From the NCBI GenBank assembly GCA_015233015.1, contig JADFYO010000021.1:1-51721 (forward strand): a DNA stretch of 51,721 nucleotides. Direction: 5' to 3'. Shown one piece after another: positions 1 through 51,721 of the stretch (the first letter of the stretch is position 1; each line of letters opens with the position of its first letter). The translations under genes and the position numbers were made by a program. The notes under the pieces are model-generated. The model was not told the DNA's origin. It was given only the letters and a program-made list of their open reading frames with translations, and searched no databases. This stretch comes from Nitrospirota bacterium (GTDB taxonomy: Bacteria > Nitrospirota > Thermodesulfovibrionia > Thermodesulfovibrionales > Magnetobacteriaceae).

Positions 1-468
1 GTTGATGTGAACAGATGTATTGACGAGGCATTATCGATGTTTGCAGATGAAATCAACAGGGTGACAATCGTCAAAAAATACAATCAACTGCCTCTATATC
101 TTTGCGAATCGCGGGCTATGAACCAATTGTTTTATCATATTCTCCTGAACGCATTTCAAGCGATTGCCACTACAGGTACGATAACAATAGTAACTTCGCA
201 GCTATCCGATACTGACGGCAAAAATGAAACAATACAGATAAAAATAGACGATGATGGAAAAGGAATGTCAGACGAATCGGTGAAACGCGCGTTTATCCCT
301 TTTTATACGACAAAAGACGTTGGTTGCGGCAAGGGACTGGGGCTGTCTATTGTGGATGGCATTGTAAGCCGGCATGGAGGCAGAGTTAATTTAGAAAGTG
401 CGGAAGGTAAGGGAACGTCCATAACGATACGTCTTCCACTTATGCAAAATCGAATGTTTTCTTATTGA
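1..468 (+). CDS. Sensor histidine kinase, C-terminal ATPase domain (5' truncated)
   Basis: The frame is open from base 1, so only the C-terminal part of the protein is in the window. The visible ~155 residues form a GHKL/HATPase_c ATP-binding domain: an N box around LLNAFQAI, a G1 box DDDGKGMSD, an F-box region FIPFYTTKD and a G2 box GKGLGLSIV. It would bind ATP and phosphorylate a conserved histidine lying upstream of the window. The sensor domain and the cognate regulator cannot be seen. The next gene is convergent, so this is the last gene of its transcript. The family call is secure; the signal is unknown. Confidence 0.9.
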   Translation, partial: VDVNRCIDEALSMFADEINRVTIVKKYNQLPLYLCESRAMNQLFYHILLNAFQAIATTGTITIVTSQLSDTDGKNETIQIKIDDDGKGMSDESVKRAFIPFYTTKDVGCGKGLGLSIVDGIVSRHGGRVNLESAEGKGTSITIRLPLMQNRMFSY

Positions 469-500
469 GCTTTTGTCAATCATACGTACTCCTTAGCAGC

Positions 501-2768
501 TCAAATCGGATTATGCAAATCCCAAACCCAGCTCAGCTCGTGGATATTTGTCCAATAATCTGCACGGTCAACATACCCTGCGCTGTCAAGCAGGTGTTTT
601 ATCGATTTGTATTCGTCTTCGGACGCTATTATGATAAACGGGTTGCCGCCATCGGGGCCGAGTACATGTTCAGGCCCGAAAATAGGCACCGTCGCCAACA
701 TGTTTTCATGGCCTTCTCCGATAAACCCGCTGACAGGGAGGCCGAGGTTCACAAGCAAGTGATTCGTAATGAGGGCAAGACGCCCCGTGCCCCATATATA
801 CAGGGGACGGCATGTGCCGGCAAGCGTAACCCTCTGTTTCAGATTATCGATATAGCGTTTCTGATATAAGGACTGCGCCCGGTGGGTTTCCATAAGCGGT
901 ATGCCGCCGCTCATTGAAAGAGACTGCGGGTTATGCCAATACAGGCCGGTGAATTCCGGTATGTGCAGGAACTTATAACGCCCGCCCATGCGGAGCCAGT
1001 ACTCCTGGTCGCCATTGGCGGTGTATGTCTCGTCGAAAAACCCAATTCGGGCAGAGGCGGACTTGCGCCACACAGGATGAGGCCCAATTCGGCAGACCTT
1101 CAGCAGGTCCTCGTACTGGTGCTCAGGCCACACCATAGAGGGACTGCCCGTGTTGCGCTCAAAACTCTCGTGCGGGGTCGCCGTTACATATGAATCGCCA
1201 TATACGAGCGCTATATCAGGCCGGGCATCAAGGGTTTTCGACATAATCTCAAGCGCATCGCGGCGAAGCCTGTCATTTGTGCTCAAAACGGTAATGTACC
1301 TGCCACCGGCCAGTCTAAGCCCTATGTTCCAGGCGGCGTAGATGCTGACTTTTTCCGCGGTTCTCACATACATAACGTCAGGATTGTTGCTTTGAAACTC
1401 AGAAATAAGAGCCCTCTCGTTTTGAGGGGAGGCGGCGTCGATAACAATTACCTCGATGGAGCCCCAAATCGACTGCTCCCTGAGGCCGTCAAGACATTCG
1501 CCAATAAATGCCTCTGACATATACGTAGAGACGATAACGGTTACGGTGTATTCTTTGCCGGCTTTGGCGGGAGCGGTTAACGCCTCTTTGTAGCGGGTCA
1601 ATTCAAGTGCCGCCGGCAGAAGAGAATTAGCATTCAGGCGAGTGCTGCCGGGGCTGAGTTTATCGATAAAAAAATTATTAAACAGGCTCCGCTTTCGAAG
1701 TGCCTCGACAGAGACGTCCTGCCTGTACTTCAGCGAGTCGTAATTATTTATTGCATGAATAATGGATTCCTTTATTTTTTTAGCGGTCAGAGCCGCAGGC
1801 GTCCCAAGTCTGATGCCGTTAAGTTCGTCGGCAAGTTCAATTAATTTCTCGCCTCTTGGCACAGACAGGGCAACTGCCCCGCCTATGGCAGAAAAAACAG
1901 TAAAATGATAACGCCATGATATGGTCATATTGCAACACGAAATCAGCGCTATCATCTGCTCCGGCGTAAAATACGTGTTTGGCACTATAACCGGCTGGCT
2001 CTTCATAAACGCCGCCGTTTTTATGGCCGCCTCTTTATCGAAGAATTCGCCTTCTCTGGTCTCATTGCAAAAAAATACAACCTGCCACTTCAGCTCCCTG
2101 ACGACCCAGTCCAGGGCGGCGGCGGTCTCCATCTTAATGGCGTTGTCGTCTTTCCACTTCTCATTTACAATATTGACGCCTAAGATGGGCTCATCTTTTT
2201 TAATGCCAAGAGATGCACGGTACTGCCCCGCCCATTGCTTATCGACATCATGCGTTGGAAGAAGCCACGCAAGGTCTGCCGCGGCAACTACACGCCCGGG
2301 GTTTACGCCGAGGGCGATAAGGTTTCTCCTTGTCCTTTCAGAGCGTACCGTCCATGATTCAACAGGCAGAAATCCTTTGTTAAATAACTGAACCGCCTCC
2401 TCTGAACGGAGCCTGTCTGCCCCAATGCCGACTGCGTGAATAGGGATGCCGTTTTCATGGCAGAAGGCGTACTTACTTCCAAGAATTCTCAGCGGCCAGT
2501 CGAGGCCGAGCATCTCCGTAACAATTGTTGTCCCTACGATAAATACACAATCGGCTGAAAGGACGGCGGACTTGCAGGCACTGTCGTCATTGAAATTTAT
2601 ATAGTTATATGAAGACGGCAGCTGATTAAGGACTGCCGATGTCCTGGTGTCATAGACCTCTATGGTAGAGCCTTGGGGCAGGGGATGAAGGGATAGAAAC
2701 CCCTTCATCATAGCCTCGTCTCCTATGTTGCCGGCACCATGTCCTGAGAATATTACATGAATTTTCAT
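501..2768 (-). CDS. Polysaccharide pyruvyltransferase / family 2 glycosyltransferase fusion
   Basis: A three-part protein of about 755 residues. Residues ~1-360 resemble polysaccharide pyruvyltransferases of the CsaB/WcaK type (GNIGDEAM near the start, later SWRYHFTVFSAIGGA). Residues ~400-630 form a GT-A family 2 glycosyltransferase (TVIVSTYMSEAFI, then VIVIDAASPQN, and STNDR at the DxD position). The last ~90 residues (IWGTGRLALI and following) look like a small Rossmann-like domain. The likely role is building or decorating a surface polysaccharide. I chose the ATG at 2768 (MKIHVIFSGHG) because homologous domains start there; an in-frame ATG at 2807 with a weak G-rich upstream stretch is the alternative. 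No sugar-gene neighbours are present, so the substrate is unknown. Confidence 0.8.
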   Translation of the reverse strand: MKIHVIFSGHGAGNIGDEAMMKGFLSLHPLPQGSTIEVYDTRTSAVLNQLPSSYNYINFNDDSACKSAVLSADCVFIVGTTIVTEMLGLDWPLRILGSKYAFCHENGIPIHAVGIGADRLRSEEAVQLFNKGFLPVESWTVRSERTRRNLIALGVNPGRVVAAADLAWLLPTHDVDKQWAGQYRASLGIKKDEPILGVNIVNEKWKDDNAIKMETAAALDWVVRELKWQVVFFCNETREGEFFDKEAAIKTAAFMKSQPVIVPNTYFTPEQMIALISCCNMTISWRYHFTVFSAIGGAVALSVPRGEKLIELADELNGIRLGTPAALTAKKIKESIIHAINNYDSLKYRQDVSVEALRKRSLFNNFFIDKLSPGSTRLNANSLLPAALELTRYKEALTAPAKAGKEYTVTVIVSTYMSEAFIGECLDGLREQSIWGSIEVIVIDAASPQNERALISEFQSNNPDVMYVRTAEKVSIYAAWNIGLRLAGGRYITVLSTNDRLRRDALEIMSKTLDARPDIALVYGDSYVTATPHESFERNTGSPSMVWPEHQYEDLLKVCRIGPHPVWRKSASARIGFFDETYTANGDQEYWLRMGGRYKFLHIPEFTGLYWHNPQSLSMSGGIPLMETHRAQSLYQKRYIDNLKQRVTLAGTCRPLYIWGTGRLALITNHLLVNLGLPVSGFIGEGHENMLATVPIFGPEHVLGPDGGNPFIIIASEDEYKSIKHLLDSAGYVDRADYWTNIHELSWVWDLHNPI

Positions 2769-3107
2769 CGGGTGAAAGGTTGGCAGAAGGCAAACCTCAA
2801 GGCGCATAACCCCCGTATCGATTTTGATTAACGTGGACGCAGAAGCGGCCTGTTTCAGTGGCTGCTTTTAATCGTTCATCTTCTTCTGTAAACAACATCC
2901 CGTACATCATAGCATAGCGCCGGCAACGACGACAACCCATGATGGGGGCGCGGTGTCAGGCCGGCCGGTTATGCGGCAGGCCGGCACATATTACTTCCAA
3001 TCAGACAATCACAGCCCCGCCCACTCTCAGACCAACATCTTCACGGGCATATCTTGTTGGGCGGTGAAATATTATTAAAACATCTTATGTGCCGTATCCG
3101 CTTAGCG
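2769..3107. other. Gene-free gap, nothing recognisable
   Basis: About 340 bases between the pyruvyltransferase fusion and the AT-hook gene. I see GC-rich partial inverted repeats around 2960-2990 (ggccggc motifs), but no convincing open frame, tRNA, promoter or terminator. Confidence 0.4.
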
Positions 3108-3359
3108 TTACTCGCCGGAAACCGCCTTTGGCTTTCTCCCTCTTTTCTTACCAACGGGTGCGCCTTCTGCCTTTGGCTTTCTGCCTCTCTTTTTCTTAAC
3201 GGAATGGCCATCCACGGTCACTCCCATGTTAATCAGATAGCCGGCAATCGCGTCATATTCCCTTTGCAGAAACTCTATCTCCGCTTTCTTTTCATTTATT
3301 ATCGTCCCTATCTCGTCGTATCTCGCCTGTGCTGTGCTAATCATTGAATGTTCACTCAT
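3108..3359 (-). CDS. Small coiled-coil protein with two AT-hook-like motifs
   Basis: An 83-residue protein with a strong Shine-Dalgarno sequence (AAGGAGG about 5 bases before the ATG). Residues ~5-45 are a charged amphipathic helix (EIGTIINEKKAEIEFLQREY) likely to form a coiled coil. The C-terminal third holds two copies of KKRGRKPK (about residues 56-63 and 71-78) joined by an Ala/Gly/Pro linker. GRKP-type repeats resemble AT-hooks that bind the minor groove of AT-rich DNA. A nucleoid-associated or xenogeneic-silencer-like role is plausible by layout (oligomerising helix plus DNA-binding tail), but I recognise no named family. It stands alone, followed by an AT-rich repeat region on its upstream side. 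Confidence 0.75.
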   Translation of the reverse strand: MSEHSMISTAQARYDEIGTIINEKKAEIEFLQREYDAIAGYLINMGVTVDGHSVKKKRGRKPKAEGAPVGKKRGRKPKAVSGE

Positions 3360-3533
3360 GTCTGCCTCCTTGTTATAAATTTATTTATGCTATTTAATTA
3401 GCTTATAAAAATTATATCACGTGGCCGGATATTAATTCAAGGATTAAATTCATTCAGTGTCTGATTTAGTAATTAAAATAATAGAAGCCTGTCATATTAT
3501 GCTAATATGCAGCCAGATGAGTATATATTATAA

Positions 3534-3831
3534 TGATAATAATCAGGGCAAACGCACTATGATAGGGAGACATCATTTCTTTGTCTGTCTTTCCTGCGAA
3601 AGCAGGAATCCAGTCTTTTGAGGATAAGAACCGATGCACCATCTCCCACAAAAGGCAACGATAAGACAGGCTAAAGGGAAAAAAATCTCTGTGACTGTGT
3701 TTTGCCATAAGAACTGGATTCCTGCTTTCGCATGAATGACAGATTTATTATATTGGACTGCTTTTTTTGCAATGGTCTGAAATTGATATGAGAGCAATAC
3801 GCATATCGTGCGTTTGCCCTGTGATAATAAT
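3534..3831. repeat. MITE-like element with nested inverted repeats
   Basis: The outer 14-base arms CAGGGCAAACGCAC (3544-3557) and its exact complement (3808-3821) lie in AT-rich flanks that are also partly complementary (ataataat). Nested inside is a 19-base perfect inverted repeat (3595-3613 and 3713-3732) with the core GCGAAAGCAGGAATCCAG. No convincing coding frame lies between. The size of about 290 bases, the terminal inverted repeats and the lack of coding capacity fit a miniature inverted-repeat element or an IS remnant. Confidence 0.6.
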
Positions 3832-3836
3832 ATCAT

Positions 3837-3930
3837 CCTGAGCCTGTCCTGAGCCTGTCCTGAGCCTGTCGAAGGATTACCGATTTATAGGGAAATGCGA
3901 AATGAATGAGCATCCTTCGACAGGCTCAGG
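3837..3930. repeat. REP-like inverted repeat with 11-base tandem copies
   Basis: Three direct copies of CCTGAGCCTGT run from 3837 to 3869 with a period of 11. The last copy extends to a 19-base arm (3859-3877) whose perfect complement is at 3912-3930. The core CAGGCTCAGG/CCTTCGACAGG is a type of intergenic palindrome common in many bacterial genomes. The structure would form a long hairpin in RNA. Confidence 0.7.
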
Positions 3931-3940
3931 ATGATTCAAG

Positions 3941-4038
3941 TTTGTTTACTTCATGAACGCATTTGTTTACTTCCATGAACACATTTGTTTATTTCATGAA
4001 GGCATTCGTTTCCTTCCGTGAAGGCATTCGTTTACTTC
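3941..4038. repeat. Degenerate tandem repeat, 21-22 base unit
   Basis: Nearly five imperfect copies of a unit like TTTGTTTACTTCATGAACGCA follow each other. Later copies drift to ATTCGTTTCCTTCCGTGAAGGC. The array sits just downstream of the RNase P RNA 3' end. Its role is unknown; it may simply be slippage-generated. Confidence 0.6.
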
Positions 4039-4081
4039 TTCTGACCGCATTAATTAATATTGCTGCCTCTCAAATTAAAAT

Positions 4082-4487
4082 AAGAGCAGACCGTAAGCCG
4101 AGTTCTGTGTTGCGCGGCCATTCATCTGAGACAGAGATCGCTCGCTGCCTTCTGCGGTTGGTACCCGTCCCGCCTCCTTATGGTAAATAAGGTATCGGGC
4201 GGGCAGCCCGAAAAGCGGGACCTATTCAACCTTTCTCCGGACGGGGTTTACCTGCCTTCCGCGTTACCGCAGGAGGCGGTGAGCTCTTACCTCACCATTT
4301 CACCCTTACCGCACCTGCACATCTCTGTAGTTCTATGTTCACGGCGCGGCGGTATAATTTCTGTTGCACTTTCCCTGGGGTTGCCCCCGGCTGCCGTTAG
4401 CAGCCGTCCTGCCCATGCGGAGCTCGGACTTTCCTCCCCGAACGGCGGCTTCTACGCTGCCTCGGAGCGGCCGCATGGTCTGCTCTT
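4082..4487 (-). ncRNA. rnpB: RNase P RNA (bacterial type A)
   Basis: Read on the minus strand this is a ~406-base RNase P RNA, the catalytic part of the enzyme that trims tRNA 5' ends. The ends pair as helix P1 (AGAGCAGACC at the 5' end with GGTCTGCTCT at the 3' end). The conserved core is visible: GAGGAAAGTCCG followed by GGCAGGACGGCTGC, CCAGGGAAAGTGCAACAGAAA, GGTAAGGGTGAAATGGTGAG, GTAAACCCCGTCCGGAG, and near the 3' end ACAGAACTCGGCTTACGG. Several open frames overlap it but are artefacts of the structured RNA. It lies just downstream of the ParA-partner pair on the same strand. Confidence 0.96.
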
Positions 4488-4588
4488 ATAGTCATATTAG
4501 TCATATTAAAATATTTTTATATTGGCGCTCATAGCCCTACGGCGCACGCAGCACTCCGACTCACGCTGACCTAACTCATGGGCATTGC

Positions 4589-5023
4589 TTAGTGAATAAC
4601 CTTTGGCATCAAAAATTTCAAACTCTCGACAAACTGGCCATAATTATGTCTCATCGCGTCGAAGGTTATTGTTAATGTTTTTTGATAGCTGTCAAGCATC
4701 ATCGAGTTGATATTCAGGAAATTATTTTGAAATTCTTCTCTTATTTTCATCAGGGCAGCCATGTTGTCAACAAACAACGTAAACGTGCAGGCCCCCTTAT
4801 TGCTGCTGAACACAGGCGGGGCAATCTCGGCAACCGCAACCGTTCCCCCATGTTTTGCTTCAACGACGATGGGAGCGGCATCGATGGTCTTGCCGGTTTC
4901 GGCGGCTTCGGCAGTGTGCGGTACGGCTGGTCTGCCGGCAGAGGCGCTGTGAACCCTCGTCTTTGTCGGCACGGCGAGATTTAAGGCGCTTAATTTATCC
5001 ATGATATTCTTCTTATTAGCCAT
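4589..5023 (-). CDS. Unknown protein translationally coupled to ParA
   Basis: A 144-residue protein with no family I recognise. Residues ~1-75 are Ala/Thr-rich and probably disordered. Residues ~80-144 look folded (CTFTLFVDNMAALMKIREEF, then a helical tail ending FLMPKVIH). Its ATG lies inside the end of the ParA gene (8-base overlap, ATGGCTAA), so it is coupled to ParA. By position it could be a ParA partner or cargo adaptor replacing ParB, but it has no ParB-like helix-turn-helix or KorB motif. Confidence 0.75.
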   Translation of the reverse strand: MANKKNIMDKLSALNLAVPTKTRVHSASAGRPAVPHTAEAAETGKTIDAAPIVVEAKHGGTVAVAEIAPPVFSSNKGACTFTLFVDNMAALMKIREEFQNNFLNINSMMLDSYQKTLTITFDAMRHNYGQFVESLKFLMPKVIH

Positions 5024-5771
5024 TTATTATCTCCTCTGTCAGGGAATTGTAATCCTGCGCGGCAGTCCCCCTGTTATTATAACTGAATATGCTCTTTTGG
5101 GCTATTTGTGCGCGCACTATGTCTATGTTAAGGCGAATATAGGTCTTAAATAATTTATCGGGAAAACTCTGCCTCAGCGTCTCATAAATCTGCGCGGAGA
5201 GGGACGTCCTCCGGTCATATCTGCAGGCAAGAATGCCAAGTATATCCAGCCGTGGATTTAATTCCTTTTTGAAATGCTCTATTTCCTCGAGGAGCTGCTT
5301 TATTCCTAATAATGAAAAATATCCGACATCTATTGGAATAATTATCTCATTCGACGCCCTGAGCGCGTTTTTTGTAAACACATTGATGCTTGGCGGGCAG
5401 TCTATTATTATATATTCATAATCTTTTGCCAGAGGTGCAATGGAATGTTTCAGCGTATCGAAATTCCTGTCTTTAATCAGGAAGTCTTCTATGTCTTTCA
5501 GGGAATTGTTCGATGGGATTATCTCCGCCGCAGATGCTTTTGCGATAAAATCGCGCGGGTTTTCAGGATTAAGAAGCAGATCTTTAATTGTCCTGATGTC
5601 GTGTTCGATGATTAACCCTAAGGAAGCGGAGGCATTTCCCTGAGAATCGAGATCGATAAGGAGGGTTTTCATGCCCTTTCTGTTTAACCCGGCGGCAAGG
5701 TTAACGGCTGTGGTTGTCTTGCCTACACCGCCTTTTTGATTAGTTATCGATATTATTTTCGTCTTTTTCAT
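5016..5771 (-). CDS. ParA/Soj-family ATPase
   Basis: A 251-residue ParA-type ATPase. The deviant Walker A motif KGGVGKTTTAVNLA is at residues ~13-26, with the signature lysine (K13) of the ParA/MinD group. Walker A' is LIDLDSQGNAS and Walker B is YIIIDCPPS. Such ATPases dimerise on ATP, bind DNA non-specifically and position plasmids, chromosomes or protein clusters. No parB or parS site is adjacent; instead the stop codon overlaps an uncharacterised gene. An orphan cargo-positioning role is therefore as likely as chromosome partition. Confidence 0.9.
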   Translation of the reverse strand: MKKTKIISITNQKGGVGKTTTAVNLAAGLNRKGMKTLLIDLDSQGNASASLGLIIEHDIRTIKDLLLNPENPRDFIAKASAAEIIPSNNSLKDIEDFLIKDRNFDTLKHSIAPLAKDYEYIIIDCPPSINVFTKNALRASNEIIIPIDVGYFSLLGIKQLLEEIEHFKKELNPRLDILGILACRYDRRTSLSAQIYETLRQSFPDKLFKTYIRLNIDIVRAQIAQKSIFSYNNRGTAAQDYNSLTEEIING

Positions 5772-5983
5772 CAGACAATCTCAGATTGATAATACTACTT
5801 TGCCATTTACAAAATCAATAAATATTTTTCAGCAATTCCCGGCGAAGGCAAAAGAGGCATGGGTTTACGTATAGTGTATTAATAAGTTACGACGATGTGG
5901 AGTTAAGAAGACCGTAAGTGCGGAATATTTCCTTTGAGAGTGTCAATTTTACATGATGATAGGCAGCAATTCTGCTTGACCTT

Positions 5984-6109
5984 GAATGGTCTTGTCTTAT
6001 CTTCCGAAGCAATCTCTTGCCAGCCTGTATCTCGCTGTCTAACTTGTCTATGACTGTCGAAGATGAGTTTCCCCTTCCTTCCTTGCATGTTTACTTCACC
6101 GGGAATTGC
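5984..6109 (-). pseudogene. Transposase fossil, copy A (internally deleted)
   Basis: Bases 5984-6055 match 29313-29384 at 71 of 72 positions, and 6069-6109 match 29500-29540 with about one change. In copy B these blocks are ~115 bases apart; here they nearly touch, so copy A has an internal deletion. Read on the minus strand, the first block encodes VIDKLDSEIQAGKRLLRKI, which in copy B follows an IPKDSQMRE motif typical of DDE transposases. An 81-codon open frame here (5903-6148) uses a different frame and looks accidental. Confidence 0.65.
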
Positions 6110-6129
6110 TGTTTTATTGGAATTGAACA

Positions 6130-6885
6130 TTAACCGCAAACACTGCACATGGGGTCGTGCGTTATACTGAGTTTCTTAAACTCCATATCGTAAGTATTAA
6201 ACATCAGCATCTTGCCAAGCAGCGGCTTGCCAAAACCGGTGAGGATTTTTATTGCCTCAATTGCCATTAAACAACCCAGGGCGCCTGAGACGGCACCCAG
6301 AACAGGAAAACCCAGTTCCTGCCAGCCGGGGTCATCCTCTGGAAACACGCAGTTCAGGCAGGGCGTTTTCCCCGGTATAACGTTAAATAAATACCCCTCC
6401 ATCGCGTTCATCGCAGCCTCTACCATCGGAACCCCGTGCGCTACCGACGCCTTGTTTAACTCCCTTCTCTCATAAAAATTCGGCCTTGCCGATAGGGCTA
6501 TGTCAACTGTTGGGAGGAGCTTCTCGGCAACCTCCTCAGATATGCGCTCGTCATAGATTTCCACTTCCACTTCAGGGTTCAGCTCTTCTATGAATTTCTT
6601 TGCCTGTGCGACCCTGGTTTTTCCAACCCAGCCGTCTTTCATCAGTATCTGCCTGTTCAGGTTTGACATCGTCAACTTGCCGTAGTGGGCGATGACCAGC
6701 CTCCCTATGCCTGCCGCGGCGAGATAAACGGCGGCGTTTCCACCGAGACCGCCTATGCCGGCAATCAGCGCTGATTTACTCTTTAACGTGCTTTGGCAGC
6801 CCTCACCAAACCCGTTTAAGGTCATCTGCCTCTTATAGCGTTCTTTCTCAATATCTGATAAACTCTTATTATGACACGACCGCAT
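6130..6885 (-). CDS. HesA/MoeB/ThiF-family adenylyltransferase of the nif cluster
   Basis: An E1-like enzyme of about 251 residues. It has the nucleotide-binding loop GIGGLGGNAAVYLA, a conserved SNLNRQIL segment and two zinc cysteine pairs (CLNC mid-protein, CSVCG at the extreme C terminus). Family members adenylate the C terminus of small sulfur carrier proteins. HesA homologues occur in many nif clusters, where a link to molybdenum or metal-sulfur supply has been proposed. I chose the paired ATG at 6885/6888 because a longer reading (to 6978) runs back deep into nifB with low-complexity Trp-rich sequence. It overlaps the nifB stop and is the last gene of the nif operon. Confidence 0.85.
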   Translation of the reverse strand: MRSCHNKSLSDIEKERYKRQMTLNGFGEGCQSTLKSKSALIAGIGGLGGNAAVYLAAAGIGRLVIAHYGKLTMSNLNRQILMKDGWVGKTRVAQAKKFIEELNPEVEVEIYDERISEEVAEKLLPTVDIALSARPNFYERRELNKASVAHGVPMVEAAMNAMEGYLFNVIPGKTPCLNCVFPEDDPGWQELGFPVLGAVSGALGCLMAIEAIKILTGFGKPLLGKMLMFNTYDMEFKKLSITHDPMCSVCG

Positions 6886-7747
6886 CATAGTCAACCCCCA
6901 GCCCAGCCATGAGCATTTCCAGCTCCACATCCACGTCCTCGCCAATAAGGCCGCACGCGTCTGACCGGCACTGCACACAGTGCCCCATCTGAGGCAGGTA
7001 CTCTGCGCACGCCGCCCTCATCTCAACAATCTCCCGATGCCCGGGCTTCCTTATATGCGAAAACCCTCCCTGCGGTATCAACGGCATGACGTTCATTATC
7101 TCCGCCCCATAAATTGCCGCAATATGCGCTATCAGCGGAACTTCCCCGTCGTTTATCCCCGGCATCAGGACGGTGTTGACCTTTACCGCATAGCCTTGAG
7201 AAACGGCTGCTTTTAAACCCTCATACTGTTTTTCTAAAAGAAGGGCTGCCCCTTCAATCCCCGTCAGTTTCCTTCCTTCGTAATTGACCCATGAGTAAAT
7301 CTGCGCTGCCGCATCTGCCGTAACCGCGTTAATCGTTATGGTTATGCTGCTTATTCCGGCCTCTTTTACCGCGTCAATCCTGTCGGCAAGGAGAAGGCCG
7401 TTTGTCGAGATACACAGGATAAGCTCAGGGAATCGGGAGCTTATCTCCTTACAGACCGGAAGCGTCGCCTCGTTAAACAGAGAATCCCCAGGCCCGGCTA
7501 TCCCGACAACGCTCAGGTTGGTCTTTCTTTCGATAAGGGTCTCAACGCGCCCTACCGCCTCTTCCTCGCTCAGCAGCCGGCTCGTTATGGCTGGACGGGA
7601 TTCGTTGGCGCAGTCGAACTTTTTTACGCAGTACCTGCACTGCACATTACACATGGGGGCAACCGGCAGGTGCAGACGCCCGTATCTGCCGTGCGCCCCC
7701 TCTGAAAAACACGGGTGGCTTTCTAACAGTATCTTTTTACTTATCAT
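6869..7747 (-). CDS. nifB: NifB, radical SAM FeMo-cofactor core synthase
   Basis: NifB fuses two 4Fe-4S clusters and inserts carbide from SAM to make NifB-co, the precursor of FeMo-co. The radical-SAM motif CNVQCRYC (CxxxCxxC) is at residues ~33-40, preceded by the typical HPCFSEGAH and PVAP segments. GIAGPGDSL is the SAM-binding GPG region, and near the C terminus QCRSDACG supplies further cluster cysteines. At ~292 residues it is the short, stand-alone form without the NifX-like domain. I prefer the ATG at 7747 (GGGGGAC upstream); the frame stays open to 7819 but would overlap the ferredoxin. It follows the ferredoxin by 23 bases. Confidence 0.93.
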   Translation of the reverse strand: MISKKILLESHPCFSEGAHGRYGRLHLPVAPMCNVQCRYCVKKFDCANESRPAITSRLLSEEEAVGRVETLIERKTNLSVVGIAGPGDSLFNEATLPVCKEISSRFPELILCISTNGLLLADRIDAVKEAGISSITITINAVTADAAAQIYSWVNYEGRKLTGIEGAALLLEKQYEGLKAAVSQGYAVKVNTVLMPGINDGEVPLIAHIAAIYGAEIMNVMPLIPQGGFSHIRKPGHREIVEMRAACAEYLPQMGHCVQCRSDACGLIGEDVDVELEMLMAGLGVDYDAVVS

Positions 7748-7770
7748 GATGTCCCCCTGTTTATCGTTAT

Positions 7771-8049
7771 TTACAGGGCTATGTGGCTGTGGCATTTCCT
7801 TGTACATGCCCTCGAACACGCCTCACAGCCAATGCAGTTGTCAGGATTTGACAAAGACATTACCTTGTTGCCCAGGTCGTCCCCAAATTCGTCATCTCCC
7901 TCAAACGGTTTGTCTATCAGTTGAAGAACATCTCTGCCGCAGACCTTGTAACACCTGCCGCACCCAAGGCACTTAGCCGCGTCTATTGATTCAAGAAACC
8001 GCGGAATCCACACTGCCCCACCTCTTGTCAAACCAATTGTCTCACCCAT
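7771..8049 (-). CDS. Nif-specific ferredoxin (2[4Fe-4S])
   Basis: A 92-residue ferredoxin with two cysteine clusters, CLGCGRCYKVCGRD and CIGCEACSRACTRKC. The spacer and the WIPRFLESID start resemble the nif-associated 'ferredoxin III' group. It probably delivers low-potential electrons to nitrogenase or to cofactor assembly (NifB). The ATG at 8049 is preceded by AGGAGGGTGAC; an in-frame ATG at 8067 is less likely. It lies 17 bases after nifI2. Confidence 0.9.
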   Translation of the reverse strand: MGETIGLTRGGAVWIPRFLESIDAAKCLGCGRCYKVCGRDVLQLIDKPFEGDDEFGDDLGNKVMSLSNPDNCIGCEACSRACTRKCHSHIAL

Positions 8050-8066
8050 TGTCACCCTCCTGCGCA

Positions 8067-8486
8067 TTATAGAGCCTCTGCGTTCCTTTCGCCGGTTCTG
8101 ACCGTTACGGACATCTCAATCGGCGACACGAAGATTTTGCCGTCTCCGTGAGACCCCGTTTGATTTGCAGTTATAACCGCCGCAACGGCGCTTTCCACCA
8201 CACTATCCGGCAACACAACCGTCAGCATCTTCTTAGGAACATATAAGACCGGCTTTGACAGCTGGTGCTCAAGCGCATAGACCGACGGCGTGGGAACGAG
8301 CCTGACGCCTGCTGAGAGACCGTCTCTCATCTCGTCGCCGTAGTCTATATTTTTATTTATAACACCTTTTTGCTTGCCCCTTCCATCGACGCTTTGAATG
8401 CTCATAGACGGGTATCCCAGCTCCTCGAGCGCCTTCTTGGTGCCGTGAAGCATGTGCCGGCGGATTATTATCGTCAGCTCTTTCAT
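8067..8486 (-). CDS. nifI2: NifI2, nitrogen-fixation PII protein
   Basis: A 139-residue PII-like protein. It has the N-terminal ELTIIIRRHMLHGTKKALEE strand-helix unit, the VDGRGKQKG segment leading into the T-loop, and the C-terminal HGDGKIFVSPI/VTVRTGE motif that binds nucleotide. The longer T-loop insertion (NIDYGDEMRDGL) and extended length are typical of NifI2. In archaea and several anaerobic bacteria the NifI1-NifI2 complex binds dinitrogenase and switches it off when 2-oxoglutarate is low. The start overlaps the nifI1 stop as ATGA, so the two are translationally coupled. Confidence 0.92.
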   Translation of the reverse strand: MKELTIIIRRHMLHGTKKALEELGYPSMSIQSVDGRGKQKGVINKNIDYGDEMRDGLSAGVRLVPTPSVYALEHQLSKPVLYVPKKMLTVVLPDSVVESAVAAVITANQTGSHGDGKIFVSPIEMSVTVRTGERNAEAL

Positions 8487-8800
8487 AATGTGGTTTCTCC
8501 CGTTCTTATGGTAAATGACTTCTCAACCGGCGTTACAAATATCTTACCGTCTCCTATAAAGCCGGTCTTGCCTTTTTCCTCTATAATCCTGATAACGGTA
8601 TCTACATCGCCGTCTTCCACAACGATAAGAATCAACGTCTTAGGCAGCTCGTCATACGTTACCGGACCAATATGCAGGCCCTTTTGTTTCCCCCGTCCAA
8701 ACACCGGCATCTTTGTCAGTGAGGGGAAGCCCGCACCCTCCAGCGACAGCACTATTTCCTGCTCTTTTTCAGGTCTGATAAATGCCCTTATCATTTTCAT
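8483..8800 (-). CDS. nifI1: NifI1, nitrogen-fixation PII protein
   Basis: A 105-residue PII-family protein, shorter than NifI2 as expected for NifI1. Recognisable parts are MIRAFIRPEKEQEIVLSLEG, the GRGKQKG T-loop base and GDGKIFVTPVEKSFTIRTGE. It is the partner of NifI2 in post-translational ammonium switch-off of nitrogenase. A GGAGG lies ~9 bases before the ATG. Its place after nifX, rather than between nifH and nifD as in methanogens, is unusual. Confidence 0.92.
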   Translation of the reverse strand: MKMIRAFIRPEKEQEIVLSLEGAGFPSLTKMPVFGRGKQKGLHIGPVTYDELPKTLILIVVEDGDVDTVIRIIEEKGKTGFIGDGKIFVTPVEKSFTIRTGETTL

Positions 8801-8801
8801 A

Positions 8802-9224
8802 TTAATTTACCTCCGTTTGTGGTTGTACTGAGCCGCCCATCAGCGCCTTTTTAAGCCATGGGGCAGGCGAGTTGTTTATTGTCTCCTGAAGCCTCTCTAT
8901 AAGCTCGGTAATCACAGAGCCTTCATCTACCTTCATCGGCATTACCGATTTCTTTACAAGCCGGGCTGCCGCAGGGCCGCCTATCTGCGTGAAGTAGATT
9001 ATCTTGCAATCACACAGAAGCTGCACCTTTACTTCGACCTTATCGATGTGCAGCTGGCCGTCATAGCGGCTGTCTTGTATCTCCGCCGTGTCCTCTTCGC
9101 TGAAAGTCCTGCTTTCGACGAATTCACATCCATCGTATTTAATCTCATACACCGCGAACTTGCCGGCCCTGCCAAAGTGCTCATCCACGGTTAAACCGCC
9201 CGTCGTAGCGAATGCTATTTTCAT
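8802..9224 (-). CDS. nifX: NifX/NafY-type FeMo-cofactor carrier
   Basis: A 140-residue protein of the dinitrogenase iron-molybdenum cofactor family: MKIAFATTGGLTVDEHFGRAGKFAVYEI at the start, then IIYFTQIGGPAAARLVK. Members such as NifX bind NifB-co or FeMo-co intermediates during assembly. The start overlaps the nifEN stop as ATGA with GGAGGGG upstream. The exact subfamily (NifX versus NafY or a generic NifB/X-type carrier) cannot be settled by eye; position after nifEN favours NifX. Confidence 0.85.
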   Translation of the reverse strand: MKIAFATTGGLTVDEHFGRAGKFAVYEIKYDGCEFVESRTFSEEDTAEIQDSRYDGQLHIDKVEVKVQLLCDCKIIYFTQIGGPAAARLVKKSVMPMKVDEGSVITELIERLQETINNSPAPWLKKALMGGSVQPQTEVN

Positions 9225-11806
9225 CTGTGCCCCTCCATTAAAATAGTTCCTGTTTCATTGACCAAATCCGCTGCCCCTCTGTAACCCACGCGCACCTTTG
9301 CCGTATATCCCAGGTGCTTGTGTACGGGAAAGCCCATTTGTAAGATGGGTATGTCCAATGCCTTTGCTATTGCCTTGCCATGTGAGTTCGTTATCAGCAG
9401 ATCAAATGCCCCTTTGATTGAATACATATCCCCTACGATTGTTTCATCGGCAACTACATGCCTGAGCCGTTCTGATTTATTTGCACAAACGGCAAGCTTT
9501 ATAGGCGTGCCCATTTCATAGAACAGTCTGGATAGCTGTATAAGGTGGTCGGTCTCCAGGGCGGCGCAAATGTGTTTGCCGCCAAAGAAATAATGTGCGT
9601 CACGTTGAGCGTCAATCAATATATTTCGCTGCCTCAGATACTGAGCTGGTATTGAGTTGCCGCTTATCAAACTAAGAGCAGTCATAAACCTGTCAATGTC
9701 TGCTAATGATGACAGTCCCCCGAAGACTTCATATTCGACGGCGCATAATGCCTTAATTTTTTTTGCAGGGGCCTCCATAACCGTGCCAATGGCTAATGTC
9801 ATCTCAGCCGCGGGCAGCTCGGCGGCCTCGTCTATGCTCATCCCTCCCGAGGTCAGAGGTGAAAATCCCCTGCGGCTTCCATCCAGAGACGAGAGGTCTG
9901 GCAGGGTTATGGCCGAAAGATGAAAGTCTCTGACGATGGCCTTTATCTCTGTGAAATCTCCGGGCGTCATGTGCGGCCCGATAAGCAGGTTTATCAGTCC
10001 TTTTTTTATCCCGCACGGTCTTGGTGCATTTTCGGCAAGCGCCCCGACTGTTTTTTCAACCGCCAGTGCGTAGCCGTCCTCTAAAGAACTCATGTAGTCC
10101 GGTGTTGATACATGTACAATGTCAACCCCGTGAAGTGTCTTTTTCAGATTGCCTGTGAGGCTGGCCACGTCGTCTCCCTTTAATTCGGTAAGCCCCGTGG
10201 TAATGACCGCTATCAGGCGTGGTTTTTGTTTTTCAAATATGTCGGTTATTGTTTCAGATAATCTCTGTTCGGAGCCAAGCACCACATCTTCTGTGAAGAG
10301 TTTGCTGCCCTGAAGGGAAATCGGTTCTTTGAAATGGTTTGTCAGGAGCACCTTTGTCAGAAACGTACATCCCTGCGCCCCATGAATAACCACAGCCGCT
10401 TTGTCTATTCCCTGAAAGGCAAGTGCTGCCCCCACACCCATCGAGTGTTCAAGTGGATTTACCACAACGCCTCTTGCCGCGACCTCTGTCTTTGCGATAT
10501 ACTCTTTCGGCTGTCTTTTAGTGTAGAATTTAATAGTATTGGAGATATCCCCCGCAAGATTAATAAACCCGTCATACCCGGCGTAGGCGCTGTGTCTTTC
10601 CTGATTTACGTCTATGAATGGGATGCCCTCTTTTGCCGCGAGATAGAAATTCCTACCGCCGGCCACAATGATGTCCCCTTGTTTTTCCTTTATCAGTCTG
10701 ACGAGATTTTTTGGCGATACATCCTCATATAGCGGGGCGTCCTCGCCTAAGATCACCTTCATCTTACTCTCATCCTCATAAGTGCTCTTTTTCGTTCCTA
10801 CTGCGGCGACCTCTATGCCTAAGTCCATGAGCGCGGTAATCAATGACCAGCTCTTTACGCCGCCGGTATAGAGCACCGCCCTTTTGCCTGACAGCGAGGG
10901 AAGCCCCTTAAGCGCAGTACTTACCCTTCTTTCATGTCTTACAATGACCTGCTCTACCTGTTTCATAAATTGCACAGAGTTATCCAATGACGAGGCAATT
11001 GTCCTCAATGCCCCGGACATCGATGTCTTGCCATAGAACGAGACCTCGACATAGGGAATGCCATATCTCCTTTTCATCTCGACGGCGACGTTAATCAGCG
11101 CACGACTGCACACCACTACGTTTAACCTTGCCCTGTGGGCATATGTTATCTCGTCAAAGCAGGCGTTGCCGGTTATTCCCGATAGAATTCGTATCCCGGC
11201 CTCTTTAAAGACCGGCTCAACGAACTCCATATCACCGGCGATGTTATACTCGCCTATCAGGTTTATATCATAGGGGGTGAGATAAGGAGCCTCTCCCGTG
11301 CCTATGACATAATCAAGCAGCGCCTCGCCGGCTATCCGGTTGCCGAGATTTTTTGGCCCTGCAAAGCCGGGGCTAATCACAGGGATTACCCTTAAAGACA
11401 GTTCATTCGCCGCTTTTTTGCATACACTCTCTATGTCCTCGCCTGTCAGGCCGCTTACGCATGTGGCATATACGAATATAGCAGCCGGTTGAAACTCATC
11501 CCGGCACGCCCTTATCGCCTCATAGAGCTTTCCTTCGGCACCGAATATGATGTCCAGCTCTTTCATATTGGTACTAAATCCCATGTGATGAAAATGCCCC
11601 TTATCGGACACTGCGCCCCGTCCTTCCCATGTGTTTGACGTGCAGCCGACTGGGCCGTGTACGAGATGCACCGCGTCCGCTATGGGCGCAAGCACTATCA
11701 TAGCGCCGTCGAAGGCGCAGGACTCACCGCCTCTGGACTTGCACACCTTGTGCCGGTCATCAGTCTGGCAGCCGTCTGCCGTAAGTTCATCTAAGGTTTT
11801 AGGCAT
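9221..11806 (-). CDS. nifEN: NifE-NifN fusion, FeMo-cofactor scaffold
   Basis: One 861-residue frame covers both halves of the NifEN scaffold, on which NifB-co is matured to FeMo-co. Residues ~1-430 are NifE: cluster cysteines in GESCAFDGA (C30), GPVGCTSNTWEGRG (C55) and ATCVSGLTGEDIE (C116), and VCSRAL (C233). Residues ~445-861 are NifN: NPLEHSMGVGAALAF, HGAQGCTFLTKV (C480), LTELKGDDVASL. The join is a short linker around residues 430-447 with no stop or frameshift. AGGAGC precedes the ATG, 8 bases after nifK. In most diazotrophs these are two genes. Confidence 0.93.
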   Translation of the reverse strand: MPKTLDELTADGCQTDDRHKVCKSRGGESCAFDGAMIVLAPIADAVHLVHGPVGCTSNTWEGRGAVSDKGHFHHMGFSTNMKELDIIFGAEGKLYEAIRACRDEFQPAAIFVYATCVSGLTGEDIESVCKKAANELSLRVIPVISPGFAGPKNLGNRIAGEALLDYVIGTGEAPYLTPYDINLIGEYNIAGDMEFVEPVFKEAGIRILSGITGNACFDEITYAHRARLNVVVCSRALINVAVEMKRRYGIPYVEVSFYGKTSMSGALRTIASSLDNSVQFMKQVEQVIVRHERRVSTALKGLPSLSGKRAVLYTGGVKSWSLITALMDLGIEVAAVGTKKSTYEDESKMKVILGEDAPLYEDVSPKNLVRLIKEKQGDIIVAGGRNFYLAAKEGIPFIDVNQERHSAYAGYDGFINLAGDISNTIKFYTKRQPKEYIAKTEVAARGVVVNPLEHSMGVGAALAFQGIDKAAVVIHGAQGCTFLTKVLLTNHFKEPISLQGSKLFTEDVVLGSEQRLSETITDIFEKQKPRLIAVITTGLTELKGDDVASLTGNLKKTLHGVDIVHVSTPDYMSSLEDGYALAVEKTVGALAENAPRPCGIKKGLINLLIGPHMTPGDFTEIKAIVRDFHLSAITLPDLSSLDGSRRGFSPLTSGGMSIDEAAELPAAEMTLAIGTVMEAPAKKIKALCAVEYEVFGGLSSLADIDRFMTALSLISGNSIPAQYLRQRNILIDAQRDAHYFFGGKHICAALETDHLIQLSRLFYEMGTPIKLAVCANKSERLRHVVADETIVGDMYSIKGAFDLLITNSHGKAIAKALDIPILQMGFPVHKHLGYTAKVRVGYRGAADLVNETGTILMEGHR

Positions 11807-11814
11807 TGCCGCTC

Positions 11815-13319
11815 CTATCTGATTACGTCAAAACTCTGCGTGAACATAGCCTTTCTGTCCATCTCATCGAGCAAGGTGTTCACAATCCAGTTTGTAAGGT
11901 TAATCGCCCCCTGATAGCCTATTATCGGATACCGGTGCAGGTGATGTCTGTCAAACAGGGGAAACCCTATGCGAAGAAGGGGAGTATTGGTATCTCTCCA
12001 CAGGCTCTTGGCATAGGAGTTGCCAATAAGCAAATCCACAGGCTCGGCAAACAGCAGCGACCTCAGGTGCCACATATCTTTCCCAACATGAACCGTTGAG
12101 TCTTTCCCGAATTGACTTCTGCTCAGAAGTGCCTCGGCGTCTTTAACAAAAGCGGCGTCACCATTAGTGCATAAAATATGAACTGGCCGCCCGCCCATCT
12201 CAAGAATAAAGGACAGCAGTCCCATGAGCAAATCAGGGTCGCCAACAAGGGCAAACCTCTTGCCGTGGACGTAAGGATGGGAGTCTATCATGGCGTCAAC
12301 CGCCCTGCCGCGTTCATTTTCTATTTCAGAGGAAACGGGTTTTCCCGTAACTGCCGTCACCATATCGAGAAACTCGTCGGTGTTTTCTATTCCTATGGGC
12401 ACGGGGGCAATCTGGAAATCTTTCCCCCATACGGTTTTAATAAATTCACCTGTCTTTACAGTCGAATACTTCTGAAGGGCGACCGTCGAGAGCGCATTTA
12501 TTGAGTCTTTAAGCGCGCTCAGAGGCGTGCCTCCGGTGTAAAGCTGGTACCTGCCCGTATTAGGGCTGTCCAGTGTGCCGCTGATGTCGGCCAGGACTGT
12601 GGCGTTAACGCCCATTAAATTCATAAGGCGTTTTAATTCCACATAGTTGCCGGTATAAGTATCGAACCCCGGGATGATGTTTATTGAATTAGAAGGCGCA
12701 GCCTTCCCCCCGGCCTTCACCCCGCTTAAAATCCCCTTCATCATATTGTCGTAGCCGGTTATATGCGACCCGACAAAGCTCGGCGTGTGGGCAAAGGGGA
12801 TGTCAAGAGTTTGCGGGACAATACCTTTCTCTACGGCAGTTTTAATAAAGGAATTCAGGTCGTCCCCGATTACCTCTGCCATACACGTGGTGGATACTGC
12901 TATCATGCCGGGCTTATACAGGGTATAGGCGTTTTCAAGTCCCTCGAGCATGTTGTTTACCCCGCCGAATACTGCGGAGTCCTCAGTCATCGAGGACGAC
13001 ACGGCCGCAACCGGCTCCTTAAAGTGCCTGCTCAGGTGGCTTCTGAAGTAGCTCACGCAGCCCTGAGAACCCTGCACGAAGTTCAGGGTGTTTTCAAATC
13101 CCAGCGCACAGAGCATCGCCCCAAGCGGCTGGCACGCCTTCGCCGGGTTTATCACCAGCGCCTCTCTTTTGAAGTTCTTCTCCATGTACTCAGCGCTTGC
13201 GCTCCATTGGGCAGTTTTCTGGACATCGCCAGCCGGAGGCGGGTTTTCAAATTCCCGTTTCCTCTCAAACTGCTCCACGTATGCCGTATCGTTAAATAGC
13301 TCGTTATGGTCTTTTACAA

Positions 13320-13323
<4 letters not shown>
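11815..13323 (-). CDS. nifK: Nitrogenase MoFe protein beta subunit
   Basis: NifK pairs with NifD to form the MoFe protein; P-cluster ligands come from both. Visible signatures are [52 protein letters not shown] and, later, [17 protein letters not shown]. The ATG at 13323 is preceded by GGAGG and overlaps the nifD stop as ATGA; the frame is open further upstream to 13347, inside nifD. Length from this start is 502 residues, close to the Azotobacter protein. Confidence 0.97.
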
Positions 13324-15598
<2,275 letters not shown>

Positions 15599-15626
15599 TT
15601 AGTGTGTGATAATACGAATATTTTCA

Positions 15627-15641
15627 GCAATTGTTGTGCCA
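15627..15641 (-). promoter_or_regulatory. Sigma-54 promoter of the nif operon
   Basis: On the minus strand the sequence is TGGCAC-AACAA-TTGC, an exact match to the -24/-12 consensus with the required ten bases between GG and GC. It lies about 40 bases before the nifH ATG, leaving a short leader that contains the ribosome site. Sigma-54 promoters need an enhancer-binding ATPase; NifA is expected but is not encoded in this window. Confidence 0.92.
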
Positions 15642-15705
15642 AACAAATAATCATTTAAATACAGGAGGTTAGGTGTTGGTGCAGGTTGTTAGATTCAAGG
15701 AACAG

Positions 15706-15738
15706 CTACATAATTGTAGTATGCCTACAATATTGTAG
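15706..15738. promoter_or_regulatory. Paired 14-base palindromes upstream of the nif promoter
   Basis: CTACATAATTGTAG (15706-15719) and CTACAATATTGTAG (15725-15738) are two near-identical palindromes, start to start 19 bases apart. They lie 65-97 bases upstream of the -24 element, where sigma-54 activators usually bind. The classical NifA site TGT-N10-ACA is not exact here: the inner arms give TGT-N9-ACA. The site may be bound by a NifA variant or by another regulator. Confidence 0.6.
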
Positions 15739-15776
15739 CATTAATAATGCAAAAAAAATAGCCTTTAACCGGAGTT

Positions 15777-15865
15777 CAGAAGCCGCCAACGAGCGGCAGT
15801 CCAAACTCAGTAGATAAAGCATGTGCGAGAAATAGGGGTGAAGGGGGATTATCCCCCTTCGTCTT
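15777..15865. repeat. Intergenic repeat with hairpin, copy 1
   Basis: Contains CAGAAGCCGCCAACGAGCGGC at the left and a perfect hairpin GAAGGGGGA-tta-TCCCCCTTC at 15840-15860, followed by GTCTT. The same blocks occur in inverted orientation at 17202-17256. The hairpin may also act as a terminator or barrier between the divergent nif and fmdB units. Copy 1 carries ~35 extra bases between the two blocks. Confidence 0.7.
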
Positions 15866-15934
15866 TAATCCTTAGACTATTATTGACCTTTAGGGTGTCT
15901 ATGCGTTATACTTAACATAAGGAGGATTAATTGG

Positions 15935-16300
15935 ATGCCTGTCTATGAATATAAATGTGATAGATGTGATGTTATTTTGGAAAAAGTGCAAAAAATCACT
16001 GATGAGCCGCTTAAGGAATGTTCGGAATGTGGAGGACCGCTGAGAAAACTCATATCCTCGACATCTTTTGTTCTCAAGGGAAACGGGTGGTACGTGACCG
16101 ATTACCCGTCAAAGGATAGACAACACTCTATGACCTCTGAAAAACCAGCGGTCAGCCCGGCAACAAGCTGTAAGAAGCAATGCTCTGAAACAGAATGCAA
16201 GATGAACTCCGAAAGCAAAGCCGACACGGCAACATCTGCTTCAACAACTCCGGATACGGCAAAGTGCCAGACCCCGGCAAAAGAATCCGCGGGAGTTTAA
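15935..16300 (+). CDS. FmdB-type zinc-ribbon protein
   Basis: A 121-residue protein starting MPVYEYKCDRCDVILEKVQKI, the hallmark of the FmdB/CxxC zinc-ribbon family. Two cysteine pairs (CDRC, CSEC) form the ribbon within the first 40 residues, followed by LISSTSFVLKGNGWYVTDY. The C-terminal ~60 residues are a Ser/Thr/Ala-rich tail with extra cysteines (CKKQCSETEC, C near the end). FmdB was proposed as a regulator of an amidase operon; family roles remain unclear. AAGGAGGATTAATT precedes the ATG. Confidence 0.85.
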   Translation: MPVYEYKCDRCDVILEKVQKITDEPLKECSECGGPLRKLISSTSFVLKGNGWYVTDYPSKDRQHSMTSEKPAVSPATSCKKQCSETECKMNSESKADTATSASTTPDTAKCQTPAKESAGV

Positions 16301-16326
16301 ACATTGACCTGACGTCTGTTTTTTGC

Positions 16327-16355
16327 TTGACAAATTAATTCCTGATTCCTAATAA
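16327..16355 (+). promoter_or_regulatory. Sigma-70-type promoter before the response regulator
   Basis: TTGACA (16327-16332), a 17-base spacer and TAATAA (16350-16355). Perfect -35, weaker -10; about 45 bases before the GTG at 16402. Confidence 0.55.
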
Positions 16356-16401
16356 TAAGTCTCGGAGTTATTGGCAAGGCATCTTAAAGGAGGGCGGCGG
16401 A

Positions 16402-17187
16402 GTGTCGGACAAGGGGAAGCAGGCGATACTGTGTGTGGACGATGAGCAGGATATCTTGGATTCATTATACGATACATTCATGGACGCCTACGATGTAAAG
16501 ACTGCTATCAACGGAGTTGAGGCGTTAAATATATTACAGGAATCTGAAATAGCAGTAGTCATCTCTGACCAGAGAATGCCAATAATGACGGGGGCAATGC
16601 TCTTGCAGGAAGTAAACAAGATTAAACCCCGGTGTAAGAAGGTGCTGTTAACAGGCTATTCAGATATCGACGCTGCCGTTGACGCCATAAATAAGGGAGC
16701 AGTCAATAAGTACATTCACAAACCCTGGGATGAGAGTGAACTCGTCGAAACGGTTGAACATTTAATTAAAATGTATAATGCCGACGAATTCATGAGCAAA
16801 ATGATAGAGGACAGCAAGAAGATAAAAACAAAAATTGATAAATGGAAGAATCAATCCGATTTGCTGGAGCAGTTCATAGAAAGCTGCCAGATGGGAATCT
16901 GTGTCGTTGATGCGTCGGAAAATATCGTATTAATTAATAAGGCAGGCCTTAAACTACTTGAATACAACAACTCAAACGATATTAAAGGTAAAAAGGTTGA
17001 TACTGTTTTCGTTATGAATAGCGATAAGAGGCATTCGTTTCGGGAGTTATATGAAAAGGGGACATTTTATCAATTAGTGGAAGTAAAGCAGGCAGACGGC
17101 AGCTCCGCCGGGATGCAGGCAAGCCTTACATATCTTTCCGATGAAAAAGGCGTAAAACAGCTCAGAGGAATATTGTTTAATCAGTAA
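16402..17187 (+). CDS. Response regulator with PAS-like output domain
   Basis: A 261-residue protein with GTG start and AGGAGG upstream. Residues ~7-125 are a receiver domain: acidic pair CVDDEQD, phospho-aspartate in VVISDQRMP, Thr/Ser in LLTGYSD and lysine in YIHKPWD. A helical linker (MIEDSKKIKTKIDKWKNQ) leads to a PAS-like domain (QMGICVVDASENIVLINKAGLKLL). There is no DNA-binding, kinase or cyclic-di-GMP domain, so it probably signals through protein contacts. The SDQRMP receiver type is often linked to HD-GYP or hybrid kinase systems, but no partner is adjacent. Confidence 0.88.
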   Translation: MSDKGKQAILCVDDEQDILDSLYDTFMDAYDVKTAINGVEALNILQESEIAVVISDQRMPIMTGAMLLQEVNKIKPRCKKVLLTGYSDIDAAVDAINKGAVNKYIHKPWDESELVETVEHLIKMYNADEFMSKMIEDSKKIKTKIDKWKNQSDLLEQFIESCQMGICVVDASENIVLINKAGLKLLEYNNSNDIKGKKVDTVFVMNSDKRHSFRELYEKGTFYQLVEVKQADGSSAGMQASLTYLSDEKGVKQLRGILFNQ

Positions 17188-17201
17188 GACATATAAAGAC
17201 T

Positions 17202-17256
17202 AAGACGAAGGGGGATAATCCCCCTTCACCCCTGTGCCGCCCGTTGGCGGCTTCTG
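17202..17256. repeat. Intergenic repeat with hairpin, copy 2 (inverted)
   Basis: The inverted, more compact copy of the repeat at 15777-15865: AAGAC, hairpin GAAGGGGGA-taa-TCCCCCTTC (17207-17227), CACCCCTG, then GCCGCCCGTTGGCGGCTTCTG. It lies directly after the response-regulator stop and may serve as its terminator. Confidence 0.7.
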
Positions 17257-17358
17257 TACTCCGTCTAATGGCTACAGTCTGCGCGCTTGTGTTTTTCCCA
17301 GGATAACTGGTACTATTGTCATTGAGATTTGGTATTAAATGGAGTTCAGCGAGGTAAT

Positions 17359-18570
17359 GTGTCAGGTATAAAAATAATAACCGCCGGGGAGTCCCACGGC
17401 CAGGCCCTCGTCGGCATCGTCGAAGGGCTGCCCTCCAATATGCCGCTTACTCAGGAAGACATAGATACAGAACTCAGGCGCAGGCAAATGGGCTACGGCA
17501 GGGGCGGCAGGATGAAGATAGAGACCGATAAGGCAGAAATCCTCACCGGCGTCAGGTGGGGAAAGACGCTTGGAAGCCCTGTGGCGATAAAGATTACGAA
17601 TAAGGACTGGGCTAACTGGTCAAAAGGGATGTCAGTATCATCAGAAGACTACAGCGCTATCGCCGCAGTAACCAGACCACGGCCAGGACACGCAGACCTC
17701 ACCGGTGCGGCAAAGTACGACTTTAAAGACATAAGAAACATACTGGAGCGCGCCTCAGCCCGTGAAACCACGACAAGGGTAGCCCTTGGGGCGGTATGTA
17801 AGAGATTTCTAAAAGAATTCGACATCACCATTGGCAGCTTTGTAACTTCCATTGGAGATATCAGGACCAACACGCTGCCTCATATGTTAGAAAGCGTCGA
17901 ACTCGTCGAACTATTCAATATGGCCGAGGACTTTAAGGGCAATACCGCTACTGTGCGCACACCCTGCAAGCGAGACTCGCATAAAATGATAAGTGCAATA
18001 GGCAAGGCAACCGCGGCCGGCGATACGCTGGGCGGCACATTCATCGTGTTTGCAACGAATGTCCCCGTTGGTTTAGGCTCACACATCCAATGGGACAAGA
18101 AACTCGACGGCAAACTGGCTCAGGCCATTATGAGCATTCAGGCCGTAAAGGGCGTTGAGATAGGCATGGGTTTTCATGCCGCCACACTCAACGGCTCAGA
18201 GGTCATGGACGAGATATTCTATGAAAAGCCTGAGACGCCGAAGTTTGGTTTTTACAGGAAGACCAACAACGCCGGCGGCATCGAGGGCGGCATGAGTAAC
18301 GGGATGCCTATCATACTGTCTGCCGCAATGAAACCAATCCCTACCCTGAGGGGAAAACCCCTGAAGTCTGTAGATTTGCTGACAAAAACACCCATTGAGG
18401 CCGCCTATGAGCGCTCAGACATATGCGCCGTGCCTTCGTGTTCGGTCATTGCCGAGGCGATGACGGCAGTTGTCCTTGCAGACGCCTTTTTGGAGAAATT
18501 CGGAGGCGACGCCATTGACGAAACAAGGAAGAACTATGATAATTATATGGAATATCTATCCGGCATATAA
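17359..18570 (+). CDS. aroC: Chorismate synthase
   Basis: AroC converts EPSP to chorismate using reduced FMN, the last common step of aromatic amino-acid synthesis. Signatures: ITAGESHGQALVGIVEGLPS near the start, RRQMGYGRGGRM, RPRPGHADLTGAAKY, RASARETTTRVALGAV and NNAGGIEGGMSNGMPI. I chose the GTG at 17359 (GCGAGG upstream, protein starting near the conserved region, 404 residues); the frame is open to a TTG at 17329. It heads an aroC-aroK-aroB-ftsY unit. Confidence 0.96.
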   Translation: MSGIKIITAGESHGQALVGIVEGLPSNMPLTQEDIDTELRRRQMGYGRGGRMKIETDKAEILTGVRWGKTLGSPVAIKITNKDWANWSKGMSVSSEDYSAIAAVTRPRPGHADLTGAAKYDFKDIRNILERASARETTTRVALGAVCKRFLKEFDITIGSFVTSIGDIRTNTLPHMLESVELVELFNMAEDFKGNTATVRTPCKRDSHKMISAIGKATAAGDTLGGTFIVFATNVPVGLGSHIQWDKKLDGKLAQAIMSIQAVKGVEIGMGFHAATLNGSEVMDEIFYEKPETPKFGFYRKTNNAGGIEGGMSNGMPIILSAAMKPIPTLRGKPLKSVDLLTKTPIEAAYERSDICAVPSCSVIAEAMTAVVLADAFLEKFGGDAIDETRKNYDNYMEYLSGI

Positions 18571-18594
18571 TCGCCAAACTAAAAGGAATAATAA

Positions 18595-19107
18595 TTGAAG
18601 AATATAGTATTGACCGGCTTCATGGGAACTGGCAAGACAACAATAGGAAGGGTCCTGGCAAAAGCCCTTGGAAGAAACCTTATCGATGTCGATACGGAGA
18701 TAGAAAAAGACAAGGGGATGAAAATCACCGAGATATTTTCGTCAATGGGCGAGGCCGCATTCAGGGATATGGAGACAGAAATGGCGGGGAAAATCTCCAC
18801 CCTCTCTAACGTGGTAATCTCTACCGGCGGCGGCATCGTCCTTAGACGGGAAAATATTGAACTCCTTCGCAAAAACGGCATAGTGGTCAATCTCACGGCA
18901 GCCCCTGAGATAATATATGCCCGCCTCTCTGGTTCAAACGACAGGCCGCTCCTTAATGTCCCAGACCCTTTGGCCAAAATCAGGGAACTCCTTGACTTCA
19001 GAACACCCCTATACCTAAATGCCGACATTGTCATAGATACGGTGGATAAGACGCCTATTCTCATAGCCGAAGAAATCATCCAGTCCGCGAAGTTGATAGG
19101 CAGATGA
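18595..19107 (+). CDS. aroK: Shikimate kinase
   Basis: AroK phosphorylates shikimate with ATP. The P-loop GFMGTGKTTIG is at residues ~7-17; the shikimate-binding parts are DVDTEIEKD, FRDMETE and STGGGIVLR; the lid region GSNDRPLL carries the expected arginine. 170 residues is standard. It starts with TTG, with AAGGA upstream. It ends inside the aroB start (ATGA). Confidence 0.95.
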   Translation: MKNIVLTGFMGTGKTTIGRVLAKALGRNLIDVDTEIEKDKGMKITEIFSSMGEAAFRDMETEMAGKISTLSNVVISTGGGIVLRRENIELLRKNGIVVNLTAAPEIIYARLSGSNDRPLLNVPDPLAKIRELLDFRTPLYLNADIVIDTVDKTPILIAEEIIQSAKLIGR

Positions 19108-20192
19108 ACAGTTTAAAAGTAGAATTAGGCGAAAGAAGCTACGAAATCTCAATCGAAAGCGGCGCAATAGCATCGCTTGGAGAGAGGATGGCCTCATTCT
19201 TAGGGTTTAATGAAAAAATCGCGGTAGTCTCTAACAAGACTGTATTCGATCTTTATGGGGCAAGAGTCACTGCATCACTTGAAAAGGCAGGATTTGAGGT
19301 ATCCAGCATATTTATCCATGATGGGGAGGTCTTTAAAGACCTGAAACAGGTGGAACATGTCCTCAACGAGATGTTTAATTTCGGACTTGACAGGAAGTCT
19401 GCCGTCGTAGCGCTTGGCGGAGGTGTCGTGGGTGATTTAGCCGGTTTTGCCGCGTCAATCTATATGCGCGGCATTGCTTTGGTACAAGTGCCGACGACCC
19501 TGCTTTCTCAGGTTGACAGCTCCGTAGGGGGAAAGACAGGCGTCAACAACGGCTTTGGGAAAAACATGATAGGCACGTTTTATCAGCCGCGATTTGTCTG
19601 TATCGATGTAGACACATTGAAAACCCTCCCTGAGCGCGAACTAAGGGCTGGTATTGCCGAGGTAATCAAATATGGAATAATAGAAGACGCTGAACTTTTT
19701 AGATTTTTGAAGGACAATCGCAGGGAAATTCACTCACATGACGCCGCCGCCCTTAGTCACATAATCCACACATCGTGCAAAATTAAGGCAGACATAGTCT
19801 CTAAGGACGAAAGAGAAGCCGGGCTGCGTGAAATACTAAACTACGGGCACACGGCAGGGCACGCCCTTGAGACTGTTACAGAGTACATAGAATATCTTCA
19901 CGGTGAGGCCGTAGCATGGGGTATGTACGCAGAGGCAAAGATAGCGGTTGCGATGAAGCTATTGTCAGATGCGGCCCTTAGAGAAATTAAAGACCTTATA
20001 GAGGACTATCGCCTGCTAGTGTCAATTCCAAAGGATATAGACATAAGGCGGCTTGTCGAGGCCATGAGCTACGACAAGAAGACCGTAGCCGGCGCAATAA
20101 AGTTCGTCCTTCCGACAGCAATTGGCAGGGTGGAAATCAGAAAAGATATTGGAAAAGACGTTATCCTCAACGCACTGAGTAAGGAGACATAA
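19104..20192 (+). CDS. aroB: 3-dehydroquinate synthase
   Basis: AroB turns DAHP into 3-dehydroquinate using NAD and a divalent metal. The NAD-binding GGGVVGDLAGFAAS, the PTTLLSQVDSSVGGKTGVN substrate region and metal-binding histidines in NYGHTAGHALE and YLHGEAVAWGM are present. 362 residues is full length. The ATG overlaps the aroK stop by 4 bases, so translation is coupled. Confidence 0.96.
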   Translation: MNSLKVELGERSYEISIESGAIASLGERMASFLGFNEKIAVVSNKTVFDLYGARVTASLEKAGFEVSSIFIHDGEVFKDLKQVEHVLNEMFNFGLDRKSAVVALGGGVVGDLAGFAASIYMRGIALVQVPTTLLSQVDSSVGGKTGVNNGFGKNMIGTFYQPRFVCIDVDTLKTLPERELRAGIAEVIKYGIIEDAELFRFLKDNRREIHSHDAAALSHIIHTSCKIKADIVSKDEREAGLREILNYGHTAGHALETVTEYIEYLHGEAVAWGMYAEAKIAVAMKLLSDAALREIKDLIEDYRLLVSIPKDIDIRRLVEAMSYDKKTVAGAIKFVLPTAIGRVEIRKDIGKDVILNALSKET

Positions 20193-20195
20193 AAA

Positions 20196-21101
20196 ATGGG
20201 ATTTACCGACAGACTTAAAAACGGCCTGAGAAAGACCAAAGAAGTCCTGCTCATGGACGTTGAGACCATATTTAAAGGCAAGGCAATAGATGACCAGACC
20301 ATAGAAGCGTTCGAAGAGGCGCTTCTTGCCTCCGACATAGGCGTTAAGGCAACCACAGAGATAGTCGAAGGACTGCGGGGCAGATACGAAAGCGGCTCTC
20401 TAAAAACAGTTGAGCATGTGAAGGAATTCCTGAAGCAGAGCATCGGAGACATGCTCGGCCTGCCGCAGCCGTTTGTCTTATATCAGGAAAGGCCATTTGT
20501 GGTGCTGTGTGTCGGGGTAAACGGGGTCGGCAAGACCACAACTATTGGGAAAATTGCGAGCAAGGCAGTCTCAGAAGGCCATTCCGTGATACTCGCAGCC
20601 GCGGACACATTCCGGGCCGCGGCCATAGAGCAGCTCGACATATGGGCCACGAGAAGCCATGCCAATATAGTAAAACACCAGCATGGCTCAGACCCCGCAG
20701 CCGTTGCCTACGACGCCATCGAGGCCGCTAAGGCGAGGGCTATTGACCTTGTCATCGTAGATACGGCCGGACGGCTTCACAACAAGAGCCACTTGATGGA
20801 GGAATTGAAAAAAATAAAGAGGGTGATAAATAAATCTATCCCCGGAGCCCCACACGAAACCCTGCTCGTTATTGACGCCACAAACGGCCAAAACGCCCTC
20901 CATCAGGCAAAAATATTCAATGAGGCAGTAGGCGTCACCGGCATAGCCCTTACTAAAATGGACGGCACAGCCAAAGGCGGCATCGTCCTGTCAATAAAAA
21001 AAGAACTGAATATCCCAATCCGGCTGATAGGCATAGGGGAAGGCATAGAAGACTGCCGTGATTTCATCCCCGCGGAGTTCACCGCGGCGCTCTTTGACTG
21101 A
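20196..21101 (+). CDS. ftsY: FtsY, signal recognition particle receptor
   Basis: FtsY is the SRP-type GTPase that docks ribosome-SRP complexes at the membrane. The NG domain shows G1 GVNGVGKTTTIGKIA, DTFRAAAIEQL, G3 DTAGRLH, G4 TKMDGTAKGG and the closing GIGEGIEDCRDF. At 301 residues it lacks the long acidic A domain of the E. coli protein; only a short helical N-terminal segment precedes the NG domain. It lies 3 bases after aroB. Confidence 0.96.
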   Translation: MGFTDRLKNGLRKTKEVLLMDVETIFKGKAIDDQTIEAFEEALLASDIGVKATTEIVEGLRGRYESGSLKTVEHVKEFLKQSIGDMLGLPQPFVLYQERPFVVLCVGVNGVGKTTTIGKIASKAVSEGHSVILAAADTFRAAAIEQLDIWATRSHANIVKHQHGSDPAAVAYDAIEAAKARAIDLVIVDTAGRLHNKSHLMEELKKIKRVINKSIPGAPHETLLVIDATNGQNALHQAKIFNEAVGVTGIALTKMDGTAKGGIVLSIKKELNIPIRLIGIGEGIEDCRDFIPAEFTAALFD

Positions 21102-21106
21102 AGCCA

Positions 21107-22633
21107 GTGCGGATAAAATCAGTTATTTACTGGGCAGCAATGTCTTTTTTGCTTGTTTATTCCATGAGTACATACCATGTGTGGGATACAATACGCGCAT
21201 TTAAACACCCCGTTGACCCAAGCGTCTATTTACAGGCCGATTCAAGCGAATATTACAGTGTGGCGGCAGAATACCAAAAAAGCGGCCAGGTTGTTTTAAA
21301 AAACTACAAGCTGCCCTTATATCCGATATTTCTGCTTTTTTGCTCTGTTATCGATAAAAGACTGGAGCTGGTATTTCTTATTCAGAAATTGTTGTATATC
21401 ATTTCATTTTTCGTTCTTGCCTGTTTCATAGGTGAGTATATAAACAAGGCGCTGGCGCTCTTTTATACGTTTTTTGTTTATCATTTCAGCAAATTCCCCA
21501 ATCAAATCCTGACAGAGGGTCTTGCCTATGGGCTGATTGTCCTTATTTTTGCGTTTATACTGAGATATTTGTACAGGAGGGATATCTTTTCCCTTGCGGC
21601 CTCTTCAATTCTTATTTCATTGGCGCTTCTGCTGAGGGGTAATTTTATAGCCCTGTTGATAAATGTTTTCCTTTTGGGCATATTCGTAGTTCAAAAACGG
21701 AGTTTATATAATAAAAGGACACAGTTCCTCGTGCATCTTTTGCTGCCTTCGGCGGTCATATTCGGGGTGCTTTTTTCGTGGATGGCATATCAGGGGATGC
21801 GGACAAACCAAAAAGCGGCATATGCAAATTATGGCTGGTTTACGACGGCAAGTTTTGTCGCGCCATATTACAGCGGCAAAGACATTGTAAAAGACAGCCT
21901 CAAAGGCGCTATAGAGTCTGAGATTTTGAAGATCGTAAAAACCAATATCAACCCCTATGACTCGTTTTTGGTAACGACGAGCTTCATTCAGGAAGTCCAT
22001 GATGTCCGCGAGGTTTCATCGGCGTCATGTGCCTCAAACACGGACTATCCTTTTTGTATCACTGAAAACAGGAAACTGTTCTGGTTTCACTATTATATGA
22101 GCGACTACTACGCAAACCGCGTAATAGGCGCCGCCACAGCCGCAAGATACAAGCAGGACAGTAATGCTCAAAAAAATATCCCCGAAACAGCCCTAATCAA
22201 CACAGTTGCACAGGACATTGTCATGGATGTGCTGAAGAGAAATCCAGGGCAATATTTTAAACTTGTATATCTGAACCTTGCAAGAATATACGGGCTGCCG
22301 ATGTCAAAGGAGGAACTCTCGGAGTTTCCCCTAAGGCTTGCACACCCGTTAGTGTGGTTTCTCGATACCGGATATTCGCAGTGTTTTCTGATAGCCGGCT
22401 TCATACTTATGTTTATTGCCGTGGAAAGGAGGTTTAGGTTTGAGAGGGCGGTGTGGTTTTTCTTTTTAGTTATATTTATTAACAACTTATGTCTTGATGT
22501 GGTTATCTCCCTATCCAATGTGGCACAGGAGAGGTTCTGGTTTTTGTTCCTGTGGATGTGGTTCGCGTTTGACTTCGGTTTGATATTCTTATTGCCGGCC
22601 GAAATTTTCAGGCGTAAACGCCGCTCTGCCTGA
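21107..22633 (+). CDS. Polytopic membrane protein, GT-C glycosyltransferase-like
   Basis: A 508-residue protein with an N-terminal membrane segment, an acidic first loop (ADSSEYYSVAAEY), then about eight to ten hydrophobic segments, a soluble middle region (~240-410) and a last membrane pair. An acidic motif in the first large loop after TM1 and a mainly helical membrane half are typical of GT-C fold enzymes that use lipid-linked sugars, such as the PMT/ArnT groups. I cannot assign a substrate. It starts with GTG 5 bases after ftsY and could be cotranscribed. It might instead be a non-enzymatic membrane protein. Confidence 0.6.
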   Translation: MRIKSVIYWAAMSFLLVYSMSTYHVWDTIRAFKHPVDPSVYLQADSSEYYSVAAEYQKSGQVVLKNYKLPLYPIFLLFCSVIDKRLELVFLIQKLLYIISFFVLACFIGEYINKALALFYTFFVYHFSKFPNQILTEGLAYGLIVLIFAFILRYLYRRDIFSLAASSILISLALLLRGNFIALLINVFLLGIFVVQKRSLYNKRTQFLVHLLLPSAVIFGVLFSWMAYQGMRTNQKAAYANYGWFTTASFVAPYYSGKDIVKDSLKGAIESEILKIVKTNINPYDSFLVTTSFIQEVHDVREVSSASCASNTDYPFCITENRKLFWFHYYMSDYYANRVIGAATAARYKQDSNAQKNIPETALINTVAQDIVMDVLKRNPGQYFKLVYLNLARIYGLPMSKEELSEFPLRLAHPLVWFLDTGYSQCFLIAGFILMFIAVERRFRFERAVWFFFLVIFINNLCLDVVISLSNVAQERFWFLFLWMWFAFDFGLIFLLPAEIFRRKRRSA

Positions 22634-22712
22634 CGAGGCGCCTTTTAGCGCTTGCTTTTTTTGTTAAAATAATGTTTAAATGATGCTATCTGGGTAGTGG
22701 TAAAAAATAGTA

Positions 22713-22742
22713 TTGAAAATAATTGTACACGTGTATTATAAT
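22713..22742 (+). promoter_or_regulatory. Sigma-70-type promoter
   Basis: TTGAAA (22713-22718), an 18-base spacer and a perfect TATAAT (22737-22742), about 60 bases before the response-regulator ATG at 22803. Confidence 0.65.
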
Positions 22743-22802
22743 AACAGCGTAAGAGAAATGGCAGGATGTCATAGCGTAAGTCTGATAAGACGGAGGTCTG
22801 TG

Positions 22803-23300
22803 ATGGCTATAGTTGAACACGTAAACGATCAGGATAGTTCAGACTGGAAGGAGTTGTTTGGCGAGGAAATGAGGAAAAACACCTCCATTCTCTGCGTCGA
22901 GGACGAGGCTATTATATTAGAGGGCATGAAGATAGTCCTCAGGCGAAGGTTTAACAAGGTATATACGGCTACTAACGGGAAAGAGGGGATCGAGATATTT
23001 GAACATAATAAAATCGATATAATTATAACCGACATATTAATGCCAATAATGGACGGGCTTGAGATGGCTTCAAAGATAAAGAAGATAAGTCCCGACACAC
23101 CGATATTGGTATTGACCGCCCTCAACGAAGAGCCGTTCTTAAAAAAGGCTGCCGCCCTCGGCCTTTACGACTATATAGCCAAGCCCTACTGTGACGACGA
23201 ATTCTTTGAAATCCTCTACAAGGCAGCCTTTGAAGTACATAAACGCAAAAATAAAGCATTTGCCGCCGCCGCAGAGACAGATATTGCCGGGCTGATGTAA
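22803..23300 (+). CDS. Single-domain response regulator
   Basis: A 165-residue CheY-like protein. After a ~25-residue lead (MAIVEHVNDQDSSDW) comes one receiver domain: acidic pair CVEDEAI, phospho-aspartate in IIITDILMP, Thr in VLTALNEE and lysine in YIAKPYCDD. The short Ala-rich tail has no output domain. GGAGG lies 8 bases before the chosen ATG at 22803; a longer open frame starts inside the promoter and is not used. No kinase is adjacent. Confidence 0.9.
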   Translation: MAIVEHVNDQDSSDWKELFGEEMRKNTSILCVEDEAIILEGMKIVLRRRFNKVYTATNGKEGIEIFEHNKIDIIITDILMPIMDGLEMASKIKKISPDTPILVLTALNEEPFLKKAAALGLYDYIAKPYCDDEFFEILYKAAFEVHKRKNKAFAAAAETDIAGLM

Positions 23301-23309
23301 AGATGAAGG

Positions 23310-25214
23310 TTAGCGTTTAAACATTATCTTCAGCGCAGTCAGGCCCTCTTCGTATGTCTTTGAAATGTCGGCGTCCATTTTGTCAAAGAGCGCAAGCATT
23401 GAGCCGTTTGAGCTTATTACCTCGGCGGTAAACCCAAACAATCCGCGCTTTTTGGCTATTAATGTGAGGTAGTTAAGGAGTTCCCTCCCAATGCCCTTCC
23501 CATGATATTGGTCCCTGACGACGAAGGCGGCGTCGGCGGCGTTTGCATCTTTTAAAATAGTATATTGCCCTATGCCGGCGGCGAGTTCCCTCTCCCCTTC
23601 TTTTACGACTGCAAGGAGCACCATTTTATTTACGTAATCTATCGAGATAAACTCCTGCAGCCTTTCGTGAGGCATATCCCTTCTTACGGAGATGAATCTC
23701 TTGTAGAGTGAGTCATCGGAGAGGGAGTAGAAGAAATCCTTCAGCATGGGTTCGTCGGTTATTTTTACCGGTCTGAGAAGGATTTCGATATTGTTCCCGA
23801 CGGTTTTATATGTCTCGAGTTCTTCTGGATAGCGGACGCGTCCGCCGTGAGTATATGTCTGGTCCTTATAAATAAGGTTTGCCTTTTTTGCCTCATCGAT
23901 AAGCTGCTCTCTGAAAGAGGGGTGGGCGATAGAGATCAGCTCCATAGCCCGCTCCCTGATGTTTTTCCCATGCAGGCAGGCAATGCCGTATTCGGTTACG
24001 ACGTAGTGGATGTCTCCTCTGTTTAATGTAATGCCGGCGCCTTCCTGTAAGAATGGAACGATGCGGGAGATGGTCGTATGAGTGCCGTCGGGGGCGGCTA
24101 ATGTGGCGGTCGATTCGATGGCAAGTATAGCCTTTCCGCCTTTTGCCATAACTGCGCCGCGCATAAAATCCGCCTGACCGCCTATGCCGCTGAAAAAGGT
24201 CTTTCCAATAGATTCAGCCGATGACTGCCCCGTAAGGTCTATCTCGAGGGCGGTGTTTATGGCCGCCATATTATCATGTGATGCGATGACCATTGGGTTA
24301 TTGGTGTAGTCAATCGTGCGGAACTCTACCGAGGGGTTATCGTGTATGAAGGCATACGTGTCTTTGGTGGCCATGCAGAAAGACGCCACTGTTTTGCCGT
24401 GGTTGATGGTTTTTCGTGAATTGTCGGCCGCACCGCACTGTATCAACCCGACAAGGCCGTCCGACAGGAGTTCGGAGTGAATGCCGAGGTGTCTTTTCCC
24501 CTTTAAGTTTGCGGCCACGGCGTCCGGTATGCTGCCATAGCCCACTTGCAGGGTGTCGCCGTCTTCGATGAGCCTCGAGACGTACTGCCCGATTTTTTCG
24601 GCAGACGCGAAATCTGCGTCAAACCCGTACTCAAGCAGGGGTTCGTCAGCCGATATGATAAAATTAACGTCCCTGACGTGGATAAAACCGTCGCCGTGGA
24701 CGCGCGGCATGTTTGTATTGACCTGTGCAATTACCAGCTCTGCCGTTTCCACCGCAGCCTTAACGATGTCAACTCCTATGCCGAGGCTCATGTAGCCGTG
24801 CTTGTCTGGCGGAGATGTCTGGATAAGGGCAACATCTATGGGCACCAATCTCTGGTAGAAGAGCTGCGGCACATGGGATAAAAAAACGGGCGTGTAATCG
24901 GCAAGGCCGCTGTTTACGGCGCTGCGGGTGTCCTGCCCGACGAAAAAAGAGTTATGCCGGAAAGTGTTTTTAAACTTTTCCTGCGTATATGCGGCAACGC
25001 CTAATGTCCAGACATGCAGCACCTCGGCATCGAAAAAGGCCTTTGGATTACTCTCGACATATTTGATGAGCGCGCTGACCAGGTACTGCGGCTCGGCGCA
25101 GCCTGTACCGATAAAAATCCTGTCCCCGCGCCTGATATGGCCGAAGATATACTCCTCGGAGGCGAACTTCTCCACATACATGCGCTGGAGTTCAGGGTCG
25201 AAAGCCACAGCCAA
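23310..25214 (-). CDS. Acetyl-CoA hydrolase/CoA-transferase fused to a GNAT domain
   Basis: A 634-residue fusion. Residues ~1-440 are a family I CoA-transferase of the acetyl-CoA hydrolase/4-hydroxybutyrate CoA-transferase group (QTSPPDKHGYMSLG, HSELLSDGLVGLIQCGAADN, GIGGQADFMRGA, VTEYGIACLHGKNIRERA). Residues ~480-634 are a GNAT acyltransferase with the acetyl-CoA loop DQYHGKGIGREL. It may recycle acyl-CoA and acetylate a protein or small molecule in response to acetyl-CoA. It starts with TTG one base after the rubrerythrin stop; an ATG at residue 12 is an alternative. Confidence 0.88.
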   Translation of the reverse strand: MAVAFDPELQRMYVEKFASEEYIFGHIRRGDRIFIGTGCAEPQYLVSALIKYVESNPKAFFDAEVLHVWTLGVAAYTQEKFKNTFRHNSFFVGQDTRSAVNSGLADYTPVFLSHVPQLFYQRLVPIDVALIQTSPPDKHGYMSLGIGVDIVKAAVETAELVIAQVNTNMPRVHGDGFIHVRDVNFIISADEPLLEYGFDADFASAEKIGQYVSRLIEDGDTLQVGYGSIPDAVAANLKGKRHLGIHSELLSDGLVGLIQCGAADNSRKTINHGKTVASFCMATKDTYAFIHDNPSVEFRTIDYTNNPMVIASHDNMAAINTALEIDLTGQSSAESIGKTFFSGIGGQADFMRGAVMAKGGKAILAIESTATLAAPDGTHTTISRIVPFLQEGAGITLNRGDIHYVVTEYGIACLHGKNIRERAMELISIAHPSFREQLIDEAKKANLIYKDQTYTHGGRVRYPEELETYKTVGNNIEILLRPVKITDEPMLKDFFYSLSDDSLYKRFISVRRDMPHERLQEFISIDYVNKMVLLAVVKEGERELAAGIGQYTILKDANAADAAFVVRDQYHGKGIGRELLNYLTLIAKKRGLFGFTAEVISSNGSMLALFDKMDADISKTYEEGLTALKIMFKR

Positions 25215-25215
25215 A

Positions 25216-25794
25216 CTAGTAGTTTTCTTCTTTTCTCTGAAAATATGCCTTAGGATGGCCGCAGGCCGGGCACTTATCAGGGGCCTTAATGCCCTCTGCC
25301 ACGTAGCCGCACTTTCTGCATTTCCATTTCACAGGCTCTTTGCTGGTGAAAACGGTATCATCCTCTATGTTTTTCATTAGAGCGAGGAATCTTTGTTCGT
25401 GCTGCCTTTCAACTACTGAAATTGCCCTGAAGGCGGCCGCGACTTCTTTAAACCCTTCCTCTTCGGCAATTTTTGCGGCCTCTGGATACAGCCTCGTGTA
25501 CTCTTCATGTTCACCTTCGGCAGCAGCCCTGAGATTATCCTTTGTCGTGCCGATTACACCGGCGGGATAGGAGGCGGTAATCTCAACCATGCCGCCTTCG
25601 AGAAACCTGAAGAATTTCTTGGCGTGTGAGATTTCGTTTTCAGCCGTTTCAGTGAAAATAGCCGAGATTTGTTCATAACCCTCTTTTTTTGCGGCGGCGG
25701 CAAAGAACGTGTAACGATTTCTTGCCTGTGATTCACCTGCGAAGGAGGCGAGGAGGTTTTTCTCTGTCCTGGTTCCCCTGATGTTTTTGTTCAT
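25216..25794 (-). CDS. Rubrerythrin
   Basis: A 192-residue rubrerythrin, a non-haem di-iron peroxidase that protects anaerobes from hydrogen peroxide. The ferritin-like domain carries the E..ExxH motifs (FAGESQARNRY, TAENEISHAKKF, EGEHEEY, VERQHEQRF). The C-terminal rubredoxin-like domain has CRKCGYVAEG and CPACGHPKAYF. AGGAGGATACACTA precedes the ATG. Cotranscription with the following CoA-transferase fusion is likely (1-base gap). Fits the nitrogenase-bearing, oxygen-sensitive lifestyle. Confidence 0.96.
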   Translation of the reverse strand: MNKNIRGTRTEKNLLASFAGESQARNRYTFFAAAAKKEGYEQISAIFTETAENEISHAKKFFRFLEGGMVEITASYPAGVIGTTKDNLRAAAEGEHEEYTRLYPEAAKIAEEEGFKEVAAAFRAISVVERQHEQRFLALMKNIEDDTVFTSKEPVKWKCRKCGYVAEGIKAPDKCPACGHPKAYFQRKEENY

Positions 25795-25850
25795 TAGTGT
25801 ATCCTCCTGAATTTTTGACTTGTTATGCCGTCATGATATGAACAATTACC

Positions 25851-27944
25851 TTACCGGTAAGGCAGAAATACGGAGAACACAGAGCCTTCTCCATGAGTGC
25901 TTTTTGCTGTGATGCTGCCGCCGTGTTCTTCTACGATTTTTCTGCTTATAGAAAGGCCAAGCCCCGTGCCGCGCCCCATTTCTTTTGTCGAGAAGAACGG
26001 CTCAAAGATCATCTTCAGTTTATCGTGTGGGATGCCTGAACCAGAGTCGGCCACCTGTATGACGGCAAATGGTTTGTCGTCTATAATGGTCGTTGCCGTG
26101 GTAACCTTGATAGAGCCTTTGTAGTCCATCGAGTCTATAGCGTTGGATATAAGATTATCGATGACCTGGCGTATCTGCCCCCTGTCTATGTGAATTGGTT
26201 CGAGGACTGGCAGGTCTTTTTGCAGCTCGATGGACTTTTTCCTGCAAATCTCTTCGTAATTCATCAGCGAATCCATCACGACATCGTTTAGATCATGAGT
26301 GGTGAGGCTGAGTGTTGCCCCTTTGGAATACGACAGAATGTCTCTCAGGATATTCTCCAGCCTTGTGGACTCAGAGCAGATGATCTCGGCGTATTCTTTT
26401 TCTTTGGTGCCATCGGTGATTCTCCTAAGCAGGCGTCTGGCGAAACCGCCGAGGGCTGCTAATGGATTTCTGATCTCGTGGGCAACGCTTGCCGAGAGGC
26501 GCCCCAGTGCCGATAATTTTTCGGACTGCGCAAGTTGTTCCTGAAGTTTCTGTTTTTCGTACTCGGCGCGGTTCCTGTCGATTATACCCGCCGTGGTATC
26601 GGCAACTGCACGCAGAAATGCCTCTTCCATCTCGTTTCTCTTGTGGCCGGCATTGACATATAAATTTATCACGCCCAGAAGCCGCCCGCTTATCATCACC
26701 GGCACGCAGTAATGCCCGTGGTTCGCCATGCCATCATAGTGGACATGGTGACATTCGTCTAATTCGCTTGCAAAGACGATTTCGCGTTTTTGAGCGCATA
26801 ATCCACAGAGACACTTCCCTGCTGGGATATTCTTACACACTTCTTTCAGATAATCCGACAGGCCTTTTTCAGTTTCCATGATAAGCATTTCGGTCTCTTC
26901 ATTATACAGAAATATCGAGCCTTTTGACTGTAATGAAAGCCACGGGATGGACAGTATCAATGTCATGACGTGCGAAAGCTGCTCTTTCATCGATATAGGT
27001 TCTATTGAAATCTCAAGAACAGAGTTGATGACGCGCTGTATCAGGTAGTTCCGGTTTATCTGTTCCTCCATGCGGGTGCGCTGAGCAATTTCATCTATAA
27101 GTTTTTCGTTTGAGAGTGTCAGCTCTCTGGTACGTTGTTCGACGCTTTTCTCAAGCTCGTCTTTAGCGGCTTCGAGGGCTTTTTTGGCCTTATCCATGCC
27201 GGTAATGTCGCGAGATATGCCGATTACGCCGATTATACGGCCATCGCTGCCCGTCCAGGGGATTTTAGTTGCAGAGACCCAGACCTCCTGTCCATTTCTG
27301 CGGGTATGTTTTTCTACATTTCCAATGACGGCCGTGCCGGTTGCCATGATGTTATTCTCGATAGCGGCTGATGCTTTGGCTTCGCCTTCAGACATGAAGT
27401 CAAAGTCTGTCTTTCCAATCATTTGCTTTATCGTGGTGTTGGAGTGTTCCGCCTTGGCCTTATTCACCAGGACGAACCTGCACTTAGCGTCCTTGAAATA
27501 GATAGAGTCGGGAATATTATCCATCAGCGTCATAAGGGGTTCGTGTTTGAGGGCTATTGCCTTTAAACCAGAAAGCCGTGCTGCGTGTCTGATTATTCCC
27601 GTGAGTTCGTGTGTGTTAATAGGTTTCCTCAAAAATAATTCGATACCTGCCTTAAAGAACCATTCTGACTGTTCACCGCCATGCTCCCCCGTAAGGGCGA
27701 TGATTGTGGCTGTTGGGGTGTTGTTGACAGGGATTTGGGTCATTAACGCGTTGGGGAAATCAGTAAATTGCTCGTCATCGTCGAGGATAACTGCGGCAGG
27801 CCTGCTATTAAGGCTGACACTTATTGCCTCATCGATTGTAATGGCGAAGAGTATATTAAACTCGCCGACGGTCTTCTCCGCGCCGCGAAGCGCGGCCATG
27901 ACAGCGTCATTTGTGGTCAGTGCTAATATGTTAGTTTTCTGCAT
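25851..27944 (-). CDS. Sensor histidine kinase with receiver-like, PAS and GAF domains
   Basis: A 697-residue, probably cytosolic kinase without membrane segments. Residues ~1-130 form a receiver-like domain (VILDDDEQF at the Asp site, LRKPINTHEL at the Lys site). A PAS domain follows (~140-260; DNIPDSIYFKDAKCRFVLVNK), then a helical linker, a GAF domain (~300-465; cysteine-rich CLCGLCAQKRE and ECHHVHY may bind a metal or haem), a HisKA helix with the phospho-His in SVAHEIRNPLAALGG, and HATPase_c (NLISNAIDSM, DSGSGI, GRGTGLGLSI). The signal is unknown. The start has no Shine-Dalgarno sequence; see the promoter entry. Confidence 0.93.
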   Translation of the reverse strand: MQKTNILALTTNDAVMAALRGAEKTVGEFNILFAITIDEAISVSLNSRPAAVILDDDEQFTDFPNALMTQIPVNNTPTATIIALTGEHGGEQSEWFFKAGIELFLRKPINTHELTGIIRHAARLSGLKAIALKHEPLMTLMDNIPDSIYFKDAKCRFVLVNKAKAEHSNTTIKQMIGKTDFDFMSEGEAKASAAIENNIMATGTAVIGNVEKHTRRNGQEVWVSATKIPWTGSDGRIIGVIGISRDITGMDKAKKALEAAKDELEKSVEQRTRELTLSNEKLIDEIAQRTRMEEQINRNYLIQRVINSVLEISIEPISMKEQLSHVMTLILSIPWLSLQSKGSIFLYNEETEMLIMETEKGLSDYLKEVCKNIPAGKCLCGLCAQKREIVFASELDECHHVHYDGMANHGHYCVPVMISGRLLGVINLYVNAGHKRNEMEEAFLRAVADTTAGIIDRNRAEYEKQKLQEQLAQSEKLSALGRLSASVAHEIRNPLAALGGFARRLLRRITDGTKEKEYAEIICSESTRLENILRDILSYSKGATLSLTTHDLNDVVMDSLMNYEEICRKKSIELQKDLPVLEPIHIDRGQIRQVIDNLISNAIDSMDYKGSIKVTTATTIIDDKPFAVIQVADSGSGIPHDKLKMIFEPFFSTKEMGRGTGLGLSISRKIVEEHGGSITAKSTHGEGSVFSVFLPYR

Positions 27945-27950
27945 GTATGT

Positions 27951-27979
27951 ATTTTAGTTTTTACCCCACAAATTGTCAA
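27951..27979 (-). promoter_or_regulatory. Sigma-70 promoter of the sensor kinase (possibly leaderless)
   Basis: On the minus strand TTGACA (27974-27979), a 17-base spacer and TAAAAT (27951-27956). The -10 ends 7 bases before the ATG at 27944, so transcription should start at or next to the A of the start codon. Confidence 0.7.
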
Positions 27980-27988
27980 CTTTTTTAA

Positions 27989-28017
27989 TTGACTTTGTCA
28001 TATCTGTCCATTATTAT
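27989..28017 (+). promoter_or_regulatory. Sigma-70 promoter of the YacP-like gene
   Basis: TTGACT (27989-27994), a 17-base spacer and TATTAT (28012-28017), 14 bases before the ATG at 28032. Divergent from the kinase promoter. Confidence 0.6.
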
Positions 28018-28031
28018 ATGAAAGGAATTCG

Positions 28032-28532
28032 ATGGCGGTAAAGATAATCATAGACGGCTATAACCTGATCGGGACACACCACAGCGACCTTAAGGCGCAG
28101 AGGACAAAGCTGATTAATGACCTATCCCTGTATGGAAGGCGCAAGGGGCATGACATGACAGTAGTGTTTGACGGCATAAGAGATGGTTTTAACAGGACAA
28201 GGACGGTAATCGGCAGCGTAATCGTGATATATTCTGGACGGGGAGAAAGCGCTGACGACGTGATAAAGGAAATTATAGGCCGGGCAGGGTTAGCATTTAT
28301 CGTGGTAAGCACGGACAGGGCAATTGCGTCATTTGCATGGTCAAAGAATTGCACCCCGGTCAGGAGCGAGGATTTCTACCGCAAGTTATATCCTGCCCAC
28401 GAGGTAATGGAGGAAGTGCCGGTGGAATACGACGAAGACGACGACGAAACAACCTCCGCAAGCAGGAAAGGCAGTTCGTGGGTCTTATCGAAGAAAGACA
28501 AGATGGTTAAACAAGCGCTGGACAAACTCTGA
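28032..28532 (+). CDS. YacP-like NYN-domain ribonuclease
   Basis: A 166-residue NYN-domain protein (PIN-like fold). The start KIIIDGYNLIGTH carries the first catalytic aspartate, MTVVFDGIRDG the second and SADDVIKEI/VVSTDRAIA the later acidic sites. Bacillus Rae1/YacP of this family cleaves mRNA in the ribosome A site. A C-terminal acidic stretch (EYDEDDDETT) and a basic tail are present. AAGGAATTCG precedes the ATG. It is followed 16 bases later by a DUF167 gene. Confidence 0.85.
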   Translation: MAVKIIIDGYNLIGTHHSDLKAQRTKLINDLSLYGRRKGHDMTVVFDGIRDGFNRTRTVIGSVIVIYSGRGESADDVIKEIIGRAGLAFIVVSTDRAIASFAWSKNCTPVRSEDFYRKLYPAHEVMEEVPVEYDEDDDETTSASRKGSSWVLSKKDKMVKQALDKL

Positions 28533-28548
28533 GTTTAGCGCATCTCCA

Positions 28549-28839
28549 GTGGAAAAAACATTTTACCGCAGGACGCCCTCTGGCATAATATTAAACATTC
28601 GCGTAGTTCCGCGCTCATCGAAGACTGAAATCTCCGGCGTATCAAATAATGAGCTGAAGATTAAACTAACCGCCCCGCCCGTGGAAGGCGAGGCAAACCG
28701 TATGCTGATAGATACGCTTCACAAACACATAACGAAGACACAGGGAAAGATAAAAAAAACAGACATAAAAATACTAAAAGGCGAAGGTTCAAAAAGCAAG
28801 CAAGTGCAGATAAACGGCCTTGACGAGTTCATTATATAA
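28549..28839 (+). CDS. DUF167/YggU family protein
   Basis: A 96-residue protein of the conserved DUF167 (YggU) family: ILNIRVVPRSSKTEISG, IKLTAPPVEGEANRMLID, and the C-terminal ILKGEGSKSKQVQI. The structure is known in the family but the function is not. It starts with GTG and is probably cotranscribed with the YacP-like gene. Confidence 0.88.
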   Translation: MEKTFYRRTPSGIILNIRVVPRSSKTEISGVSNNELKIKLTAPPVEGEANRMLIDTLHKHITKTQGKIKKTDIKILKGEGSKSKQVQINGLDEFII

Positions 28840-28869
28840 TACTGAAATGGCAACTGCCAGAGTTGCAGC

Positions 28870-29241
28870 TTAGAACTGGAAATAAATGACAAACATACCA
28901 ATAAGCGACATAACAACCATAATTATGAGCGACGTAGGGGGTTTGTCTGTTCTTCTGTTTTGCCTGACGGTGCTGACAGCGAGGCCGACCAGAGATATGA
29001 GCAGCAGTATATTTATTGATATAAACGCCTTTTTTAACATGGATACATCCCAGTATGACCTTGCACTGCCGTATATGGTGTTTGGGGCAGAGACTGAAAG
29101 TTGTGCGGGTCTTGCGTAATAGACATACGCCCATACAACTAAAATCATAAACCAGCATGAAGAGATAACCCATCTTATGGATTTCACAATCTTATCAGGG
29201 CCTCTTCTCCTGTCTGTTTCTTTAGGCAGCCTTTCTTCCAT
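28870..29241 (-). CDS. Small membrane protein of unknown function
   Basis: A 123-residue protein with three predicted membrane segments (about residues 22-43, 72-89 and 103-121). The N-terminal 20 residues are charged (EERLPKETDRRRGPDK). GGAGG lies 11 bases before the ATG. I recognise no family. It is bounded by a convergent DUF167 gene and the transposase fossil. An overlapping frame (28832-29173) has no comparable ribosome site and is less likely. Confidence 0.65.
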   Translation of the reverse strand: MEERLPKETDRRRGPDKIVKSIRWVISSCWFMILVVWAYVYYARPAQLSVSAPNTIYGSARSYWDVSMLKKAFISINILLLISLVGLAVSTVRQNRRTDKPPTSLIIMVVMSLIGMFVIYFQF

Positions 29242-29312
29242 AATAGCCGACGCCTCCTTTAGTCAGAGAGGACTATTATCACATAATAAGGGGTATTTTG
29301 TAAAGTGTCCAC

Positions 29313-29540
29313 GAATGGTCTTGTCTTATCTTCCGAAGCAACCTCTTGCCAGCCTGTATCTCGCTGTCTAACTTGTCTATGACTTCTCTCATCTGACTGT
29401 CTTTGGGAATTGTCTTTACTCCAAACAATGTCTCGCATATTTATATTCTAAGCATACATCATTAAAAATATCTGGACTATGTATATACTCCCGCTCTTTT
29501 TCCCCTTCCTTCCTTGCATTTTTACTTCACCGGGAATTGC
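29313..29540 (-). pseudogene. Transposase fossil, copy B
   Basis: On the minus strand the conceptual product reads CETLFGVKTIPKDSQMRE then VIDKLDSEIQAGKRLLRKI. The LFGVKxIPxDxQMR pattern is common near the N terminus of one group of DDE (IS4-like) transposases. An in-frame TAA lies just upstream, and the rest of the gene is missing. Bases 29500-29540 hold a second conserved block (TTCACCGGGAATTGC at its edge) that may be the IS terminal repeat. Both blocks recur at 5984-6109. Confidence 0.65.
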
Positions 29541-29565
29541 CGAATATTTTTTATCCCGACACGTT

Positions 29566-31701
29566 TTACGCCCTTAGCGCCCCGCCCGTTTTACTTGTTA
29601 CATAATTTACTATTTCAGCGTGGAGCCTGTCGATTTCGCTCTCAACCAACGTTCGCTCATTTGACCTGTAAACGATATGAAAGGCAAGGCTTTTCTTGCC
29701 TTCGGGGATGTTTTTACCTTTGTAATGGTCGAATATCTCTACAGATTCTATCAGATGTCCTGGATCTAAATGTTCGGCTTTAATCAGATTGAGGATATCG
29801 ATAGACTGACAAGCATCGTCCACGACTATTGCAATATCGCGCTCAATAGGCGGATATTTAGAGAAAGATTTATAACCTAACGGCTCTACTCTTCTCGTTT
29901 GCCCAGCGCCCTTTAATGGCGGAAACGTTGCCGCGCCATGTATCCTTCTTTGTGCCGTTTCCCTTCGCGCCTCAAACAAATCTATTTCAAAAACGGCTAT
30001 GTCAGGCTTATCGTCAATCATATCAAGCTTTGCGGCAATCTCAGCCGAGAGCAGCCCTAAAAATCCAACCTTATCGCTGTCACCGATACATATATCCGCC
30101 GATTGGCAACTGTCTAAAAAACCCTCATTCGATTGTCTCAATTTATAATTTACATATCTAATGCCCGAAACAGGCTCAAGCAGACCCTTTATGCGATAAA
30201 AATGCTCGGCAGGCTCAGAATAGAGCTTTTTCCCTCTGCCTGAATATGACAGTACGGCAAGTTTGAGCTGCTCCACGGGAAAATCAGCCCCTACATCGAA
30301 AAATACCGTGCCTATCTCATAAATGTTTACCTCTTTCGCACCAAGAGAAATATTATACTTCAGATTTCTCAGAAGCGACGGCAGGAGAAACGTTCTCAGA
30401 ATATTATAATCCTTTTGCAGGGGATTTTTTACCGTAACAACCTTTCTTCTTTCATCACCCTCAGGTATGTCAAGCAGAGTGAAGTCTTCCGTCGTTGTAA
30501 AACTATAATTTATTGTCTCAGTAAACCCGGCATATCTTAGAGCGTGTCTTAGTTCGGCAAGTTTCCTGTATTTATCGCTCACAACATTTACGGCAAGGGA
30601 CAATTCAGGCATCACCGCCGGGATATTATTATAGCCGTATATGCGCGCGATTTCCTCGATGAGGTCGGCCTCCAGCTCTATATCCCTTCTGAACGATGGC
30701 GGGGTAACGAGATAATCATTTACTCGTCTATTTATCTTAAAACCGAGGCGGCTAAGGATATCCTCAATTTCATTTTCTGCTATTTCCACACCTAAGAATT
30801 TTTGAACCTTTTCGCTGCTCAGGACGATTGGCGGTGCTGTGTATTTATTTGGATAATAGTCGATAAGCTCTGAAACGCGTCCACCGCAGTGTTCCATTAT
30901 CAATGACGCAGCCCTCAGCGCGGCCTTTTTAACTCCCCCAATGTCCGTTTGCCTTTCAAATCTGAACGAGGACTCAGACCTAAGCCCTGTCAGCTTTGAG
31001 GTCACGCGTATCGAGGCAGGCTCAAACCACGCGCTCTCTATAAATATATCTGTTGTGGCATCTGTAACGGCCGAACTCTGTCCTCCCATGACACCTGCAA
31101 GGGCAACCGGTCCCGCGGCGTCACAAATCAACAGCGTACCAGCGGGTACGGTTCTTTCAACACCGTCAAGTGTCGTTATGGCCTGTGGTTTATCGTCAGC
31201 CCTGACAACAATCGTATCCCCTCTGAGTTTTGACAGATCAAAGGCATGAAGCGGCTGGCCAAATTCCAAAAGTACATAATTCGTTATATCGACGACATTG
31301 TTTATCGGCCTGATGCCTGAGGCGTTAAGCCTGTTCTGCATCCAATCCGGTGATGCGGCTATCTTTATGCCATTGATTACAATGCCGCAGTACCTGTGGC
31401 AGAGATTTGTATCGATTATATCAACCCTGAATCCTGCGCCTTCGGTGTCTTCATAAGCCTCTGTTTGAGGGAGTTTTAACTCCTTATTAAGCACGGCTGC
31501 CACATCGCGGGCAACCCCTGTAACACTAAGGCCGTCTGCCCTGTTCGGGGTTACGTTTAATTCTAATATGACATCGCCGTCGCCCTGTTTATTAAGAGAT
31601 TCCACTTCGAGGCCGGACATCGTCAATATGTCGGCTACCTCCGCCGGGGATGTCTTCGTAAGGTCTATATATTCTTTGAGCCAATTATATGATATAAGCA
31701 T
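29566..31701 (-). CDS. pheT: Phenylalanyl-tRNA synthetase beta subunit, short form
   Basis: PheT forms an alpha2-beta2 enzyme with PheS that charges tRNA-Phe. Recognisable parts are the N-terminal MLISYNWLKEYIDL, the B3/B4 region VTPNRADGLSVTGVARDVA and INNVVDITNYVLLEFGQPLHAFD, B5, a core catalytic-like domain (YSFTTTEDF, NPLQKDYNILRT) and a C-terminal FDX-ACB domain (FSKYPPIERDIAIVVDD to the end). At 711 residues it is ~85 shorter than E. coli PheT: GLEVESL at residue ~35 runs straight into VTPNRAD, so the EMAPII-like OB-fold insert is absent. The start is 1 base after pheS. Confidence 0.95.
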   Translation of the reverse strand: MLISYNWLKEYIDLTKTSPAEVADILTMSGLEVESLNKQGDGDVILELNVTPNRADGLSVTGVARDVAAVLNKELKLPQTEAYEDTEGAGFRVDIIDTNLCHRYCGIVINGIKIAASPDWMQNRLNASGIRPINNVVDITNYVLLEFGQPLHAFDLSKLRGDTIVVRADDKPQAITTLDGVERTVPAGTLLICDAAGPVALAGVMGGQSSAVTDATTDIFIESAWFEPASIRVTSKLTGLRSESSFRFERQTDIGGVKKAALRAASLIMEHCGGRVSELIDYYPNKYTAPPIVLSSEKVQKFLGVEIAENEIEDILSRLGFKINRRVNDYLVTPPSFRRDIELEADLIEEIARIYGYNNIPAVMPELSLAVNVVSDKYRKLAELRHALRYAGFTETINYSFTTTEDFTLLDIPEGDERRKVVTVKNPLQKDYNILRTFLLPSLLRNLKYNISLGAKEVNIYEIGTVFFDVGADFPVEQLKLAVLSYSGRGKKLYSEPAEHFYRIKGLLEPVSGIRYVNYKLRQSNEGFLDSCQSADICIGDSDKVGFLGLLSAEIAAKLDMIDDKPDIAVFEIDLFEARRETAQRRIHGAATFPPLKGAGQTRRVEPLGYKSFSKYPPIERDIAIVVDDACQSIDILNLIKAEHLDPGHLIESVEIFDHYKGKNIPEGKKSLAFHIVYRSNERTLVESEIDRLHAEIVNYVTSKTGGALRA

Positions 31702-31702
31702 T

Positions 31703-32764
31703 TTAAAACTGCCTTAAGAATCTCAGGTCGCCTTCATAATAGAGCCTGATGTCGTCGATGCCGAATTTAAGGGAGGCTATACGCTCTATCCCCATGCCAA
31801 AGGCAAACCCGCCGTACTTGTCAGCATCATAGCCGACTGCCTTAAAGACCCGCGGGTCAACCATCCCCGCCCCCATTATCTCTATCCAGCCCGTGCCTTT
31901 ACAGACCCTGCACCCGGCTCCCTTGCAAAAATAACAGCCCATGTCAACCTCTGCCGACGGCTCGGTGAAGGGGAAAAAACTCGGCCTCAGGCGCACCGGC
32001 ACCTCCGGGCCAAATACCCTCCTTAAGAATCCCTCAAGCAGCCCCTTTAAATGAGAGAACGATATGTTTTTATCTACCACAAGCCCTTCGACCTGATGAA
32101 ACATCGGCGAGTGTGATATGTCCGAATCACAGCGATAGACCTTTCCGGGGGCAATAAATCTGAGCGGTGGTAGTGGGGTACCATTTGAGCGGCTTTCTTC
32201 GACACACTTCTCCATGACCCTGACTTGCACGGGCGAGGTATGCGTTCTGAGGACGAAGGCGCTTTCACCCGCGTGGCTGTTGGCACTGTTTTCTATATAA
32301 AATGTATCCTGCATGTCTCGTGCGGGATGATTCTTCGGGATATTTAAAGCCTCGAAATTATAATAATCACTCTCTACCTCAGGGCCTTCTTCTATGCTGA
32401 ACCCCATCGAGACGAATATCTCTGCTATTTCAGCGAGCACAAGGGTTACGGGGTGTCTGCCGCCGGGTTTCTTGTAGTAGCCGGGCAGGGTTATATCTAC
32501 TGGGTCTCTTGAGAGTTTTGCCTTTATTTCTTTAGAGGTGAGCTGTTTTTCATATTCTTTAAGCCTTTCTTCGATAAACACCTTGTCGATGTTTATCTGC
32601 TTACCGAAGGAAGCCCTTTCGTGGGGGGCAAGGGAGGGGAGTTTCTTCAGCTCCCCCGTAATGATGCCATTTTTCCCTGTATATCTCGATCGAAGCTCGC
32701 GCAAGGCAGCCGTGGAAGTAACCGCCTCCAGTTCCTTTAAGAACAGCTCCTGCAGCGCGGTCAC
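31703..32764 (-). CDS. pheS: Phenylalanyl-tRNA synthetase alpha subunit
   Basis: The catalytic class II subunit. An N-terminal helical arm (residues ~1-80) binds tRNA. Motif 2 is seen in FIAPGKVYRCDSDISHSPMFHQVEGL and motif 3 in GFAFGMGIERIASLKFGI. A small zinc-type cysteine cluster (CYFCKGAGCRVCKGTGW) lies between; many bacterial PheS share CxxCxxxGC in this position. 353 residues. It starts with GTG, overlapping the rplT stop as GTGA. Confidence 0.97.
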   Translation of the reverse strand: MTALQELFLKELEAVTSTAALRELRSRYTGKNGIITGELKKLPSLAPHERASFGKQINIDKVFIEERLKEYEKQLTSKEIKAKLSRDPVDITLPGYYKKPGGRHPVTLVLAEIAEIFVSMGFSIEEGPEVESDYYNFEALNIPKNHPARDMQDTFYIENSANSHAGESAFVLRTHTSPVQVRVMEKCVEESRSNGTPLPPLRFIAPGKVYRCDSDISHSPMFHQVEGLVVDKNISFSHLKGLLEGFLRRVFGPEVPVRLRPSFFPFTEPSAEVDMGCYFCKGAGCRVCKGTGWIEIMGAGMVDPRVFKAVGYDADKYGGFAFGMGIERIASLKFGIDDIRLYYEGDLRFLRQF

Positions 32765-33117
32765 GCCGTCTGTTGTTTTACGCTTTCCGCCAACTGATTG
32801 AACTGTGCGATATTGCTTACGGCCAACTCGGCAAGCGCCCTTCTATCGAGAATGATACCAGCGGTTTTGAGACCCTGGATGAAACGGCCATACGTAATGC
32901 CGGCGGCGCGGGCTGCCGCGTTAATTCTTATTATCCAGAGGCGCCTGAAGTCGCGCTTTTTCTTTTTTCTGTCATCATACGCGTGCAACAGGGCATGGTC
33001 AACGGCCTCTGAGGCAACCCTGAACAGCTTACTCTTGCCGCCATAGAAGCCGCGCGCCTTATGTAGTATCTTTTTCCTTCTTCTTCTTGTCTTAAATCCA
33101 CCTTTTGCTCTAGGCAT
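32761..33117 (-). CDS. rplT: 50S ribosomal protein L20
   Basis: L20 is an early 23S rRNA-binding assembly protein and in some bacteria represses its own operon. The basic N terminus (MPRAKGGFKTRRRRKKILHKARGF) and the RRLWIIRINAAARAAGITYGRFI signature are plain. 118 residues is standard. Second gene of rpmI-rplT-pheS-pheT. Confidence 0.98.
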   Translation of the reverse strand: MPRAKGGFKTRRRRKKILHKARGFYGGKSKLFRVASEAVDHALLHAYDDRKKKKRDFRRLWIIRINAAARAAGITYGRFIQGLKTAGIILDRRALAELAVSNIAQFNQLAESVKQQTA

Positions 33118-33196
33118 TGCTTAACCCTCCAAAACCGGCCAGTCCGGCATATTTTACTTCATAAACATACGGCATTATTGCCTATATACTCTATGC

Positions 33197-33394
33197 TCAC
33201 ACAAACGGAATAAGTCTCGATATGTTTCTGTGCTGAGTGGCGTCAACTATTGTGGCAGTGCGCAGCCTGCGTGTCCGTTTAGATGACTTCCCGGTCATCA
33301 TATGGCTCTTATTCGCCCGGTTTCTTTTTATTTTACCGGTGCCGGTTTTTTTAAAGCGTTTCTCAGCACCCCTGTGCGTCTTTAATTTTGGCAT
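33197..33394 (-). CDS. rpmI: 50S ribosomal protein L35
   Basis: 65 residues; [31 protein letters not shown] is a textbook L35 start. AGGAGG lies just before the ATG. infC, which usually heads this operon, is absent: upstream there is only a promoter-like region, so the operon seems to begin with rpmI here. Confidence 0.98.
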
Positions 33395-33466
33395 TATAAT
33401 ACCTCCTCTTTCTCAAAACCTCTTCATGACCGCTTCATGAATCGATGAATATTAAGTTAAGCAGTA

Positions 33467-33496
33467 ATTATATATTAATAATTTAATAATTGGCAA
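33467..33496 (-). promoter_or_regulatory. Sigma-70 promoter of the rpmI-rplT-pheST operon
   Basis: On the minus strand TTGCCA (33491-33496), an 18-base spacer and a perfect TATAAT (33467-33472). This leaves a ~65-base leader before rpmI. The leader is short, with no clear attenuator. Confidence 0.6.
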
Positions 33497-33694
33497 GCGG
33501 TATCTTGAAAAAAATCACGGTATCGTTAAAGTTAAACAAAAATAAGGCCGGAGACCTCTGGAGTCTGTCATTTCCTTACATTAAACTACTGCCCGAATGT
33601 CGGAATCGCCGCAGTGAACTTGACTATTTGGCATACTAATTTGCTAAAATGCCCAAGCAAGCCGTTTGAATTCAGATATCGGGGGGCACGCATT

Positions 33695-34798
33695 ATGTTG
33701 GCATGGGATGGTTTAACTCGTGAAAAAAAGAGTTTAGTTATTACATACGCGTTGATAATTCTTGGCGTCTATGTGCTGGTAATCGTTTATTCAGCTTCGG
33801 CAATGTACCGTAACAGAATGATGTCGGACATGAAGCACACACTCCGTATGAACCCCACGGCTGCCGAACCGGGCAGAACGCCGCCTGATCCTTTGCCCGA
33901 TACGAACAGCCATGTTACTGTTACGCTTGGAACCTATATCGATGACATCGACAGCTTATCTATCAAGGACAGCGTGTGGAGCGCAAATTTTTACATCTGG
34001 TATAAATGGCAGGGTGACGCAAAACTTGATCCCGGTGGAAAACTCGTGCTCGTTGACGGTGTGATAAACAAGAAGGAACTGCTGGAGGATTATCACGACG
34101 CCGGCGGTATTAATTACCAAAGGTATAGGATTTCAGCGAAAATAATCAAGTTTTTCGACACAGCCCGCGTCCCGATTGAGGACCATATGCTGAATATATA
34201 CGTGGAGGACGGTTCGAGGGACGGGACGAAACTGCGTTTTGTTGCCGATGAAACCTCTAACATCAGTTCACGGCTGAACATACCGGGCTTCAGGATTACC
34301 AGTGCCGGCAATGTCGTCAAAACGCATACCTATAAATCAAGCTACGGCGACCCCAGGATTTCGCCAGACACAAGGAAGGTCTTCTCCCAGTACATCGCGG
34401 CTATTCAAATCAGGCGTATTGACTTTGGATTTTATTTCAAGATATTCCTCTCCCTGTTTGCGGCTTCGTTGTTGACGCTTTCCAGTTTTTTTATCAAGGC
34501 GTCCGATGTCGGGCCGCGGTTTGCGCTGCCGACGGGGGCATATTTCGGCGCGGTGGCAAACACATATCTGGCCAATTCCCTTATACCCTCATCGGGGTCA
34601 TTCGGACTGGTAGATCACATCGGAGGCATCGGCCTGTTTACAATTTTTATCTCTATTGCCGTATCCATGCTGTCGAACTACTACACCCGTAAGGAGGAAA
34701 AAGAGCTGTCAGTGGCGTTGGACAGGATAATGTTCTGGGTAGTCGGAGTATGCTGCATTTCAGCTAATATAATAGTCCCCTGGTGTGCCAGAGGGTGA
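33695..34798 (+). CDS. Pentameric ligand-gated ion channel-like membrane protein
   Basis: A 367-residue protein from the ATG at 33695 (G-rich ribosome site upstream; the frame is open to 33614). Residues ~13-35 are an N-terminal hydrophobic segment. Residues ~72-240 resemble the channel ligand-binding beta-sandwich (VTVTLGTYIDDIDSLSIKDS, NFYIWYKWQGD, FDTARVPIEDHMLNIYVED where channels have FPFD). Four membrane segments follow at ~246-267, 274-297, 306-329 and 343-363, in the M1-M4 pattern. The M2-M3 link LIPSSGSFGLVDH resembles the SLP..S....ID of known channels. The cysteines of the eukaryotic Cys-loop are missing, as in GLIC and ELIC. The ligand is unknown; the gene is monocistronic. Confidence 0.7.
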   Translation: MLAWDGLTREKKSLVITYALIILGVYVLVIVYSASAMYRNRMMSDMKHTLRMNPTAAEPGRTPPDPLPDTNSHVTVTLGTYIDDIDSLSIKDSVWSANFYIWYKWQGDAKLDPGGKLVLVDGVINKKELLEDYHDAGGINYQRYRISAKIIKFFDTARVPIEDHMLNIYVEDGSRDGTKLRFVADETSNISSRLNIPGFRITSAGNVVKTHTYKSSYGDPRISPDTRKVFSQYIAAIQIRRIDFGFYFKIFLSLFAASLLTLSSFFIKASDVGPRFALPTGAYFGAVANTYLANSLIPSSGSFGLVDHIGGIGLFTIFISIAVSMLSNYYTRKEEKELSVALDRIMFWVVGVCCISANIIVPWCARG

Positions 34799-34927
34799 TA
34801 GCGCCTGTTGCGGCCTGCCGCGGCAATTCCCGATGAAGGGCAATAATGACGGCAGAGACAAGCATTCTGAATTATGTGGTTAAAATGGTTCCACCGACAA
34901 AAATAGTGTGTTCAAACGGTCATAACA

Positions 34928-34956
34928 TTGACAAAACTATTCAAATATTTTACATT
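34928..34956 (+). promoter_or_regulatory. Sigma-70 promoter of tig-clpP
   Basis: TTGACA (34928-34933), a 17-base spacer and TACATT (34951-34956), about 40 bases before the tig ATG. Confidence 0.7.
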
Positions 34957-34995
34957 AGACATACGCAAATAGCGATTCAGGCTTGAGGAGGATGT

Positions 34996-36261
34996 ATGAA
35001 CAGCGTCGTAGAGGATATATCGGCCACAAAAAAAAGAATAACTATCGAGGCCTCCGCCATAGAAATAGAGGGAGAGATACAAAAGTCTTTAAACGAGGTA
35101 AAGGACAGGACAAGGATCCCCGGCTTCAGGCAGGGCAAGGCCCCAATGTCCTTAATTGAAAAACGATTCAGAAAAGATGTGGAAAATAATGTACTTGAAA
35201 AGCTGATACCGCAGTACTATAAAGACGCTTTAAAGGCGGCGGAGCTGACGCCTCTCCTGCCTCCGGTGATGGAGGCCCAGGACTATAAGACCAAGGGGGC
35301 CTTAAAGATGGTATGCACCGTAGAGGTGCGCCCCAAGGTTGACGATTTGGTTTACATAGGACTGCCCATTAACGAGATTGACATCGAAGTCACAGATGAC
35401 GAGGTTCAAACCCACCTGACCAGATTGTCAATGTCAAAGGCCATTTACGCCCCTGCCGCCGACAGGCCTGTCGATAGGGATGACCTCGTTGTGCTTGACT
35501 ATACCGGCAATGCCGGGGCAGGAGAAGGCGAAACGAAAAAAGACCAGTTTATAAAGATAGGCTCCGAGGCATTTCCAGACAGTTTTTATGCGGCCATAAT
35601 CGGCAAAAACAAGGGCGATACCGTGGAGGCGGAGGCAGTTTTCCCGGCTGACCACCTCAATTCGCAGTACAGCGGCAAGACGGTGAATTTTCAAATCGCG
35701 ATAAAGGACATCAAGGCCCTGCAGACACCGCCCATGGACGATGAGTTTGCTAAGGACGTCGGGTTTGACACCCTTGAGGACTTGCGTAATCATATCAGAA
35801 AAACTCTTGCCGAAATGAAAAAGGACAAGGCAGTAAAGGCCGAAAAAGGGGACATGATAAGAAAGCTGTCCGATAAATACACGTTTGACCTTCCCGAAAC
35901 GGCACTAAAACAAGAGATAGACACCATTGTCAGCCAGGCAAAGACGCTCGACGCGTACAAGGACACACCTGAAGAGGAAATAAGGGCGAAGTTCAACGAC
36001 GATGCCATCAGAAGCGTAAAGATAATGGTGCTGCTGGACATAATAGGAGAAAAAGAGAACGTACAGGCCACAGAGGATGATTTGAGGGAACGGCTTGTAT
36101 CGATGGCCTATGCGTCGTCTATGTCGCCCGAGGCCCTGCTCCAGTACTATAACACGCAGGAGGGCGCCCTCGAGAGCCTCAGGTACTCGGTATTCAGAGA
36201 GAAAGTGGTCGATGTGATATACTCTAAAGCGGTTGCAACAAAAAAGGAGGCTTCCGAATGA
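34996..36261 (+). CDS. tig: Trigger factor
   Basis: A ribosome-bound chaperone. The N-terminal ribosome-docking domain has the signature [12 protein letters not shown] (residues ~42-53). An FKBP-like PPIase domain follows (~150-235; [21 protein letters not shown]), then the helical C-terminal arms. 421 residues is typical. GGAGG lies 7 bases before the ATG. The stop overlaps clpP as ATGA, in the common tig-clpP-clpX order. Confidence 0.96.
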
Positions 36262-36857
36262 CATTTATTCCCATGGTAATAGAGCAAACCGGCAGGACAG
36301 AACGAGCGTACGATATATACTCGAGACTGCTGAAAGACAGGATAGTGTTTCTCGGCACTGCCGTTGACGATAACGTCGCTAACAGCATAATAGCGCAGAT
36401 GTTGTTTCTGCAGACCGAAGACCCGGAGAAAGACATTCACTTATACATAAACTCACCTGGCGGCCTTGTAACCTCCGGCCTTGCCATATATGATACGATG
36501 CAGTACGTGCGGTGCGATATAGCAACTTACTGCACAGGGCAGGCCGCAAGCATGGGGGCGCTGCTTCTTTGTGCCGGGGCACATGGGAAGAGATTTGCGC
36601 TTCCAAATTCCCGCATATTGATTCATCAGCCAATGGGAGGCTTTAGCGGCCAGGCCACAGACGTTGAAATCCACGCCAGAGAGATGCTGAAAATGAAAGA
36701 CACGCTAAACAGAATACTCGCCCATCACACAGGACAGGATATCGAAAAGATCCACGCCGACACAGACAGGGACTACTTCATGTCAGCCGAGGAGGCAAAA
36801 CAGTATGGTCTGGTTGACGAGGTTATCGTGGCTATAAAGACCGCCGACGATAAATAA
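36258..36857 (+). CDS. clpP: ATP-dependent Clp protease proteolytic subunit
   Basis: A serine peptidase forming the ClpP barrel. The catalytic serine is in [11 protein letters not shown], the histidine in [10 protein letters not shown], and the aspartate in the [12 protein letters not shown] region. The N-terminal [23 protein letters not shown] is typical. 199 residues. Translationally coupled to tig by a 4-base overlap. Confidence 0.98.
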
Positions 36858-36877
36858 TACCGGAATACCGGCAATCG

Positions 36878-36886
36878 TGCTATAAT
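36878..36886 (+). promoter_or_regulatory. Extended -10 promoter before clpX
   Basis: TGCTATAAT (TGnTATAAT) at 36878-36886 with no good -35. It would give clpX its own transcript besides read-through from tig-clpP. Confidence 0.5.
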
Positions 36887-36964
36887 ATAGGTAGAGAGCT
36901 GTGCCGGTCATTCAGAACAGTCGGGCACGGCGGCGGTAAATTGACGGGTATGGAGAGAAAACTA

Positions 36965-38200
36965 ATGGCAAAAAAGAAAGATGAACAGTTGAAATGTTCA
37001 TTCTGCGGTAAACAACAAGGGGAAGTAAAGAAATTAATAGCCGGCCCCTCAGTATATATCTGCGACGAATGCGTCGATTTATGCAACGACATAATCGCAG
37101 AGGATATGAAAATGTCCTTCACCCAAAAGGGACACAGCGGCGTACCTACACCGGTGAAGATACACTCCTTTTTAAAGGATTATGTGATTGCCCAGGAGCT
37201 GGCTAAAAAGATAATATCCGTTGCCGTCCACAATCACTACAAGCGGATATACAGACAGAAGGAAACCGACGTCGAACTGCAAAAGAGCAATATCCTGCTT
37301 GCAGGCCCAACAGGCACCGGCAAGACACTCCTCGCGCAGACGCTGGCGCGCTACCTCGACGTGCCATTTACCATAGCCGACGCCACAACCCTGACAGAGG
37401 CTGGTTACGTTGGTGAAGACGTGGAAAATATAATTTTAAAACTCCTTCAGGCGGCAAACTTCGACATCGAAAGGGCACAGAAGGGGATAGTCTATATCGA
37501 CGAGATAGACAAGATAAGCAGAAAGTCCGACAATCCATCGATAACCCGCGACGTATCGGGAGAGGGAGTGCAGCAGGCCCTGTTGAAGATTATCGAAGGC
37601 ACGATTGCCAATGTCCCCCCGCAGGGCGGCAGAAAGCACCCCCATCAGGAATACCTGCAAGTCGATACCACTAACATATTATTTATATGCGGAGGGGCAT
37701 TTAACGGCCTTGACGATATAATCGAACAGCGTATAGGCAAAAAAACAGTAGGTTTTGGGGCAGAACTATACAGCAAGAAAAAGAAAGAGAAGATCCTGAC
37801 AATGGTAAGCCCCGAAGACCTGACCAAGTATGGATTGATTCCCGAACTGGTCGGCAGACTTCCTGTGATAGCCACGCTTGAGGCACTAAACGAAGACGCC
37901 CTCGTGCAGATCCTTGTAGAGCCAAAAAACGCGCTGACTAAACAGTACGAGAAACTCCTGCAATTTGACAACGTAAGGCTGAAATTTACGGATAGCGCCC
38001 TGCGTGCAATCGCGAAAAAGGCAATCACCAGAAAGACCGGCGCGCGCGGCCTCAGATCAATCCTCGAAGAGGTCATGCTCGACGTAATGTACGACATCCC
38101 ATCCCAAAATGGGATTAAGGAGTGCGTCATCAACGAAGAGACTATCGTCAATAACGTCAAACCGCTCCTTATCTACGAAAAACAAGTCGAATCGGCATAG
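36965..38200 (+). CDS. clpX: ATP-dependent Clp protease ATPase subunit
   Basis: A hexameric AAA+ unfoldase that feeds ClpP. The N-terminal zinc finger ([18 protein letters not shown]) is followed by Walker [13 protein letters not shown], Walker [10 protein letters not shown], arginine finger and sensor 2 ([11 protein letters not shown]). I prefer the ATG at 36965 ([22 protein letters not shown] upstream); in-frame starts exist at 36950 and 36941. From 36965 the length is 411 residues. Confidence 0.97.
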
Positions 38201-38206
38201 ATAAAA

Positions 38207-38229
38207 GGGGAAGGGCAGACCCCTTCCCC
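38207..38229 (+). terminator. Hairpin after clpX
   Basis: GGGGAAGGG (38207-38215) pairs with CCCTTCCCC (38221-38229) across a 5-base loop, 7 bases after the clpX stop. There is no U-tract, so it may be an inefficient terminator or an mRNA-stabilising end. Confidence 0.55.
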
Positions 38230-38346
38230 CTCATGCCATCACGCCTCCTCCTTGCCGCCTCCTCAAATGAGGAGATCAATTACTAAATAGGAACAGAATC
38301 ACAGCCGGAATAATTGTAAAGCCATGCAAACCCAACGACTACGCTC

Positions 38347-38361
38347 TGGCACGAAGTTTGC
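38347..38361 (+). promoter_or_regulatory. Sigma-54 promoter before the lysine-rich exported proteins
   Basis: TGGCAC-GAAGT-TTGC is an exact -24/-12 match with correct spacing and is followed by A. It lies ~88 bases before the ATG at 38450, leaving a ~75-base leader. No activator site was recognised upstream. Confidence 0.88.
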
Positions 38362-38449
38362 ACTATGTTATAGTAACAAAGAGCAGATAACATAAAATAT
38401 AGCGAAGCAAGCGTACAACATATAAATAATTTTAAAGGAGGTGTAAACT

Positions 38450-38674
38450 ATGAAGAAATTGTTTGCAATGATTTTCTGCCTTGCAATGCTGGTATCTTTC
38501 AGCGCAGTGTCGTTTGCGGCTGATACCGCGCCTGCAGCCGGAGCCCCTGCTATCGACGCCCCTAAAGCTGATGACACAGCGGCGGTAAAGAAGGCCAAGA
38601 AAAGCAAAAAAGGCAAAAAGGCAAAAAAGAAGGCAGCGAAAGCAGCCGAAGAAAAACCAGTTCAGACGCCATAA
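38450..38674 (+). CDS. Small exported lysine/alanine-rich protein 1
   Basis: 74 residues. A clear Sec signal peptide (MKKLFAMIFCLAMLVSFSAVSFAA) has a likely cut after VSFA-A. The mature ~50 residues are Ala/Pro then Lys-rich (KKAKKSKKGKKAKKKAAK), with an acidic stretch in front and no cysteine. Mature product is low-complexity and strongly basic, so it might bind nucleic acid, phospholipid or anionic cell-wall polymers; nothing more can be said. AAAGGAGGTG precedes the ATG. Driven by the sigma-54 promoter at 38347. Confidence 0.85.
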   Translation: MKKLFAMIFCLAMLVSFSAVSFAADTAPAAGAPAIDAPKADDTAAVKKAKKSKKGKKAKKKAAKAAEEKPVQTP

Positions 38675-38703
38675 ATATAAACTAACTTAAAAAAGGAGAT
38701 AAC

Positions 38704-38904
38704 ATGAAGAAACTGATGACCGTATTAGTAGCAGCACTGTTCGCATTATCGATGACCAGCGCAGTATTCGCAGAAGACAAGGCCCCTGCAGCTTCCCCTT
38801 CCCCTGCCCCTAAGGCAGACGCTAAGAAGGACGAGAAGAAGGCAGCTCCTGCTAAGGCAGACGAGAAGAAAGCCGACGAGAAGAAGGCCGACGACAAGAA
38901 GTAA
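38704..38904 (+). CDS. Small exported lysine-rich protein 2
   Basis: 66 residues, 29 bases after the first exported protein and of the same design: signal peptide MKKLMTVLVAALFALSMTSAVFA, then an Ala/Pro linker and repeats of the type KADEKKADEKKADDKK (alternating Lys, Ala and acidic residues). Net charge is more balanced than in protein 1. AAAAGGAG precedes the ATG. The two share a signal peptide style and Ala-Pro linker, so they may have arisen by duplication. A terminator follows directly. Confidence 0.85.
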   Translation: MKKLMTVLVAALFALSMTSAVFAEDKAPAASPSPAPKADAKKDEKKAAPAKADEKKADEKKADDKK

Positions 38905-38925
38905 CTCTTTCAAAATTTCAAATAG

Positions 38926-38965
38926 AAAGGCAAGGATTTTAAAGTCCTTGCCTTTTTTGTTTTTC
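38926..38965 (+). terminator. Rho-independent terminator of the exported-protein operon
   Basis: AAAGGCAAGGA (38926-38936) pairs with TCCTTGCCTTT (38945-38955), followed by a T-rich run (TTTGTTTTT). A strong intrinsic terminator that confines the sigma-54 transcript to the two small genes. Confidence 0.92.
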
Positions 38966-39053
38966 ATATCACCGCTTACACGCTATTTCCATTAATGCCT
39001 CAAATAATATATTATATACAGGTAAGCGCAATTAAAAATTAAGGAGGACGCAA

Positions 39054-39233
39054 ATGAAAAACGTAGAAATGGCTCTCGAAGGGAATATTTTAACAATAAA
39101 GGTAGATATCTCTAAGGAGTTCGGACTATCATCGTCTGGTAAAACCATTATTATCGCATCTACAGAGGGAAACCAGTCCATTCCCGGGGCAGAGACGGTA
39201 AAAGCCGGACTTAACATTTATAAAAAGAAATAG
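39054..39233 (+). CDS. 59-residue conserved-looking protein
   Basis: A short frame from the ATG at 39054 to TAG at 39233, with an excellent ribosome site AAGGAGG 6 bases upstream. The product begins MKNVEMALEGNILTIKVDIS, continues with KEFGLSSSGKTIIIASTEGN and ends in GLNIYKKK. It has alternating hydrophobic strands and is not low-complexity. I do not recognise a family name. It lies between the exported-protein terminator and the GTPase operon and is probably its own unit. Confidence 0.75.
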   Translation: MKNVEMALEGNILTIKVDISKEFGLSSSGKTIIIASTEGNQSIPGAETVKAGLNIYKKK

Positions 39234-39329
39234 ATGCGCCATCGCGAAAAACAGATCTAAAGCTCGCGCCGTAACACCCTCCTGCCGAGTCTTCTTTTTT
39301 ATGTGGAGGCGAGCCTCGCGCAACTTAAT

Positions 39330-39359
39330 TTGACATCACAATGCCGATTGCATTAATAT
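39330..39359 (+). promoter_or_regulatory. Sigma-70-type promoter of the GTPase operon
   Basis: TTGACA (39330-39335), an 18-base spacer and TAATAT (39354-39359), about 50 bases before the ATG at 39411. Confidence 0.5.
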
Positions 39360-39410
39360 CTTACTATTGCGGGGTTTGGCAAATTAAACATAGGAGGGAC
39401 GGCAACAGGC

Positions 39411-39917
39411 ATGGACAATGGTTATTATGTTGACGTTGTAACGAAGAATATATTGTCGGCATTGTCTGAGCACATATCTGACGCCATATCTGACCAGCTA
39501 ATCGGCGTTGTGAAAAAAACAATGGCTCAGTTAGAGGCAAAACTCCTTGCGATGTTTGACGGTGCCGGTAAGGGCGTCAACGCCGAACAAATCGACGCCA
39601 TTGCTAAGACCGTAGAGGGTGGGCTGGCCTCGATTGTCTCAGAAATAAAGGCCTCGCTGGGTGAAAACAACTCGGCAGAGCTTGGGCAATTAAGGGCAGC
39701 GATTGCGGAAATGGGCGCTAAAATAGAGCGTATGGAGCGCTCCCTTTCCACGGCAAGAACAGACCAGGCCGAGATTCTCAAAATGATGCTCGAAGGCGAG
39801 CTTAGAAACGCCGAGGCTATGGCTGAGCGTGTTCACGGCAATAGGATGGAAATCGGGGAAAGATTAAAAAGGCTGAACGGGTTAATCGAAAGCGCGTCCC
39901 CGGCAGAGACAATATAA
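39411..39917 (+). CDS. Coiled-coil protein, first gene of the GTPase operon
   Basis: 168 residues, hydrophilic, almost entirely helical, without cysteines or membrane segments. After NGYYVDVVTKNILSALSEHIS comes a long heptad-like region (about 65-150; ELGQLRAAIAEMGAKIERMERS and ILKMMLEGELRNAEAMAERV). GGAGGGACGG precedes the ATG. The stop shares one base with the GTPase start (TAATG), so the two are coupled. I know no family. By context it is probably a partner or scaffold of the GTPase. Confidence 0.8.
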   Translation: MDNGYYVDVVTKNILSALSEHISDAISDQLIGVVKKTMAQLEAKLLAMFDGAGKGVNAEQIDAIAKTVEGGLASIVSEIKASLGENNSAELGQLRAAIAEMGAKIERMERSLSTARTDQAEILKMMLEGELRNAEAMAERVHGNRMEIGERLKRLNGLIESASPAETI

Positions 39918-42439
39918 TGGAATCCGAAGAGATAAAGATTAAAAACTTCCTTGGGAGTATGTCTGAAATAATCACCCGCCTTAAGGCATTGGGACACGAT
40001 CAGTTCGCTAACAGGATAAAGAACCTCGAGGCCAATATAAAGGATTTTTCCGTTCATACGATAAAGAGCGGCCTTGTCGGCATTACAAGCTCAGGGAAAT
40101 CCGCCGTCATGAATATCCTGCTTGGCACGGGGACGAAGATATTAAAGGAGCAGAGCAAGGCAACTACCAATATGCTCGTGTTCTGTTCCAGGTCAAAGGA
40201 GCAGCAGCTTGAGATAATATACGAAGACGGCAGGTCTGAAAAGACAACCGGCGGCAATGTCCTTGGCCCATCCATCTGGAAATATACATCGGAGGACGAA
40301 AACCCCGGCAATAAATACGGCGTTAAGTATCTCAAAATCGGTCTGCCCACGTTTATAATCGACGAGGACATGGAGCTTGCAGACACGCCCGGCCTTGACG
40401 CCTTCGGTCACAAGGAACACGAAGACCTGACCCTGCGCGAGTTCCTGCCTCAGGCTGATTTAATTATCTATCTGTCATCGATACGCAGCCCGATGAAGGA
40501 GGCAGACAGAAAGATACTCAACAAGGTAATGGACGCCGACCAGAGGATCGTCTTCGTACAGACCTGTAAGGGCGCGGTTGTGGAGAGCAGCTTAGCATCG
40601 GATGACGCTGAAGAGTCGATAGAGAAACGCCTCGATAAATACAGGGAAGAGTTCGAAAAACTCATCAGCCCATACTCGCGACTGAAAGACGCCCCTATCG
40701 TTCAGGTTGAAACGACATCCGCCGTTCATTATTTTAAAAATAACGACAAGGCGGCATGGACTGAGTCTGGATTTGAAGAGCTGGTTCACGTGATTAAGAG
40801 CGTTACGAAACAGCTGCAATATGAATATACCATCAAAAACCTGAAAAAAATTGTTGACGGCGTCAACGCCCTGACGACCCTCCTGATAAGCGCGGTCAAA
40901 GAAGAGGCCGACAAGAAAACCAGCATCGAACAGCTGATGAAGGCCGTCGAAAAACTGAAAAAATATGATGAAAGAATATTAAACACGAAAAACCAGATAG
41001 TCTCCATATGGAAAAAGAAGATAGACCCGGCAGGTATGTTCGCCGAGTTCCAGCACGAGCTGTCAAGGACATATTCATACCGCTATGAGTTTAACCCAAA
41101 ACACGATACCGAATTCATCCTCAAGGCGGACGCAATCAGTGAGAAGATGCACTCTATCAAGGCCAGTATGCTTGATAACCTCGATAACGCCCGCGACAAG
41201 TTCAAGGAATACTTCGACGATGTCGGCCTCGATGTAAGGCGTACCGATATTCAAAGCGGCTCGGTGAAGAGTTTTTATCTGCCGAATGTGCAAAAAAGGA
41301 GTGTGTCGGGGAAGTCCCTGCTGGCCTCCGGCAAGGACCTCACTGTGGAATACATCGATAAAACCAAATTTATCGATGAGCTTAAGGCGTCTATCGAAAT
41401 GTTTTTAGTGCCGCTTGCCGGACATCTGGATTGGTGGGACAAGACCGTAACGTTTTCGTTTGTCGAGCCGCTCTCAAAAAAGATTGCCGCGGTGGATGAC
41501 GATATTAAAAATATCGAAAAGGGCGGCGATTACAACGAAGAGCAGTACAAGAGACTGTCCGCCTTCAGCAAGGAACTCCATTACAGCGTCAAAGAGGTCT
41601 CCGCCCTGTGCAATATGGAATTCATAGAGCAGAAGTTTCCCGTTTACGGTAAAAAGAGAACCTATAAGAGGGAGAAAACCGGATTTATCAATATGTTCCT
41701 GCAGCTCGGCAGCCGCTACTACGAGGCATTGTTCCATAACTATTATATTCAGAAACTGGCCGGGTTTTCAGGGAAGAGCCACAAGTCAGTCGTCCTGATA
41801 GACCAGAACTTTGAATCGCAGATTAATTTTATCGACAAGCTGTTAAGGCTCGACGCCGACACCCTTGGCCGTATGCGCGGCCTGAAACCGCCATACGTGA
41901 TAAACCCTCAAAGTTCGGACACATTCCCCGAACAGCTCACGACAGACGGTGAATTCTCTGACAGTCTGACCTTCTATGTGCTTGGAAACGACGACGCATC
42001 GCATGATGCGGCAAACACACATCAACTCTTTGAGCGGGCAGACGTCGTGCAGCTTATCATAGACGACTTGCACAGGGTCGGGTCGGCCCTTGTCGATGTA
42101 GTGGAGAGAAACATATTTTTTGACAATATCGTAAAAAGACAGGACAAACTCCTTCTGGCATATCCGGGAGGCGCATATTTTCAAAAGGGCAGGCTGCACA
42201 TACTGGTAGATGAGGCAATAAGTGAAATGAACAAGATATTCGACGCCGGGGGCGTCCAGTGGTTTGTATATGAAGGGTATGAGGTAAGATATAGTTATTT
42301 CTACGATATAGTCTCGCAGGCGGCTGCCGATAATCTGCAGCCGGAGGATTGCATGAGGCAGTGGAAAGAACTGGGCGTACCGCTTGACGAGCCTTTTACC
42401 GAAGACATACTGCTGGAGCAATTCGCCGAAATTACATGA
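39917..42439 (+). CDS. Large dynamin-like GTPase
   Basis: 840 residues. The N-terminal G domain (residues ~45-310) has G1 GITSSGKSA (55-63), G2 TT at 83-84, and G3 DTPGLD (156-161), with a membrane/fragment-type LREFLPQADLIIYLSS segment. The canonical G4 (N/TKxD) is not visible; VFVQTCKGAV sits at its place, so base specificity may be relaxed or served differently. Residues ~320-450 are a long helical region (NLKKIVDGVNALTTLL, EEADKKTSIEQLMKAVEKL). Overall it resembles bacterial dynamin-like or YdjA/GTPase-of-unknown-function proteins. No membrane segment is evident. It lies between two coiled-coil genes. Confidence 0.75.
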   Translation: MESEEIKIKNFLGSMSEIITRLKALGHDQFANRIKNLEANIKDFSVHTIKSGLVGITSSGKSAVMNILLGTGTKILKEQSKATTNMLVFCSRSKEQQLEIIYEDGRSEKTTGGNVLGPSIWKYTSEDENPGNKYGVKYLKIGLPTFIIDEDMELADTPGLDAFGHKEHEDLTLREFLPQADLIIYLSSIRSPMKEADRKILNKVMDADQRIVFVQTCKGAVVESSLASDDAEESIEKRLDKYREEFEKLISPYSRLKDAPIVQVETTSAVHYFKNNDKAAWTESGFEELVHVIKSVTKQLQYEYTIKNLKKIVDGVNALTTLLISAVKEEADKKTSIEQLMKAVEKLKKYDERILNTKNQIVSIWKKKIDPAGMFAEFQHELSRTYSYRYEFNPKHDTEFILKADAISEKMHSIKASMLDNLDNARDKFKEYFDDVGLDVRRTDIQSGSVKSFYLPNVQKRSVSGKSLLASGKDLTVEYIDKTKFIDELKASIEMFLVPLAGHLDWWDKTVTFSFVEPLSKKIAAVDDDIKNIEKGGDYNEEQYKRLSAFSKELHYSVKEVSALCNMEFIEQKFPVYGKKRTYKREKTGFINMFLQLGSRYYEALFHNYYIQKLAGFSGKSHKSVVLIDQNFESQINFIDKLLRLDADTLGRMRGLKPPYVINPQSSDTFPEQLTTDGEFSDSLTFYVLGNDDASHDAANTHQLFERADVVQLIIDDLHRVGSALVDVVERNIFFDNIVKRQDKLLLAYPGGAYFQKGRLHILVDEAISEMNKIFDAGGVQWFVYEGYEVRYSYFYDIVSQAAADNLQPEDCMRQWKELGVPLDEPFTEDILLEQFAEIT

Positions 42440-42471
42440 AACGCCAATAAATAAAAAAGGGAGGCTTCGCC

Positions 42472-43521
42472 ATGGCAGAGATAGAGGGAACAGATGATTT
42501 CCAGCAGATGCTTACGAAGTTAAAACAACGGGTTAACAATATTGCAGCGGTTAAGGCCACAGTTGCAGCCCAGGACCCGGGGGGCGATGTCAGAGAGCAG
42601 CTGGACAGTCTTACCGGGATGTTAAAAAAGGGGTTTACAGCCCTGCTGGATGATAAAGCGGGCGAACTCGAAATGCTTGGTTCTATAGCTGCCGAGGCAA
42701 CCGCCGGTAAAAAGGCTGGGGACACAACGTCAGCCGAACTGAAAAAAGAGATTACTTCCACACTCAACGCCCTGTTGTCTGACTTTAATAGCCGCCTCGA
42801 TGGGTCGTTGAAGGACAATATCAGAAACGTCTCCATGTCCGTAAAAGATGAGATAGCCGCAGTTAAATCCTCGATACCATCTATTGACGTTAACGCTATC
42901 GGCAATAAACTCAACACCATAGGCAGCGCGGTAGAAACCCTCACTAACACCATGAAACAAACTGTCGAACAGATGAAGAGCGCATCGTCAAGCGCAGCCG
43001 CGGCCGCCACTATAGATGAGAACGCCGTGAAGAGCCTTATTAATGATATAAAACTAACCGTCGGCGACTCTATTAACACAAGGCTTGAGACTGCCCTCGC
43101 CCCGCTGCGAGGTGAGATCTCGTCCCTCAAGGCCGTAATCACCACATTGAAAATGGAACCCGCATCTTCTGGCGGCGTGGATTTTACAAAGAGTTATATC
43201 GAGACCATTCAAAGCGAATTCAGCGGTGAGATAAAAGAAATCAGGGCACTTGTCGAAAAGGAAAACAATATGGTCAAGTCACAGACCCTTGAATTTCTTA
43301 GTTATATCACTGACAAGATAATCGACCTGCACGGGAAAATAGACAGTGTTCTCCGACCGGAAGACGCAGTGGCGGCCAGTCAGCCCGGCCGGGTGGTCTC
43401 ACCCACTATATCGTCAAGGATAAACGAAGAAATCGGCAACGGTGTGCAGCGGGAAATCGCCCCCGTCATGGACGGCCTCGTACATATAATAAGGTTCTTG
43501 GTTGCCCTGTCGAAGAGGTAA
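42472..43521 (+). CDS. Coiled-coil protein, last gene of the GTPase operon
   Basis: 349 residues, acidic to neutral, mostly helical with no cysteine or membrane segment. Repeated helix-breaking pieces (SIPSIDVNAIGNKLNTIGSA and NTRLETALAPLRGEISSLK) suggest a rod of several coiled coils. The C terminus ends with a hydrophobic amphipathic helix (VMDGLVHIIRFLVALSKR) that could touch the membrane. GGGAGGC precedes the ATG, 32 bases after the GTPase stop. No family recognised. Similar composition to the first gene suggests related roles, perhaps ends of one complex. Confidence 0.8.
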   Translation: MAEIEGTDDFQQMLTKLKQRVNNIAAVKATVAAQDPGGDVREQLDSLTGMLKKGFTALLDDKAGELEMLGSIAAEATAGKKAGDTTSAELKKEITSTLNALLSDFNSRLDGSLKDNIRNVSMSVKDEIAAVKSSIPSIDVNAIGNKLNTIGSAVETLTNTMKQTVEQMKSASSSAAAAATIDENAVKSLINDIKLTVGDSINTRLETALAPLRGEISSLKAVITTLKMEPASSGGVDFTKSYIETIQSEFSGEIKEIRALVEKENNMVKSQTLEFLSYITDKIIDLHGKIDSVLRPEDAVAASQPGRVVSPTISSRINEEIGNGVQREIAPVMDGLVHIIRFLVALSKR

Positions 43522-43589
43522 TTCCATTTCTAAATCATTAGTGCATTAATAATCAGTGCTTAGCGTATTTATGAAATATCTTAGTCTGT

Positions 43590-43659
43590 CATTCCGGCTT
43601 GTCCAGAATCTGTCTCTACACATCCTCAAGCCGAAGAAGATTCCGGACAAGCCGGAATG
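43590..43659. repeat. Inverted repeat, 22-base arms
   Basis: CATTCCGGCTTGTCCAGAATCT (43590-43611) and its complement with one mismatch (43638-43659), loop 26 bases. It lies 70 bases after the GTPase operon. Such CATTCCGG-type palindromes are common dispersed intergenic repeats; it could also act as a transcript end. The rest of the 355-base gap to the restriction gene shows no gene. Confidence 0.75.
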
Positions 43660-43876
43660 AAGACAAGGCAAGAAAGGTGGTGACAATTTTTTTTGTCGCG
43701 GAGTGAGATAAAATATATTATTATACGTATGATTTAGAAATAGAATAATATAACAAGGTTATAGTACCTGTGGTGCAGGTTCTATTCGGGGCGCTATATG
43801 AATTTGCCGGCCTACATTTGAAGGGATTCGTTTCGTCCAGTTGTAGATATGCAATTTAACCCAATAAAGTGCCTTA

Positions 43877-46800
43877 TTAGGATTCAGTGGTTGCTGTAAT
43901 ATGGGCATTCAAAATATTATCTCCGAGCGTTCGTAGTAGAGCAACGATAGTAGAGCGTTTCATCGCGGAAGGTTCGCTGTGCGCTTGCTTACATAGTGCC
44001 GACAGTTGTTCATGCTGTGGATTACCTACATTGAATAGGGGGAGATTCATGTGTTTGAATATATCTCCAACCTGAATTGAAATATTGTGGCTCTCAACAA
44101 ACTCCTTCACGGTCGTAGAATTTAGTAAGCCGCAAAGATAATAAGCAGGTTTCTCGACCTGAAAATCCACAAAAAATATCTTGTGATCTGGCACATAGGG
44201 CCGCTTGCCAACCAGTGGTACATTCGCTGATGCTGCCACAGCCGAACAGAAATTCCCAGATTGTTCTGCCCATACCACCTTAAATGGTGCAAAAGTATAT
44301 TCTCCAACATTGTACACCGCATAATATGGGGCATTTGGCATACGTTTAGAGTAAGTGGAACGTGCCTCTAACAGTCTCTTGTACGCATGGAAATACTTGC
44401 GCAGCTTTGGTTGATTCTTATCGATATCAGTCGCCGATGCCTCATAATCAGCACGCCTGATGCCTATATTCGGCACCAGTGTGAAGAGGCCATGGGTAGG
44501 GTTAACGTAGCAAGACTCGAAGTCAGAAGCACCCTTCAAAAGAGGATAAAGATACGTTGGTTCAATCCAGAATGTCTTAGCCTTTCCGATGTCTGTCCGT
44601 CCTGCGTCTGGCCGTGTTGTCACCTCAACTATCTGGTTAGTCGTATTCTGATCAGTTACCTGTAGAAAGTATAGCGCATTTAAATCGGTTGTTATACCCT
44701 TTCGACCGTGTACCCATTTGCAAGGTCTGCTTAAAGCACGAATGACCTCAAAGCGACCATTAGTGAGAATTGCCCATGGACTACCATCACCGCCAACAGG
44801 GTTAGCTTCCTTGTGAGTAATCTTTACCCGGGCCAGCGCCTCACTTTTCGAAAGCTGCGGTGGTATCGCCTTAGCGAATCCTGGGGCAGCATCCCAAACC
44901 CTGTAGAGAACGGGATATTTTGGCTTAGTTGTCTGCTTATGGAATACCGCCACCGCCGTTTTGTTTGCAGCGTTTGGAAAGGGCTTTAACGATTTCAGGT
45001 CATCTACTGACAGCGGCGAGAGCCGTTGTGTTCCATCAATATTAAACCGCCGAAATCCCTCGGATGAAGGGGACTGAAAATGCGTTTGGGTGATGACAAA
45101 CACAAGGGTACCGCCAGACTTTAGCCATTTATCTGCTGTTGTATAGGTAATCATCCCTGATATGTCCAATTCGTTACCACCATGGTGAGGGGTACTCGAA
45201 AATATCTCGTAACCCTCGCACATAGGTTTGACGCGCTCCCGATATGCGGCTGGCAGTTTTGACCAGCGCACCCAAGGCGGATTACCAACAATCACGTCAA
45301 ATTCGCCAGCAGTTGCAGACCAAAAGAAATTCCGTACGATGCGGAACCAGATGCCATTCCAATTTTTGCGATGCAATCCTATAACCTGGTTGTATGTCGC
45401 GCGCAACGGTGCGTCCCAATCATTCAATTGCGTTGTATTCAGGACGCTTCGTTGTTCCAAGGCGGTACAGCAGTCATTATATTCAACGTTACTCTCAACT
45501 TTCTCTCCCATCACCTTAAACACACGATCAAGTAACATCCGGTTGAGTGCTAAGTCAGCCGGTATCGTGATTTTGAGATTCGCCGCTTGGCTGCCGATGG
45601 AATATTCGACGACATTTTCATCCTGATTGGGGTTCCGCGCTGGAGAATATACAGCGTCGGCCAGCAACACTGGAACCTCGAATGATGTTCCTGGAACAGC
45701 GCGCAGCAAATCGGCCACAGCAATCAGGAAGTTCGTACGTGACGCCTGTACAGCCAAAGGATTTAGGTCGAAACCCCATACTGTATCGGCAAGCATTTTC
45801 AAGGTAGCCTCAGGTCCAATACCCTTTGCAGTTGCCGCCGTCATCTTGCGCTGCAATGTCTCCCACAAAAAAGAGCCGGAGCCACAAGTCGGGTCTAACA
45901 CCCGAACTGACAACCAGTCCTTTACCTCTGCACAATCCACGGTGTAATCCACCAACCAATCCGGTGTGTAAAACTCACCCAAACTTTTACGCAGGGTCTC
46001 CGGCACTAAGTTTTGGTAAAAATCACGCAGCACATCCCGAGGGCTTTCAAGGCGGTCTGTTCGGTAAAGCGATAACTGAGCCAAAATATTCCTAAGTGCG
46101 TCGGCAATAATTATCATGTCATCGCCAACGCAAACATCAAGATACCAGCTAAAAATAGCTTCTTCCACAAAGCCCTTAATGCCAACAGCATCAAAAAACC
46201 CTCCATGTTCAATGTCGCGGTCCATATGCTCAATCAAAGAGATATCATCTGTCAGAGCGGCCAACTCCTGGGCAAATGCAGTGCCGGAAGCTAAGCCATG
46301 AGCGGCCACGATTTCTGCTGCCAGCAATTTGATAAGCAATGAATTGTACGTATGAATTACGAAGAGACACGCGGGGATTTGGTCATCAATTTTACCCTTG
46401 AATTTGAATTTCAAGGTTTCGTTGATGTTATACAACTGTTCCTTGGAGAGGTCGGCAACTTGGCCATATAAGGTACGCCACTCCTCAAAGAGCATACATA
46501 CCTTATGGTGTTTGTTGCCGTTCAACGCTTCGGACAACGCATCCGCAAGGGCCTGCATCATCAGAATACCCCTTGTCGATGAATGCCCAAAATCAACTAT
46601 CAGGGTATCGGCTTTGACTGAACGACGGTATGATCGCAAACACGCTTCGACAACCATGCCAAACGTTATCGGTGAAACTGGAATTAAGTGCTGCGGGACT
46701 ATGTCACCCTCTAGCACTTGAGCAAAGCACAGATGTTTGTCGTCAATGGCAATGCCAATGTAATCGCTTTCTGGTACTTTGTCAGAGCGGGCCGCCCGTT

Positions 46801-47128
46801 GGATGTATGGCAAAAGGCGATCATTCATAGCCTCTACAAAGGCTGGACTATTCTTTTTACCGGTAAATTTACCAGGCCCCTTAAACTCTATAATAACGTT
46901 GTTGTAAGACAGGTCGCGCCTTCCCTGCTCTGCGTCAAACTCGATACCTGTTGCCTTTTCAAGGGCAGTCACCCAAGATAAACGAATTTCTTCTTCATTT
47001 TTACATTTTGCCAAGCGTGTCTTCAATTTTTCAAAGATAGCCTGCTGCGATGCTGGGCGCTTCATGTCTTTTGCCTGTGTCTTCGTATGGTTAGCATTTT
47101 GCAGCAAGACTCCCTTATTCTTTAGCAT
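43877..47128 (-). CDS. Type IIG-like restriction-modification enzyme
   Basis: One 1083-residue chain with nuclease, methyltransferase and target-recognition parts. Residues ~60-90 suggest a PD-(D/E)xK nuclease (D72 in RRDLSYNN, then IIEFKGPG with E81-x-K83). A helical region leads to the N6-adenine methyltransferase: FYTPDWLVDY, motif I VLDPTCGSGSF (411-420) and motif IV GNPPWVRW (615-622). The C-terminal ~400 residues match target-recognition regions (PTYLYPLLKG, then the late KIFFVDF and YLCGLLNSTTV). The enzyme would methylate and cut its own site. A second ATG at residue 22 is possible. No separate specificity subunit is nearby. Confidence 0.85.
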   Translation of the reverse strand: MLKNKGVLLQNANHTKTQAKDMKRPASQQAIFEKLKTRLAKCKNEEEIRLSWVTALEKATGIEFDAEQGRRDLSYNNVIIEFKGPGKFTGKKNSPAFVEAMNDRLLPYIQRAARSDKVPESDYIGIAIDDKHLCFAQVLEGDIVPQHLIPVSPITFGMVVEACLRSYRRSVKADTLIVDFGHSSTRGILMMQALADALSEALNGNKHHKVCMLFEEWRTLYGQVADLSKEQLYNINETLKFKFKGKIDDQIPACLFVIHTYNSLLIKLLAAEIVAAHGLASGTAFAQELAALTDDISLIEHMDRDIEHGGFFDAVGIKGFVEEAIFSWYLDVCVGDDMIIIADALRNILAQLSLYRTDRLESPRDVLRDFYQNLVPETLRKSLGEFYTPDWLVDYTVDCAEVKDWLSVRVLDPTCGSGSFLWETLQRKMTAATAKGIGPEATLKMLADTVWGFDLNPLAVQASRTNFLIAVADLLRAVPGTSFEVPVLLADAVYSPARNPNQDENVVEYSIGSQAANLKITIPADLALNRMLLDRVFKVMGEKVESNVEYNDCCTALEQRSVLNTTQLNDWDAPLRATYNQVIGLHRKNWNGIWFRIVRNFFWSATAGEFDVIVGNPPWVRWSKLPAAYRERVKPMCEGYEIFSSTPHHGGNELDISGMITYTTADKWLKSGGTLVFVITQTHFQSPSSEGFRRFNIDGTQRLSPLSVDDLKSLKPFPNAANKTAVAVFHKQTTKPKYPVLYRVWDAAPGFAKAIPPQLSKSEALARVKITHKEANPVGGDGSPWAILTNGRFEVIRALSRPCKWVHGRKGITTDLNALYFLQVTDQNTTNQIVEVTTRPDAGRTDIGKAKTFWIEPTYLYPLLKGASDFESCYVNPTHGLFTLVPNIGIRRADYEASATDIDKNQPKLRKYFHAYKRLLEARSTYSKRMPNAPYYAVYNVGEYTFAPFKVVWAEQSGNFCSAVAASANVPLVGKRPYVPDHKIFFVDFQVEKPAYYLCGLLNSTTVKEFVESHNISIQVGDIFKHMNLPLFNVGNPQHEQLSALCKQAHSEPSAMKRSTIVALLRTLGDNILNAHITATTES

Positions 47129-47386
47129 TCTTTATTCTATTGCTTTCTTGACTCTTATGTAAAGTCATAACATCACCCTTTGAATTCATTTCTGCGGTGT
47201 ATCTGCATACAATAGATACGAATGATTCGTTTGTCCGGTGTTGGGTAAAATTGCACATTTAGGGTAACCTTGGATAGCTAAAAAAGTGTGATATTAATAC
47301 CAAAACGTAGTCAAAGAAATAAAATGATTGTCAGTACTTTATAGCCTGTCATGCCATGCTTGCAGGGATGGGCACACATCATTATA

Positions 47387-48568
47387 TTATTTCCTCTTTT
47401 TCACTATGAAATACAGCGTTCCGTTATATTTCATATATCCGGCCTGAAGTTCGGCGGCACTGCCCCTTCCCCAGAAAAAGTCCGCGCGGCCCGGGCCGAT
47501 TATCGCCCCTCCGGTGTCCTGATTGAGCGCGAAACGCGTCAGCTGGCTCTGGCCGATTAAGCTCTCGTCCTCTCTGAATTCGCTCTTATTCGTGGATACA
47601 TAGACCAGAGCGCCTTGCGGGAATACCTTTTTGTCTGTGGCGATAGCCCTTCCGTCTATAAGCGATACCCCCGTTGAGCCAATCGCGGATTCCCTGGATT
47701 CGCGAAAAAACACATAACTTGGATTTGAAAACAACACACGGTCAACATCCTCCGGGTGGTCGGAGAGGTACCTTTTTATCGCCTTGAGCGACATCTCAGA
47801 AAGCGGTATCTTATTCTCATCGACTAAAACCCTTCCTGCCGGCTTGTACGACCGTCCATTTGCCCCCGCATAGGTTACGTTTATCATGCTTCCATCTTCA
47901 AGCCTTACCGTCCCCGAACCCTGCACCTGCAGAAAAAACAAATCCACACGGTTATCCACCCACAGAAACTCAAGCCCCCTTCCCGCAAGCGCCCCCTTGT
48001 GGATTTCCTCGTGCGTGTAGTAGGGGACAACCTTACCTTCCACCCTTCTGCCAACGCTTTTACCTGAGTCGGCGTCCACGCTGAACAGGTCCTTTGGCAG
48101 CGAATATAGAGGATAGCGATAGCGCCCGGTCTTCGTCCTGCTTCCATCGAGTACCGGCACATAGTATCCCGTATAATATACCTTGCCGAGGCCGTCCGAA
48201 CCCGATGCTGCATATACTGTGAAATCCTCCCTCATCGATTTATTAAGCATCTGCACATCACCCTTACAGGTGTGGAGAACTGACATAAAATATAGAAGCG
48301 ATGCCTTAATTTCCCGTGGTGTGTAGGTATCATCCCCATAGTGAAAGAGATGGTCTTCCTTTAACGCGCTTAAATATTTGAGGTTTCGGTTAACCGCCTC
48401 TTTTAATGATTCAATGGAGGCGTCGTCGCTGAATTGCGGATACTGAGCGGCGGCAAGCCTGACCATAGGCTTGTCCGATGGTACCGGCTGCTTAACCGCA
48501 ACCCTCGCACAACTTACAGATGCCAGAATAACCGCCAGTAATACGGCGTATTTTAATAAAATCCTCAT
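47387..48568 (-). CDS. mltA: MltA, membrane-bound lytic murein transglycosylase A
   Basis: MltA cleaves peptidoglycan glycan strands to leave 1,6-anhydro-MurNAc ends. A lipoprotein-type signal (MRILLKYAVLLAVILASVSC; the lipobox is weak but has Cys) precedes the MltA domain (YYVPVLDGSRTKTGRYRYPLY, GRGLEFLWVDNRVDLFFLQVQGSG). The C-terminal 3D domain holds the conserved aspartates (SLIDGRAIATD, TGGAIIGPGRADFFWG). I prefer the ATG at 48568; an upstream ATG exists at 48583. It is divergent from murQ-anmK. Confidence 0.95.
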   Translation of the reverse strand: MRILLKYAVLLAVILASVSCARVAVKQPVPSDKPMVRLAAAQYPQFSDDASIESLKEAVNRNLKYLSALKEDHLFHYGDDTYTPREIKASLLYFMSVLHTCKGDVQMLNKSMREDFTVYAASGSDGLGKVYYTGYYVPVLDGSRTKTGRYRYPLYSLPKDLFSVDADSGKSVGRRVEGKVVPYYTHEEIHKGALAGRGLEFLWVDNRVDLFFLQVQGSGTVRLEDGSMINVTYAGANGRSYKPAGRVLVDENKIPLSEMSLKAIKRYLSDHPEDVDRVLFSNPSYVFFRESRESAIGSTGVSLIDGRAIATDKKVFPQGALVYVSTNKSEFREDESLIGQSQLTRFALNQDTGGAIIGPGRADFFWGRGSAAELQAGYMKYNGTLYFIVKKRK

Positions 48569-48612
48569 CGTGGTGACAAACAATATTGTAACAAAAATGT
48601 TAGAATAATGCC

Positions 48613-49479
48613 ATGACGACAGAGGGTCTTAATCTGGAGGCAGTCAACATAGACGCCATGTCAACGCCGGAGATCTTCACGCTCATGAACGGGGAAGACG
48701 CTAAAATCGCAAAGGCGGTAAAAAAGGCAAAAAAGGCCGTATGCCAAGCCATCGAAGACGCCGTTAATGCGATAAAATCGGGCGGTTCGGTAGTATATGT
48801 TGGCGCTGGCACAAGCGGGCGGCTTGGAGTGCTGGACGCCTCAGAGATGCCTCCGACATTCAGCACACCGCCTCATGTTATTCGCGGTATAATTGCCGGA
48901 GGCCCACGCGCCCTTACTACAAGTATCGAAGGGGCTGAGGACGATAAATCCATGGGTATCGGGGCAGTCTCTGAAATCACGGCTAACGATATGGTAATAG
49001 GGATAACGGTCAGCGGAGGCGCGCCATTTGTCATCGCTGCCCTGAAGGAATCAAAAAGGCGCGGGGCGCGCTGCTGGCTCCTGACGTGCAGCGATTCCGC
49101 ATACGGTTTCCTTGACGGCATAATATCAGTTGACACCGGTCCGGAAGTCGTAGCCGGTTCGTCCAGGCTGAAGGCTGGGACGGCTACCAAGATGGTCATT
49201 AATATGATTTCTACTATTACCATGATTCGTCTTGGGCGCGTTTATAAAGGTTATATGGTTGACGTTGTTCCCTCTAACGCCAAATTAAAGAGGCGAGCCA
49301 TACGCATAATATCCGAACTTACCGGCCTCGCGTCCGAACCCGCCGCCGAATTGTTTCAGCGGGCATATGGAAACGCCAAAACTGCCGTCGTTATGCACGA
49401 AAAAAATATTGACTTCGCCGGGGCGGTCAGATTACTGGATAAATCCGGCGGCTCACTGAGAGAGGCACTGCTGTGTTGA
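48613..49479 (+). CDS. murQ: N-acetylmuramic acid 6-phosphate etherase
   Basis: MurQ splits the lactyl ether of MurNAc-6-phosphate to give GlcNAc-6-phosphate and lactate. It is an SIS-domain protein with YVGAGTSGRLGVLDASEMPPTF, GAEDDKS, ITVSGGAPFV and the glutamate/lysine-rich VDVVPSNAKLKRRAIRI region. 288 residues, near the E. coli length. The start codon is 45 bases from the divergent mltA start. The anmK start overlaps its end by 7 bases. Confidence 0.95.
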   Translation: MTTEGLNLEAVNIDAMSTPEIFTLMNGEDAKIAKAVKKAKKAVCQAIEDAVNAIKSGGSVVYVGAGTSGRLGVLDASEMPPTFSTPPHVIRGIIAGGPRALTTSIEGAEDDKSMGIGAVSEITANDMVIGITVSGGAPFVIAALKESKRRGARCWLLTCSDSAYGFLDGIISVDTGPEVVAGSSRLKAGTATKMVINMISTITMIRLGRVYKGYMVDVVPSNAKLKRRAIRIISELTGLASEPAAELFQRAYGNAKTAVVMHEKNIDFAGAVRLLDKSGGSLREALLC

Positions 49480-50624
49480 GCGGGTTTGCGGAAAAAGACA
49501 CCTTTCTGATTGTCGGCCTCATGTCCGGCACGTCGCATGACGGCGTTGACGCGGCATTGGTGGAGATTAAAGGCACAAACGGCAGCAACATTGAAGTCAG
49601 GGTAATAAGACACATACATGTGCCTTATGATAAAAAATTAAGAGAGGCAGTTCGGCAGGCATTCACAGGGGATACTGAACTAATCTGCAGGTTGAATTTC
49701 ACGCTTGGCGAGGTATTTTCAAAGGCGGCCCTCAGGGTGATAGCGCTTACCGGAGTTGACCCAAAAGACATTGACGCCGTCGCCTCGCATGGTCAGACGA
49801 TATGCCACGTCCCGCCAAAAGGTAAGACCTGCGGCTCCACGCTTCAAATAGGTGAGCCTGCAATGATAGCAGAGCGAACGGGTATCATTACCGTATCGGG
49901 GTTCAGGACAAAGGACATGGCCGCAGGAGGGGAGGGGGCGCCGCTTGTGCCGCTTGGCGATTATCTCTTATTCCAAAAATCGGGAAGTGTGCGCGCCGTG
50001 CTGAACGTGGGCGGCATTGCCAACGTAACAATAATAAGGGAGAGGCCGGAAGACTCCATCGCCTTTGACACAGGCCCGGGGAATGCCCTGATGGACGAGG
50101 CCGTAAGGATATTCTCACACGGGAAAAAGACATTCGATAAAAACGGCTCTATTGCAAAAAGGGGAGAACTAAACAAAGCCCTGCTCAACGAGCTGATAAA
50201 CCATCCATATTACAAAAGGCGGCCACCCAAATCCACTGGCCGCGAGCTATTCGGCACACGCATGGCCGAAGACATAATATCGCGCTCCCGCTCCATGTCA
50301 CAGGAGGCAATCCTGTCAACGCTTGCTCACTTAACCGCCAGAACGATATATAACTCGATAGCCCCGTACAAGCCGGACGAGGTCATAGCGGCCGGAGGAG
50401 GCGCAAAAAACCTGTTTCTGATGGGCATCCTGCGTGAATTATTGGTTTCTAAGGGCATTGCGCTAAATAATATCGGCGAATATGGAATTGACGCGGAGGC
50501 AAGAGAGGCGGTCTGCTTTGCCATTCTGGGGATGAGGACATTGAAAGGTATGCCCGGCAATTTACCCAGCGCAACCGGCGCCGCGCGCGAAGTCATACTA
50601 GGCAATATAACACTGCCGCGGTGA
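49473..50624 (+). CDS. anmK: Anhydro-N-acetylmuramic acid kinase
   Basis: AnmK opens the anhydro ring of anhMurNAc and phosphorylates it to MurNAc-6-phosphate, the MurQ substrate. The N-terminal signature is LMSGTSHDGVDAALVEI; ASHGQTICHVP, TGPGNALMDEAV and AGGGAKN are also present. 383 residues. It starts with GTG, translationally coupled to murQ. With the divergent MltA this makes a compact recycling set. Confidence 0.96.
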   Translation: MLSGFAEKDTFLIVGLMSGTSHDGVDAALVEIKGTNGSNIEVRVIRHIHVPYDKKLREAVRQAFTGDTELICRLNFTLGEVFSKAALRVIALTGVDPKDIDAVASHGQTICHVPPKGKTCGSTLQIGEPAMIAERTGIITVSGFRTKDMAAGGEGAPLVPLGDYLLFQKSGSVRAVLNVGGIANVTIIRERPEDSIAFDTGPGNALMDEAVRIFSHGKKTFDKNGSIAKRGELNKALLNELINHPYYKRRPPKSTGRELFGTRMAEDIISRSRSMSQEAILSTLAHLTARTIYNSIAPYKPDEVIAAGGGAKNLFLMGILRELLVSKGIALNNIGEYGIDAEAREAVCFAILGMRTLKGMPGNLPSATGAAREVILGNITLPR

Positions 50625-50811
50625 GTTTATTCATGAGCAAAGTAAGTTATACGGGAAGGCCAGAGATTTACATGTCAGCAATAAACCGGCGCAAGATAAA
50701 GGTTTTCAGAGAAATCCTGGTATGCAAAACTAATTTCAGTTGAGACATTTTGAGGTTTAACAGAATTTGCCAAAATGCCCGGAAACCCGCAGATTCCCCG
50801 ATATTACCTGA

Positions 50812-50883
50812 AGCCGGGAAAGGGATTCGAACCCTCGACCTGCTGATTACGAATCAGCTGCACTACCACTGTGCTATCCCGGC
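50812..50883 (-). tRNA. tRNA-Thr (anticodon CGU)
   Basis: The minus strand forms a full cloverleaf: acceptor GCCGGGA with TCCCGGC, D arm GCAC-AGTGGTA-GTGC, anticodon arm GCTGA-TTCGTAA-TCAGC with anticodon CGU (reads ACG, Thr), and a T arm closing on GGTTCGAATCCC. CCA is not encoded. An overlapping open frame on the other strand (50750-51013) is spurious. Confidence 0.93.
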
Positions 50884-51021
50884 CCAACACCGGCATTGTA
50901 CCATAGCGCAGACGATATCCGCAACGCCATACAGATTTACAATTAGTTACACTGCCCTGCCTGGTTCATATGGAAAAATTAATAGCATTAAAATATTTCC
51001 AGGCCTATCTTAAAATGCCCG

Positions 51022-51336
51022 CTATGAATACACTATTTCAACGCGGGAGAGATAGTCGGCAAGTTCATCGATGAGAATTTTAATTCTACCTGAGTCCTTG
51101 AGGTTGCCTGCGGTTTCTAAAGACTCCCCCATTTCTTTGAATGTTGTTAGTCCAATCCCATCGGCAGCCTTTTTTATCATACCACCTGTCATCTTTATGG
51201 ATGGATAATCGCCTCTTTCTACGTCTTGTTTCATCTCGGAGACATCTCTGTTACGGCTTTTTAGAAATTTTGCAACCCTGTCCTGGTGCTGTGATGCTAC
51301 GGTAACGGTAATCTTGCTGTTGTCTTTTTCTGACAT
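51022..51336 (-). CDS. HPt-like protein lacking the phospho-histidine
   Basis: 104 residues. The C-terminal ~60 (from YPSIKMTGGMIKKAAD) match the HPt four-helix motif of the form GHxMKGxxxxxG: here TGGMIKKAADGIG, with glycine where the phosphorylated histidine should stand (residue ~52), then LTTFKEMGESLETAGNLKDS and LADYLSRVEIVYS, which fit HPt helices well. An N-terminal basic region (KITVTVASQHQDRVAKFLKSRNRD) precedes it. GAGGAGC lies before the ATG. It may be a non-phosphorylatable HPt regulator or scaffold. No kinase is adjacent. Confidence 0.75.
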   Translation of the reverse strand: MSEKDNSKITVTVASQHQDRVAKFLKSRNRDVSEMKQDVERGDYPSIKMTGGMIKKAADGIGLTTFKEMGESLETAGNLKDSGRIKILIDELADYLSRVEIVYS

Positions 51337-51435
51337 GGCACACGCTCCTCTGTTTGATATCTCCCCTGTTTCACAGGGATAAGAAATTACTTATTGCTAT
51401 TATACACCTTTTTATATATCTGTGCAATCTACCTG

Positions 51436-51512
51436 ATACCAAGTTGCAAACATATGAGTAATTCTGACAGTCCTGGAAAAATCTTGTTACTTCTATGATC
51501 GCAACTTGGTAT
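51436..51512. repeat. Inverted repeat with 12-base arms
   Basis: ATACCAAGTTGC (51436-51447) and its exact complement (51501-51512). The 53 bases between show nothing else. It lies between the HPt-like gene and the IS3 element; such short palindromes are often repeated in intergenic regions. Confidence 0.55.
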
Positions 51513-51553
51513 TACACACACAATCAGTCGAAGCAGAACCAGCAAGACAAAAA

Positions 51554-51591
51554 AAAGAACGAGAGATGTTTGCTCTCTCGTTCTTTTTCTG
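51554..51591. terminator. Strong bidirectional hairpin terminator
   Basis: AAAGAACGAGAGA (51554-51566) pairs perfectly with TCTCTCGTTCTTT (51574-51586), with A-rich sequence before and a T tract after. It sits just outside the IS3 element and would block read-through into or out of it. Confidence 0.85.
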
Positions 51592-51607
51592 TTATTTGAG
51601 GTAAGCT

Positions 51608-51721
51608 GGAAAAAGTGGACACCAAAATAGAGTAAAATAAGAAACTCAATGGAGGTGTCAGATGGAAAGGATCCCGAATGGGAAGTACACGAAGGAGTTC
51701 AGAGAGGAAGCGGCAAAATTA
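51608..51721 (+). mobile_element. IS3-family insertion sequence, left end (cut by window edge)
   Basis: The left end region GCTGGAAAAAGTGGACACC is typical of IS3-type terminal repeats (GTGTCCAC core). It is followed by a short leader and the start of orfA. The rest of the element lies outside the window, so the target duplication cannot be checked. Confidence 0.7.
51662..51721 (+). CDS. IS3-family transposase OrfA, first 20 codons
   Basis: The ATG at 51662 has a GGAGGTGTCAG ribosome site. The product MERIPNGKYTKEFREEAAKL matches the conserved start of IS3-family OrfA (YTKEFREEAAKL is the first helix of the helix-turn-helix). OrfA with OrfB makes the DDE transposase by frameshift. Truncated by the window edge. 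Confidence 0.8.
   Translation, partial: MERIPNGKYTKEFREEAAKL

Follow-up and report, generated by a model that had tools for sequence, protein, structure and literature searches.

The window analyzed here is a stretch of 51,721 nucleotides of contig JADFYO010000021.1 from a Nitrospirota bacterium (GenBank assembly GCA_015233015.1). It carries three consecutive plus-strand genes (Table 1), the first two of which overlap by a single base (TAATG), with a gap of 32 bases between the second and the third. An earlier reading of the same DNA, made from the letters and a list of open reading frames and referred to below as the sequence-only reading, had described genes of 168, 840, and 349 residues in this arrangement, and its coordinates proved to be exact. 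It had also placed one promoter ahead of the operon. A sigma-70-like site is indeed present at this position and matches the consensus in 10 of 12 bases, which is weak evidence for a promoter because such sites are about twice as common in this region as in shuffled sequence (16 observed versus 7.5 expected). In codon-level comparisons of five or six related genomes, all three open reading frames were found to be under purifying selection, with dN/dS values of 0.06 to 0.10 for gene 2, 0.10 to 0.28 for gene 1, and 0.11 to 0.29 for gene 3, and all three are therefore real genes. No conserved flanks of the window-type copy were seen across the genus. Two small Ala/Lys-rich ORFs that look secreted (74 and 66 aa) lie between clpX and the operon (window positions 38450 to 38904), and a 23-nt inverted repeat (TCATTCCGGCTTGTCC...) at positions 43589 to 43660, shared with the G003 loci and absent from the other fetched loci, is possibly a lineage-specific repeat element.

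Table 1. Genes, predicted domains, and sequence features of the locus (window coordinates)
Feature	Position	Strand	Basis or comment
Sigma-70-like promoter, TTGACA-18-TAATAT	39330..39359	+	Consensus scan, 10/12 matches
Gene 1	39411..39917	+	ORF, 168 aa, coiled-coil partner
Gene 1 conserved N-terminal motif, residues 5-27	39423..39491	+	Candidate docking peptide
Gene 2	39917..42439	+	ORF, 840 aa, dynamin-like protein (DLP)
N-terminal G domain, aa 46-300	40052..40816	+	Alignments; VIA matches to G domains
G-domain motifs: G1 GITSSGKS aa 55-62; ATTN aa 82-85; G3 DTPG aa 156-159; degenerate G4 VQTCKG aa 214-219			
Basic/hydrophobic loop, aa 441-480, RRTDIQxxSxxSFxLPNVQKK	41237..41356	+	Between two long stalk helices
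C-terminal predicted pseudo-GTPase domain, aa 588-840	41678..42436	+	Structure prediction
Gene 3	42472..43521	+	ORF, 349 aa, coiled-coil protein, genus-specific
Gene 3 amphipathic C-terminal helix (QREIAPVMDGLVHIIRFLVALSKR)	43447..43518	+	Hydrophobic moment 0.55-0.59

The product of the middle gene is a dynamin-superfamily protein, for which membrane binding and GTP-driven remodeling are predicted. It matches the Pfam Dynamin_N family above the gathering score (5.7e-14) and the solved BDLP structure by profile comparison (6.9e-10). The fold search that had been suggested for this protein was run with Foldseek, and its best matches were IniA (1.8e-13) and BDLP (2.5e-11), along with LeoA, Cj-DLP, and mitofusins, in agreement with the original description of a dynamin-like GTPase. 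The G1 and G3 motifs noted in the sequence-only reading, as well as the ATTN motif, are invariant among 23 relatives, and the absence of a canonical G4, noted there too, holds for the main clade, in which the corresponding position reads VQTCKG in place of TKxD. The Sumerlaeota relative carries a diverged G4 at this position (TQAD), so the loss of G4 is probably a derived trait. A helical neck and trunk behind the G domain appear both in the AlphaFold2 model (for the full-length chain, a moderate one, with a mean pLDDT of 74.6 and pTM of 0.47) and in the Foldseek and VIA structure matches, the latter spanning residues 1 to 567. In the same model, the loop at residues 441 to 480 is a low-pLDDT segment between helices 394-436 and 482-535; Arg442, Asp444, Gln446, Pro456, and Lys460 of this loop are invariant. 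Its position is comparable with that of the disordered lipid-binding segment of Cj-DLP2 (PMC6104087), and the loop is a candidate membrane-binding tip. No membrane segment is evident in the module, and lipid binding is a putative property. In G018 (L045:7565-8140), the DLP gene is split near residue 107 by an apparent frameshift, which could be a sequencing error or the mark of a pseudogene.

The C-terminal part of this protein had been described as a long helical region, which fits the models up to about residue 562; residues 588 to 840 are instead predicted to form an alpha/beta domain. Modeled alone with 23 sequences, this segment gave an AlphaFold pLDDT of 91.9 and pTM of 0.89, and its predicted element order (beta1-alpha1-beta2-beta3-alpha2-beta4-alpha3-beta5-alpha4-beta6-alpha5) is, in our reading, that of a G domain. 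The matches listed by VIA were all GTPase-type G domains (including EHD ATPases), the best among them being BDLP (Z 9.8, rmsd 3.3, 160 residues) and EHD4 (Z 9.7), and EHD4 was the sole Foldseek match under 1e-3; Z scores near 9 call for caution here, because the PDB is rich in G domains. The P-loop position of the C-terminal domain reads like LIGQDYETQIDF, and both the GKS and the TKxD expected after beta5 are absent from all 23 sequences. Sequence searches linked the domain neither to the N-terminal G domain nor to any solved chain, and the pseudo-GTPase claim is therefore a structural one. From AlphaFold models and structure comparisons with middling Z scores, residues 588 to 840 are predicted to adopt a G-domain-like fold and to represent an apparently dead pseudo-GTPase. 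The domain could be aligned in all full-length DLP relatives, including the distant one from Sumerlaeota; among 120 relatives, it was not found outside these DLPs, and the literature searched held no description of a pseudo-GTPase domain in any other bacterial dynamin.

A homolog of gene 1 adjoins 24 of the 26 assessable DLP copies, both gene orders being represented in this tally, which was compiled by hand from several locus comparisons. Such a neighbor is lacking for the G012 second copy and for one copy in the 56%-complete genome G017. The DLP gene comes first, ahead of gene 1, in Sumerlaeota and at the second, divergent copy of G016, so the pairing has survived rearrangement. The gene 1 homologs vary in length from 143 to 1124 aa and have in common a C-terminal coil and the N-terminal motif Y(Y/F)(I/V)DxVTKxI(I/L)xxLS, in which Tyr6, Asp8, and Leu18 are invariant in 21 homologs and in the Sumerlaeota homolog. 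The longest one, a solitary 1124-aa protein of G012 (L041:1510-4884), is encoded about 2.4 kb from the normal (first-copy) pair of that genome and contains apolipoprotein-like amphipathic repeats (PF01442, 3.2e-21, below the curated cutoff). The weak Pfam and PADLOC matches that genes 1 and 3 gave (apolipoprotein, SF-assemblin, phasin, and LmuB) were set aside, since they fall below the respective cutoffs and are of a kind common with amphipathic helices.

Gene 3 was detected in 6 of the 7 genomes of the window's genus and in none of the 33 others. The amphipathic helix that the sequence-only reading had proposed for the end of this protein is well conserved, as nearly all of the final 24 residues are identical in 7 orthologs. 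In G001 (L143:9329-10650), only a 70-aa remnant of gene 1 is left and an intact gene 3 comes immediately after it, the intervening DLP gene being absent, which means that gene 3 can outlive its DLP; in G005, the trio is distributed across two contigs that can be joined by a 55-base overlap. The same reading had given the GTPase two dedicated partners and named co-occurrence of the triplet as a check. This check showed that the three genes are not a constant set: gene 1 alone accompanies the DLP, the conserved unit consists of these two genes, and the three-gene unit as such is ruled out by the genus-specific distribution of gene 3. A helix resembling the end of gene 3 (LAEVMRFLLVLSE; E value of 0.007, one genome) was seen at the C terminus of a long coiled-coil protein of G000 (C97:9413-9499, L150), whose gene apparently shares an operon with that of a VWA-like protein.

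The host draft genome (3.78 Mb, 99% complete) contains the magnetochrome family PF18509 on contig C22, in a series of genes homologous to those of the G199 magnetosome cluster. Among named records, the nearest relatives of the DLP come from "Candidatus Magnetominusculus," followed by those from Magnetobacterium and Magnetocorallium, so the host is a magnetotactic member of Nitrospirota, and its genus is probably of the Magnetominusculus type, judging from these relatives. A motif scan of approximately 85,000 species, each represented by one genome, returned 22 loci, all but one of them in magnetotactic-type Nitrospirota or in a Desulfamplus, the remaining one belonging to a distant member of Sumerlaeota; the scan required exact motifs and would therefore miss diverged relatives. 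Profile searches of 396 genomes of Nitrospirota, 40 of Sumerlaeota, 242 of Desulfobacterales, and 395 of Desulfobacterota revealed no further full-length carriers, the other matches being confined to the G domain. DLPs with at least 39% identity were found only in genomes that have magnetosome genes or whose family has such genes, and their carriers include three lineages from outside the host family. Taken as a proxy for magnetosomes, PF18509 was detected in 16 of the 19 host-family genomes (the 3 negative ones are 56 to 75% complete) and in the outlier carriers G146, G199, and G200; searches for it in the pair-bearing member of Sumerlaeota, which is non-magnetotactic and whose related pair is distant, were negative. 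Outside the host family, the DLP is present in 1 of 6 PF18509-positive and 0 of 174 PF18509-negative relatives (Fisher P = 0.033), and the sole carrier among the 242 Desulfobacterales is one of the 14 that are PF18509 positive (Fisher P = 0.058), an association built on few independent events.

Physical linkage of the pair to a magnetosome gene cluster was seen in one genome, G199, in which a single contig carries both, and 8.5 kb with signaling genes separate the pair from the mamK end of the cluster (the contig matched in G402 is the same one). In the single-contig genome G014, the pair and the magnetosome genes are 340 kb apart. In no case was the pair found inside the conserved man1-mad26 cluster, as defined by the published gene list (PMC8353452); apart from the G199 case, it is located on other contigs or at the distance seen in G014. 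In addition, the DLP is absent from several PF18509-positive genomes, including G008 (100% complete), G010, G011, and others, and is therefore an accessory protein: it neither performs a core magnetosome function nor is universal in magnetotactic bacteria.

In the DLP tree, the window-type proteins form clade a, whose members sort according to genus in the host family, and the second copies and the proteins from G146, G199, and Desulfamplus belong to a looser set; the deepest placements depend on long branches. The Desulfamplus protein groups with the Magnetocorallium second copy (support of 96/96). Its contig is only 3 kb long and has low coverage, but contamination is argued against by its tetranucleotide composition, which fits the Desulfamplus genome best. 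Taken together, the grouping and the composition suggest transfer of the DLP between magnetotactic phyla.

The reading that we favor, with a confidence somewhat short of even, is that of a two-component membrane-remodeling module of magnetotactic bacteria, consisting of a DLP of the BDLP/IniA/mitofusin type and gene 1, with gene 3 as an extra rod. It draws on features evident at the sequence level, namely, the DLP motifs, the DLP-gene 1 pairing, the near-restriction of close DLP relatives to magnetotactic hosts, and the C-terminal helix of gene 3, and on two features predicted by the models, a helical stalk and a pseudo-GTPase domain at the C terminus of the DLP. In such a module, GTP would drive dimerization of the N-terminal G domain and opening of the stalk on the membrane, as in BDLP and IniA, the latter being capable of GTP-dependent fission in vitro (PMC6715688). 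The pseudo-G domain could provide an in-chain regulatory or dimerization surface, replacing the second subunit of the paired bacterial dynamins. The gene 1 product, we infer, would dock on the DLP by its constant N-terminal motif and act as a spacer or tether of freely variable length, and the gene 3 product may be a second rod, attached to the membrane through its C-terminal helix. The target membrane would most likely be an internal or cytoplasmic one of importance to magnetotactic cells, such as that of magnetosome vesicles or sulfur globules, or an invagination. We hypothesize that the DLP-gene 1 module acts in the magnetic organelle. In its boldest form, which we regard as unlikely, the hypothesis makes the DLP the first dynamin assigned to a magnetic organelle in bacteria. 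An active GTPase and a pseudo-GTPase would be fused in one chain and paired with a coiled-coil tether of tunable length, and the assembly would shape, pinch, or position the membranes of magnetosomes (or of sulfur globules) in magnetotactic bacteria of deep-branching lineages, having been passed from one magnetotactic phylum to another.

The same fold relationships could also point to general envelope maintenance, with a role in repairing or remodeling the plasma membrane of stressed cells such as has been proposed for IniA, which, together with BDLP, has the closest fold. The concentration in magnetotactic bacteria would then result from inheritance within the family combined with transfer between cohabiting species. 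Such a role is consistent with clade a tracking the host-family genera, with the distant pair in the non-magnetotactic Sumerlaeota, and with the lack of the DLP in several complete magnetotactic genomes. It leaves unexplained, however, why all three close relatives detected beyond the family sit in genomes that bear magnetosome genes, and no envelope-related family stands out among the neighboring genes. We consider this explanation rather unlikely, if still the strongest competitor of the membrane-remodeling module proposed above.

The 90 neighbor genes of the pair encode 18 response-regulator, 13 histidine-kinase-type ATPase, and 5 GGDEF domains, and both G199 and the genus of the window have a related kinase (56% identity) and response regulator (47%) close to the pair. 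These numbers could reflect a signaling platform, in which the GTP state of the pair controls a signaling protein, as in E. coli, where the partner of the soluble dynamin-like GTPase RdcA, RdcB, activates a diguanylate cyclase (PMC6510439). The high counts are due in part to the repetition of orthologous loci, however; the loci within the genus are not independent, the hosts may simply be rich in such genes, and the window copy has no signaling gene alongside. With no homology between gene 1 and RdcB, and with the DLP resembling RdcA over no more than a portion of the G domain, a signaling role appears improbable. One DLP pair in G146 has a small protein on either side (L067:6274-6786 and 11128-11628); the two are similar, have lengths of 166 and 170 aa, and are probably the two DUF697 proteins counted among the neighbors.

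Protection against phages, raised in the sequence-only reading, fared worst: defense of the Eleos (LeoA/LeoBC) kind could be read into the best PADLOC matches (LeoA, 7.2e-10; LeoBC, 1.8e-7), the varying flanks, and the type IIG restriction enzyme-methyltransferase gene that adjoins the operon in convergent orientation (window positions 43877 to 47128; PADLOC, 4.6e-234), but it is very unlikely, as these LeoA/LeoBC matches are weak and centered on the G domain, the module pairs one DLP with a coiled coil where Eleos has two DLPs, clade a is vertically inherited, and that enzyme is the only clear restriction gene among the 90 neighbors. A defense island was rejected for lack of enrichment among these neighbors, and a viral, phage, or plasmid origin was rejected as well, since no relative was found on such records apart from one plasmid G-domain match at 31%. 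Both the Eleos-like and the RdcA/RdcB-like roles are less supported than membrane remodeling.

The locus thus contains a two-gene dynamin module that is real, to our knowledge unnamed, of a predicted new domain architecture, and concentrated in magnetotactic bacteria; as the sequence-only reading had anticipated, no described system was found that matches the whole set. Like IniA of Mycobacterium and BDLP of Nostoc, the DLP combines an N-terminal G domain with a helical stalk, but it differs from both in the predicted additional C-terminal pseudo-G domain, in the degenerate G4, and in having a coiled-coil partner rather than IniB/IniC or a second DLP. The paired bacterial dynamins LeoA/LeoBC of E. 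coli (Eleos) and Cj-DLP1/Cj-DLP2 have a related stalk architecture (PMC6104087, PMC4159319). In those pairs both partners are GTPases, whereas the gene 1 product is a rod that lacks a G domain, and the DLP has its predicted pseudo-G domain within its own chain. The two-dynamin arrangement of Eleos was not seen, the DLP neighbors being coiled coils without a recognizable G domain, and the DLP scores 22 bits against the NCBIfam LeoA/HP0731 model, which has a cutoff of 325 bits. If the prediction is correct, a dynamin with a built-in pseudo-GTPase domain would offer a new answer to the heterodimer logic that bacterial dynamin pairs follow. The RdcA/RdcB (YjdA/CrfC-YjcZ) system of E. coli similarly couples a soluble dynamin-like GTPase with a non-GTPase operon partner (PMC6510439). 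Membership in that system is ruled out: only 76 G-domain columns of RdcA align with the DLP, the C-terminal domain does not align, and gene 1 has no match to PF13990 (RdcB), profile comparison being negative as well. No paper linking a dynamin to magnetotactic bacteria was found among the open-access papers searched. The Mad20, Mad23, Mad25, and Mad26 proteins of Desulfovibrio magneticus RS-1 are soluble, largely coiled-coil proteins of the magnetosome chain (PMC12748827) and, by description, resemble the products of genes 1 and 3 in being soluble coiled coils of deep-branching magnetotactic bacteria; the Mad network has no dynamin, and genes 1 and 3 lie outside the man1-mad26 cluster. For the making and remodeling of magnetosome membranes outside Alphaproteobacteria, a dynamin-type module concentrated in magnetotactic bacteria offers a concrete candidate.
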